A stretch of 64,000 nt of DNA from Antedon mediterranea (lineage: Eukaryota > Echinodermata > Crinoidea > Comatulida > Antedonidae), in assembly GCF_964355755.1 (NCBI RefSeq), contig NC_092672.1, forward strand, positions 1,674,001-1,738,000, given 5' to 3'. The notes under the pieces are model-generated. The model saw nothing but the letters and a program-made list of their open reading frames with translations. It made no database searches and had not been told where the DNA came from. Both the position numbers and the translations under genes were made by a program. Every line of letters begins with the position of its first letter. Position 1 is the first letter of the stretch. This document shows positions 1-64,000 of this stretch, one piece after another.

Positions 1-274
1 ACAACTAGGTATTGGTGTCGATTCATTCTGTTTCAGTGTATTTATCCGTTTTTCATCATCTTTATTGTTAAGCGCTTTGGAACAATCTGTTAAAAGCGAT
101 ATATAAATTTGACATTACATTTATGTCATTGCTACTGTATCTTATTTTTAATGAAATGTTGAAAGGAATTTAATTGATCCTCAAAATGATGGCCACGGCT
201 TCAGTTTAATTTATTTTGTTAATATTTATTTAATATTGTTAAATAACGTTATATATTTTTCAGCAGAGTTTGCT

Positions 275-1528
275 ATGATGGTGAAACACTTGTTGGTACT
301 GCTTTTGGCCGTCCATCAATCAACTAGTATTCAAAAATTTCCCGATAGCTTTTACTCATCAGATTCCGACCAGAACCTGTTTTCGTGGTTAGAATATTCC
401 GAAGATGAATCTTACAGCATCGGTACGGCAGAACCGTCTTCTGATGTTTCGTCTGATCCCCAGCAGCAGGTTCGCAATGTCCACTTGCAAGACGTTCCCG
501 ATAGTCTGCCTGGACTAGATGCAAACCGGACCTATATGGATTTGTACCTATGCGGTCAGTTTATGGACCTGGATGACGACGGGTCAGACTTCTCTGTCAT
601 CACGTTTGATTATGCTGGATATGAAATAAAGTTCGATCCTTGCGAACCAGTAGATGAGACATCAAGACCATTCAATTTTATTTACACGTCCGGTGATGCT
701 TCGGCGTCTTCTGATTTAAAAGCAAGTCGAGCTTTACCAACAATGTGGCGTCGGTACTCTCAATCGAATGACGGACAGGTACCAACCAATATTCATTTCT
801 TCTCACGTAAACTTCCAACCAAGGCAACAATTAAGAAATTAGTTAACTTTGTGAGTCATGGCAGTCGCGCTTCTATAACATTCTTTCTTGCTTATCTTGT
901 TGAACAAGATGGAGACGTACACAACTTGTTTACACACATTCAACCACTTCTTGACAACGGTATCATAGTAATGAAAGTGTGCGGACGTTGTAGTTACTTT
1001 TCGAACATGCCCAAAAAGAGTAGTTACAGAATGATATCAAAGTATGGAATGGGAAGGCCAAAGATGTACGTCAGAGACGGCTGTCCACTTATCCAACCCT
1101 TCCAGGTTCCTGGAGAAATCTACAACGGCCTTAACTGCGACACTTTCCAGGGTTCGTTACAAAAATGCGCCAGCGACTTCATCACACACAAGTGCCGGTT
1201 GTCTGCTTTTGGTGTATCTTTATCTGACGTCACTGGAATGAGTGGAAAACTGAGTCAAGTTGTGTACAACGTCACCAAAACATGTCTGAGGTCAACTGGT
1301 TGTTGGAAAAAAGAATCGACGAAAAGTATGAAAATATTTGATGAGCTGATACCAGTTGTTTGTTCATTTACAAGGAAGCAAGCAGACTATGAAATTGAGC
1401 GGTGTGTCACAGATGCATCTCATTTGACCTTTGACCTAAACATCCCGGTTTCTTCAACACCAACGACGCATTTTGCATCAGTAAGCATCACTGTCCTATG
1501 TATCATGGCAATAATCTTCGCATCATAA
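275..1528 (+). CDS. Secreted, probably GPI-anchored cysteine-rich protein, family unknown
   Basis: I do not recognise the family. The open frame extends upstream without an ATG to about 236, but the first ATG pair is at 275/278 and follows a plausible acceptor (pyrimidine tract then CAGCAG at 261-266), so a 5' non-coding exon probably lies outside the window. The 417-residue product opens with a hydrophobic signal peptide (MMVKHLLVLLLAV). An acidic, serine-rich stretch follows, and the second half carries paired cysteines (CGRC, then NCD, QKC, HKC, KTC, TGC, VVC). There are N-glycosylation sites at NRT and NVT. It ends in a short hydrophobic tail with no charged residue after it, as GPI-anchor signals do. 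Signal, cysteines and tail point to a cell-surface or secreted protein; the function is unknown. An ATTAAA lies just after the stop. Confidence 0.7.
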   Translation: MMVKHLLVLLLAVHQSTSIQKFPDSFYSSDSDQNLFSWLEYSEDESYSIGTAEPSSDVSSDPQQQVRNVHLQDVPDSLPGLDANRTYMDLYLCGQFMDLDDDGSDFSVITFDYAGYEIKFDPCEPVDETSRPFNFIYTSGDASASSDLKASRALPTMWRRYSQSNDGQVPTNIHFFSRKLPTKATIKKLVNFVSHGSRASITFFLAYLVEQDGDVHNLFTHIQPLLDNGIIVMKVCGRCSYFSNMPKKSSYRMISKYGMGRPKMYVRDGCPLIQPFQVPGEIYNGLNCDTFQGSLQKCASDFITHKCRLSAFGVSLSDVTGMSGKLSQVVYNVTKTCLRSTGCWKKESTKSMKIFDELIPVVCSFTRKQADYEIERCVTDASHLTFDLNIPVSSTPTTHFASVSITVLCIMAIIFAS

Positions 1529-2451
1529 ATGTGTTTTTGAATTAAAGGTTGCATCAATAACATGACTTTCGTTTTCTCAACTAGTGCCTATCAAGTAAGA
1601 AGTAAATCTGGACGCGTACGCTCATGTTTCTGTTAGTCACCAATTATTCAGTATTATAACCCATAGTCTTAAACATAATGGGCATAAAACAATTCTAGTC
1701 AGACTTGATCAAGGTCAGGACTGAACCAAGAGCTTTTGAATGGACAGGCATGCATGCCAGTAATCAAGCTTTGGTGCCACAAGCTAGCTACATGAACACA
1801 AAGTGTGTTGCAATAAAATAACAGTATTCGTTATACTTACAACTTGTTTTAATAAGTATTAAATTTAGCCAACTGCTGTTACAAAAAAAAACGTTATTAA
1901 ATAATATACAGCACTAAAGTTTTGTTTAATTTTTTCAAATTGTTTGATGTACGTACTTAGAATAGCTTCCATACAGCAAGCTAAAATGTTTCATGTAAAA
2001 TTCTGCCTTTTATTAATTTTGTAGAATAAATAAGGTCAAATCCACTGATAAATTCTTCATTTTGATAAATGTAAAAACAAATTTAAATCATTGCAATTAG
2101 AATCAACTAAATAGTACCTACAGGTATTCATTCTCCTGGTATAAAGGTACACAATTGTGGATCCACGATTTTGAAATAGGGGGGAGGGGGGAGGGGGGGG
2201 CTAAAAGTAGTGAAATGAAGTGCGTGCTGAACCTAATTTGATGTCCTATCTTTTGCATTACAATTTGTGAAATTTAGAGGGCGCCCCCCCGCACGCTTGA
2301 TTCCTCCCATGCTACACGAATGTCCCTTTAAGATCCTCAGTAGTATTCAAGTAAAATTAACCATTTTTTCCGGTCATTAATGGAAACAATATGGCGTCCA
2401 TGTATTATGTTTGGTCATCAATCTCTATAGAAACAATATGGCGTCCATGTA
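1529..2451. other. Spacer between the secreted-protein gene and NAA38
   Basis: No coding sequence seen. It contains an A-rich 3'-UTR-like stretch with AATAAA near 1813, a nearly pure G tract at 2179-2200, and short C/G runs near 2280. Its last part belongs to the 47-bp repeat at the NAA38 stop codon. The two flanking genes converge here. Confidence 0.6.
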
Positions 2452-2494
2452 TTATGTTTGGTCATCAATCTCTATAGAAACAATATGGCGTCCA
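2384..2494. repeat. 47-bp tandem repeat over the NAA38 stop codon
   Basis: The segment containing AAACAATATGGCGTCCA recurs at about 2384, 2431 and 2478, so there are roughly two and a half units of 47 bp. The unit nearest the gene encodes the last residues of NAA38 and its TAA; the next repeats the same codons and stop as 3' UTR. Confidence 0.85.
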
Positions 2495-3239
2495 GGTATC
2501 ATTGCAAGACCTAATGTCCTTGGTTCTTCTTTGCTATTTTCATCTGAAATTTAAAAATAAAATAAGATAATGAAGAATATACGAAAAATAGTTACTTAAA
2601 AAAAAAACAAATAAAACCATGACAACATGACTCTGAAAATTTAACTAAAGCTCCGTCTACACTGTCAAACTTTATGTGACAAGAAAATGTGATTTGCCCA
2701 TATATGGACAAGATGATGTCATATCACTACCATAATATTTAAGCATATCACCATATTTGGGCATATCACACTTTTTTTGTTTGATAGCTTAACATAAAGT
2801 AAATAAATAACAATGATACTCACCATACACACCAACATACTCTTCACAAGTTCCTAAAATCACATTGCGATCTTTATCCGTACACAAAAATATACCAATC
2901 AATGTCCGGCCATCACTTATTATTATTTTCATTGGTCGATTCAACCATGTTTCTAATTGTTTACGTAGTACTGATCCACCTGGCGGTACCTCCTGTCCCT
3001 TCTCTACAATCTGAAAAAGTGATAATATATTAATATTTATTTTAGGCCTAGCTAGTAGGGCCTAGCTTGCCTGATACCATACCCTACCTAAGCCTTGCTG
3101 GGCTCTTGTCTTGTCTATAACAATGCCTAGCCTACACTACATTCTTTTGTGATGTGGAAATACTTTTTGACTAGAGAAAAAGGGTGAATTAAAAATATAG
3201 CATAAACATGCATACCTCATCTGGGTGCAAATCTTGCAT
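2452..3239 (-). CDS. NAA38: N-alpha-acetyltransferase 38, NatC auxiliary subunit (Sm-like)
   Basis: Three exons: 3216-3239, 2824-3010 and 2452-2543, giving 100 residues with GT-AG introns and matching phases. Exon 1 encodes only MQDLHPDE. The core is an Sm/LSM fold: a helix (RKQLETWL), then Sm1 with the signature [18 protein letters not shown], then a second motif ending [14 protein letters not shown]. These match vertebrate NAA38 (LSMD1) almost position for position; in that family the protein is the small auxiliary subunit of the NatC N-terminal acetyltransferase and acts beside NAA30 and NAA35. The human protein is somewhat longer at the N-terminus. It starts about 400 bp from CYB5D1 on the opposite strand, a pairing also found in human. 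The second intron contains a palindromic MITE. Confidence 0.93.
2645..2800. mobile_element. Palindromic MITE, family 1 (NAA38 intron 2)
   Basis: The left end has CTCCGTCTACACTGTCAAAC. The internal TGTGATTTGCCC and the inverted ATGGTGATATG-type core are recognisable. The right end is worn down after TTTGATAGC. This is a degraded copy of the family described at 16057. Confidence 0.75.
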
Positions 3240-3638
3240 TATATCTTACTTTTATTAACGTTTAGTTCGAAATCTTTTTGAGTGAGGCCTCACTCAGCTA
3301 TTTGCTAGAGCTCTGGAATCGTGCAGCTGAAATAAAAAAAAAGGGAAAACCCCACCGACAGGCTGTGTCACTAATGTTCTAAAGGAAACGTAAGAATGTA
3401 TACTTATTCTCAACATTATTATGTTGAAAAACGTATTAATATATTTCATATTTATTCAATTTATAATATATTTAACGCGCGTATATTTAATCATTACTTT
3501 TCATATGCATTATCATTGTGTTTTTTTAACCAATTTTATAATTCTTAACTAAGAGTTCAAAGGTTACCGTTGTCAAGACACAACATCAACAAAGTACGTC
3601 GTGTTATCAAGAGATTTGCAAGAGTTTATTGGTAAAAT
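3240..3638. promoter_or_regulatory. Probable bidirectional promoter of NAA38 and CYB5D1
   Basis: This is the 399 bp between the two divergent start codons, so both transcripts must begin inside it or nearby. No TATA box is convincing on either strand. There is a GAGTGAGGCCTCACTC palindrome near 3280 and CpG-containing sequence near 3475. The promoter role is inferred from gene arrangement only. Confidence 0.55.
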
Positions 3639-5669
3639 ATGCGGCCAAGGTATTATACTCCTAACGAAGTACTTGCTCACAGTACTTTACAAGATATATG
3701 GATTTCATTTTTGGGAAAGGTTTATAACTTAACCCCACTGTGTGAAAAATACACAGGTAAATAGACAGAACTTCTGAACCCTTTTATTTTACGCCTAGCC
3801 TACGTACTAGGCATCTTAGTGCTTCTATTTAGCTAGGCTAGGCCTAGGCGAAGCGGCCTAGGCTACATAAAATATTTAATTACTAGGCCGCTAGGCACGT
3901 ATAGCCTAATTAGCTAGTTATGTAGGCTTGGGTGGGTTACCTTCTTTTAGTTTAATTTAGTTATTAAAATATAAATATATACTGTATTTTGCTTTTACAG
4001 GTGATGTTCTTTTAAAGCCGATTGTCGCAGAAGCTGGAAAAGATATATCTCATTGGTTTGACAAGAAAACAAAAGATGTAAGAGGGGCTTCACAATCAAA
4101 GTTGTCATCAAAGAAATTGTCATCAATATTAGGCTGCCGTTGACAGCAAACAAATTACATCATCTGCGTTACAATCATAATAACATCACATTACATCAAT
4201 CAACATCATAACAATTATAATTACAAGCAATACATCATCATCCATAATATTAAAGATCTATTGTCCCTTTGACTAATTTTGTTTAAATAAAAAATAAAAG
4301 ATTTTAAAAAAGTGGGTCATTTTGAAGTATCAAAAATTAGTCGGAAAAAAAAACCATTTAACTGAAATACAGACGTTTTTTGTTAAAAAAATAAACTTTG
4401 ACTGGAAGTTTTTGATCAAAACATATCTCATAATGCAACACGCTTGTTTGGCAACTCTGTATGCATAATCATAAAACTTCCTAGCGATCTGTGTGAAAAT
4501 ACCTTCTCAACCGTGACAAGTTGTAAACAATCCTAATTAGCATCATGCATAATGCATACTCGTGATTTGAAATCTTTGTTTACTTTCGCTTGCAACGATT
4601 TTCCAGACGAAAAGTAATCAAATTAATTTACCTGTTAATTATGTAAACTTGTTGTTTTAGACTTAAAATGAATAACTTTAATATACTTTGATATGGCCAA
4701 TTTAAATTTAGAACATTTTAACTTTCATTTTTTGTGTTTCAAGGGAAGGGACAATACATCTTTAAGTTTAAACTTTTTTTTTTATAATACTTTTTCTTTT
4801 TTAGATACGTTCCCATGTAGATCCAATAACAGCCTGTACATTTCCATATGCACCCCACGGTCGTTTCGTCCACATCCCTCCACCTTGTCCTCGAACAGAC
4901 TGGGCAAATGACTTTGGACGACCCTGGTGGAAAGATGACTCGTACTGCATCGGTATACTGTCGGCTAAAACTAGATTAATTAAGATTATTAATACGCTTA
5001 CCTCTCAGGAGAATGTTATTCAGGTAAAAGTAAAGATAATGTAATTTGTTATATAATGTGAACTCTCTTGCCATTTAAAACATCTGTAGCAATATGTTAT
5101 AATCAAGAGTTCCGAAAGAAAACAATTAATATTTTGACATTTTTTTTATATATTTCAAGCATTTCTTCAGATTGTTTTGAAAATGTCTTCTTATTGTAAG
5201 CCTATGTTACTATGATGGAAAACAGCAGTCAGTTCTTCCAAAATCAGAAATTTTAACATCTAAATTTTTTAACGAGTTAATGTCATTTTGAAAACTGGAT
5301 ATGGTTGTCCTGTAGCCTATGGTTGTCCTGTAGCCCAAGAGTGTCAAGTCCAAGGGTGTCATAAAACCCTGTAGTGTCCTAAGACTAAGTGTACAACAAA
5401 AAGAAAGAATTAATCATTAAGTAACACTACTTTAACAGGTCTGTTCTGAAGAAACGATGAAAGAGATTGAGAGTCGGTACTTGACATGGAATGAGCATGC
5501 AGACAGCTACACATGGAAATACAATGGAGTGAACCTTGACATGAACAAGACGCTGGATGAGAATGATATCAAAGATGAAGACGAAGAATTTTACAAGCTA
5601 AGCATGACGGACGATGAATTTCTGCCAGCAATCCATCTATACTTCAATGACGATTTAACAGAAGCATAA
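3639..5669 (+). CDS. CYB5D1: Cytochrome b5 domain-containing protein 1
   Basis: Four exons: 3639-3756, 4001-4077, 4805-5023 and 5439-5669, giving 214 residues; all junctions are GT-AG and in phase. The N-terminus ([20 protein letters not shown], then LGKVYNLT) and KDISHWFD form the cytochrome-b5-like part, about residues 4-75. The middle contains [20 protein letters not shown], and the C-terminus ends [12 protein letters not shown], close to the human [11 protein letters not shown]. Length and order match vertebrate CYB5D1 (about 228 residues). The classic HPGG heme motif is replaced by SHWF, as in other CYB5D1 proteins, so heme binding should not be assumed. CYB5D1 has been linked to ciliary radial spokes; that role is carried over from family knowledge. 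An ATTAAA at 5719 is the likely polyadenylation signal. Intron 2 contains a TTAA-type MITE. Confidence 0.94.
4250..4765. mobile_element. TTAA-flanked MITE, family 3 (CYB5D1 intron 2)
   Basis: The element begins TTAAAGATCTATTGTCCC and ends with the inverted GGGACAATACATCTTTAA, so TTAA is the probable target duplication, with about 14-bp terminal inverted repeats. There is no transposase. TTAA targets are typical of piggyBac and Kolobok elements; the superfamily is not settled here. Confidence 0.8.
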
Positions 5670-5834
5670 AAAAAAACAAAATGCGACAAAAAATATAAAT
5701 TTGTAATAATGTTTGTTGATTAAATGTAAAAAGTATGACTTTAAAAGAAATTAGGATCGTTTGTTTATTAAGAATTAGAAATTTCATATTTCAAAATGTT
5801 GACCATGTACTGTATATAAGTGTTTTACACAAGC

Positions 5835-5945
5835 TTAAGCTCTGTCAACACAATCAAACCAGTTTGACGCCAAATATGCCCAAATATGGTAGTGATATGA
5901 CATCATCATGTTGTCGCATAAAGTTTGATAGTGTAGACAGATTTA
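5835..5945. mobile_element. Palindromic MITE, family 1 (3' of CYB5D1)
   Basis: Left end TTAAGCTCTGTCAACAC and right end TTTGATAGTGTAGACAG are inverted copies. The core has a single ATGGTAGTGATATGACATCA block. Confidence 0.85.
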
Positions 5946-6006
5946 CAGGATAAATTTAGTTTTAAAAACTTCTTATATTTTAATAGTACTTATGAACACT
6001 GTGAAA

Positions 6007-6124
6007 TGTCACTCTCGGCACCCAAAGGTCTCCCAAAAATGTCACTCTCGGCACCCAAAGGTCTCCCCAAAAATGTCACTCTCGGCACCCAAAGGTCTCC
6101 CCTCGCGTTAACACCCAAAGGTCA
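6007..6124. repeat. Short tandem array, about 38-bp unit
   Basis: The block GTCACTCTCGGCACCCAAAG followed by GTCTCCC occurs three times in a row; a fourth partial unit keeps only CACCCAAAGGTC. The GC-rich unit stands out from its AT-rich surroundings. Confidence 0.85.
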
Positions 6125-7113
6125 AAGGTCTCATCATATTAGATCAAGGTTGTAATCCTGCATAGTCGACAACAAAGAACATTTTGATACAAATTCAATA
6201 TACTCTTGAAAAATTTAATGTACATTTCTATTTTCTTTTATATTTTAAAAATATAATTGAAAACAAATAGATTTATACACTTGGCAAATTGCCAAATTTA
6301 AATACAAAACTGTTACAATAATGTTTACATTAAGAATCATGAAATTCTTATTAGTGACAACATCCAGGAGTGAATGCAGACATTACCTATTCTTGCCTGG
6401 TAGACATTAATGATTAGGGTGGTGCCAGAATACCCTACCACCAGTTTTGTTTTGGGTTTCCCTTATTTACAATACAAACAAGTCGACTTCCTAGTAGCCC
6501 TTTTAAGGGGGAGGGGGAGTTATATCGCGCACGCTCTGTGCATTGAGATATCAGTACCAACATGTTTTAAGATTGCTTGCCCCTTCTTTAGCTAATGTAC
6601 CAAATGTCACTAAAAGCAGTCACTTTATATTTCGTGAAATAGATTTCAGGAAATATAGAGTAACAGCAGAATTTAAAATTCAATTGTCAATAAGAATAAT
6701 ATGTACCAGTCACTATTGTTCAATGCTTGTACACCCCAACTAGTAGCATTCTATATAATGTCCACCTTTTAACTTTGAAATTAACTTCTGATCGCTACGC
6801 AACATTTTTTTTTGATTGGTATAAAAATAATAATATTCATTTCTATAGTTAAAATTATTGGGTAAATTTCCAGGATTACTTTGAAGTCATTATTTTTGTC
6901 GACACACTTAGATGGGATCACTTGATTTGAAATATATTTTGCGGGTTATGTTATTTCAACATGGCCACTTGTACACCTGCCATCCTGTATGTGATCAGTA
7001 TGTGTGCCATGTCATGCATTGCTTAACTGAGTTCTTGTTCTTCCAGAACCTAAATCGGATTTGGTTTGAATTCTTCCCGCTTCTTTTATCATTTGAAAAC
7101 CAAACAGTAATTT

Positions 7114-10100
7114 TCACCTTCCCCTTCCCCGTCCTCTAAAACCGCCCCTAAAATTTCCCCTACCTCTATCATTTCGCCACTGGCCCCCACCTCTAGAGCC
7201 TCCTCTTCCTCCTCGATTACCACCCCGATATCCACCACCCCTAGAAAACCCCCTACCCATCCCTGGACCTCTATCCCTATCACCATCAAACCCTCGCTTC
7301 GTCCCTCGTGGTCCGTCTTGATCCTGAGGGAATCTCCTATCCATAAACCTCTGATCGTGCATCAGTTCTTGTTCGTCGACCCCTGACCTTGGCCCTCCCA
7401 GACGATCGTCATCTCTAGGTCGTCTTTGTCGCAAATCTTCATCGTCAGGGTTCATTCGGTTATGCATAAAATTCCTGCGATCATCATTATCAAAACTATC
7501 GTGCCTCAAGTCCATATCTCGAGGGCCATCATGTCTACGATCATTAGACTGATCAAGGTCCCTGAAGGGTGGTGGTCTTGCCCCCCTCAGATCTTCATCC
7601 TGTGCTGGAGGTTTAAAATCTCTCCCGTCAAAATCCCTTGCACCTGAAAAGCGCAAATCTTCATCATGAAATTGTTTGTCTAATCCACCAGGGAATAAAG
7701 GTCTTATATCACGTTCATGAGATGGGCGATGAGGGTCATCCCTGGGTGGGCCGTCCCAAGGTGGCCCACCACGACCTCTTGATGGAAAATCATGTGGAGG
7801 GCCTTCAATTGATGACCCATCACGATGAAGCAAATCTCTAGGTGGTCTATCTCTAAACTGCCCTTCTCTTGGTGGGCCTTCTCTGAACGATTCTTCCCGA
7901 TGCATTGCATCTCGACCATCAAGTCTGGCTTCAACCGAAGAACCTCCTACATGCCTCATATCCACATCAGAAAAACGATGTCGCATGTCCACGTCACCCC
8001 CAGTTGGTCCAGCATCATGTGCAGGAAGGGCATCAAATAGAGGTGGTATATGGCCTTCTTTAGATCCTTCATTTGATGGTACAGAGCCTGGATGTGTCCC
8101 AAGAAGACCAGTCTTAGGTGGGCCTCCTTGTGGCTTGTGAATGGATTTGGTTTTTGATAAAGGGCTTAACATAGGAGCATTTTGACCACTTTGTTTACCT
8201 GAAAATAGTAAAACAATATTTTAAAATTATTTTTTTATTTCAATTCACATTCATCGACAATAACAAAACAAAGCACTTAAACCTAGTTAAAACATTTTTT
8301 TACTTGGATAAGTGTTATGAAATACAATGAGGGTTCTGCTATATTTTTAAAATGTCAAATTTTTTATGCAAAATCTGTATACCCACTTTTCAACAAACAC
8401 AAAACATATTCAGGAATTTCTGAAAGCGTAAATGTTTCAGTTTCAGTTTAACAGCAAGCGTCTCTGTTATTACTTACCAGACTGAGCTTCCTTCTCTTGG
8501 ACCTCTTTTGGCGCAATTCCCGGTGCTTTCTGTGCTTCCCATTTCTTCTGAAAGTCCATTGGGATGGGCTTTGCATATGGCACTTTGCGTTGAGGGGTTG
8601 GTTTCAGTTGGGCTAGCTCCTCGGCGGAGGAGTCAAGTCCTGGAATGGCAGCGGCAGCATTGTCTATCAGAGTAAATGTAAAAGAATCTTTCATTCATAC
8701 TTGTTTTTTTTTTTTAATTACATTTTATTTTTAGAGGGTGACACAAAACAGTGTATGCTGACAATCAAGGGGCCCTCTTGATGAGTGACAGTGGCTGTGT
8801 GTATACTAGTACACCGGGGTAACCCCCTACTCGTCTTGAAAGATGTACTAGGTTCTTTAAAGTGCACACGAGCCAGTTATTTATGACAGTTTGGAGACGA
8901 GTCTCGTGGAGAGGCTAGATAGCCACATAAGGCTAGTGGCTAATTAAGCGGCCTCCCCCTTAACAAATCTTTCTTTTTTTTAAATCACTTTATATTTATT
9001 TATTCGTATTTTAATCAATTTCTCAAGATGTATGCAAGAATTGTACACTCTCTGCTGGCAAAATCAGGTGATCAGTTGTTATAGTATAATATGTCATCAG
9101 GTGATCAGTTGTTATAGTATAATATGTCATCAGGTGATCAGTTGTTATAGTATAATATGTCATCAGGTGATCAGTTGTTATAGTATAATATGTCATCAGG
9201 TGATCAGTTGTTATAGTATAATATGTCATCAGGTGATCAGTTGTTATAGTATAATATGTCATCAGGTGATCAGTTGTTATAGTATAATATGTCATCAGGT
9301 GATCAGTTGTTATAGTATAATATGTCATCAGGTGATCAGTTGTTATAGTATAATATGTCATCAGGTGATCAGTTGTTATAGTATAATATGTCATCAGGTG
9401 ATCAGTTGTTATAGTATAATATGTCATCAGGTGATCAGTTGTTTTAGTATAATATGTCATATTACTGTGTTTTTGGTGGTTCTTTTAACAGTATAAGTAC
9501 AGATGTTTAAGAAGGATTCATAGTAGAGAGGTCATAGGTCATAGGTCATAGTAGAGAGAATGCATCATACACATGAGTGGAGTTGTAGCTTGGTGGTTAA
9601 GATGCTTGGCTACTACTCCAAGGGTCCTGGGTTCAAGTCCCGTCACATGTCAGGATTTGTTCTAAGGACAAAATTACAACTTCACCCCCAAAGACTTGTA
9701 ATAAGACTTGAGCATCTTGTGTATGTATGTGAACCTCTCTCTGCTGATCCCTAATGATCAGCAATTGCTGGATGGATCAACCTCATTAAATATCGTCAAA
9801 CAAAGACAACAAACAATCTTTCTCTTACCTTCCTCCTGGTTGTCCTTTACTTGTTCTAAACCCATGCCTGGAATAATTGGTAACGATGTTGTCTCATCAT
9901 CGTACTCACTATCATCAAACATTCCTTGAGGTAAAGTGTTTAAGTTATACTTATCACGCATTTTATCACCCGGTCTATTACGTGTCCAGAATTTACTGCA
10001 AAAAAATATAGTTTAAATTTTATCATTTTGCAATAGAAAATACAGGTGGAGCCCGTACACTGGTGATGTGTAGATATTCTTTTATATTACATGAAAGTCG

Positions 10101-13100
10101 GTTATAACGATGGGACTCTGTTTTGATAATACTTTTAAAAATTGCTGGGTTATGGTTGGATGTTTTATGAATGTATGTATATTTTTGGTATGGTTTTTGA
10201 TGTATTGAGTAGTGTATTTTGTTTGTTGTTAGTGTTGTATAGTTGATGGAAATGTGTGTGTCCAAATATATCATGTTAGTAGTATTAAAAGTAAAGTTGA
10301 GTGGAATATTGTGTGGGTAGATGTTGGATATGGATTTAATAAGGTCAAGAGAATTAATTTTAGGGTTGCTGATAATTAATTTTTTCAATCTTCTATCAAC
10401 TAAAAGTCGTAGTTAGTCATGCCTCGGGTCACATTCTATGGTCACCGTACAGGTAGGCTACTACATCAGTACTTCTATGAATGGATGACTAGTCGGTGAC
10501 AATAACGCTAGTTGGTCATACTCAGTACCGTTTTGATTTTACGTTCATTCGGGAAACCACCTCACAACTGTATACAATACAACATACAGCTGGACGCCTA
10601 CCTACAAAATAATCATAGTTCATATACAGAATATAAACTGAACTTACGTGGAATGATCGTTGGAACCAGAACAGAGTATATGACCAAGAGGATGCCAAGC
10701 TAGACTCCAGACAATGCTATCATGAGCCTGTTCAATACCACCAATCTCCTTCTCATGCCTTTATAAAATAGTTTTAAAAATCATTTATGAATTTTTTTTA
10801 AAATAATATTGATAGTACATTTAGAGTCTCAGAAAACCAGACAATTCATTTTAGATGATTTCAGCTGTCTACACTATCAAATTAGTTTGACAAAAAAAGT
10901 GTGATGTGCCCAAATATAGTAGTAACATCATTATGTTTTTGTAACATAAAGGTTGATAATGTAGACAGAGCTTTAGGCTATACAAGTGTTTGGTGGGAAT
11001 ATTCTGGTTTTCTATAAGTGTCCAGGCTGTATCAATGTGGCATTACAAGTTTAAAAGACAATTTGACCGAGGACCTTATTTTTACAACGTATTAGGGATG
11101 TATATATGATTTTAGAATATGATTAAGGATGTTGCCGCATCCACTCGCCGTACAGCCGTCGTAGAAACAATTAAAAAAATCAACATTTATTTATTACTAG
11201 AAATTTTCGTGATTACCAGACTTTTGCGATGCACCTGTGATGTCACAGCAATTTACGCCGACGGCTGTACAGTGAGCGCGTGCGGCGATATCTTTAATCT
11301 CGCGGTGGTTCTGAAATCATATGTACATCCCTAATACGTGGTTAAAATACAGTCCTCGGTCAAGTTGTCCTTAAAAGCTAATTATTCATTCATATATAAT
11401 AATAATAATTTCACTATAAGAAAGGTCTTGCGAATATTCAGGGAAAAGTGGTAGAAAGCAATCAGTTTACAAACTCCAGCAGCGAGCTAAGTTTAAGTTT
11501 ATTCATTCATAATAATGTCATTGTTCATACTGACCCAACTTGCCAATACAGCAACGACCCATCGGATCCACCACTTGCAAAAATATCTTCAAAGTGCGGA
11601 TGCCAAGCTACACCTGCAATAAAAGAATGTTTTTAATAATTTCCGAGTTAACTACAAATATCTAAGAATGATAACACCTTCAGGGAAAAATTTTTATCAA
11701 ACTTTATTTGAAAAAAAAAATGTGATGTGCCCATATTGATATCACTACTGTATTTGGGCATCACACTTTTTTGTCATACTAGGTTGATAGTGTAAACATA
11801 GCTTTAAGCAAAAATATTGATATATATAGATTTTGTTCGCTAAGCATGTTTTATAAATCTGGTTCTAAAAAGTTTAAATTCTTCATATTTATGACATCAT
11901 GATGTTTTCAATCGTGAATGACTTAACATGACAACTATTCTGTGTTCCTGTTCCTGTCTGTCCCTTTCAGTTCAGTTTTTATACTAAATTCAGAAAATCA
12001 AATTATTTTTCCAGCCATTTTCAAAAAGCACTAACAGAATGGCAACCAAAAACTAAGGCAAAACCAATGAGCTTTAGATAGGCAAGGCAGATTGGCTAGA
12101 GGGTGAACTCTCCTATGGTTCACATCCTGTTGGAATCATTTCCCTGTCAGAAATCCACCCTCTAGCTAATCTATATAAGCTTACAAGTGGCTTCCTTCTT
12201 GTGACCTCTACAGATGCTCAACTCTTTCATAGCCCGAAGGTCAAACACTTTCACCAGATGATCCCTAGAAGCCGTCAACAACCAGTTGCCATTCTTGTTC
12301 CACCTGGCTGACATGACGGTGCTCTTGTGAGCATGAATGGTAGCTAAGCTAAGCCCACTCTTGGCGTCCCACAGCTTCACAGGCTGCTGGCTGTCTTTGC
12401 TTCCAGACACTATGATGCTCTTTTGTGGATGCCAGTCGAGACATTTCACATCAGCGCCATGTCCTAATTAAGACAAGAGTCCATGTATTATATGAAATTT
12501 TTCTTTTTAAAGATGTATTGTCCTCCAAAATTATGAAAAATCTATAGATCTATAAAACCAGACTTTCAATAGGCCATTTTGCAGTTTTAATCAAGTTATT
12601 CACAAAACAAAAAAAAAAACAATGATTCCGCTTATAAAAAAACAAAATAACAGTTAAATTTAACCAAAAAACCTTTTGTTCGACAAACAAAAATTTCAGT
12701 TTTTTTCAGGTAAATAGTTTTTTGCCAATCCAATTTTTGTTCAAAGTGGATAATTATTATCTGACATTAAAATGCCATAGTCAACAACAATTGTTGTTAT
12801 TATTTTCTCATGGGACAATATATCTCTAATCCTTTTACATTACACTTTCTAGCCATGAATCAGTTTCAAGGAGGCAATCAAATGATATATAGTATAAATA
12901 ATTCCACTTGCATAATTTATTGTTGCCTCATTATAAATAAATTACGTACATGCAGAGAGTACACATGGACAAACTAGCCTACCTCTCAAAATCCTTTCTT
13001 CGTGGCATCGAAAAAAATCAAAAACCCTAACAGATCCATCATCCGAGCAAGTAGCAAACTTGGCATCTGTTGGCGAAAACCTTAATAAAACATAAATAAA

Positions 13101-16100
13101 AATTGAATACAAATGTTTACTTTTTTCTATCTCCCTCATTTACCATTATTGTTATAATTTTATAAGAAAGGAAAATAAATTTGAATTGAAATATTATTAA
13201 TTCAATAATTCTATTGGCTTGAAGTTATTACTTGAGAATCACTCAACACCTTCTTCCTCAAACCATCTCTTCTCAAACCACCATAGACATTCTTCCTTTC
13301 TTCAGACTGTGTCAATCACTTAACACCTTCTTGCTCAAACCATCTCTTCTCAAACCACCATAAACATCCTTCCCTTCTTCAGACTGTCAAAGTCTCCATT
13401 TATTCTCAGGAACTGTCAATTGAAACTTACGTAATTTCTCTGATTGCTTGGTCGACATGCGCTTGAAACATGCGCACATTGTTCATGTTTGACTGCCAGT
13501 ATTTCACGTAGCCCATGTGATCTCCGCTCATTAACCATAAATTGTTGTGACTCCACACCATTGACCGTACGGGGTAGTCGTGTGCCTAGGTACACAAAAT
13601 AACCAATTTATGATGATGGTGTGTTTAGATTAAAAATAAAAACTAAAATTAAGGAAAAAAGGTGATCATTGAATTTTTTTAACTGATTTTTGGGTGTTTT
13701 TTTTTGTTTTTTGCCTTTTATAGAAAAAACAATTACGTACCTGTAAAATTGTCTCAAAGTTGAACGTCATACCATTCCAAAGAGTGAACTCTCCACTAGA
13801 TGCACCGGTGACAAGTCGACGACCCTCAGGTGTCCACTGCAAAACAACCAAGTAAAACATTACTACTAGGTATCCCAATGAAAAAATTCAGATTAATTTT
13901 TTTACATTTTCTTTCAGTTAACCATAAAGAACTTAATGTAATTAGCATTTTGCGATTTAAATGATTGAAATCCGATTACCCGTTCTAAAGTTATGGTTAT
14001 TTAAAGTGGTAAAAAAATATACGATTTTTTGCCTAAAAATGGTGTTTTTTGCAGTTGAAATTGGAAGCATTTTTAAAAGGTTATAACTTTTACAATAATT
14101 AGTTAAAAGTTTTGAATTTTGTTAAACCTATAGATATCACAGAGTTGTACAACTCTATTTTTTTTGGAGCCTCAACGAAACCTATTTTTTAAATTATTGG
14201 TCCGCAAAGTGGTAGGAAAGCATTTAACGCCCATTTTTGCTGGAATTCCCTAAAAAATGAAAAAACTGCAATTTTTCAATGATCTGTAACTTTTGAACTA
14301 CTGTACTAATTCATTTAATTTTTTTTGTACTTGTTAGAATGTAGTGTATATTTCATTAATAAATATATTTTAGATGTGTATATGAAAAAAAAAAATTTTT
14401 TTAATGGTGAAATTTAAAATTATAAAAAGAAAAAATGAAAAAGTATGTTAAAAACGGTGTGTACTGTTTCCTTTCTTTTACACTAATTTTCGGTAAGTAT
14501 AATTATTAGAATATTTTAATATACTTTATATTTATAATTTCAATCATAAATACTATTATATATAACTTTTGAATACGTAAAACAAGATTTTAGGCCCATA
14601 TGATTATGACACCAAATCTAAGTAAGATATGCTCTTTTAAGGCAAACGCACAATATGGGTCAAAATAAACTCATTTAAAATAATCAATGTTAATTAAAAC
14701 AATTAATTGTTTACCTGAATAGTATATATAACATTATAAAAATTGTTTTCTTTTCGTATTATTACGTTATTAAATTGAAATACGGAGCTAAAGTTTAGGC
14801 CAAGTCACGGCTTACTCGCGATCAGTAGTCGCTCCGTTAAAGTATTTCGGTCGCAGTTAATGACTTTCGGCCGCCGTATACAGAGTCAAATGTAACGTTG
14901 GTAAATTAGCTTAATAAATTTCCTCGGTACATTTTAACCTAACGCATTTGCATTGTATACTTGCATAATAAATCTTCCGCACATTACATCAATTTTAAGT
15001 TGTTAAATTAATGTGTAAAACCAGATATTCTACGACGGAAAAGGACATGTCAATCTCCGACATCGCTGCTGTCACACATCTCGCGTCGAGCCGGTCGAAC
15101 TCGAGCGAGGAAAACTAAACAACGTGTTCAAAATATGGAACGTACCATTCGCTGATAGGGTGCATTAATGTATTTAACGGAAAACGCCACAACAAACACG
15201 CGCGTATTTTAGAGTACAATATTTTACTCACTACAATATTCACCGGATTATAATGGTTGGATCTTTAAAATTTTGAACGGGATTTACGCCTCATGCACCA
15301 TTTTAAAATGTAGTTCGCTCAATTACCATGCACAATACGTTTGTAAACTATGTTTTATCGATTTCAATGTAGATTTAGCTATAATTTAATACCAAAATCC
15401 ATAATATTTTTCCATAAACGGTGAATCAAAATTGGATTTTTGTCACAAAATTGACTTTTCGTTACGAAAAACCTATTTATAGAAGACGATTTTCGTATCA
15501 AATTAAAGCTTATTTAAAGCCTGATAACATACAACAAAAATTAATCCGCTAGCTCCAATGGTAATCGTGCGATCGTGTTTTGAAAACTGATGGGGATTTT
15601 CCGATGAGGTTTTCAACGCGCGGAAATCGGCTCGACGGGATTTTAGAACCGTTTTAAAATCGAATTTTCTCGGCAACTAATTCATTAATTTTAATTATAA
15701 ACACACTTATACAAAGATTAAAACAAGTACTTTCAAACAATATAAATTTTGTAAGTATTAATTAAGATTGAATACGATTTATTTAACATCAAAGTCATAC
15801 TACTTTTTCGAATTTCGTCAATATTTCAAAAGTGATACCCCTCTGTGCGCTTTCATTGGGATACCTATTACTACATTCTCTCAATGAAAATTTCTTTAGG
15901 TTTTATGGAATAGTCTAAATCTCTAAACTACAGGAGTTTAATAGTTAAATATTTTCTTGTTCTTCTGAAACTTTTAGGAATAAACTTTGAAACTAAATTA
16001 TTGTAATATTGAATCATCATTATACAACATATACATAAATTGGATTTTTTTTTAAATTAAAGCTCTGTCTACACTATCAAACAAATTTGACAAAAAAGTG

Positions 16101-18194
16101 TGATGTGCCTAAATATGCTAGTGATATGCTCAAATATGGTAGTGATATGCTCAAATATGGTAGTGATATGCTCAAATATGGTAGTGATATGACATCATCA
16201 TGTCCATATATGAGCACATCATATTTTTTTGTCGCATAAAGTTTGATAGTGTAGACAGAGCTTAAGGAGTACATTTACTTACCACAACACAGAAAATTGG
16301 ACATCGGATTTTGTTTGTTGCAGTACGAACAAACTTGGTTGCTACAGCGTTGACTGGATTTTTTATCAATTCACATGGTGACACCAGCTAAAATAATAAT
16401 TAAAAGATTTTAAAGTATGGCCTCTGCTAATCTCATGAGCATATGATTTTCAAAAGGAGCAATCGTCTGGGCAACATAGCAATCTCACAGGCATTGGCTA
16501 CTGTACTCTCACAGGCATTGGCTACTGTAATCTCACAGGCATTGGCTACTGTAATCTCACAGGCATTGGCTACTGTAATCACACAGGCATTGGCTACTGT
16601 AATCTCATAGGCATTGGCTACTGTAATCTCACAGGCATTGGCTACTGTAATCTCACAGGCATTGGCTACTGTAATCTCACAGGCATTGGCTACTGTAATC
16701 TCACAGGCATTGGCTACTGTAATCTCACAGGCATTGGCTACTGTAATCACACAGGCATTGGCTACTGTAATCTCATAGGCATTGGCTACTGTAATCTCAC
16801 AGGCATTGGCTACTGTAATCTCACAGGCATTGGCTACTGTAATCTCACAGGCTTGGCTACTGTAATCTCACAGGCATTGGCTACTGTAATCTCACAGGCA
16901 TTGGCTACTTTAATCTCACAGGCATTGGCTACTGTAATTTCACAGGCATTGGCTACTGTAATCTCAGACATTGGCTACTGTAATCTCACAGGCATTGGTT
17001 ATTGTAATCTCACAGGCATTGGTTATTGTAATCTCACAGGCATTGGTTATTGTAATCTCACAGGCATTGGTTATTGTAATCTCACAGGCATTGGTTATTG
17101 TAATCTCACAGGTATTGGTTATTGTAATCTCACAGGCATTGGCTACTGTAATCATGGAGCTTTTATAGCTCCATGCTGTAATCTCATAGGCATTGGCTAC
17201 TGTAATCTCACAGGCATTGGCTACTGTAATCTCACAGGCTTGGCTACTGTAATCTCACAGGCATTGGCTACTGTAATCTCACAGGCATTGGCTACTGTAA
17301 TCTCACAGGCATTGGCTACTGTAATCTCACAGGCATTGGCTACTGTAATCTCACAGGCATTGGCTACTTTAATCTCACAGGCATTGGCTACTGTAATCTC
17401 ACAGGCATTGGCTACTGTAATCTCACCGGCATTGTATACTGTAATCTCACCGGCATTGTATACTGTACTCTCACAGGCATTCACTACTGTATTCATTGGC
17501 ATTGGCTAATCTCACAGACATTTGCTAATCTCACAGACATTTGCTAATCTCACAGACACATGATATTTTATATCACAGGCATAGGCCAACATAACATGAA
17601 TAAGGTCTACTTTACTTCATGAGTATAAAGGCCATCTGGTTGTAACGGCCGTACATCACGCTGATCTCTTTGCCAAACACGATTCTGTATATAGAAAAAT
17701 GGAATGGGATCAATGAATTTAAACATTAAAAATTAAATTTTAAAAGTTACTAAACTACTACAGTACTACTCTATTTTGTAAACATTTTGTATGGGTCGAA
17801 CCTCTTGTTACGAGAGTGTTCCTCCGTTTTAAAGGAGAGTAACCAATAAATATTATTATATTATTACAGTAAATTTAAGTTATTTTTATAAAATCTAACA
17901 AGAAAGACTGTTGAATAGACAACTTAATTGAATCATCAATTGTAGCTGACCATTGCTTAAAAAACTGTTACTGACCTCCACAAGCTTGACCACTGAAGCG
18001 TTGTAATCCACGGTTCGTCTGGTCATTGTCTTCCTCATACGCTTTCCATCGAAGTTGGTAGCATTAGTCACCTGGTCTTGGTACTGGTTCTGGCGGTTGT
18101 ACTGATGATGGTTCTTATAGAATGACGGTTTAATGTTGTACTGGGGTAACCGCGGCTTATGGAAGAAACCGGGTTGACCTACTCCGCCCTCCAT
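7114..18194 (-). CDS. WDR33: WDR33, polyadenylation-signal-binding WD40 subunit of CPSF
   Basis: Twelve coding exons: 17976-18194, 17616-17684, 16283-16387, 13741-13836, 13431-13585, 12983-13080, 12185-12463, 11535-11613, 10648-10758, 9829-9995, 8478-8663 and 7114-8198; 882 residues, all phases agree. The N-terminus has [18 protein letters not shown], the basic stretch that in human WDR33 contacts AAUAAA RNA with CPSF30. WD40 repeats fill about residues 130-410 ([68 protein letters not shown]). A conserved KVPYAKPIP follows near 486. The single last exon encodes a low-complexity D/R/P/G tail with many DxDLR motifs and a final RGG cluster. Human WDR33 is about 1,336 residues; its collagen-like segment is missing here. 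The yeast counterpart is Pfs2. The start ATG follows an acceptor, so a 5' non-coding exon is expected. The gene is divergent from SSU72. Confidence 0.95.
8740..8965. repeat. Dispersed repeat with ACCGGGGTAACCCC motif
   Basis: Lies in the WDR33 intron between exons 11 and 10 and includes TACACCGGGGTAACCCCCT. The same motif recurs at about 31395 and, inverted, at about 55908, along with CAGCCACTG-like neighbours. Boundaries are approximate. Confidence 0.5.
9062..9456. repeat. 33-bp minisatellite, 12 copies
   Basis: The unit, beginning CAGGTGATCAGTTGTTATAG, repeats almost without change inside the same WDR33 intron. Because 33 is a multiple of three, all units stay open on both strands and give long false reading frames. 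Near-identity suggests recent expansion. Confidence 0.97.
9569..9700 (+). mobile_element. tRNA-derived SINE
   Basis: The head has a pol III A-box-like TAGCTTGGTGGTTAAGATGC and, about 40 bp on, a B-box-like GGGTTCAAGTCCCG, as in tRNA genes. Anticodon arm pairing is poor and a non-tRNA body follows, which indicates a SINE rather than a tRNA gene. It is related to the sequence at 49463. Confidence 0.75.
10023..10388 (-). pseudogene. Reverse-transcriptase fragment of a retrotransposon
   Basis: A 121-codon open frame in a WDR33 intron contains [43 protein letters not shown] and [12 protein letters not shown]. This order (LD near the end of the palm, a K-P 'Y.H' block, S-H-P-like, then R-Y-x-R) resembles the C-terminal part of reverse transcriptases from Penelope-like and some LINE elements; the exact class is unresolved. 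The catalytic YxDD region is missing, so this is a truncated copy. Confidence 0.6.
10390..10565. repeat. Dispersed repeat next to the reverse-transcriptase fragment
   Basis: Begins CTTCTATCAACTAAAAGTCG and continues to CAGTACCGTTTTGATTTTA. A near-identical copy is at 26010-26200 and a shorter piece at 20950-21005, so this is probably the end of one interspersed element. Its junction with the reverse-transcriptase fragment suggests that both belong to one retroelement. Confidence 0.7.
10861..10975. mobile_element. Palindromic MITE, family 1 (WDR33 intron 9)
   Basis: Short copy, about 115 bp, with GTCTACACTATCAAATTAG facing TTGATAATGTAGACAGAGC. The central palindrome is largely deleted. Confidence 0.85.
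11690..11808. mobile_element. Palindromic MITE, family 1 (WDR33 intron 7)
   Basis: The left terminus is eroded (only ATCAAACTTTATTTG remains). The right end GATAGTGTAAACATAGCTTTA is intact with two changes. Confidence 0.75.
12503..12835. mobile_element. TTAA-type MITE, family 3 (WDR33 intron 6)
   Basis: Starts TTTAAAGATGTATTGTCC and ends GGGACAATATATCTCTAA, the same termini as the element at 4250. Its interior (CAGGTAAATAG to TGACATTAAAATGCC) is shared with the truncated copy at 50445. Confidence 0.75.
13240..13391. repeat. Two-copy direct repeat, about 77 bp
   Basis: The segment from CAACACCTTC through CAAACCATCTCTTCTCAAAC to CTTCAGACTG occurs twice in tandem with few differences, in the WDR33 intron between exons 6 and 5. 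Confidence 0.85.
13867..15866. mobile_element. 2.0-kb non-autonomous DNA transposon with 8-bp target duplication
   Basis: Flanked by the direct repeat ATTACTAC (13859-13866 and 15867-15874). Its ends are inverted copies, TAGGTATCCCAATGAAA on the left and TTTCATTGGGATACCT on the right, with one terminal base unmatched. An 8-bp duplication and TAGG-type ends fit hAT-like elements, but no transposase frame exists inside. It accounts for most of WDR33 intron 3. The interior is AT-rich with several imperfect palindromes. Confidence 0.85.
16057..16264. mobile_element. Palindromic MITE, family 1 (WDR33 intron 3), best-preserved copy
   Basis: TTAAAGCTCTGTCTACAC on the left faces GTGTAGACAGAGCTTAA on the right, followed inward by TATCAAA/TTTGATA and TGTGATGTGCC/GGGCACATCA-like blocks, making almost the whole element one hairpin. 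TTAA or TA is the probable target duplication. In this copy the inner block CTCAAATATGGTAGTGATATG has expanded to three tandem units. It carries no coding capacity. Confidence 0.92.
16466..17545. repeat. 24-bp minisatellite, about 42 copies
   Basis: The unit CACAGGCATTGGCTACTGTAATCT fills more than 1 kb of WDR33 intron 2, with a variant block (GGTTATTGTAAT) clustered at about 16990-17120 and a small hairpin (CATGGAGCT/AGCTCCATG) interrupting it near 17153. Clustered variants indicate expansion by local duplication. The apparent reading frames on both strands are by-products of the 24-bp period. Confidence 0.97.
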
Positions 18195-19098
18195 TTCTAA
18201 AGTTCTAAAAATAAAAATCAAGTGCCTATGCTTCAAAATATGAATAACAACCAGTTCACAAAGAAATGTTATGTCAATGAATTAATTAATCTAGGCCTAC
18301 TATAGACTAGGGCCTATTGCTATTCTATCTAATCTCGAATAAATTTACATCGGAGGTCATTGAAGGACTAGGCCTAGCCTACACTCGCATCATAGCTCAA
18401 CACGAATCGCACCACACGCACGCATATATAATTGCAAGAGTCCAGGGACTGAGGGGAATCCGGTACTGAGTGGGGAGTAGGGTACAGTAGAAGGCCTAGC
18501 TACTACGGTGTGTGTACCCTTACCGCGAAACGTTTCAGCGACAGCTCAGTCAGCGCCGTGCCGTGTTGTAAAGCGATTGATCGAAACAAACTCATTTCTA
18601 AAACAAAACTAAAACTAATCAATGAAAATCAATATTTTCAAAACCTTAATTCTACACTTACTGTAAATATAATCTTAGGGAAGTATGCCTTTGTTTAACT
18701 AATAATTACACACATGTATAACAATCTATCAAACTACATGACTCCATTTTTTTTTCAAAGGGCGCCACCATACACAAAGGTCATATAACGTAAGTTCCAT
18801 CCATTTAAACTGTAGGTACTTGGTGGTTGATCTGGGCATAGGCCTAGGTACTTAAAAAAAACATCTATTTTTATAAATATTTAAAACAAAATTTAAGAAC
18901 ACTTACAATTAAAATAAAATAAAGTTATTTTATTAAACCATTGGTTTCAAAAATACAACATTACAAAAAAAGTGACCTTAATTTTTAGGGTTAAACCATT
19001 TTTTGTGGCGGCGGAAAAGAGTCATATTAACCACAATGCAACAGCCCAGGTTATTGACATTTTTTTTCATAAAAAACAGAAAGTCTAAAAAAACACAA
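18195..19098. promoter_or_regulatory. Shared upstream region of WDR33 and SSU72, with probable WDR33 5' non-coding exon
   Basis: On the minus strand TTTTTATTTTTAG stands just before the WDR33 start exon, and a matching donor, GCG followed by GTAAGGG, sits at about 18523. This places a 5' non-coding exon from 18524 upward. The SSU72 start codon is at 19099 on the plus strand, leaving roughly 500 bp or less for a common promoter. The bidirectional role is inferred from the arrangement. Confidence 0.5.
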
Positions 19099-22000
19099 AT
19101 GGCGCAACATAAAATGAAATTAAGAATCGCTGTCGTGTGTTCTAGTAATCAAAATAGGAGCATGGAAGCCCATGGATTATTAAGGTTGGTAGCCAAAGTT
19201 GAATTAAGTTCGAATGTTTATTTTTAAACCTGTTTTTTGGCTAAAAACTTTAGCCTCTACTCTCTAGCAGCTAGGCCTAGTAGGCCTAGCCTAGAGTAGC
19301 CTACTAGGCCTAATGCCCTATGCCCTAGCTAATATATTAGTTTAGGAGGGTTATCAGACGATCGGGCCCAAATCGTGAGACGATCGGGACCCTCAAGGGT
19401 GAAAGACGACGGGCCCAGACGATCGGGCCCAACAAACAAGACGATCGGGCCCAAAACATTCTCGGAAAATAAAAAAAAAATAAATACGCGAATTCAATTC
19501 AATTCAAATAAACATTTATTTCTTTCATATTCATATTTGAGTAAAAACATTATAATTTCTGATATTTTATATATAATATAAATATTTTTTTTAGAGATAT
19601 AATACAGTAAATCATAATGATAATAATGTCTAAAAAAAAGATGATTCAGTTATAATATACAAAATGAAAGAGGCAACAAAACCCAAGAAAGTATCGATCA
19701 ATTGGAAACAAAAATACAATTAAAACTTGTATGTTGGGAAGCCATGTAAGAAGATTATATACTTATATATACAATGTAAACATATAACTACACATACACA
19801 TATAGATCAACAGACACACACACACAAACACACACACACACCAACAGTAAAGGAAGCAATTTCGAAAAAGTTTCTAAAGTTAAAAAAATATTACAAAATA
19901 GAGAAAACAATTAGTTATAATTTGAAATAAGATATTCTTTAAGTTTAAAAGAGAACATTTTGCTAGAACACGATGATGAAATTTTGGAAGGTAGATTATT
20001 GAATAGTTTATAACCAATACAAACAACACAATAATAATCAAAATCAATCACATTTATTCATAAATCGAGAGTACTGTATTGGTAAGAAATTCTTAAAACC
20101 AGTAGTAGAGTTAATTATGGGAAAATTACGCAAGAAAAGCATGTGGACACTAGCACTAGGAATGAAAAAATGATGAAATGTGGCACATTATTTTACACAA
20201 AAAAAAAGGCTATCGGGCCCAACGCTGAAGACGATCAGGACTGATCGTCTTAGACCCGATCGTCCGTGGTCCCGATCGTCTGTTCCCCGTTTAGGAGGAG
20301 GTGTAAATAAACTGATGCTGCTGAGTGATTGTTGTGAGGAAAGACAATGCGTACCTCCTGGCTTTACTTTTTTTTTTAAATTATAAGGCTAGGCCCTTGC
20401 CCTCATCTAGTAAGTAACTAATATAGTATTTATCTAAGGCTTATTTAAAATTGTACATAAAATACATTACGATCTCTCTCTGAACTATATCGTGGTCATA
20501 CCCCCTCTATTGACAAAGTAAAGAGTCAATTGTGTATTTTGAATAAGCATGGAATAAGTACCATATACACATAATGAGTACCTGCTGTATAGAGTGATGA
20601 TAAAACCATCCATCCTTGATTGAGAGCACCTACCTCCACACTAAAATGAGTCATATTAAACTACAGCAATCTATGCCTGGTACGGTAGTTTGCATGGCGC
20701 GAAATCAAAGAAACAGTTAGTTTTAATTTAGGTTGTTATTTGCCCGATTTTTATACAGTTTTGTATTGTTCAATGTTGCATGCCTAAAATTATCTGAAAC
20801 AACGTAATGTAATTTTTAAGTTGATTCAATTTCATCAGCATTGATTTTTAAAGTAAGATGATCCCAAATTCGTTAAAATGTTAAAAATCCACTCCGGGAA
20901 CAGTGTCAGACTTTTTTTTTTGGTGAATTATACTGATCATCTGTGTCAATTGATCATACCCAGTACCGTTTTGATTGTGCGATCAATCTGGAAAACACCT
21001 CACAAATTCAAATTAATGATGTGAACAAACAAACTGTATTATTGAGTTTAAACTCAAAAGTAGCTGATTCACTTGGCATACAAAATAATTACAAAATAAG
21101 AAACTCTAAAAAATGACAAATTTAAAATTCTTCCATTGTCTTGGGTGTATGTGGTTCAATACTGTTTTGATACAGTGGGTTACAGTAGGTGGAATGCCAT
21201 GTTAAAATAATCTGGGCTTATTTAAGCTGTGTGAGAGTGCTAGAAAAAAGGCTAAGTTAAAATCAGATTTAAGCTTTACAGTAAGCTAGAAGGCCATATT
21301 AGATGGGCAATTCTCCATTGGAAGACCAAAATCATCATTTTTTAAATCTACATGAACCTACACTTAAGTGTGTTATTTTTTGTTTACTTGTATGTGTGGA
21401 ATTTAGTTCCAACTGAAATTTTTGTTTTATTAATTCACATTTCTTCAAAAATTGCTTGCCTTGTCGAATGTGTAATTTGAAATTTGAAACTGGAAAAATA
21501 GCTGGAATTAGACAATCCTGAACTATGTACTTAACTCAACCCTTGTTGACTTTAATTATTCTAATTATTTGAGTTCATGGTCTCTAGAACACTAATATTA
21601 ATATAAAGTTTCATGTCGCATCTCCCACTTTCTATAAGAAATCATTCATTTTCTAGTAAATTGGTTTGTAATTCCATTACCAAAAAATTGATTAAAGTTT
21701 TCCTGTGAGCTAACCAATGCTTATAAACTTGAGTTACTTTAAATTCTCTTATTAGGTATGCCCATTTACCTATATCAATTACACATTTTGTTTGGTCTTC
21801 TCTAGTTTTGTAGAAAACTTGGTAACAGAATTACATTTGGTAACGGAATTACATTTGGTAACGAAATTACATGGGGGTATATGTATAAAATAATGTATCT
21901 TAATTCACTATAAATGTCTCTGTAATCATATAAAATTGGTGTTAAAATGGACCTGAAATGGATTTTCGATTTTTTTCATTTTAGAATGATGTTTTGGGGG

Positions 22001-25000
22001 CTATTAGGTGTTGCTAGAATGTATATTGTTACAAAATATAAATTGGCCCTTTTGGGGAAAGCCCCATTTGAAAATCAAAAAAATTCGCGGGTGACGTCAC
22101 TTTGCGAATATATTCCTATCCCTCCAATGGAAAATTTGCAGTTTTTTGGCTATAACTCTTGAAATCTATAGAGTATTTTCTAAAAAATGCTTGTGCATTT
22201 GCAGAAACGTATTTAGAATTTTTTTAGATAAAATTATTACCGTATAAACGGTTATTCATCGAGTAAATGACGATTTAAAATCTTAAAATCAACGGTTTTT
22301 TTCTGGCAATACCGAAGTTGGCCTGGCAACGTTGTCCGGGATACAGCTCCGTGCGCAATGATGCGTATCCATATTTTCCGTTCGTGTATTTTGTATATCG
22401 TTCGTAATTTATACTGCTAAAATTTGTTAGTTTCTTTAGTTTTTAGTTTAGCAGAATTAAATTAGTAATATGAGATGATAATTTATTTGTCACGAATCAG
22501 GCAGTTCGAAAACAAATTTTATTCTTATTTTACTTTGGCTTGACAATGAGCGCAGCAAGTTGTTGATATCGCTTTGGTCCTTGGATACACATGAAACGGA
22601 GCCTCGCAGCATGAATGGGTGGTGGATCGACTCCGCGCTCTGGATTGGGGGCCTAGGCCTAGTAAAGGTTTGGGAGGTAGGCCTTCTAAATTCGGGTTTT
22701 AGAACAAACGAAGTACATTTTAGGGACCTATATTTCAACAACATTAGATATTGAATAAATTAGTATTAGTGTCAACGCTTCGCGTATCTTTCCAGGCCGT
22801 CGATCATTCACTGACTATCGGGCGGCATACACGCTCTCGATATCATCGTATGTATATGTGACGTCGTGAATATAGAGGCTTCCGACGGCCGTTGAAATAG
22901 AATATTGCAATGGCGTGAGTAATTTTCGCTAATTTACCATGGTATCTTAAAATTTCGTTTTTACTCAAAATACTTTACATTTTGTTTTTATTTGTGTGGG
23001 TTTGTGTTAATTTGATACATTTAAATAACATGTGTGAATTTCTTGAAAATCGAAATTCCATTTCAGGTCCATTTTAAGTGAAGGGAATCAACAATTAATT
23101 GATTATTTATAATAAATCCAATTCCTAGTGGCCAAAACTGCTCCATGGAATCACTTATAGTAGAAATTTAATATTTTTTACACAAAATCACTTAAAACGT
23201 TTATAAAACATACTTCCTATGAGCTAACCAATGCTTATAAAAACTTAAATTACTTTATATTATTTCTAATACTAGGCATGCTCAAACCAATATGATTATC
23301 AGTAACCAGTTATGTCTCCTAGTTTTTTTTAGAAAGCCTGGGTAACATAATTAAATTTTGGTATAACATGGTATTATACATGGTAACGGAATTACATATG
23401 GTTATGTATAAAGTATTATACCTTAATTCATTACATATGTCTTAGTACTGTATAAATTGTTTCTAAATGAAGCTAACCAACAATTAATTAATAAATATTA
23501 ATGAATCCAATTCCAAAACAAATCCATGGTACTATATAGAGTCATAGTACAGTATACAGTAGATACTATATTTCCGATCGATGCTAAAATCATTCAAATT
23601 CATTCCTTATACAGGCACCACTTTTAAGGATCTATCTGAACCAAAATAGGTTGATGAAGGTTAATAGTCATAAAGCTGAAAACAGTAGTGAATAAACTTA
23701 TATTTAATATTACTGATTAGTTTGATGATGGCTGTAGTACAGTGTATACAACAGCTAGTTAGACTTCAATAGTAATACTGACGATCTAAGCTTAAAATGG
23801 GTAGTTTTAGGCACTTTGGCCAGAATAATATTAAAGAAATTTTGGCCAGGCTCTTGAATATCACAATGAAAATTAAGCTTCACAATTCAATTTAACATTT
23901 TTAAATTTGGAACATTTTGTTTCTAGTTATAGTGTAGATGACTTAAATACAGTGGACAGATCATGCATATATTGACTAAGCTCTGTGAACCACAGATAGG
24001 CGCATTTTAAAAATATTATAGTAGGTAGATCCAACCAATTCATGTGATGATTTTTATAAAATCTGGTTTAAATGGGCATCAATCATTGTTAAAGTTCCAT
24101 GAGAAGACTAAAAAACATAGAACAAATTATTATTTGATGTTCTATTCGAATCAATAATCAGACGCGTAATTCCGTTACCATGTCATGTAATTCCGTTACC
24201 AGACAAAACTAACCAAATGCAGATAAACTATGAAAATATCCGAAGTAAACTTGTATTAATAAATTAGCCACATCTTATGTCTACACTGTAATACCAATCA
24301 TAATCTTCAGTTGTTTATAGTATTCAGACGGAATCACATGTTTCAAGTTAAAAATTGAATTATCAATTTTCTGTGTAATTCCGTTACCAAAATAAAAGTT
24401 GCCAGAATATCAAGACTTTGTAATTTTTTTTTTTAAGTACAGTAGACTGTTTTAGATTGATAAGTATGTGTACTACACACACATATCAAATTTATTATTC
24501 AAAGCTTACCCAGATCTTGTGGGTTAGTTAAAAAAGGCCGAAAATCATTGTGAATTGTAATTCCGTTACCGTGGAATTGCCCAGATACTAGAATCAGTTG
24601 GACACAATACTACAGTATATCCATCTTCTTATCCAAATCTATTTCATTTCACCCATTCATACAGGTTTTCCACTCTCCTCCTTGCACTGTGTCAACCCTT
24701 GAATTTTAACAATATATGTAAGAATTTATACAATTAAATTTAGTATTAATTTCATCTGTATACTGTGCAGAACCTAATTTAAGTATACAGTCACTATATG
24801 GGTTGGTCACATTATGCAGGGGGCTTCCTAATTTAAGTATACAGTCACTATATGGGTTGGTCACATTATGCAGGAGGCTTCCTAATTTTCCTTACATTTT
24901 GTGTTCCACAAATCCACTAATTTATGTCAAAAGATACATTATTTGAATCCCTCTATTGATGTGGACTCCACAGCCTCTTGTGGTAGTTTGTTCCAAAGAC

Positions 25001-28000
25001 GTCTGGAAAAAACATACTATACCCTTGTACAGGCAGGGAGTTGTAACTCCCTGCCTGTACCTTACAGTTATAGAAAAGAACCATGTTTGAGCATGGAGAC
25101 CTATAAATCTATAGGTCCATGGTTTGAGTCTCAACTTTATTTCTCTATTGTTTTAACCACAAATAGTTCTTCAGAATTGTTGCTGTTTGGTTTTGTCTTT
25201 TTAAATTATAGTTATTAATCAATTCACACCTTTTTGCCTTTTTGCAGTAAAAAGGGATTCATTGTGAGGTCATTTGGGACTGGTGTGAACGTGAAGTTAC
25301 CAGGCTCCGCCCCAGATAAACCAAACATCTATGAGTTTGACGGAACTACATACGAACAAATGTACCAAGACCTCATGCGCAAGGACAGGAGCTTGTAGCC
25401 TTTTTAAATAATTTTATTTATTTATTAGTTATCATTTATTAATATCATTTATTATTAAAATAGGGCATGAAAATTTACGTAAATATCATGAAAATATCAA
25501 CCACTTTGCTTAATATTATTACATAACATAACAAATAGCTTCAAATTAAATTTTAAAGAAAATTATAACTGACCTTACATGTGGTCAGTAATTAATGTAA
25601 CTGTATGGGAAAGTAAAATTGAAAAGAGTAACACGGAACACCCTGAGGACTGGTCTGTGTTTGCGAGTGTAAGTATTTCCTACTACCATTGACTTCATGA
25701 GGTCCAGGCCGGCCCATAAGTGAGGGCTACAAGGCTGTATCTTTTTATTTATTTTTCACCCGATTCTTGTTACTGTACTAGTTTTCTCCCGTATCATAGG
25801 AATATTCCATAATACAGCATCACATGTGTTTCACAGTCATACTGTAGTATCATAGACCATTACTAACCCTTAACCTAACCTTACAAGTACATACAGGCAT
25901 CACATGAGATGCTGTATTACCAAATATGCCTAGTGTGTAAACATTATTGACATAATTTCATTAAACATCCACATACAGTACAACTCTTCTTAACAAAATT
26001 TGTTTCCATCTTCTATCAACTAAAAGTCGTAGTTAGTCATGTCTCGGTCACATTCTATGGTCACCGTACACTAGATAGGCTACTACATCAGTACTTCTAT
26101 GAATGGATGACTTGTTGGTGACAAAAACGCTAGTTGGTCATACCACCATAGAGATAATATCTCTATGGTCATACCCAGTACCGTTTTGATTTTAGGCGAT
26201 CTTGTCAAAGGTCAAGCGCCTATAGCCTGCCACGTTTCGATATTCAATATTAAACTTGACCTATGATACTGGGTAATTATTGTAGTAGCCTATGTGGAGA
26301 CAGCAACAGCACTGAGAATCAGGTATATTTTGTATATAATTATCTTTTCAGTAGTCGACAATATTAACTCGTTACTCTTACTACAAGATGTCAATGATGT
26401 TATTTAGCTCATTTTAAAAAGCCATCTGTTGTCAAAAACAAAATTGTTTTACCACCATAATGCCATGTAACATATGTTAGCGATTAATATTATAAATGAT
26501 TATTGATTGTTGTTATTTAGATAATGTAACATGTGACATCAGTGGCTTTTATTATTATGCGCTAATTAAATCTAGCCTGACATTCAGTACAGAGTAACAT
26601 ATGGCTATAGATTAGTTTCTCAAGTTGTACAATACACTGTGGGCAAAATAAATTAAATCTGAAATGCTTATGTATGCTTTGTAAATTTGTTCAGCTGTTT
26701 CGTGACTAAATCGGGGATTTAGCAATAGCATTGTCGTACAAAATAATACCTGTTGCAGAATACAAAATTTGTATTTAGATTTTCCATCATGAACTAGCTT
26801 AGCTTTTGTTATTGGCGACTCCCATATTTAGACGAGTAATTGCTCATGTCAATATTTGTCATCCAGTTGGCATTGAAAGCTCTTAAATGACAATACCCTC
26901 TTTCTGCAGCTCACTTTGTAACTTTTTAGAAAATTCATCCATTTATTTTTAATTTAACCATGTGAATCAGACATCGATGTAAATTAGTAAAATTGTTAGT
27001 CTATTTCGTGCCTAGCTTACCTGGATAAACCGACATTTGCCTATTCTCTCTCGAGAAGAGGGCTACAATTCGAATATAACATTTTATGAAACACCCCTAT
27101 TAGATAATGGTACATTCCATGAACCCTGCCCTCAAGTAGAAGCTTTCCAACACACAACAATCATCAAAACTTTTGGTTTGTGTTATTTACAAATGTTGAA
27201 TCTGTATTGGTTTCAATCAAAATAAACAATTGAAAAGAAAAACTAACAGAGAGACATTTTGGGAAATATTTTTTGACATAATATCTCTAAATTAATATTT
27301 TCTAAAATGTTATTTGTATATGAAAAGCAAATTACTGAAAATGACGATGCTGGTGCTATAAATGGCTGGATCTCAATTGTTATACAAATAAAATAAGCAA
27401 AAGGCTAAATCAAAGTAAAACCGTCGGAAAGGACTAACAATACCTTTCAATTCAGACTTATCACCTTATTACAGTACGAGCGAGTTCATTTGTGATTACT
27501 CAATGCCGTTTGTTTACTTTCAAAGCGAACAATTGAATCCTGAATTGAACACTAGTGTTAGCCTTCACTGACCTGTTAATGCAACCTACTTCCATCCCAT
27601 TGTAATCTATGCTTACAAGGCTACATGCAACAACTGTGTACATTTCATAATTGTTCTGCTAATATCAATTTTGATATTGTCACTCAAATCAGGGAGATCT
27701 CCCTGCTCAAGTCATGGAAAAAAGGCCTAAAATCAGTCTTGAATACACAGTGAAATAGTTTTCAAATCCCGTAAACAGTCAGCCAAATTTAAGGAAATTC
27801 ACCCTTTTTCATTAGGTCTTTTAAATTTGATTGTCGAGGTTCATTATAAATAATCACTTCTGTCCAACGGATATAAAAATTGTCCGTAATCTTACAATTA
27901 CTAAAGCTCTGTCTACACTATCAAACTTTATGTGACAACAAATGTGGTGTGCCCATATATGGACACAATTATGTCGTATCACTACCATATTTGGGGCAGA

Positions 28001-31000
28001 TCGCACTTATTTTTGCAAATTAAGTTATAGTGTAACCAGAGCTTTAGTTGGTTACCGCAGCAGTGAAGGGGACAGTCTTAGTCTCCCGAGACAATCAACA
28101 ACTACACCAGCCATATTCAGAACGATATGCAAGTTCTTGGAATGTGATCTGAAAAGAGGCTGAAAGAACGAGATAGATGCCACCTGCCACCGCACTCAAT
28201 TGTAAGTTAGTTTTCAATTGTTTAAAAGGTTTGCATGGCAGGCAAGGAGGAACATTCAAGTTAGGGTTACAGTCATGCTGGGGAGGGAGTGAATTTCGGT
28301 TGTTGTATTACGACCGTTTTATTGATTAATCGCATTTTTCCCAGAAGACGATCGTAACAATAAAACGTCGAGGCATTCACAATTTTAGGAATTCCATCTG
28401 GTATTACAACAACCTTCACAGCTTCGATTACAACAAGTTCGATTACATTTGCCTATTTACTGTTGTTATAAATTGTTATTCCCTTTAAAAGAGAGTTTAT
28501 GGGGAATGCCGATACGAACGTGTAAAGAGACGGCGCGCCCATCACGCTCCAATCATCAACACTCCAAATGTATTAATTTCTAGGTCAAAGTTTATAAAAA
28601 AACGTTGACATGATGTGCGTTTTCTGGTTTTTTTTAACATATATTTTTTATTTACTTATCAAAATTTATTATGCTACCATTATTTGAAAATAAATTAAGC
28701 GACATGCGCTCTCCAATATGGCTCTATCCAGAATTAGTTTATTTAACCGGCCCCTAATAGGTTGTTTTGCGCACCCTATGATTTTTTTTAGTTCGGGTCC
28801 CTAAATATAATCTTAATTTTTTAAAGAGTGTTTTTCCAAATGATGGCCATTTCATTTGGAATCAATTAGATACAGTACTAGTATTGTTAAATTTTCCTCT
28901 CTCCCAACTTTTCGTAAAAAAACTTAAAAATCATTTATTATCATTGTACTCAAACTAGACCTTCAAACTCTTCTGGTCATGACTTTTTATTTTATTTAAT
29001 AATTATATACAAATGTATTTTTTTCTTTTGTTTATGGGTCTTGCGTGACAAGTAATCTCTTCTTTCAAGATCCTCTATTAATGGTATTTTTTGTATTTTC
29101 TCATTATAAATTATCATTCTTTTTTATTGTATTGTTTTACCATTGATAGAAACTAATAAATGTTGAATTACTATAAATAAAATATAAAGGGATGAGTATA
29201 TGAGTATTAGTATTTTACGCAACCTATGTTATGCTAAGCCACCTCACGCCAGTCAAACGTCAACAAAAGCCTGGTTCCCTAGGACGTAACGCAAGGACGT
29301 AAGCGAAACGTAATGCTTGTTCCCACTAGAACGCAACACGTAAGCGCAACGTAAAGCTGGTTCCCAACTGGGACGTGTCGCAACAGCGTAAGTAGGCCTA
29401 ATTTGACCAATCACAGTGCGATGTATCATCCTTCATCGCGTGTGATTGGTCAATTTCCTTGCGTTATGCTTCCATGCGTTACGTCCTAGTGTAAACCAAC
29501 TTAATAGCTAATATAACAAATATTTTTAGCATCAAATCTTAATATTCTGTCAATTTATAATAATGAAATTAATATGTACTGTATATTGATATGAATACAA
29601 ATCTTAAGCTCTGTCTACATAATGGTATAGTAGAATGCTCAAATATGGTGGTAGTATGATCAAATATGGTAGTGATATGACATCATCATGTCTATTTATG
29701 GGCACATCACATTTTTTTGTCACATCAAGTTTGATAGTGTAGACAGAACATTATTTTGTTACGCATTTAAATAGCATTGGTTATGTTGATTTGCCTTAAT
29801 CACACGAATCAGATATACACAGAATGGCATTCTAAATATGCTTGATCGAAATAGGAGGATAAAGCCGCACCCGGAACGATTCCAGTCGTGTAAAGACTCT
29901 TTTGAGGTCATAATCACAGCAGAAGAAAAAGTCTACGACCAAGTAATGGAAGACTTTCAGTCACGTGAACAGACGACATATCAACCAGTACATGTGGTTA
30001 ACATCGAGATCCAGGATAACCACGATGAGGCCACGCTCGGTGCCTTCCAAGTGCTTGACCTTTGTACAATGGTAATACATAGCTTCTTTTTTTTTATGAT
30101 GCGGAGGTGTATTCCATCGCGTTCTTTTGATGATACGGAGGTGCATCATTCCATCGCGTTCTATTGATGATACGGACATTTCAATCTTTAACAATGGACT
30201 TAAACCATTGAAGTGTTGGCATTGAAAGCTCTTAAATGACAATACCCTCCTTCTGCAGCTCACTTTGTCACTTTTTAGACAAATTCTCCGGTTTTTTTTT
30301 TAAATTTAACGATGTGAATCAGACATCTGTGTAAATTAGTAAAATTGTTAGTCTATTTCGTGCCTAGCTTACCTGGATAAACCGACATTTGCATATTCTC
30401 TCTCGAGAAGAGGGCTACAATTCGAATATAACATTTTATGAAACACCCCTATTAGATAATGGTACATTCCATGAACCCTGCCCTCAAGTAGAAGCTTTCC
30501 AACACACAACAATCATCAAAACTTTTGGTTTGTGTTATTTACAAATGTTGAATCTGGATTGGTTTCAATCAAAATAAACAATTGAAAAGAAAAACTAAAA
30601 GAGAGACATTTTGGGAAATATTTGTTGACATAATATCTCTAAATTAATATTTTCTAAAATGTTATTTGTATATGAAAAGCAAATTACTGAAAATGACGAT
30701 GCTGTTGCTATAAATGGCTGGATCTCAATTGTTTTACAAATGAAATAAGCAAAAGGCTAAATCAAAGTAAAACCGTCGGAAAGAAATAGGTTGGGGTGCA
30801 TGTTATAATTAGGCGATAACGACTGTAAACACACCATCATTATAAAAACAATGTTTAAACGTCCCCGCTGAGAACAGTATTTTTGTATTAACCGTAAACA
30901 ATATACCAGGGCAATAGAATGATCCAACGGACTAACAATACCTTTCAATTCAGACTTATTACCCTATTAAAATAACAAAAACACTTCAAAATAAAGTACA

Positions 31001-31811
31001 GTACGAGCGAGTTCATTTGTGATTACTCAATGCCGTTTGTTTACTTTCAAAGCGAACAATTGAATCCTGAATTGAACGCTAGTGTTAGCCTACACTGACC
31101 TGTTAATGCAACCTACTTCCATCCCACTGTACTGTGTACATTTCATAATTTTTCTGCTAATATCAATTTTGATATTATCACTCAAATCAGGGAGATCTCC
31201 CTGCTCAAATCATGGAAAAAAGGCCTAAAATCAGTCTCGAATACACAGTGAAATAGTTTTCAAATCCCGTAAACAGTTAGCCAAATTTAAGGAAATTCAC
31301 CCTTTTTCATTAGGTCTTTTAAATTTGATTGTCGAGGTTCATATCACTTCTGTCCAACGGATATAAAAATTGTCCGTAATCTAATTTAGTGAACCAGTTC
31401 ACCGGGGTAACCCCCTCCCTACATTATTGACAAAGTAGCAACATTTTGCTACCGGGGTGCTACCGTACCATTTTATTACGGCGGCGTGAGGGAGACGGGG
31501 GGGGGGGTGTCTCTGGTCCACTACCTGCAGAATCACCGTACCCCATCCCCCATAGATTCCGATGACCGCTGTATTACCTGCCAATCGTTTCACTGACAAA
31601 GCTGGATTGTATCCCAATGTTGTTATAATATTGTTAATTTTTCTGTTTCATTTTTTATATTAAAGTAATTTGTACTTTTATATGATGTTTTTACACATTT
31701 TTCTTTCAGATGGAGTGTAGCGGAGATCTTGAAGATGACATAGACGAGATATTACAAGATTTTGAACAGAAATACGACCGTGAAGTGTATCATTCCATCG
31801 CGTTCTATTGA
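19099..31811 (+). CDS. SSU72: SSU72, RNA polymerase II CTD Ser5/Ser7 phosphatase
   Basis: Four exons: 19099-19184, 25248-25394, 29813-30071 and 31710-31811; 197 residues against 194 in human. Donors are GTTGGT, GTAGCC and GTAATA; phases agree at each junction. The active-site loop CSSNQNRS (Cys14 to Arg20) is the CX5R signature of low-molecular-weight-type phosphatases. Downstream come RSFGTG, KLPG, APDKPNIYEF, YTQNGIL, MLDRNRRIKP and VNIEIQDNHDEATLGAF, which contains the Asp region used as general acid. The C-terminus ends YHSIAFY, aligned with human HTVCFY. SSU72 works on the polymerase CTD with symplekin and the CPSF machinery, to which the divergent neighbour WDR33 also belongs. Introns 1 to 3 are large and full of repeats. 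Its terminal exon end is tandemly repeated, and a copy sits in intron 3. Confidence 0.95.
19349..20288. mobile_element. 0.94-kb TIR element with 9-bp target duplication (SSU72 intron 1)
   Basis: GTTTAGGAG flanks it on both sides (19340-19348 and 20289-20297). The ends share CAGACGATCGGG as inverted repeats, with looser matching in the outer six bases. Several further ACGATCGGGCCC copies sit just inside, direct on the left and inverted on the right. A 9-bp duplication fits Mutator-like elements. The inside is AT-rich, includes an (AC)n run near 19817, and lacks a transposase. Confidence 0.8.
21305..24582. mobile_element. 3.3-kb TIR element with subterminal GGTAACGGAATTAC repeats (SSU72 intron 1)
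   Basis: The left end GGGCAATTCTCC and right end GGAATTGCCC are inverted repeats, bounded by AGAT on both sides (21301-21304 and 24583-24586). The motif GGTAACGGAATTAC and close variants occur in the left half (about 21820-21870, 23340-23400). Its reverse complement GTAATTCCGTTACC occurs in the right half (about 24170, 24185, 24375, 24557). Such mirrored subterminal arrays usually serve as transposase-binding sites. No transposase was found, so the element is non-autonomous. The superfamily is not assigned. Confidence 0.75.
24771..24888. repeat. Two-copy direct repeat, about 60 bp
   Basis: CCTAATTTAAGTATACAGTC through GGGTTGGTCACATTATGCAG occurs twice in a row with one difference (GGGGG versus GGAGG). 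Confidence 0.9.
25027..25060. repeat. Perfect 16-bp hairpin
   Basis: GTACAGGCAGGGAGTT and AACTCCCTGCCTGTAC are exact inverted copies separated by GT. It lies about 190 bp before SSU72 exon 2. Confidence 0.85.
26010..26200. repeat. Second copy of the 10390 dispersed repeat
   Basis: Matches 10390-10565 from CTTCTATCAACTAAAAGTCG onward. It carries an inserted short hairpin (ACCATAGAGATA/TATCTCTATGGT) at 26144-26168, flanked by repeated GGTCATAC. Confidence 0.8.
26867..27892. repeat. Segmental duplication, copy A (SSU72 intron 2)
   Basis: Starts TTGGCATTGAAAGCTC and ends ATTGTCCGTAATCT; it matches 30216-31382 almost throughout. It lacks the roughly 140-bp block present in copy B. Short open frames of 62 codons are conserved in both copies only because the copies are young. 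Confidence 0.93.
27902..28046. mobile_element. Palindromic MITE, family 1 (SSU72 intron 2)
   Basis: AAAGCTCTGTCTACACTATC on the left, AGTGTAACCAGAGCTTTA on the right; the right arm has diverged. It starts 10 bp after segmental copy A ends. Confidence 0.85.
29270..29500. mobile_element. CCAAT-box MITE, family 2 (SSU72 intron 2)
   Basis: Outer arms CTGGTTCCCTAGGACGTAAC and the inverted GTTACGTCCTAGTG enclose an inner inverted pair TTGACCAATCACA / TGTGATTGGTCAA. The left arm has been partly triplicated (GGACGTAAGCG, ACACGTAAGCG, GGTTCCCAACTGG). Confidence 0.8.
29604..29752. mobile_element. Palindromic MITE, family 1 (SSU72 intron 2, 3' end)
   Basis: Left arm TTAAGCTCTGTCTACA is followed directly by a doubled ATGGTAGT-type core. 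The right arm TTTGATAGTGTAGACAGA is intact. It ends about 60 bp upstream of SSU72 exon 3. Confidence 0.88.
30095..30210 (+). repeat. Intron copy of the SSU72 terminal-exon end
   Basis: These 116 bp repeat 31853-31968 almost exactly, including two units of the CATTCCATCGCGTTCTATTGA type. They lie 23 bp after the exon 3 donor. If intron 3 is retained, translation runs through them and ends HHSIAFY, the same final residues as the spliced protein. Confidence 0.9.
30216..31382. repeat. Segmental duplication, copy B (SSU72 intron 3)
   Basis: Second copy of 26867-27892, in the same orientation. It differs mainly by an extra block at about 30785-30928 that begins AAATAGGTTGGGGTGCATG, and by small indels. 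Confidence 0.93.
31384..31625. repeat. Dispersed repeat with CACCGGGGTAACCCC motif
   Basis: Contains TTCACCGGGGTAACCCCCTC and a 12-base G run near 31498. It shares the motif with 8740-8965. It fills the space between segmental copy B and the last SSU72 exon. Confidence 0.5.
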
Positions 31812-31933
31812 TGATACGGAGGTGTATCATTCCATCGCGTTTTTTTTTTTTGTATGATGCGGAGGTGTATTCCATCGCGTTCTTTTGATGATACGGAGGT
31901 GCATCATTCCATCGCGTTCTATTGATGATACGG
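31785..31933 (+). repeat. Tandem repeat of the SSU72 C-terminal codons
   Basis: Four units of about 35-42 bp, each centred on ATTCCATCGCGTTCT. Only the first is coding (YHSIAFY and TGA); the rest lie in the 3' UTR. Confidence 0.9.
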
Positions 31934-33349
31934 ACATTTCAATCTTTAACAATGGACTTAAACCATTGGGGTGAATGGAAATATTTTTTATAGGCCTAAT
32001 TGTTATCAGACTTTGAACTGCAGACACACGTACGACCGTGGGATGTTTTTTCCCAATAATATTCCATCACGTGTATCTATACATTATTTTAACGTGTTAT
32101 TTATTAGAGAAACTGTAGTCTACAAACAATGGCGCAGCGACACAAATTGAGACATACTGGGACCACCGAGAATTGTGTGATGGCTATAGTTACGTATACC
32201 CAATGACTTTGATTTCACGTAGGCAGGGCAAACACAATTATTGGAAGGGAATTTTCTTACGTTGCGTAGGTTCGTTACGTTGCGTCGCTAGTGGGAACCA
32301 AGCTTTAATATGCGAATTCATAGCCAACGCTACAAGTATGGGTAGGCTAATAAACGACCGGTCATATTTATTTAGGATTGGTTCAATGATGTTTTAAGCG
32401 TAAATTAGTAATTGACCAATCACAAGTGGCGGTTCATCCGAACTGCCGCTTGATTGATGGATTTATTAATCAACTCACTTTTATTATGTGTGCGTACGTT
32501 CTTGTATTGCTTCCTAGATTTACGCAACGCACCGTTCTTTGTTCTAACCCGATGTCAACCATATCGTGTAGATAATAAATTGCACTGCACAAATGTAAAC
32601 AAATGCATAATTTCTTAAATGTATTGTTTTATTGTTATCTACAAAATCGATTTTAATGCCATGTAATATAAAACTCAACCTTCAATCATGTTATACATCA
32701 GGGCACAAAAAGATGTGCGCAATCAGGAAAGAGATATCATAATTGTTCTTAACGTTCTTCTATTATTTCTTATAATATATTTATTTACGAAAAGGTGAAC
32801 AAGAATAAAAGTGCAAAGTCATTACATTATACCAGCAATTAGACCTATATCTATAGTCAATTAGGCCTATTAACTACAATACCTGCTTGTCAGTAATCTA
32901 CGAATAGACGCACTTTTTCTAATGTATTTGCGCTTCTTGAATAATATATACACTCGGCTATTGTGAAGATGATATGTTCTTTTTATTATCAGGTCAAATT
33001 ATTATTCACTTGATCGGTAATTTATCTGAACCAATTCCTTTGATGTTTTTTTTTTTGTTTTAACGGAAGTCTGTCAAAAGAATGATGTCAGAAAATTAGA
33101 TTCATAGAATCTTTACTGTTATTCAATTACTTAACAAATTGCTTTTGTAAATTATTTTATAAAATTAAAGTCATTTAAATATAAATATCTGAAGAAACCA
33201 TGTTGAGAAATATAATACCAATAAAAGAAAATGTTTTTATAATGAATTGAATGGGAATAATAAAGGTGGGCGATACCCACAACAACAAAAGATTGATCGG
33301 TAATTTCCGGATGGACTATGTGTGACAGGCAGTTTTCATCTTTTTCTTT
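31934..33349. other. Spacer between SSU72 and the Roc-like membrane-protein gene
   Basis: No exon recognised. It holds SSU72 3' UTR sequence, pieces of a CCAAT-box MITE, and AT-rich DNA that should include the 3' UTR of the minus-strand gene. Confidence 0.6.
32250..32545. mobile_element. Broken CCAAT-box MITE, family 2
   Basis: One arm reads CGTTGCGTCGCTAGTGGGAA (32282-32301) and an inner part TTGACCAATCACAAGTGGCG lies near 32411, with ACGCAACGCACC near 32523. The order of the pieces indicates rearrangement or nested insertion. Confidence 0.55.
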
Positions 33350-34990
33350 TCATTTTTTCACTTCTTTCAGAATTTTTCTTTTTAAAATTTCTAAACCTTG
33401 GTTGTTTTTCTCTTCATTTTCGACATAAAATACAGGTAATCCATCATTATTTTTGATGACCATATTATTAAATCTAAGATCAAGCGAAGCAGCTACAGAT
33501 ATGGCGAACTTCTCTAAGTCTCTTTTGAAGAACGATCTGCTGTGGGTACCAACGCAAAATACGGGGATGTTTCTCCTTCTAGATTTCATCAAGATTGTGT
33601 TTAACCAGTTGTTGAGACGTTTTAATTCACTTACAGGATCTCTTACAGCTTCGGCAGTATTGAAAAACAGCAAACACACGGAATTGTTTGGTACAGAATC
33701 AACTGGTACGCCACTAACGAATTCCCATAAGCTGAGCTTACATCCGAGAAACTCTGACGCAGGCATTGTGGAATAGTTAAATTTTGTGTACATTCTAGTT
33801 TCTCCTTTTTCGTAAAAATAGTACACGTGGATAATAAAAATAGCACCCACGGAAAAGTAAACGAATAAATGAGAAGAGTTCCAAAGAATGTCAACCTTGC
33901 TGGCAAACATGAAAACATATCCATAATATATGTAGAACATAGCAATGATTGTCAAGTTTGGAGTTTTGCGTTCCGCGTATTCATGGACCATGCCGACGGG
34001 ACTGTATTTGACTCCTAATGCGTACGAATTTGTTGATATTAGATTCGTGATTATGATAACAATGATTGAGAGTCGAGCCGCACTGCACATTGAGGGCCTA
34101 CTTGCTGAGATGTGTTGACATACAATAAGTAGCATTAGCACTGTAACAGACAGTATTATTTTATAAGAATGTTTAAACTGCGACTTCTCTCTCTTCATAA
34201 ATTCTTTAAAAAATGCAAATGAAATACAAAATAAAGTACCGCTGTATATACATATTGTATCTTGATAATTTTGAGGTGTTGCAGTAAGTGGAAACACTAT
34301 CAAACAAAGTCCAATTGTGTACCCAAGAGAACCACCACGCAGCCGTTGTTCCAGTCCCATACAAAACAGCAATGGTGCGACCACGAGTATTAGACAGATT
34401 AGAACACCAAGTAACGGTTGTTGACTATCAAACAACCTGATTGCCTGTAGAGATATGGCAAACTGTATCGTGTTTACAGTATCAATAAGACATTTGTTGC
34501 GATACTGCTCGTACAAGACCATTGATAACACCAACAATGTGTATATTCCCAATCTTGACTGCAATCCTACGGTTAAGATGATTAAAAGTAGGTATAAATA
34601 CTCCCTAATGTCTCCTGTTATGGTACGAATCCACCGATAATCATCTTCATTTGATGAGTTGGTTTTCTGTTTGACACGAATATTTAAGATGTTACAATTG
34701 TCGTCATATTGTACTATTCGACAAACTGGAATAAAGTCCCCGCCAGACGCATCCAAATTCGCATTTAGTACGATTACATCTTTATCAGAACTTTGATGAT
34801 CAGTTAGTTCTGAAATTGTTTTCAGCGTTTCGTATTTGTCAGATGTACTGTCTCCAAATAGTAGCAGTTTTTGTCTTTTGGTTATGTTGTTTTCAGACAG
34901 GACATCATCGCAAGTGTCAAACAAATTGCCATCTTCTTCCGTAGTCATAATAACCAAATGCTGCGCTACTGTAGGTGTACTCGATGCCAT
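33350..34990 (-). CDS. Intronless multi-pass membrane protein with degenerate Roc-like GTPase domain
   Basis: A single open frame of 546 residues. The ATG at 34990 is chosen because the frame upstream begins only at a GTG and this ATG has a good context (AAATATGG). Seen directly: residues 41-52 read KLLLFGDSTSDK, a P-loop-like start lacking the second Gly and the Ser/Thr. About nine hydrophobic segments lie between residues 131 and 393. The C-terminal 150 residues include LSLWEFVSG (419-427), VCLLFFNTAEAVRDP, LNNWLNTI, IPVFCVGTHS (near 480) and FYVENEEKNNQGLEILKRKI. From family knowledge, that C-terminal order resembles Roc domains of ROCO/LRRK-type proteins (switch II, Fn-DP-L-W, VGTH, N-x-G-i-x-x-L). 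I infer a catalytically dead Roc fold split by a membrane block. Function unknown. Confidence 0.65.
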   Translation of the reverse strand: MASSTPTVAQHLVIMTTEEDGNLFDTCDDVLSENNITKRQKLLLFGDSTSDKYETLKTISELTDHQSSDKDVIVLNANLDASGGDFIPVCRIVQYDDNCNILNIRVKQKTNSSNEDDYRWIRTITGDIREYLYLLLIILTVGLQSRLGIYTLLVLSMVLYEQYRNKCLIDTVNTIQFAISLQAIRLFDSQQPLLGVLICLILVVAPLLFCMGLEQRLRGGSLGYTIGLCLIVFPLTATPQNYQDTICIYSGTLFCISFAFFKEFMKREKSQFKHSYKIILSVTVLMLLIVCQHISASRPSMCSAARLSIIVIIITNLISTNSYALGVKYSPVGMVHEYAERKTPNLTIIAMFYIYYGYVFMFASKVDILWNSSHLFVYFSVGAIFIIHVYYFYEKGETRMYTKFNYSTMPASEFLGCKLSLWEFVSGVPVDSVPNNSVCLLFFNTAEAVRDPVSELKRLNNWLNTILMKSRRRNIPVFCVGTHSRSFFKRDLEKFAISVAASLDLRFNNMVIKNNDGLPVFYVENEEKNNQGLEILKRKILKEVKK

Positions 34991-35319
34991 ATTTGTTGAA
35001 CAGGTAGCATACACGTTATAAACACTAATGATACAATATTGGTGTATTGTTCATTTTTAAACGCACGGTGGTAATGCATCGCTAAACCTATTGTTCTGAT
35101 TGTGGAGGTGATATTAATAACTGGAGCTCAACAGTTTCATCTTATATGTTACACATTTTTATAGACGAAAAATACTTTGGATTATTTTGTTTTCGACACT
35201 CATAATTAAAGGATGGAATTAGGTATAGGCATGAAGACTCGGGAGTACGTTTTTGTGACGTCAAAATGTACATGAATGTTAAAAATTAATGTTATGAAGC
35301 AGTAGATTCAGCCACAATA

Positions 35320-35434
35320 AATTAAGTGTGATGTACCCTAATATGGTATAGTGATATGACATCATTATGTGCATATATGGGCACATCGCATTTTTTTTTT
35401 GTCACATAAAGTGTGATAGTGTTGACAGAGCTTA
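35320..35434. mobile_element. Palindromic MITE, family 1, left-truncated
   Basis: Begins within the GTGTGATGTACCC block; the left terminal arm is gone. The right end GTGATAGTGTTGACAGAGCTTA is kept. Confidence 0.75.
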
Positions 35435-35455
35435 CTTATACGAGTACCATACGAA

Positions 35456-35535
35456 ATATTTTACAACAAAGAGGAAGACCAATTTTACGCCATTTAACTA
35501 AGTTAAAGCTCAGGTACAGGCATGAATTTTAAATA
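35456..35535. repeat. 80-bp block duplicated at 37001-37080
   Basis: TTTTACAACAAAGAGGAAGA through GGCATGAATTTTAAATA is identical to 37001-37080 apart from the edges. Confidence 0.92.
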
Positions 35536-36856
35536 CTAGAGGGTGAGCTCGCTTCGCTCGCTCCCCCTCTAGGAAGTGTAGACGATGGTTCTCGGAATGA
35601 TAATGTTCTCCTTATACATTTTCTGTCGGTTACCATTATTGAAAATGCTTGACATTCGTAAAACTGAACTACTTTGTTTCACAGTGTTTTAGATGATTAA
35701 TAACATTTTAAAGTATAGTTTTTATTGTTTGGTAGGGCCCTTTGGGGAGGCGGAGGTCATTTGAGGGAGGTGCTTATTCGAGGGATATATGTTAAATTTT
35801 GTAGTTCTAATAATATGGTAACATTTATAATCAAATGAAATCCTCTCATAGATATGAAAAGTGGTAAAAAAGAATAACAAATGCTTGGTAAATTGCAGAT
35901 AACAGTGCGGTGAATTCTACTAAATAGTATAATTGTGTTATTATAAATATGTGGATGGACGTTTATTAGATAGTTGGGTTGTGGGGGTGGGGGGGGGGGG
36001 GGGTTATTATTCAAAGTGATGTTTTATTGGAGAGGCGTTTATTCAAATGAATACCATCCTAATAATTATTAATACATTATTTAATTTAATCATCTTTTGA
36101 AACTAACTGCCGTGACAGAGTGGGCCCAAGAAAGAAGACATTACGGCTTGCAACATGGGCAGACATCTCGGTCCTAACGGGACACAGGAAGATAGCCTAC
36201 AGTTATTCCTGCAAGCTTACTCAATAAAACTCAGCTATCGGGATTTCACTCGAAAAATGTCTTATCAAATCTCCCTATGTAATTTTATAATACTATTCCC
36301 CACAATATATTCTGATTCTTTATGGCGTATATTTAATTTGATCTTTATTAATTTGCAGTATAATTCCTATTATTTAACTACTGTACCTTCACACACGTGT
36401 GGTATGTTTTAAAATAAACAAAAAACTGAAATGGCTATGATTAATGGCCAATTTTTTTTTCGTCTTCCAAAGGGACACTGTATTGATTGATGGAAAGTGC
36501 CTGTTTCACCTTTAGGGTCAAATCTATTATTTTAACTGCTCCCTTGTGTATAAAAGAGAGAAAATATTTGAAACTAAGGTGAACTTATCTTAAACCCGGA
36601 AATTACTTTGACCGGGAAGAATTGAAATTGAGAGGAAATCCAATGTTGAAATCATAAATGTTGTTAAAAAACTCTTTATAATATCTTCCTAAGATATAAA
36701 TATGGAACAATAGCGTCGGCGTGCACACTAATGTTATCAAATCTACGTTTCGCGGTACATCTCGGATAGATAAGGTAGGTATCCAAGGCGGAGATTTGTA
36801 CCGAAGTTTTTGCATTGTGCTCGCCTATGTCAGAATTAACCATAATTTATATATAG

Positions 36857-37223
36857 ATAATATTTGGTTAATTGTACATAAATCAAATATTTGTAACAGA
36901 AATCGAGATGAAAAAACATGAATTTCCCTTAATATGGTAAAATACAAAATTTGGCAAATTTCTTCCATAAAAACCAGGAAGACTTTTTTTCAGTAGTTAG
37001 TTATTTTACAACAAAGAGGAAGACCAATTTTACGCCATTTAACTAAGTTAAAGCTCAGGTACAGGCATGAATTTTAAATATAATATTTGGTTAATTGTAC
37101 ATAAATCAAATATTTGTAACAGAAATCGAGATGAAAAAACATGAATTTCCCTTAATATGGTAAAATACAAAATTTGGCAAATTTCTTCCATAAAAACCAG
37201 GAAGACTTTTTTTCAGTAGTTAG
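36857..37223. repeat. Interleaved direct repeat: 144 bp, 80-bp block, 144 bp
   Basis: The sequence from ATAATATTTGGTTAATTGTA to TTTTCAGTAGTTAG occurs at 36857-37000 and again at 37080-37223. The spacer between the two is exactly the 80-bp block found 1.5 kb upstream at 35456-35535. Confidence 0.92.
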
Positions 37224-38879
37224 GTAGTTAACCTAGTGTAATAACATGTCTGGTGACTCCCTAGACAGTGAAAAAAGATGGTGGATATACGGTGGATAAT
37301 TTTTCCTATAGCATGAAAATAAAAATCTGAAGTTGAATAAAAATATCAGAAATGTAATATTCAAGTTATATTACCTATATTTAGTCATCTGATAACATTT
37401 TTTACCACACCATTTATTTTTCATAGCTTTTTAAAATGCCTCTCTATTTACAAAATTTGTGTACAAAAGAATAGAGATTTTACTTGTAATTTGAACTATT
37501 TGAACTGATATGAAAGTGCTTATTTTCAACAAGCTCGTGTAACACAAATAAAATCCCAAAAATTATGAAACATAGAGGAAACTATAGATCGATAATTATT
37601 GGAATGTATGATCAATAGAAATGTTTTGCCCGTACCTGGCCTTTAAGACAAAAAAATAATTTGTTAAAGTATCAACATATATAAAATGTAGCCTAATAGT
37701 GATTTTATTACAGTAATAACACAACATTGTTAACACTGACATAATAAAAAGAAATATTAGTATCCTACTGAAAACATACGTATACCATGGTACCTCCATT
37801 ATGGTTATACTGTACAGGGAGGTCACTATACAAATAATATTATTATACTATAATAGTATACTGTATAAGTGTTGTTTGTATTGTAATAGCCTGTACTTTA
37901 GAAAGTTTTAACAATACAGTACCTGTGCATTGTTGTTCTTTCATGGGTCTGTGCGTATAGAAAATACACAACAAATTTTCTTTTCATTTATAGTAACCTT
38001 GACATGATTCTGAATAGCTGCATCTACGTGTCACGCATGAAGGGCAAAAAAATGTATTGTGCCATGCCCGACCAAACAGCCGATTCTCGGCATGTACTGT
38101 ATTTTTTCCCGAAATATTATAAGAATTGGTACACCATCCAATGTATCTATGTAAGGTACCTAAGCTTACCCTAACCCTTAATCTAACCTTACATGATACA
38201 GTCTATGTTATTTCTTATTTATTCAATTATTGTTTAAATCTTAAAAGGAAGTAAATACATGTTATTTTGAATTGAATTTTAAAGAAGGCACCACACATGT
38301 GATATAAATGAGATGCTGTATTACCAAATATAGTACTTCGGATATAGATAGTATGAGGAGATACAGCACTGTGAATCGGAACCAAAGCTTATGAAAATAA
38401 AATTTGTGAATATATTTCACCTCTGCACGATGAGAAATCAGACTGTGCGTGATTACAGGACACAGATAACCAAATGCCGATGTTATTACGTATGGATAAA
38501 ACAATATAAAACTCAGTATTTTTCGTCTGAAATAATATGTAAACTCGCATATATATCATAACACGGAAAGTTTTATTTCGATCTTGATCGTAGTTTGTTT
38601 CTTTTTTCATTTGGCTGAAAAATGGATAGCCGTACTAGTAAACTTTAACTTTTGGCTAACAAATATTTATAGCTATAGAGTAGGCCTATGGGCTAGGGTG
38701 CTATGAATATAAAAATATGAAACTTGTGTTATTGTGTACGGTATATTTTGTACTTTTTTGGTATGAAAAAAAAAACAATTTTCCTACCGACCATCCACTT
38801 TTTTGATTTATCCAAAATGTGGGCAACACAATAAATGTTGTTTTGCCTTATTTTAGCTGCGTTTTATATATCAATTAGA

Positions 38880-38960
38880 ACGAAGAAGGTTCCGGGTTCG
38901 ATTCTCGGTTTTTCTCACTCTCAAATCGGATCGTGGCCTGAGATTCACACACACACAAAG
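38880..38960 (+). mobile_element. Remnant of a tRNA-derived SINE
   Basis: GGTTCCGGGTTCGATTCTCG is a near-consensus pol III B box, followed by a short (CA)n run. No A box is visible upstream, so only the 3' part of the tRNA-like head remains. Confidence 0.5.
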
Positions 38961-40349
38961 CAATGTTTGAATTTGAAAAAAAAGGGGTTAGATAATTAAG
39001 TATATTTTATAGAAAAGATGCTCGCACTAGGTATTTTATGTACTAGAATGCTTTATTCCAAAATGACTGCCTTTCGTTTAAAACTAATATTTACTCTAAA
39101 TCAAATGTTTTATTTTGAAAGAAAGGGGGAAACCATTCGACAAAAATGTGAATAACAGGCGCGCCTAAATCCGATTGTAAAGAATTGAATGGTATCAGTA
39201 AATCAGACATTTTCACTGCTTGCAACTCTATTGATGTCCTGTCCTTTAATGTTCGTTTTTCTGAAAGATAGTAATATATGTTTTGTCATAAGCGATCCAC
39301 GCAAACACGTTGCTTTGTCATCGGTTCTAAACATATTCTCTTGATAAAAAAGCGTCACTCGCTAATTCTTTCAAAATAAAGTCTGCTATATACATTGAAT
39401 AATGAAAGGCAATTGTATTTATCTTTCAAGGCCTGAAAGCAAATTTGATAAAATACAGGTCACTCAGCGTATTTGTTAAAAAAGGTTAGATTTTGCATAA
39501 AGATGCCAAATTAATTAAAAATATGCTGTTTTGGGTGCCTAAAAGGTCATATTCCACCTTTGAAATGTATGCTTTATTACATACGACGACCACTGTTCTC
39601 GATTCAAGAGGATGTAGACTATAGGTAAAAGAATACCAGACGATGCCAGGTTGGACAACATTATGCTATAAAGCATAAATATGACAGATTTGGTCACATT
39701 CAGCTCTGTCTTATGTATGGACGCAATCTGGACCAGGATTATTGAAACTCTTTAAAAGTTAGCTACAGAACTCCATCAAATCTCTTGAGATCCTTAAACG
39801 ATTACCTGAACAACGAACTAGATAAAAATCGAAACGTCGACTGGTGGACAATAACGACAGACTTGGGCCAAGTCTACTTGGATAAACATCCCTCTGCTCT
39901 CTATAACACCCTGCTGGGCTGTAGTACCAGAAGATAATCTTAATATCTATCCAATATATCAAATATTAATCTTTGGTGTAGTATAGTCATGTCTACAGAC
40001 TTAGTACAAAATGAACATCTTTCTTGGCGTGCCATGTAAAACAATCTTGAGAAAAATATTAAGCGATCAAAATATGTGTTTTATATTTTCTAAAAAAGAT
40101 GACCTAGTTCATATGGTAGAAGTGGTATGTAAATGATAATTTACTGCACAACAATTAAGACTATAAGTAATAAACCAGTTCAGTTTATGAAACCATATAA
40201 TAATGAGGTATTTTGGGGGTAAAAATAAATGAGACACAAGTAAAAATACAATTTTTACCACCTGTACTAATTAGGTTTTCTACAGAATAATTTGAAAATG
40301 TTCTTATTTGATAGATAATGTCACAGTTCACATAAAAAGAAACTGTTTA

Positions 40350-41149
40350 GGCCTACGGCCAATAGTTTTTAGTCGCGTGGAAGCGACTCTATAGTTCACT
40401 ATGTCTGTCGGTCTGTCTGTCTGTCTGTCGGTCCGGTATCACTATGCGTTTTATCGCTTTCTGACCTTATCTTGATATCAGTTTAATCTAGCTAGGTCAA
40501 TTTTTCACAGTATATTCCTTATGGCCAGGAATCAATGTGGTTATGTTTTCACGGTGCGCAATAAAAAATTACGCGGTCTACGCACGATTTAACGAAATCA
40601 CGTTTGTAATCATATCTTCACAACCATGAATCACAATTAAATAAAATTTGGTACTCATACATTTCAGGGCATAAATCATCATATGGCAATACAATCACGT
40701 GCGTAGCGCATGTAACGCATGCGTACGCGCGCTTAAAATTTTCAAAATTTATTTTCGATGAAATAAGAGTACATTTCAGGCAATTTTAAGCGTTTACAAA
40801 ATTGCCATGAGTGCGCATATTTTTGCGCGCACACTGCACGTTAAATGTTATTGCGCACTCTTTTTGCCCGATTTCTGTTTTCTTGACTTACTTTTCAACT
40901 CGAAATTACGTTATACGAGCACGTCGAAAGTGACAGGCTACGCACGTGTAAATTAAAAAAATATAAATGTTTTTAAACACTTCAACATTTTTAAACATGT
41001 TCGGTCAGTATAGTTCACTATGTCGGTCGGTCGGTCTGTCTGTCTGTCGGTCTGTCGGTCTGTCTGTCGGTCTGTCTGTCGGTCTGTCGGTCTGTCTGTC
41101 GGTCCGGTATCACTATGCATTGTAGCACGCGACTTAATGGCTGTTGGCC
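40350..41149. mobile_element. 0.8-kb TIR element with inner GTCTGTCG arrays
   Basis: The left end GGCCTACGGCCAATAG followed by TTTAGTCGCGTG faces the right end CACGCGACTTAATGGCTGTTGGCC. Inside both ends are ATAGTTCACTATGTC, a (GTCTGTCG)n array (short at 40396-40434, long at 41020-41107) and GGTCCGGTATCACTATGC in direct orientation. No coding capacity; the target duplication is unclear. Confidence 0.75.
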
Positions 41150-42904
41150 TTGTTTTATATAGATTTCACACGAAAATGCACAGGGAACTGAAAACAGGTC
41201 AGTGCTTAAACTACAGTGGGCGCTATTAAATATAAAGGTGCAGAGCCATTATTGAAAGAGTTACGACATTGCGCTCACGAATTAGAAAGTCACGTGGAAC
41301 ATTACCGGCCATCTTTGTGTCCAACTATTCCTATGCAGAGTATGGAGTTGAATCCTTTGTTATAAAAATAAAGGCTTAAACTACCGAATTTCATATCAAA
41401 ACAATCCATTTGTTTAATAAAGGCTTTTGTTGAAATAATAACGAAATTATTAACTTACTGCGAACAAGTTAAAGATTAGAGAATCACTATCCAAACTAAG
41501 CGCGCATGCGTTGAGCGTGCATGGAGCGCGCAAAATTTTGGACACAAAAATGGCTTCTAATCCATTCAATGTCGAAACTCTTCCAATGGCTCTGTAAAGG
41601 TGGCATAATGTCAGGTGTGCCAACGGCGGAAATTCGGTTTCTACTTGTTTTATGAAACAAGGCATTAATCTATTATAAACATCTTATGAACTGATATTAA
41701 TATGTTTTCTATTCTCTATACTAGTAGTAGAAAGTATATTTTTTAACACAAAAATATTAATCGGAGTATCATTTTGTTTCCAAAACACGGAAGAAATATT
41801 GGAAGGTAGGCCTACTTAACTTCATCTGTAAAATTGTTCTTAAGTAACCTACCAATTTCATATTTTCATAATAACGTAATTCATCTTTTCGTATTGAAGA
41901 GACACGCCCTTTTGGCGATAGCCGTCATTGAGAAATCTTGCCTTTCCTCGGCGCTCCTATGTTATGTATCAATGAAAGATAAATAACTATGTAGAAGCAT
42001 CTTACTCCTGTATTTACATAAACAGAAATATGATAGGCCTACATTTGTACTTGTAATATTAAATTTCAATTCAACATGCGGGCACCGTGTTTATCCCACT
42101 AACTAACTAACTTTCTGCTTTGTATTATCAAGGTAATCTAAATGAGGCGCCTCTGACCCAACTTTGTAGGTCTAAAGTGTGGATGGCTTAAGCAGTTAGG
42201 CCTACATCGCCCACGCATTAAAATGTTTGTATTGTGAGACCAGGAAGACTAACTGGAGGAGACCATGGGTACATAATTGTTCTCCATGCTGGGATACACA
42301 TTGATACACAGTTATTACGTTGTAATTTAAGCTTGGACCAGGTCACGTCAGGAGGCAAACGTTCTCGATACAACCAGAAAAGAATGGAAATAATCAAAGA
42401 ATACGAAACTTGAATATTTCAATGCACTATAGCTGTTAATTCATTGTATCACCTTAAACCTAAGCAATCTCACCTTGGTTATTAGACGGCGATTCGACTT
42501 AGTATTTGGCACAAATTATACTTTTGAGCATGCAAGAAAACTAATTAAGAAAATTGAATCAAACGTCCGTTTGTGGCACGTGGCGCTATAGACTTTCGCA
42601 AGTTACTTTTGGTAATACGAAGCATTTCCTGTTTTTGTAAACTGCCTCTGAAAGTACTTTGGATACTGGCGTTATATATACCTAATTGATTATTGATTAA
42701 TTGATTGATTGCGTGATCTTATGCTGATGCTGAGCCTAATCTTGAAAGAAACCTATGGCAATGACAACATAAAACGTTAAGTAAATTGAAATTTGAAACT
42801 CATTACCTTGGAAACAATATTTCCTAAGCGAACAGAAGATAGATCCAATAACATTTTCCATTAATTACCAGTTTTTAAATAGTCCATTATGACTGCGGTA
42901 GGCC

Positions 42905-42912
42905 TATAAATA
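42905..42912 (+). promoter_or_regulatory. Candidate TATA box of the first GPCR gene
   Basis: TATAAATA lies 75 bp before the start codon, which would place transcription start near 42935 and leave a short leader. It is judged from sequence and spacing only. Confidence 0.45.
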
Positions 42913-42979
42913 ATTGTATGGACTCGGTTGGTGGATACATCACTTTTGAATTCACTTGTACTCGGACTTGTCAATAGCC

Positions 42980-43996
42980 ATGTTCAATAATTCTACACTT
43001 GCTGACTTCACAGTTATGTTCACATTTGGAATTTCTCTAACTTGGATTCTGACAATTATCACCATTTTAGGCAACACTTTGGTGATATATTCATTTTTCC
43101 GAGATAAATCTATTCGATCAAAACCGGCAAATGTTTTTATATTTGTTCTGGCAGTTGCTGATTTCATTGTTGGGATAATTTCTCTGCCGTTCTATAACAT
43201 CCTGGTTCTGTATGATAGTTGGATGTTTGGCGAAATCGTCTGCAAATGTATGTTGTTTTGCGATTATTCCGCTTGTGCAATCTCGTCATGTTGTATTGTT
43301 TTACTTAGTTTGGATCGCTACTGGATGGTGACGAAACATTTGCTCTACAAACATTTTATGACACATTGTAAAGCCAGAGTTTTGTCTGCTGTCGTTGTCA
43401 TCTTTTGCATTACATTTTACGGAACAACAATTTTCTTTTGGGAATTAATTTCAACGAACCCCCTACAAGATGATTCGAACTGTAGCTTACCAGTAGGAGA
43501 ACCATTTAATACTGTAATGTGCAGTACAGTATACGCAGTGACGATGTTTGTCTTAACATATCTAAACATTACCGTGTTCGTTGCTGTTGTGAATTGGTCA
43601 AACGGTAACTCACTCAAAAGAGACATTAACAAACAGAAATCGAAAACATCTAACTCTATTCTTAGCGAGAATACAACATCACCGTCAACAATATCTGTCA
43701 AGCCAGCCGATAGCAACTTGGCGATTCGGCGTTTTCGTGCTCAGAACAACCAGGAGACCAAAAAAGCGGCCATGATGCTTGGCGTTCTTGTAGTGGCGTT
43801 TCTTATCTGTTGGACGCCATTTAACATTGTTCATATTTGTATCAATATAGGTGTTTTCCAAGTAAACAGTTTTACTTGGGATGTAGTCAATTATATGCTT
43901 TGGTTTAACTCGGGGTTGAATCCTATATTATATGCATTAACTAATCGGCAGTTTAGAAAAAACTTTGTTGATATGTTTTTATGTAGGCAATGTTAA
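42980..43996 (+). CDS. Intronless class A GPCR, aminergic type (histamine H3/muscarinic-like)
   Basis: 338 residues in one exon. I start at the ATG at 42980; the frame opens earlier only at a TTG. The N-terminus carries N-glycosylation sites (FNNST). Seven hydrophobic segments are clear. Family landmarks: GN in TM1 (31-32), LAVAD in TM2, Cys88 for the disulfide, Asp95-Tyr96 in TM3 exactly 17 residues before the Asp of DRY (112-114), CWTPF in TM6 (277-281) and NPILY in TM7 (314-318). An Asp at that TM3 position is the amine counter-ion in aminergic receptors, and the Asp-Tyr pair is typical of histamine H3/H4 and muscarinic receptors. The ligand cannot be named. Its nearest relative in view is the receptor at 47486. 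AATAAA lies at 44131. Confidence 0.9.
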   Translation: MFNNSTLADFTVMFTFGISLTWILTIITILGNTLVIYSFFRDKSIRSKPANVFIFVLAVADFIVGIISLPFYNILVLYDSWMFGEIVCKCMLFCDYSACAISSCCIVLLSLDRYWMVTKHLLYKHFMTHCKARVLSAVVVIFCITFYGTTIFFWELISTNPLQDDSNCSLPVGEPFNTVMCSTVYAVTMFVLTYLNITVFVAVVNWSNGNSLKRDINKQKSKTSNSILSENTTSPSTISVKPADSNLAIRRFRAQNNQETKKAAMMLGVLVVAFLICWTPFNIVHICINIGVFQVNSFTWDVVNYMLWFNSGLNPILYALTNRQFRKNFVDMFLCRQC

Positions 43997-44279
43997 GAGA
44001 AAGAAAACAAGATGTTTACCTTATTACAATTAGTTACAATGTTAGGACCAATCAAGGCGCTTTAAACAGTCCTGGCTTTGTTCGTATCAAACCTGTTAGT
44101 GGCGGTAATTATTGCTGTTGGTTTCGATTGAATAAAATAAAAAATAAAAATAAAATAAGAGATTAGGAGAACATTCACTAAGAATAATAAATGTTCTACT
44201 TTTAAGAAAACTCTTGAAACCAAAATACAGTTATTTTTAAAAAAAACATCTGTATTTCATATTATTATTTTTATTATCG

Positions 44280-44339
44280 CCAAAAATTAGTCGAAAAAAA
44301 AACCATTTAAAAATGGGTTTTTTTTCGACTAATTTTTGG
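44280..44339. repeat. Long near-perfect hairpin
   Basis: CCAAAAATTAGTCGAAAAAA and TTTTTTCGACTAATTTTTGG form the arms of a roughly 28-bp stem with an AT-rich loop. The arm sequence (AAAAATTAGTCGGAAAAA) also occurs inside the MITE at 4250, so this may be a relic of that family. Confidence 0.85.
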
Positions 44340-44775
44340 TGAACGTTAATAACTATTATACTTCAAATGACCTACTTTTGTGTCATAAACCAGATCTTTG
44401 CAAGGCCGCGGTTTCTTAAAAAACTCTGGTAACTAACCATTATGCGTAACAAAAAATATGCTTTGTTATTTAATTCTTATTTCTTGGTTATTTATTCAAT
44501 AATTATTCATAATTTAAAGATACACCGTATTGAATTTCATACGCGTATACTCAGCAAGAAATTTGCTAATTACTGGGCGAATAAACTATGCATAATATTT
44601 ACTCTTATTAAACTCATTTGAAGTCGAGTTAAGTCATTATATAACTTGTTTATCTATTTTAAAGGCATGAATATTAATTATAGGCCTATTTATTTATCGT
44701 TGTATTTCTACTTGGATATGTAACAATTCAATTTAAATAAACATTAAAAGGCATTTATGTGATTTGTAATTATTC

Positions 44776-44925
44776 TAAAGCTCTGTCTACACTATCAAAC
44801 TTTATCTGACAAAAAAATGTGATGTGCCATATATGGACACAACACAATATCACTACCATATTCAGGCACGTCACTACCATATTTGGGCACATCACACTTT
44901 TTTTATACTTGTAGATAGAGCTTTA
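44776..44925. mobile_element. Palindromic MITE, family 1 (between GPCRs)
   Basis: The left arm AAAGCTCTGTCTACACTATC is intact. The right arm is reduced to TAGATAGAGCTTTA. The core holds two CACTACCATAT blocks. Confidence 0.85.
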
Positions 44926-45415
44926 TGTTGTTCAGTGACTTCATCACAATTCACTTGATGATGATATTGATGCGGAATTTGTACGCGCGCGCGCTGTGTT
45001 CTGCTGAGAGTACGTGTTTCACGACGTTTTCCTAATCGTGATAAATCATTACTCACGTCATATTGTCTATCTTATTGAACATGGAGCAATATGGATAGAA
45101 ATTAATTATCACATCAAAAATAACATATTTTCAAGACAGCAGTACTTTGGCAGGACAAAGTAAGTACGGTAATAAGTAAGTAAGATTGAACGCAAATGAA
45201 TAACAATTGAAATTGAAAGCTATTGGCTCCTGCACGTGATTCTTATTACATAGGCCTAGAAATTAAATTACCGCCCAACATAACCTATATACAGTGTTAG
45301 ACATCGTACTTCTACTAATTTGTACCATTTATTCCTTTCGTGGGCTGTTTTTTTTTTTTTTGCTAGAAAGTGTTTGCTTAAAAACATTTTTGGTGACGTA
45401 GGCCAACTCAGAGTG

Positions 45416-45549
45416 TCGCACGACGAGGCCTGACGAGAAAATTGCAAGTCCTCCCGACGACCTAAAAACAACACCCGACGATATTTTAAGATTTGTTGTC
45501 AGGATTCAACGCAGACAGCATCGACGTTTCGTCGGGCCTTGTCGTACGA
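45416..45549. mobile_element. 134-bp TIR element
   Basis: TCGCACGACGAGGCCTGACGA-type left arm and TCGTCGGGCCTTGTCGTACGA right arm are inverted copies with three mismatches. The element is GC-rich against AT-rich surroundings. Confidence 0.7.
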
Positions 45550-46087
45550 TGCAGCTGTTTATTTTTTCCTCCATGCATTGACATACGGCTAGTTGTAGGT
45601 AACAGCGCCACCAATGACAGCAAATTATGCAAATTACTTAAATGTTTTTCTTTAAATAACTATAAATAAGTGTCGGTTATTACTTTCTCATTTAAAAATA
45701 CTACTACTACGTGGTGTAACTGAAAACACTATTGTCTGCTAATGCCTTACAAGAATATTATACGCAACTTTGTTGTTACGGCAAATGAATCCATTGCAAA
45801 TTAAATTTTAAAAATAAGTTCTATTGTTTACGGAATACCGGTATGGTATCGTGTATTTGACATAATGTTATGGTTAATGGTTTAAATTTGTATATAGCGC
45901 ATTTACAAATAGTCTATGCGCTGTGAACCCATGTTACAGTTTTCAACTACATGCTTCGACTCCCCTAAGGGCTACGTCATGTTAGTGCAGCCACAAAAAG
46001 GCGCTCTCTCGTCTGACCACATTTTTATATTATTATGTACAAAAATGTATTTCTTTCCATATTGTCTTTGTATGTTTCATTTAAGCG

Positions 46088-46226
46088 TGGTTCCTTCCCA
46101 TTGGTGGAGGAAACGCAGCGACGTACGCGCAATGTAATTTGGCCAATCACGAGCGAAAGTTCGGATGATCGCCCGTTGGTTGGTCAATTAGCACGTACCG
46201 TACGTCCCTGCGTCCAATGAGCTTTA
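46088..46226. mobile_element. CCAAT-box MITE, family 2 (between GPCRs)
   Basis: GTGGTTCCTTCCCATTGG, inner TTTGGCCAATCACGA and the inverted GGTTGGTCAATTAG mark this diverged copy. Confidence 0.65.
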
Positions 46227-46859
46227 AAGTTTACATGACCTTCACAATGTATACACACAACTGCGCAGTGTTAATTAGACTAAATTAGTAATAATTCATT
46301 TATTATTGTGGTAGTACTATTCCAATCAAATATAGATGTAAATCAAAATTTTTGTTCAGTTGTACGCGTATTTATGTACACGTACATGTTAACAATAATT
46401 AATCGTTTCCAATCGAATTTATCAACCATGGGATATGAGCGTAACCAATGGAGATTAAAGAAGTAGAGTATTGATACAAATACAATATGTTACTGACGAT
46501 CGAACGCTAACCAATGCTGCTCATTAGAGTGATTGGGTAGATACGAGTCATTCCCGCATCTTAGGTGTAAAGGGGAGATGAATAGAGTTGGACACGTTCA
46601 ATAATCAAAAGTACTATAGGCCTAAATCAAGAAGAATGAGTTAGTCAGTTCACAGATGAAGATGGATGTGCCAAGAATGGAAGATGACAACGATTATATA
46701 CAGCGTTGACATGGAAACCTGAAACGCGAAAGAAAGTTAGACGTACGATTCCCTTTCACACGGTTTAAGAATATTCGATTTGAAGGAGAAACTAAATTAC
46801 AACTGAACCAATCGAAATTACATCTGATAAATGCGAAACCTGTAATTCCGTGTTTACGC

Positions 46860-47482
46860 GGGACTCGTCCATCATAACATTTTAATTGAATATCTCCGAA
46901 GGACAATACATTAATAATTAACGATTTGAGCTTTAAAAGAAGGCCATCGCAGTAATAGTAGATCATCAGTACACAGCATTCGTATGAGGAAGTAACATGA
47001 AGTCTTCTTTTAAAAATCAATGTTTCCACCTCTTTGGTCGCAGATCATGAAGAATTAACAATTTATGCTTTAAGAGAAGACGTTTATAGGTAGTTGGAGA
47101 TCATCAGAGCCGATGTCTTATGATTAAGGAAAGAAATTATATAGAAACAAAAGTATGAAAAGGCATGTCTATAGTTTGTACAGCAATGTGTCTACCTCTT
47201 TGGTAGCAGATCATGAAGAATTAAAAATGTGTGCTTTAAGAAAAGACCTTTCTGGGTAGTTGGGAGATCAGAGCCGCTGTCTTATGACCAAGGAAAGAAA
47301 TTATATAGAAACATAGTTTGAAAAGGCATGTCTATAGTTTGTACAGCAATGTGTCTACGTCTTGGGTGGTAGATCATGAAGAACTAACAATTTTTGCTTT
47401 AAGCGAAGACTTTACAGGCAGTTGTAGGTCAGAGTCGCTTTCTTAAGGAACTACAATTATTAGTTTAATATAGTTTGAAAGC
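46860..47482 (+). repeat. Tandem ~160-bp array derived from the start of the second GPCR gene
   Basis: The segment with CAGCAATGTGTCTAC starts at 47181, 47344 and, in the gene itself, 47500; a more diverged unit (AATCAATGTTTCCACCTCTT) is at 47014 and traces of another before it. Periods are about 163, 163 and 156 bp. Each upstream unit resembles the gene from its ATG through the codons for STSWVV, but has frameshifts and stops. Confidence 0.85.
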
Positions 47483-47485
47483 CAT

Positions 47486-48553
47486 ATGTCTAGTTTGTAC
47501 AGCAATGTGTCTACGTCTTGGGTCGTAGATGACCAAGAGTTTGCAATAAGTGATGACGTCTTCGTATTTGGAATCGTCATCATTTGGATCATCACATTCG
47601 TCACCATATTTGGAAATGCTTTAGTTTTAGGCTCATTTATCCGAGATGAAAAAATACGATCAAAACCTGCGAATGTTTTTATTTTGGTAATGTCGATAGC
47701 TGACCTCACGATAGGTCTTGTCTCTCTACCATTATGTAATATCTGGATCATGCAAAGTGTGTGGACTTTCGGTGAAATAATCTGCAAAGTTTATTTATTT
47801 CTAGATTATTTAGCATGTGGGGTATCTTCAGGATGCATTTTTTTACTAAGTTTAGATCGATACTGGATGGTGAAGAAAAATTTAAAATATAAATCGTTTA
47901 TGACTCATAGAAAGGCTTGGATATTCGCTGCAATCGTAATAAGTTATTTCGTTATTTACTACGTCGTTACGGCTTTCTTCTGGGAATCCATAAGCGGTAC
48001 CGATAACATTGATTATTCAGAAGAATGTGAATTGAACAGCAAGAATAACTTAACCTTCAACATCATTGAAATTTGCGTCGAATTTTCACTAACGTTGATT
48101 GTACTGGTATATCTAAACGTACATGTTTTTATTGCGGTTAGTAATTGGTCGACGGGTAAATCTCTTCAGAAGAGCATTGTGAGCAAGAACAACTCGGAAG
48201 GTAACACAGCGTCAGAGAAACTCGAGTCAATTCGGCGATCTCATAATGAAAGTATGCAAATGCGAAAGGCCGCAACTATGCTGGGATCACTCGTATTAGC
48301 GTTTCTCATTTGTTGGACTCCTTATCACATTGTACTTATTTGCGGTACTCTAGAAGTAGAGGGTATTAATGATTTTGTATGGACGACTGTAGGCTACGTC
48401 TTATGGTTTAATTCCTCGTTGAATCCAGTTATATACGCTGCGACTAACGTCCAGTTTCGGAAGAATTTCATCGAAATGTGTTGCGGAAAAAAAACTAAGT
48501 TAAATAACAATTCGCGAACATTTTCTCATCCGCCGTCCAATGAAATGCGTTAA
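47486..48553 (+). CDS. Intronless class A GPCR, aminergic type, paralogue of the 42980 receptor
   Basis: 355 residues in one exon. It shares with the first receptor RSKPANVFI after TM1, FGEI.CK before TM3, LSLDRYWMVxK, AFLICWTP in TM6 and QFRKNF after TM7, so the two are tandem duplicates. Landmarks: Asp107-Tyr108, 17 residues before the DRY Asp (124-126), CWTPY (276-280), NPVIY (313-317), and Cys100 with Cys181 for the disulfide. N-glycosylation sites are present at NVS near the N-terminus and NLT in the second outer loop. The third inner loop is short and the tail is basic, then serine-rich. The ligand is unknown but an amine is expected. The start codon lies inside a tandem array whose other units are broken copies of this 5' end. 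Confidence 0.9.
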   Translation: MSSLYSNVSTSWVVDDQEFAISDDVFVFGIVIIWIITFVTIFGNALVLGSFIRDEKIRSKPANVFILVMSIADLTIGLVSLPLCNIWIMQSVWTFGEIICKVYLFLDYLACGVSSGCIFLLSLDRYWMVKKNLKYKSFMTHRKAWIFAAIVISYFVIYYVVTAFFWESISGTDNIDYSEECELNSKNNLTFNIIEICVEFSLTLIVLVYLNVHVFIAVSNWSTGKSLQKSIVSKNNSEGNTASEKLESIRRSHNESMQMRKAATMLGSLVLAFLICWTPYHIVLICGTLEVEGINDFVWTTVGYVLWFNSSLNPVIYAATNVQFRKNFIEMCCGKKTKLNNNSRTFSHPPSNEMR

Positions 48554-48745
48554 GAACCTACTTAGACGATATTAATTAGAACTAATGAGTTTTATAAGGA
48601 TAATTCATTACGTTATCAATCAAGTACTTATCTATTATATTATCATCATCAACTTGACCGAACTATGTTTTATGAAATTCATAAGTCATTTTTAATTGTA
48701 TTGAAAATAATCGTTTGGTCATGTCGTTATTAACCAACGTCGTTG

Positions 48746-48877
48746 CTTGGTTTCCACTAGGACGCACAATGACATAGGGCGCGCCGCAACTACTTTGACC
48801 AATGTGATTATCCGAACTGCCGATTGTGATTGGTCAACTCACCTGCGTTGTGTCTACGTCAATGAGTGGGAACCAAC
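48746..48877. mobile_element. CCAAT-box MITE, family 2, most complete copy
   Basis: CTTGGTTTCCACTAGGACGC on the left faces GAGTGGGAACCAACC on the right; inside are TTTGACCAATGTGA and TTGTGATTGGTCAA in inverted order. Confidence 0.82.
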
Positions 48878-49462
48878 CTTCAATCATGCTTACATCACGT
48901 ACATATTGTTCATACCAGCCTTTATTCATTATTGCCGTATGCAAATTTAGATTAGTTGTACGACTACCGAGTATTGTGAATTTTAAATGTTACGCTATAT
49001 TTACATTTACAGTGTTTGTAATTTAAAGATTGTATTTCTTGTCATTGTATAAAGATAGATTAACATATTTTGGCACTAATGGCGTTTCATACGTACAATA
49101 CTACAGTTTAGTTTTACGGACAAAACCCGAAACGTGGACTAACCATGGACTAACATAAACACGACAATATTAACAACTAGTCTAAATTGAATGTGAATGT
49201 ATAGTATGTTGTGTAATAAATTAAAAAACGAAACAAAGACTACATTAAATGAGTTGTTTTAACCCAATTAATTCAAAGAATTTTGCAGAGTAACATCGAT
49301 AATATGAAACAAGATCTTCCCAATTAGCCCCCCACTACAAAAAATCAACTATACAAAAAGAAATTTGATATTTATAATCGATCTTGGTTTTATTAGTTCA
49401 CTGTTATTGGTTTTAATTTTGTTCTCATCAACATAATTTGTGTATATACATACAAAGTGTGT

Positions 49463-49832
49463 ATTGGCACTGTAGCCCAGTGGCTAAAATGCTTTACCAA
49501 TGATCCCAGGGTCCTCTGTTTAAATCCCAGGGTCCTGTGTTGGAATCCAGGGTCATGTGTTGGAATTCAGGGTCATGTGTTTATATCCCAGGGTCCTGTG
49601 GTGGAATCCAGGGTCGTGTGTTTAAATCCCAGAGTCCTGTATTTAAATCCCAGGGTCATGTGTTGGAATCCAGGGTCCTGTGTTTAAATCCCAGGGTCCT
49701 GTGTTTAAATCTCAAGGTCCTGTGTTTAAATCGCAGGGTCCTGAGTTTAAATCCCAGGGTCCTGAGTTTAAATCCCAGGTTCCTGTCTTAAAATCTCATG
49801 GTCTTGTGTTTAAATCCCAGGATTCTCTCCCA
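49463..49832 (+). mobile_element. tRNA-derived SINE whose B-box region has expanded into a ~22-bp array
   Basis: A head (GTAGCCCAGTGGCTAAAATG) aligns with the SINE at 9569. Where the B box GGTTCAAATCC is expected, a unit of the form CAGGGTCCTGTGTTTAAATC is repeated about 15 times with variation. Each unit corresponds to the SINE segment CAAGGGTCCTGGGTTCAAGTC, so the array grew from the B-box region. Confidence 0.75.
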
Positions 49833-50167
49833 GGGTTTACACTAATGTCAATCAATAGAAAATAACATCAAATTATATTTCACTATACCTAATAGATAGA
49901 ATGTAAACGAAGAGGGTCTAGAAACCTCATGCATCACTTTTAGTAGCCTTGTAGATCACCTCCAATAAGGAGAGTTACCATAGGATATACTATCTTCATT
50001 TTTCATAACGCATATTAAAAAATCATTTTCTTAATACCGACAATTGAATCCACTACAATTATATTCTTTCTGCATGATCAAATGTAACACCAAGATGGGG
50101 CAAGACGTAGCCCTACTATCGTGCGCTTCAACTGTGGTAAGCCTAAAACAATCAACCGCAATGACTC

Positions 50168-53100
50168 TCACCTCCATGCTTGGTTGAGTGATTTGATGGC
50201 AGCCAGTTTTTTGGTGATGACGGCGGCGACAACTAGGCCTACCACAACAGTTGCAATAAGGAGGTAATCAAAGTCCTGATTGAGCACATCAAACAGTTTA
50301 GATGGGGAAATCCTGGTGTAGTAATAATCTAAAAAAAGATTTAACATTTTTGGCTTAAAGATGTCCCCCAAAAACATGAAAAATAAAGATTAATAAAATC
50401 AGACTTTGCGTAGGCCTAAGCTAAGCTATTCATTCGTGTAGATCAAAAAATTTAAATTACATTTTTTTTTCAGGAAAATAATTTTTTTACGATCCAGTTT
50501 TTCGTCAAAGTAAATAACTGTTATTTGACATTAAAATGGAATATTCAACAAAAAATCTTTATTTAGGGGACAATATATCTTTAATTGATGATTCAAAACA
50601 GACACTAAATTCTGAGAGAGCTTTATTTTTTTGAATCGCATAGAAATGTTGTCATTAAAATATTTCATTGTATACAAATATATTACCTAGGCCATATGCC
50701 AAGACTAGACAGGTGGACTCAAGCCCTGCTGGAGATGTGTGTATACCTTCTACACCGAATACCTGCAATTAGAAAGATTAAACAGAATAACATTTACAAA
50801 TAATGAATTATGTTGTTTTTCTTTCACTTTCCTGAACCACTGAAGAACAACTTAAGCTCTGTCTACACCATCGAGGTAGTTGGACAAAAAAGTGTGATGT
50901 GCCCAAACATGATAGTGATATGCTTAAATATGGTATTGATATGACACATCACACAAGTTTGATAGTGTAGACAGAGCTTTACACAAATATTGTGGAGAAT
51001 TATTGAATAATACTTACTGATTGGTTATAATTAATAAATGATAAATACGGAAGAGGAATTTCTGGTAGATATGGTATTAACCCTTCCTCTCTGTGTTCAG
51101 GGAGGGGTACGGTTGGGCGTCGAGGATCAAGTAGCCGTTTGGGAATGACAACAAGACCGCCAGATTGTAGCGATACTAAAGTAAAAATACAGTTTATTAA
51201 TTAGATACATTAAAACATATTTATATTGGAAAAATCATGTGAGGATTGAACTCTGACCTCTGACACTAGGTCAGGATTGAACCTTGGGATTGGAAGGCAC
51301 TACAATTATATTAACCTGTCATATACAGTATATCAGAAAATATTTCTTGTTCTAACAACAATCAATAAATACTATAAAGTAACTTACATATAATATTTTT
51401 ATTTGTGATTCCTTTCTCAGTGTGTGACACGGCCATCGCTTGAACCAAAGAGGGTAGGATATAGGACTGGCGCTCAACCAGTGGAGAATCAATTGCATCC
51501 AAAGATGAAAACGCTGTACTATTTTTCTGTATTTTTCCCTCGTAAAGTTCCAAAGCGGTGATTTCTGCTCGTCTATGTTTACTATTCCAATATTGGTACT
51601 AACAAAAAAACAATATTTAAAACAAGCGATAGTGATATACAGTTAAAAATGTATACAATACTCAGGTAGATTTAATTTAGTAAAATTAAAATTAAATTAA
51701 ATTAAAATCTAAATTAAATAGATTTAATTTAGAAATCCTAAAACAAAGTTATACAGTATATCAGTTTATCTTCATTTGGTTTTTGTTTATCAAGCTATTA
51801 TATGAAGGTACTGTATTGTTCAATTCTTTATTTTGTAAAATTGAACTCAAATTTACCCATACCAACTTTATAATATTTAATAACATAATAAAGAAATTAG
51901 GACAATGAGTTTGGGTCTGTTGCTCAGTGTGTGTACTATAATAATATTAATATTATCCATAAATCAATATCTAATTACAAATTGTAATTAAAGGCATAAG
52001 GGCACAGCAAAGAAACTTGATCAAAAGATGTGATTAGATCTCAATTAATCTTTGATCATTTCAATTCTGTATATCCTCTAGTATAATCCCACCCCAATGA
52101 AAATTATTATTATTTGATTTAATGTTATATGATTATACCCAAGGACATAAGGTATTTATAGTCCAGTGTTCTCCCAGCCAGATACTGTAACAAATTGCTT
52201 CAAAGAAATGGTATTAAAATGGGTGTCTAGTAGTGGTAGGCTTAGCAACTAAAACAGGACCAATAGTCTGATGTATTTTGTCAATTTTAATGAACCAGGA
52301 ACCAGTAAGAAATCATTCAGATGTAAATTCACATTGGAAATCAAAATATCACATTACAGATTACATTTTTATCAAGAATTTTCAACCAAAACCTTGGGAT
52401 GATCAAAATAGACAATTATAATTCATTTTTTAATCAAGTAAATTGAAATCAGATCCTATTAAACTTTTCCACATGAAATCTTAGTCAGGAGTATTATGAA
52501 CTATAAGCAGAACATGACATTTAATTATTTAGAGTGTGAATTAAACAGTAACCTTCTATTTCTAAAAATAGATTTGATCCAAGACGTACCAAAAGGAATC
52601 AAATTAATCATATTTTCGCAATCAAATTACTTAATGGAAATGTTCCCGATAAGCAGTCTTTTTTTAAACGCATTTTTAAGTTTCACAGATTTCATTGTGG
52701 TTTACATTTAAAGAGAGAGATCAAATTAATCTACTGAATTTACTGCAGTAACTACAATGATTACTGCAATAAAATATGACTTTAGTTTGTTTCAGAGACA
52801 TTTATGAAGCAGGCAATAACAAATAACATTGCAAAAGAGTAAACAACATTTAGTTACTGCAGTAACTGCTGCAGCAGAAAATGTTGACATGATATTTGTC
52901 AAAAATGGCGTTTCATATTTGTATGAGTTTATTACGCAAAAATGTATTTATAGTTTATAATATGCAGCTTATGTTGAATAGTTACAATATTCTTGTTTCT
53001 TCTGTGTAGTAATAATAATATGCTCTTTGACTATAAGATGTATAATAGATATTTTAGATGCATGAGCTACACACAGTATTTCTAAACTGTTAATAAATAA

Positions 53101-56100
53101 AATAAGAAATGTATTGTGCAGTTGGTTTCTGTGCATCTATTTGGATATGGATATACTGTAACATTTTCAAAATAAAAGAAATTGAATTGAAGATAAAAAC
53201 ATGACCATTAAGTTTCAATCTCTTATTATTACTCTGTATTTTTAAATAAATAAAATAAGCCTTTTGAAACCACAAACAATAAGAAGCAATTTGTGTATAC
53301 ATTGCTTGAGTGATTCTTCTATGTAACCTTGCAAATAGAAAAGATGAAAATACTTCAAAGTCTACTACTATTTCAAGTAGAAATATTGATTTTTTTTCTC
53401 TATTGGTTATTAAAAAATCATGCGAACAATAAAACAAACCGGAAAAAGGAACAAAAAAACTGTTAAGTTAACAAAAAACCCAACAAGATTGCGCAACGTA
53501 CTTAATAACCTTAATGCAAGACAGGAAGGTTGAAACCTTTCATCGTTTTTAAAGAGTAAACTTTAATTAAAAATGCTCTCACACAATTGATAAATGAAAA
53601 TGCACACGCACGAAATAAAAGGTGATTACTTACAGTTATCCAGTTCTCTGAATGTACCACATAAAGTGGTCCTTCAACTCGTTTGTGGTCCATACTAAAC
53701 ACGATCGCTCCATTTACAACATCAACAAGAAAAACGCTTAGACGAGCTAAACAAAGCGCATAGAAGAACAATTATAACATATAGCCTTAAGTTCTATAAA
53801 GAAAACTTAAGGTGGTTGGGTTTAGATGACTACATCTCTTCTTGAGTATCTACTTCAATTATGTCATCAAAATTACCAAACAATTTAAAAATATCAAATC
53901 CACAATTAGTGAGAATGCTTGTATGCAAAGAAAAATTAAACTTTTAGACAAAAGACAGTTTAAAATAATGAAATACAGACAAGTCGAACAAACACGAAAT
54001 TTAAAAAAAAAACTGACCTTTTGAGGCAGCATCACTGCCCTCTGTTGTCACGACAACGAGATTAGGGTTAAGGTATTTGTAAAGCACAGTCCTGTCTCCA
54101 AGAACTCTACCTAGAGAATGCACTTCCTCTGGGGACAAAAATAAAAGCAAAATAATCTTTAAGCTCTGTCATAATTCTTAAGCTCTGTCTACACTATCAA
54201 ACTGTATGTGAAAATTTGATGTGCCTATATATGGACACGATTACATCATATCACTACTATATTTGGACATATCACTACCATATTTGGGCACATCACACTT
54301 TTTGTAAAACTAGTTTGATAGTGTGGAGAGAGCTTTACAGGTCACAGGTCACCCTCTCAAATCATACATTTCATGTTTAGCATTATATGCCTGTAATTCT
54401 TTTTGATGTGTTTACCTGTGGCACGTTTAGCATAAACGCCTGTAATTCTTCTATGTTTACCTGTGGCACGTTTAGCATAAACGCCTGTAATTCTTATATG
54501 TTTACCTGTGGCACGTTTACCATAAACGCCTGTAATTCTTTTATTATGTGCTTACCTGTGGCACATTTAGCATATATGCCTGTAATTCTTATGTTTACCT
54601 GTGGCACGTTTAGCATAAATGCCTGTAATTCTTTTATATGTGTTTACCTGTGGCACATTTAGCATAAATGCCTGTAATTCTTTTATATGTGTTTACCTGT
54701 GGCACGTTTAGCATATAAGCCTGTAATTCTTTTATATGTGTTTACCTGTGGCACGTTTAGCATAAATGCCTGTAATTCTTTTATTATGTGCTTACCTGTG
54801 GCACGTTTAGCATAAATGCCTGTAATTCTTTTATGTGTTTACCTGTGGCACGTTTAGCATATAAGCCTGTAATTCTTTTATTATGTGTTTACCTGTGGCA
54901 CGTTTAGCCTATAAGCCTGTAATTCTTTTATGTGTTTACCTGTGGCACGTTTAGCATATAAGCCTGTAATTCTTTTATATGTGTTTACCTGTGGCACGTT
55001 TAGCATAAATGCCTGTAATTCTTTTATTATGTGCTTACCTGTGGCACGTTTAGCATATATGCCTGTAATTCTTTTTGATGTTGGTGGCAATTTAATCCTC
55101 CATATCTCTTGCGCCTCAATCTTCTTGTTAGCTGTGATGACAAGTGTCAGGCCAGACATTGATGCGGTCTCTTTCTCCGCAGTGAACATGAATACAGAAC
55201 CAATATTCTCTTTTATGATATTGAAAGAACTTGTGGGATAAAGATGAACCTTTTAATAAAAGATAACAGAAATGATATTGTAGAGGAAAATAATAAATAT
55301 AAGAGATATATAATAAATATGCAAATGTGAACTTTTGCCCTTCAACTTTGACCTTCAATGGTTTTAATAACATATTATTGCACAATGCTTCTAAGCGCTT
55401 TACATTTTGTATATAATATAATTTCTATATTTTATTTTGTAATACCTTATAAGGTAACTTTCAATATTATACCTTATTTGGTCATTTCCATACCTTATAA
55501 GGTCATTTCCATACCTTATAAGGTCACTTCCATACCTTATTAGTGTCATCCAGTAGGAGTATTGGTTTTAGAAAGTCAGAGTCCATAATACCAACGATGC
55601 TAAGTTGCTTTAATTTGAACTTAAGTTCTTTTCCGTACGGATGTTCCTCAAACAACTGACTTGGTTTACCAGTTATAGGGTTAAAGGAATGAATGAAGGT
55701 CATTCCAGATGTCTACAAACGAAAGAGAAGATTTATAAAACTAACATAGGAAAGGTATAATGTATATTACTAAAGCTCTGTTTACACTATCAAACTTGTT
55801 ATAATAACTGTATAAAAAAACAGCATTAGCCAATGGAGCAGTAATTAGCCTTCATCTATGAAGTTTGCTCCTAATGAAAGAAGAAGAAAATGTGATGTGC
55901 CCATATACGGGGGTTACCCCGGTGAATTAGTACATCACAGCCACTGATCACCAACTGGGTCCTCTGGGAGACCAGTCTTTGACTGAAGAGGTTACCCAGT
56001 ATAAATATATATTTCAATCATATAAAACCAGCATGACATAGTAATCAAATGAAATTTAAATGGAAACATTTATTTAACGATGTATTGGCCCCCTGAAAAA

Positions 56101-59100
56101 TGTTTTTTTTTTTTAATATGGCATTTAGAAAACTAAACATACCTTATATCTACCAACGATTGTACATTGTGGGGGATTTGGAAAATGTGCCGTTGTACGC
56201 TGAATGAATAAAGCTATTTTAGACTGGTCTCCATCTTGGAATACATCAAGATTTGGAAAGAAAAGACTCCAAAAGATAGAGCCATCAGTTGAATCTATAC
56301 CGTATACCTACAAAGAAAACATTCACATTTATGTGTTATTGAATAAGTCATCTATCTCATTTAATTCATCAGATACAGTCAAACTACATTCTTTGACTAT
56401 ATTATATATATATTAATTTTATACAAAATAATATTTATACTTTAAATCGTTGTGTAGATTAGTTACCTTGCCATATTTGGAAAAAAAATTATAATCATTT
56501 CATGCAAAATAAAATGTAAACTTTGTATCACTGTGTAGATTGGTTACCTTGCCAGATTTGGAAACAACGTTAATCATCTTATGCAAAATAAAATTTAAAC
56601 TTTAAATTGTTGTATAGATTTAGTTACCTTCATTTTATGCAAAATAAAATGTAAACTTTAAATCGTAAAATATTAATCACCTTGCCAGATTTGGAAACTA
56701 CGATAATCATTTTATGCAAATTAAATTCATCTCTTGTAAGATATTCTTCATCGTCATCATGGTTAACAACAACACGTGAGGGCTCTGTTTTGCGATCTTG
56801 ATGGCTACCGTGCTTTAACCGTCTTTGTAAGTGAGCCACGTATGACTGCAAAATTTAATAAAAAGATGATTATCACAATATTGATTTATTGGAAAAATTG
56901 CTTAAAATACAACCAATACATTAAAACATTAATTTACTAAACTAGAATTTTTTTTAAAATAATCTAAATAATTTGGATTAAAAATGTTTACATTTTCAAA
57001 TCTGAATAATCAGAATTGCATGCCAAATAAACCGTTTATTATTATTTATTTATTATTATATTATCAAAATATTTTAAAATTTACCTTTATTTGATCAAAC
57101 TGTGTATTCAGACGTCTCACAAACATTTCCAAAACAGAAACTGTAAAAAAAAAATGAAATAAACTTATTATTTGTTGTTACTATATCACATTATAAAAAA
57201 ACATATACCAACCAACCAACTAACTGCTTAAAATTTAGACTTACTCTGTAATTTACCACCAAATTCATCTTCAAACTTAGCTTCAGTGTCAGAGACCGGA
57301 AGATCAACCATTTGTACCACAGCTACATGTGCCAGTCCTTCTTCTCTGCACCAAATCACCCTGCCACCTAAAAATGCAAATTTATTCATACAACATAATT
57401 ATTCGTGCGAATCAAACATTCCTGAGTTCAATTTGGTTGAACTTTTTTTCTGGTTTATTCGATTTTCTAAACTACATTATACCCACACTGCGCTTCTCAT
57501 GTTGATACATCACATACCTGATTGCTGTATCATGGTAACCGCGTCGTCTGCAGTTTCCAGCAATACACGGTAGCTAAGCTGCTGATCCTTTTTATGAAAG
57601 AGGTATACCGAAACCTGAAATAAAAGAAAAAAACATTTCAACGCTCAGTAAAGTGAACCTATTTTTATTAACTTTTCAATGTACCAATAGATTAAAGTAA
57701 AGTAACCTGTTTCTTTTGGTTTATTAATATCACTTAAGTAAAAAGTCTCTTAACTCAATTCTTTTTAGGACTTTTGAATGCACTAATAATAATAAAGTGA
57801 AGTTTTGAAAATATATCCAAAAAATTATTTCTGATTTTAAAAACTAATAAACTTTTAATCAAACCTTTTCTGGACTTCCATGATTTTTTTCTATATCAAC
57901 TTTTTGTTTCATGTTTTCTATTTCAGTTCCGTCGACAGTATTAAAACACCGAATCTCCACTTCCTAAAATATAAATAAAACAACTGATATGAGAACAATA
58001 TTAACTTTACCCTTTTTGAGAAATGTATAAATAAATAATAAATATTTTTTAAGTTGTAATCACATACAATATTTTCGCTTTTTTTTTTGTATCTCCATTA
58101 AGATCCAGACACTGATACCCACAGCATTGTCATTTTGTATCTCCATTGAGATCCAGCCACTGATACACACAGCATTGTCATTTTGTATCTCCATTGATAT
58201 CTAGCCACTGATACCCACAGCATTGTCATTTTGTATCTCCATTGAGATCCAGCCACTGATACCCACAGCATTGTCATTTTGTATCTCCATTGAGATCCAG
58301 CCACTGATACCCACAGCATTGTCATTTTGTATCTCCATTGAGATCCAGCCACTGATACCCACAGCATTGTCATTTTGTATCTCCATTGAGATCCAGCCAC
58401 TGATACCCACAGCATTGTCATTTTGTATCTCCATTGAGATCCAGCCACTAATACCCACAGCATTGTCATTTTGTATCTCCATTGAGATCCAGTCACTGAT
58501 ACCCACATCATTGTCATTTTGTATCTCCATTGAGATCCAGCCACTGATACCCACAGCATTGTCATTTTGTATCACCATTGAGATCCAGCCACTGATACCC
58601 ACAGCATTGTCATTTTGTATCTCCATTGAGATCCAGCCACTGATACCCACAGCATTGTCATTTTGTATCTCCATTGAGATCCAGCCACTGATACCCACAG
58701 CATTGTCATTTTGTATCTCCATTGAGATCCACCCACTGATACCCACAATTGTCATTTTGTATCTCCATTGAGATCCAGCCACTGATACCCACAGCATTGT
58801 CATTTTGTATCTCCATTGAGATCCAGCCACTGATACCCACAGCATTGTCATTTTGTATCTCCATTGAGATCCAGCCACCCACAGCATTGTCATTTTGTAT
58901 CTCCATTGAGATCCAGCCACTGATACCCACATCATTGTCATTTTGTATCTCCATTGAGATCCAGCCACTGATACCCACATCATTGTCATTTTGTATCTCC
59001 ATTGAGATCCAGCCACTGATACACACAGCATTGTCATTTTGTATCTCCATTGAGATCCAGCCACTTATACCCACAGCATTGTCATTTTGTATCTCCATTG

Positions 59101-62100
59101 AGATCCAGCCACTGATACCCACAGCATTGTCATTTTTTCAGTGCTTATTGTTTTTTGTATCTCCATTGAGATCTATCCACGGATACCCACATCATTGTCA
59201 TTTTGTATCTCCATTGAGATCCAGCCACTGATACCCACAGCATTGTCATTTTGTATCTCCATTGAGATCCAGCCACTGATACCCACATCATTGTCATTTT
59301 TTCAGTGCTTATTTTTTTTGTATCTCCATTGAGATCCAGCCACTGATACCCACAGCATTGTCATTTTTTCAGTGCTTATTTTTTTTTGTATCTCCATTGA
59401 GATCCAGACACTGATACCCACATCATTGTAATTTTTTCAGTAATTTGCCTTTAAATTTATATATATAATATATTCTTTATAAGCTAAGAACTAGAAAAAA
59501 GATTTTTTTAATGAATAATAAACAAATAAAACTATTAAAATAAGTACTTACGATACGATACAATAAAACTTTATTGTCACAGCCCAAATATAGTAGTGAT
59601 ATGCCCAAATATGGTAGTGATATGACATCATCATGTCCATATACGGGCACATCACATGCAAACATGGCAATATACAGTTGTGAGATATGGTTCCTTAGGT
59701 ACACTCGAGTTAGTATGAATATAACATAAATTACAAGACTAAAATAAATAATAAACAGATAAATGTAACACTTACACTTTCTTTGACCTGAGTAACAGTT
59801 GTAATTATTTTATCATCTGGCAAATCGCCAGCTCCAATTGTAGTCTCCTGCAAGCAATTAAAAGTAGTAGTCTTTGAAGTATTCCTTACAAAATCACATA
59901 GTAATGCCAATAATACATAATAAAGTAACAGTATGCAGTTTTTGTCACAGTAAAGTGTGTTGTACCAAAACAAAATGTGTAATTTAATCAACTTTTGGCC
60001 TATATAATAAATATTAAACCATACCTTTGTAAATTGCCTGATAACCTTAACATCGCCCTCTATTGACACAAGCAGCTGGTTATCGGAGGCTAATTTCAGA
60101 ATAACTATAGGCAAATCATCTGCAGCAGCTCGTAATTCTAGTTGAGTGATATCGAACTTGTGATCTTCACTTGTTAACACCTGTAGAAACAATCCAACAA
60201 ATGCAAGCAATTTCCTGTATTATGTTTTGGAACCAAAAGACAGACCCATTTAAGCTCTGTCTACACTATCAAACTAGTTTTCCACAAAAAAATGTGATTT
60301 GCCAAAATATGGTAGTGATATGACATCATCATGTCCATGTATCACATTTTGTTGTCACATAAAGTTTGATAGTGTAGACAGAGTTTAAGAGACCATGAGT
60401 GGATCATGTATTCCACAACCATCACAATCACCTCCTTCTACTGTCCTTGTGTAAATATTCTATTTATGAATACACTTTACAATTTCTCACATAAACTTTT
60501 TAAATGTTCTTCAAACATAAACTATATTTTCTTACAGAAAGAGGTGTTGTCTGAAAAACATTTCCCTCTCTTAGGTTGGCAACTTGTAGTTCACGGTTGG
60601 TTGAATCAAAGCACACCATGTGACCATTTCTAAGTATGATGCAAGCAGACTGGACCGTTGCCCAGGCAGCAGGGAATGAATTCTGCTTAGAAAAAAAATA
60701 TATAACATTTAATTTTTATAAGGAAAATTTCTGTCAAACGAATGGCAGAATAATATGTAAACAATATGACTAACGCTTACTAATGGGACACCTTGTTGGT
60801 TTCTGAAGTTACTAAAGCTGTCTACACTATCAAACTAGTTTGACAAAAAATGTGTAATGTGCCCAAATATGGTAGTGATATGCCAAAATATGGTAGTGAT
60901 ATGACATCAAGGAGTCCATATATGGGCACATCACATTTTTTTTGTCACATAAAGCTTGATAGTGTAGACAGAGCTTTAGGATTTGACTGCTTGTCAGTCT
61001 CTCAAAGACATGAAATAAAAGAAGATGCCAAAACACAAACCTCATTAGAAAGTGTGCCATCTTGAAGGCTGTAGAACTGCACTGTGTAGTGAGAGCTTTC
61101 AACAAGACCAACAATGACAACCTCATCATTGTGTTGTGACATCCATTTGTATTGCACATTTCCACTGTAAAATTAATAAAATAAAATGTTTAGGCTGTGG
61201 AAAGACTGACTTAATTACACCTAGAAGAGGGTAGGGGAAGGGGATTGATTGATCCCTATATAAGATATTACAGGACTGACTGCAGATCATGAAGCAGAAG
61301 CTAATCCACATTTCAAAATGTAAATATAATCATTCTCATCAGAACAATGTTTCTTCAATGTGCAATATTAAATACCTGTATGTACACAGAAACAAACTAC
61401 TTTACGTCCCATCTGAAGGACGTGCTGCACAGAAAGGTTCATCATTCAATTTCAAAACTTACTCTGTACTCAGTTTTGCTGTCCATCTTTCTTCGCCAGT
61501 TTTTGTTGACAAAACATGCAAAGAATTATCTACCAGTACAGCCAACAAGTTATCATTTTCTTGAGAGCAAATAACAGACACTGTCCAACTATATAAAGAA
61601 AAATAATAAATAATAATATACAAATAATGAATGTTTATGAGTGTAATGGTACAAATAATGGCATGAGGTGAATGGAAAGATTGTATTTCAACAAGGCGAT
61701 ATTGCATGGTGGGAACCAAACCTATAGAGTGCGCTGTCTCTAAATTCTTTGTTGCTGCTGCCAATGTTCAAGCACTGTTTTTTCTTCAGAGTATTTACCA
61801 GTGTTTTCTTACCTTTGTTTAGGTTCAGCAATGGTTGATTCCCATCGAACGAATCCAGTACTTACTGCCCATGAATGAACCTTACTTCCACCCCCTGATA
61901 CAGTAATAAGATCTGTAAAACAAAAGAAACTGTTTTTAATTTATAATCTGGCAGTTTTCATCTTTTTTGTAATAATACTTTTTAATAAGAATGCATAAAA
62001 AACAATAAATTGTATTTCAATTGTTTAATTTTCTTATATATATTAAATAAGGTTTTGTATGGAGTAAGTGCAGAATCTGTTTGGGCTTTAGCCTATTCTC

Positions 62101-63012
62101 ACTCCTGGTTATTCATTTCATTGGTGACCAAATAAATATTATTTTATTAATATTATTAATTCACCCTCATTTTTGTAATGTAACGCATCAATGACCCCAG
62201 TTGACCCTCGGGTGAATATCTGTCTCCAGGTGAGGTCACCCGTTCTTGTATTTATTGCAGCTAGTACATTCGATTCTGTCGCTACAAACACGCTCTTCTT
62301 TCCGCTACTTGGTTCAAATTGCACATATTTTAGCTTCCCAACATGGCGCTGTCTCCTGAAACAAGAATTAATTGTACAACTATTTTTTTTCACATTTTTG
62401 TTGTTGAATATGCCATTGTAATGTCACATTTTAATTAATAGTTATTTACTTTGACCAAAAACTGGATCAGCAAAAAAAAAAATAATTTAAAGAAAAAAAA
62501 TTGTCAAAATTAAATTGTCTGTCAGACAATGGGTTTACAATACAATACAACAAACTACTACAAGATGAAGTCTAATTTCATTTTTACATTTAAACAAAAA
62601 TAAAGTTTGGTTTTGTTAATTAATGTTACTTTTCATCCCAATAACCATTAATAATGTTTTCATAGCTATAAGCATACACTGCTAAATTGTCTTATGATTG
62701 GATTAGGCTTGGAAAACCTAGAATAGAGAGCCTAGCCCTACCCGGCATTAATCATTATCATTTTATTTTATTTAGGGACTTGCCTCTTTCTTTTGATGAG
62801 TGACGAGTCTTTTGTTGTTGATGTTCATTCATTATTAATATTAGTAGGCTTAGCCTACAGTTTTATTTACTAAACACTGCCTAAATGTAAATAAAAAAAT
62901 ATTACCAGTCATATTTTCCTACTTCGTCTTCATAGAGACAATCTACAACCCAGTATTTCGTAAAAAGTACAAGAAAAATTACAGAAAACGTTCGGAGTAT
63001 GTAGGCCGCCAT
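50168..63012 (-). CDS. EMC1: ER membrane protein complex subunit 1
   Basis: Twenty-two exons: 62906-63012, 62165-62355, 61813-61912, 61463-61588, 61041-61164, 60536-60682, 60025-60180, 59776-59847, 57865-57963, 57518-57614, 57245-57367, 57085-57140, 56681-56845, 56143-56307, 55536-55712, 55039-55249, 54018-54128, 53634-53746, 51388-51598, 51018-51175, 50687-50762, 50168-50328. All phases agree; 981 residues against 993 in human. A signal peptide precedes [20 protein letters not shown]. The lumenal part has beta-propeller repeats of the PQQ/WD type ([20 protein letters not shown]). Conserved blocks include [56 protein letters not shown] and [14 protein letters not shown]. One TM segment ([17 protein letters not shown]) and a short cytosolic tail ending NQAWR close the protein. 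EMC1 is the largest lumenal subunit of the EMC membrane-protein insertase. Exon 6 could begin three bases earlier. Confidence 0.96.
50445..50584. mobile_element. Truncated TTAA-type MITE, family 3 (EMC1 intron 21)
   Basis: Only the right part remains, ending GGGGACAATATATCTTTAA; its interior matches the second half of the element at 12503. Confidence 0.7.
50851..50981. mobile_element. Palindromic MITE, family 1 (EMC1 intron 20)
   Basis: TTAAGCTCTGTCTACACC on the left, GATAGTGTAGACAGAGCTTT on the right; the centre is shortened by deletion. Confidence 0.88.
51599..53633. other. EMC1 intron 18, AT-rich
   Basis: About 2 kb with no recognised exon or transposon. It holds a simple AATTTA-rich stretch at 51670-51735 and some short open frames without recognisable content. 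Confidence 0.55.
54178..54337. mobile_element. Palindromic MITE, family 1 (EMC1 intron 16)
   Basis: TTAAGCTCTGTCTACACTAT on the left and GATAGTGTGGAGAGAGCTTT on the right. Its left tip (TTTAAGCTCTGTC) is duplicated just before it, at 54158-54170. Confidence 0.87.
54381..55076 (-). repeat. ~47-bp tandem array made from the 3' edge of EMC1 exon 16, with about 14 splice-donor copies
   Basis: On the minus strand each unit reads GAATTACAGGCATATATGC, then TAAACGTGCCACAG|GTAAAC. The first unit is coding ([12 protein letters not shown]) and contains the real donor at 55038. The motif GTGGCAC[GA]TTTA on the plus strand occurs about 14 times between 54418 and 55049. Most units keep a usable CACAG|GTAAAC or GTAAGC donor. 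Confidence 0.93.
55440..55538 (-). repeat. 21-bp tandem array from the EMC1 exon 15 donor
   Basis: On the minus strand TAAGGTATGGAAATGACCTTA repeats about four times, starting from the actual donor AATAAG|GTATGG. Outer units have drifted (TAAGGTATAATATTG). Confidence 0.85.
55770..55990. mobile_element. Palindromic MITE, family 1, interrupted by another repeat (EMC1 intron 14)
   Basis: The left end TAAAGCTCTGTTTACACTATC and, further on, AATGTGATGTGCCCATATAC belong to family 1. GGGGTTACCCCGGTGAATTAG onward is the ACCGGGGTAACCCC repeat inverted, which replaces the right half. Confidence 0.65.
56456..56680 (-). repeat. Degenerate copies of the 3' edge of EMC1 exon 13, with donors
   Basis: The exon ends ATGATTATCGTAGTTTCC, then AAATCTGGCAAG|GTGATT. 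Downstream in the intron a close copy reads GTTTCCAAATCTGGCAAG|GTAACC (about 56545-56580), a worse one TTTCCAAATATGGCAAG|GTAACT (about 56462-56490), and a third partial lies near 56625. The intervening GCATAAAATG-like text is repeated as well. Confidence 0.8.
58086..59440. repeat. 48-bp minisatellite, about 27 copies (EMC1 intron 8)
   Basis: The unit contains TTTTGTATCTCCATTGAGAT and CCAGCCACTGATACCCACAG. The period, a multiple of three, leaves long empty frames open in several phases on both strands. The right part has higher-order structure: TTTTTCAGTGCTTATT is inserted in several of the last units. Confidence 0.97.
59580..59655. mobile_element. Core fragment of palindromic MITE, family 1 (EMC1 intron 8)
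   Basis: Two ATGGTAGTGATATG-type blocks and TCCATATACGGGCACATCACA remain; both terminal arms are missing. Confidence 0.75.
60249..60387. mobile_element. Palindromic MITE, family 1 (EMC1 intron 6)
   Basis: TTTAAGCTCTGTCTACACTA and TAGTGTAGACAGAGTTTAA are near-perfect arms, so TTAA is visible at both outer ends. Confidence 0.92.
60812..60978. mobile_element. Palindromic MITE, family 1 (EMC1 intron 5)
   Basis: TAAAGCTGTCTACACTATCA (two bases lost) faces GATAGTGTAGACAGAGCTTTA, with a doubled inner block. Confidence 0.92.
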
Positions 63013-63796
63013 CTTTATGGAAATCTTATTCTTAGCTCCTTTCCCAACAACTTTTAAAACAAAAAAATATTTTCACTGCTTATATTACAGGTCCTGCCAT
63101 TTTATAAATAAAAAAACTTTATAATATGAACTTTGAATTATTTTAGTTATTACTAAATTGTTTCTAATAGATATTTATTTATTTTCTGAAATAAATACAA
63201 AATGTAAGATACGCTTCAGTAACTTTACTAAAGAGGGCGGCATGTTAAAAGATATTCCTCCTCTGGAGCGGCCTGAATTTGAGAAATTATAACTTATAAG
63301 AACAAAATTATAAAGACGGGAACTAAACAAGAAGATTAATTCGAATGAAGTACCATAATCAAAATTTAGGTTTTTATCAAATATTAAAGAACAATTTAAA
63401 ATTCAATAAAACCATGAATTCTCCCTAAATTAACTTTATTTTGTCTTTTTGCAAAGCCGCAAAAAGAGAAAATGACAGTTATTCTTGGTATTACTATAAA
63501 TAAATGATGCACAAACTTTGGGAAGCTCAAACATGGAAAGACAAAATGTATATATTTAAAAATATATATATATAAATATTAATATTGAAGAATCCCGTAT
63601 ATTTATTTTGCTGGTGGTCTTCATTTTTCGTCTGGCTGTATAATTGCTGCTGTATAATTGCTTATCGGCAGAGGGCGCTGTAAGGGTATATAACTCGAGC
63701 GATCTCCTCCTATTAAAATTGTTTCAGGTGCCGGTTTATATTTTGCTGTTCGTGTGCTGTGAGTCCTGCTGCTGCTGCTCAGCTTAACAGTAAACT
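63013..63796. promoter_or_regulatory. Region between the divergent EMC1 and SLC25A11 start codons
   Basis: 784 bp, AT-rich in the middle, with GGGCGGC near 63235 and a possible TATATAA at 63687-63693, 104 bp before the SLC25A11 ATG. It must hold both promoters; whether they are shared is not shown by sequence. Confidence 0.5.
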
Positions 63797-63870
63797 ATGT
63801 CGAATTCACAGGTTTCATCTAATGTTGTCATTCCGAAACCTGTAAAGTTTCTCTATGGAGGGCTTGCTGG
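63797..63870 (+). CDS. SLC25A11: Mitochondrial 2-oxoglutarate/malate carrier, first exon only
   Basis: The exon encodes MSNSQVSSNVVIPKPVKFLY followed by GGLA and two bases of the next codon, then a GTATGT donor. PKPVKFLYGGLAG matches the start of transmembrane helix 1 of the oxoglutarate carrier (human PKSVKFLFGGLAG). The carrier exchanges 2-oxoglutarate for malate across the inner mitochondrial membrane in the malate-aspartate shuttle. The ATG is the first in frame, after a leader rich in CTG repeats. The rest of the gene lies beyond the window. The match is short, so a related SLC25 carrier is not fully excluded. Confidence 0.8.
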
Positions 63871-64000
63871 GTATGTATACGTTTTACACTGCATGATGAT
63901 CACGTCTAGCTAGGCCTAGCCATACCTAGCTAGTCTAGCTATAGTGGTAGATACTGTCACTGCGACCCGGTACTGCCACCACTCTGCTAGTAAGTAGTAG
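63871..64000 (+). other. Start of SLC25A11 intron 1
   Basis: Non-coding, with TAGCTAGGCCTAGCC-type simple motifs of the kind found in other introns of this window. Confidence 0.6.

Follow-up and report, generated by a model that had tools for sequence, protein, structure and literature searches.

A probable degenerate member of a lineage-expanded membrane Roco family in the crinoid Antedon mediterranea

Can a Roc-type GTPase domain be interrupted by an integral membrane domain and still be one domain? The question is raised by a single open reading frame in the window analysed here, by which is meant the whole 64,000-nt stretch of A. mediterranea DNA. The ORF (33350..34990, minus strand) has its ATG at 34990, its last codon at 33353 and its stop codon at 33352-33350, and encodes 546 aa. 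A first-pass annotation had read it as a Roc-type fold split by a membrane domain after G1, and all of the motifs it named are present in the ORF where it had placed them: KLLLFGDSTSDK (residues 41-52), LSLWEFVSG (419-427), VCLLFFNTAEAVRDP (438-452), VGTHS (480-484), and ENEEKNNQGLEILKRKI (524-540). The parts, all on the minus strand, are a putative N-terminal Roc half with the beta1, alpha1 and switch I/beta2 region (residues 1-125; 34616..34990), which includes a degenerate G1 (P-loop) region, GDSTSDKY (residues 41-56; 34823..34870); a polytopic membrane block (about residues 131-393; 33812..34600); and a putative C-terminal Roc half (residues 400-546; 33353..33793), with LSLWEFVSG as its G3/switch II counterpart (33710..33736) and VGTHS at the G4 position (33539..33553). 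The explanation that we consider probable, with good confidence, is that this gene belongs, in shortened and degenerate form, to a lineage-expanded membrane Roco family, whose intact members carry a ten-helix domain in the interswitch hairpin of Roc and a COR-like region after it.

The window protein alone is not very informative. It matched no Pfam family and no PDB chain in searches of those collections. The check proposed with the first-pass annotation, a profile search with the two halves joined in silico and the membrane block left out, found no Pfam Roc or Ras match, and the protein is tied to Roc through its paralogs only. AlphaFold single-sequence runs, without relatives, gave pLDDT values of just 39 and 45, which counts against the preferred explanation; Foldseek searches with these poor models returned no match under E 0.04, with HRas and the LRRK2 Roc structure 2zej among the insignificant ones.

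Elsewhere in the window, two neighboring single-exon ORFs on the plus strand (42950-43996 and 47474-48553; 348 and 359 aa) resemble, by eye, related class A (aminergic-type) G-protein-coupled receptors. There are also long tandem-repeat tracts at 8984-9496, 16433-17509, and 58098-59231, with several frames open on both strands; their coding appearance is probably a repeat artefact.

The genome (354 Mb in 18 contigs) was searched with the window protein. One close paralog, on contig C1, is 67% identical and likewise a single ORF; some 21 other relatives are more distant. Full-length relatives number 16, with ORFs of 934-992 aa. Nine of these are at 4.574-4.647 Mb on contig C11, four at 17.545-17.603 Mb on the same contig and on the strand opposite to the first array, two at 19.235-19.244 Mb, also on C11, and one at 8.842 Mb on contig C4. 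The arrays contain five more copies that are broken, and there are remnants on C4 and C5. The family is thus arranged in tandem arrays whose copies undergo birth and death, and the membrane-split architecture is a property of the family, not of one odd gene. The window sequence could not by itself prove a link to Roc; the paralogs do, which confirms the earlier observation. Another group of Roc matches (loci L026-L049) was set aside: those that were translated are ordinary small GTPases, mainly Rab- or Ras-type, and many are single-exon. A narrow scan of prokaryote and viral contigs, with two short patterns in each, found no relatives. PADLOC and NCBIfam searches gave small_GTP only and nothing further.

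In the 16 intact ORFs the order of motifs is G1, switch I, membrane block, G3, the G4 position, and the COR-like region. G1 is GDHGAGKTSTCRRLQ, with the core GDHGAGKTS; switch I is EEPSTIGIET (STIGIET), followed by a segment with NSKWCEVTNTPLEDYESSAAWW and then the membrane block; and G3/switch II is ARLSLWDFAGQEMYYNTHHLFM (LSLWDFAGQ, WDFAGQE). Downstream of G3 are VFNAVEAISNPxRHIKRLQFWLQ, then VFLVGTRR at the G4 position, then FFIENxFN at the G5 position. A canonical G1 (GDxxAGKTS) and G3 (WDF[AS]GQ) are found in every intact member (16/16). The THxD motif of G4 is absent from all 16, which have VGTRR or VGTQR instead, and the G4 Asp is kept in place only at loci L005 and L019. Its loss in the other 14 counts against the preferred explanation, and suggests that nucleotide specificity may be relaxed.

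Four intact members were scanned with the Pfam Roc profile (PF08477), and scored 66-75 bits, against a cut-off of 27 bits, in two stretches around the membrane block. The best PDB sequence matches of the intact family are LRRK2 Roc chains. In phmmer alignments, LRRK2 Roc crystal sequences match the C4 member at residues 43-92 and 460-559, with only about five residues of the LRRK2 chain between the two aligned stretches. Since LRRK2 Roc aligns on both sides with so little between, the insert appears to lie in the beta2-beta3 (interswitch) hairpin. Structurally, the short LRRK2 gap would correspond to the turn between beta2 and beta3, and as the two strands of a hairpin are neighbors, a domain inserted there need not break the sheet. 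By Roc profile the intact members are classed as Rocos, even though their Roc domain is interrupted, and these alignments, together with the 16 paralogs themselves, bear out the first reading of a Roc-type fold split by a membrane domain after G1.

Roc is followed in the intact members by about 330 conserved residues. COR-A aligns weakly with these at the expected place (14-20 bits; the cut-off is 35.3), which also counts against the preferred explanation, and no LRR or kinase was found in the membrane-split family. The COR-A profile (PF16095) scores at some 149 places in the genome, many of them similar stretches of about 58 residues, with concentrations at 19-25 Mb on contig C3, 16-19 Mb on C4, 12-14 Mb on C5, 14-15 Mb on C9, and 2-3 Mb on C1. 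They may belong to a repeat that contains a segment of this kind, or else to a COR-like gene family of very large size.

How much of the window protein can be matched to this family? Its C-terminal part scores 59.3 bits (E 2e-20) against the profile of the 16 intact members, where the best shuffled decoy reaches 11 bits, and hhalign gives E 1.4e-15; the homology of the C-terminal Roc half can be proposed with high confidence. Tested in isolation, neither the N-terminal part nor the membrane block has a significant profile match, another point against the preferred explanation. In context the outcome is different for both. When the window protein and its C1 paralog (the window pair) are aligned with the intact family, profile against profile, the score is 124.1. 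Shuffling the columns of residues 1-125 never gave as much in 100 trials (maximum 113.9), nor did 100 trials with the membrane block shuffled (maximum 117.0). The entire architecture therefore appears to be common to the window pair and the family, with moderate confidence for the N-terminal part and for the membrane block, whose homology is significant in context only.

The membrane block, which separates the Roc halves, is about 300 residues long in the intact family and has ten hydrophobic segments on average over the family. Two or three of these are weak in the window pair, where the count is 8-10. The first-pass annotation had suggested about nine; a polytopic block was correctly recognised, while the count is better put at ten for the family and 8-10 for the window protein. 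The difference matters, because with an odd number such as nine the Roc halves would be kept apart by the membrane, making the fold impossible. With the N-terminus set inside, the loops predicted to be inside have a mean of 15.3 Lys+Arg, versus 3.9 for those outside, so that the block obeys the positive-inside rule. Taken with the even number of segments, this puts both Roc halves on the same side, where they can meet in the cytosol. No relatives of the block were found in Pfam, in the PDB, or in this genome outside the family.

The topology bears on an alternative in which the two Roc-like parts are not one GTPase domain at all, the P-loop module and the half-Roc acting separately or pairing between molecules. 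The weak score of the window pair's N-terminal half when taken alone would fit such an arrangement. In the intact members, however, the two stretches complement each other within one Roc profile and in the correct order, the G motifs other than G4 are conserved together, and ten positive-inside helices return the chain to the side it started from. Two separate parts are accordingly an unlikely reading, and one interrupted Roc domain is preferred for the intact members; a domain swap, with pairing between molecules, would still be compatible with these observations.

The window pair differs from the intact family in several respects. At G1, GDHGAGKTS of the family is replaced by GDSTSDKY in the window protein and GDSRSGKY in the C1 paralog, and at G3, WDFAGQ is replaced by WEFVSG and WEFDKG, respectively. 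Both have lost the Ser/Thr of G1, the Asp of G3, and the Gln of switch II, and five residues are deleted in switch II just after the G3 counterpart. The residues for Mg-nucleotide in G1 (GxxxxGK[ST]) and G3 (DxxG) are missing from the window protein, which would thus be unable to bind nucleotide. Both genes stop at the Roc/COR boundary and lack COR; a search of the window for a remnant of COR was negative, with no COR-like stretch above 5.3 bits in any of six frames. In its sequence the window protein is a Roco by descent only, with no Roc-profile match, no COR, and no canonical G motifs.

These losses, in a family with many broken copies, could be taken to mean that the window gene and its C1 paralog are decaying pseudogenes that are open by chance. 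Against this, the two are open over 538-546 codons and have the same truncation point, and the dN/dS ratio between them (NG86) is 0.37 overall, at a dS of about 0.55. By region the values are 0.31 for the N-terminal part, 0.53 for the membrane block, and 0.21 for the C-terminal Roc half; around the degenerate G1 (residues 36-62, only 27 codons) the ratio is 0.13. Decay under chance opening is quite improbable given these figures. Rather than being recently wrecked copies, the two genes encode a conserved protein of non-canonical type, and the purifying selection on it makes a maintained pseudo-GTPase likely for the window gene. The pseudo-GTPase character proposed in the first-pass annotation can be kept for these two genes, which have lost key residues, but does not extend to the family, where G1 and G3 are canonical.

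The membrane block might also be thought an in-frame intron or alternative exon, removed to give a soluble Roco. This is very improbable. The block is open and in frame in all 16 full-length copies, its ten-helix topology with charge bias is consistent, and dN/dS is 0.32-0.52 in each of the eight pairs tested; it is coding on these grounds. For the other regions, the same pair test gave 0.09-0.34 (N-terminal half), 0.11-0.56 (C-terminal Roc half), and 0.19-0.39 (COR).

The shared coding stretch does end in what looks like a splice donor, AAG|GTA or GAG|GTA, in each of the 13 copies readable at this point. A short phase-0 3' exon is predicted behind it, with its CAG acceptor about 100-470 bases downstream, and could be recognised in three copies: at about 433-483 of locus L063, about 393-443 of L064 (reverse complement), and about 785-825 of L062. 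In two C11 copies it would encode FSFTCSRP..FTQTS[LV] followed by a stop, and the third has a shorter relative of this. The intact family thus probably has a short 3' exon behind a conserved donor. The window gene had been described as intronless, with retroposition as a possible origin. The relatives' single-exon core agrees with the first part; retroposition is not needed, because the relatives form tandem arrays with the core on a single long exon and a probable short 3' exon.

That the Roc resemblance is due to chance is hardly credible, although the window protein has no Pfam match alone or even joined, for the profile scores far exceed those of shuffled decoys and the intact relatives scanned score above the curated threshold for Roc.

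If the preferred explanation of an interrupted Roc domain is right, the Roc halves of intact members would fold together on the cytosolic face, and these proteins would be nucleotide switches of a membrane Roc-COR type. The path from switch I through beta2 and beta3 to switch II would be joined directly to the membrane domain. The two switches that sense nucleotide are linked by the interswitch hairpin, so a membrane domain at this position would be well placed to drive the switch or be driven by it: a change in the membrane domain, whether from a ligand, a lipid or a partner, might alter the nucleotide state, or the reverse. COR, the dimerising output in other Rocos (PMC6337361), could relay the signal through dimerisation here as well. 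In the window pair, GTP cycling has probably been lost, and these proteins may be fixed-state partners or regulators of active members, or may work through the membrane domain alone.

A wider proposal would be a class of integral-membrane GTPases with a ten-helix receptor- or transporter-like domain in the interswitch hairpin, the nucleotide state being set by membrane-side events without a separate exchange factor. The class would have multiplied into tandem arrays, with immune or chemosensory reception as a conceivable role, and would include conserved pseudo-GTPase members like the window gene. This is offered tentatively, and in its full extent is on the doubtful side.

Should the fold prove true, a G domain would be interrupted between its switches by an integral membrane domain, which would couple the membrane directly and mechanically to the nucleotide switch. 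It would show the tolerance of the Ras fold to insertion, and in this one genome active and pseudo-GTPase members would form a natural series. The Roco family would be widened, with a bearing on LRRK2 and Parkinson's disease; for LRRK2, communication between membrane and GTPase is still debated.

Among the nearest known systems are the LRRK2-type Roc-COR proteins of the Roco family (human LRRK1/2 and MFHAS1/MASL1, and bacterial RocCOR), which likewise have the Roc profile, G1, switch I, and the G3 motif WDFAGQE, followed by a C-terminal COR to which the corresponding region of the intact members is weakly similar. In known Rocos, however, Roc is contiguous, with no polytopic membrane domain inside it, whereas here it is interrupted by about 300 residues with ten helices. 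A search through the text of two reviews (PMC6337361, PMC4104024) turned up no such membrane domain, and no description of a membrane-split Roc was found in the open-licence literature. Brown algal ROCO proteins are also lineage-expanded, and their ROC domains reach up to 467 aa through non-conserved insertions (PMC11378527), but no polytopic membrane domain inside ROC is reported there. Ectocarpus has ROCOs with C-terminal regions resembling transmembrane proteins, according to work cited in PMC4104024.

Within A. mediterranea, two LRR-Roc genes on contig C3 (L056, 25.7025-25.7075 Mb, and L057, 25.7445-25.7485 Mb) have an uninterrupted Roc; they are near-identical in sequence, which suggests a recent duplication.

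A mechanistic analogy is found in the Arf-type GTPases, where the interswitch beta2-beta3 hairpin couples nucleotide state to membrane contact. Arf relies for this on an amphipathic helix at its N-terminus and on a register shift of the interswitch; unlike the membrane-split family, it has no inserted integral membrane domain.

A further parallel is in the same genome. Ordinary, intron-bearing Rocos on contigs C4 (3.297-3.303 Mb) and C6 (30.12-30.13 Mb) have G1, switch I, an extra segment, WDFAG, and a COR-A exon. In the C4 gene G1 is followed by TDGIA...DNWEKV, further soluble exons, and FSIWDFAG; in the C6 gene a comparable soluble stretch precedes SIWDFAGQ. Both share with the membrane-split family a W-E-x motif after switch I (NWEKV, compared with SKWCEV), and the extra segment that they carry between switch I and G3 lies where the membrane block does, but is soluble rather than membrane-spanning. 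Insertion at this position therefore has a precedent within the Roco family.
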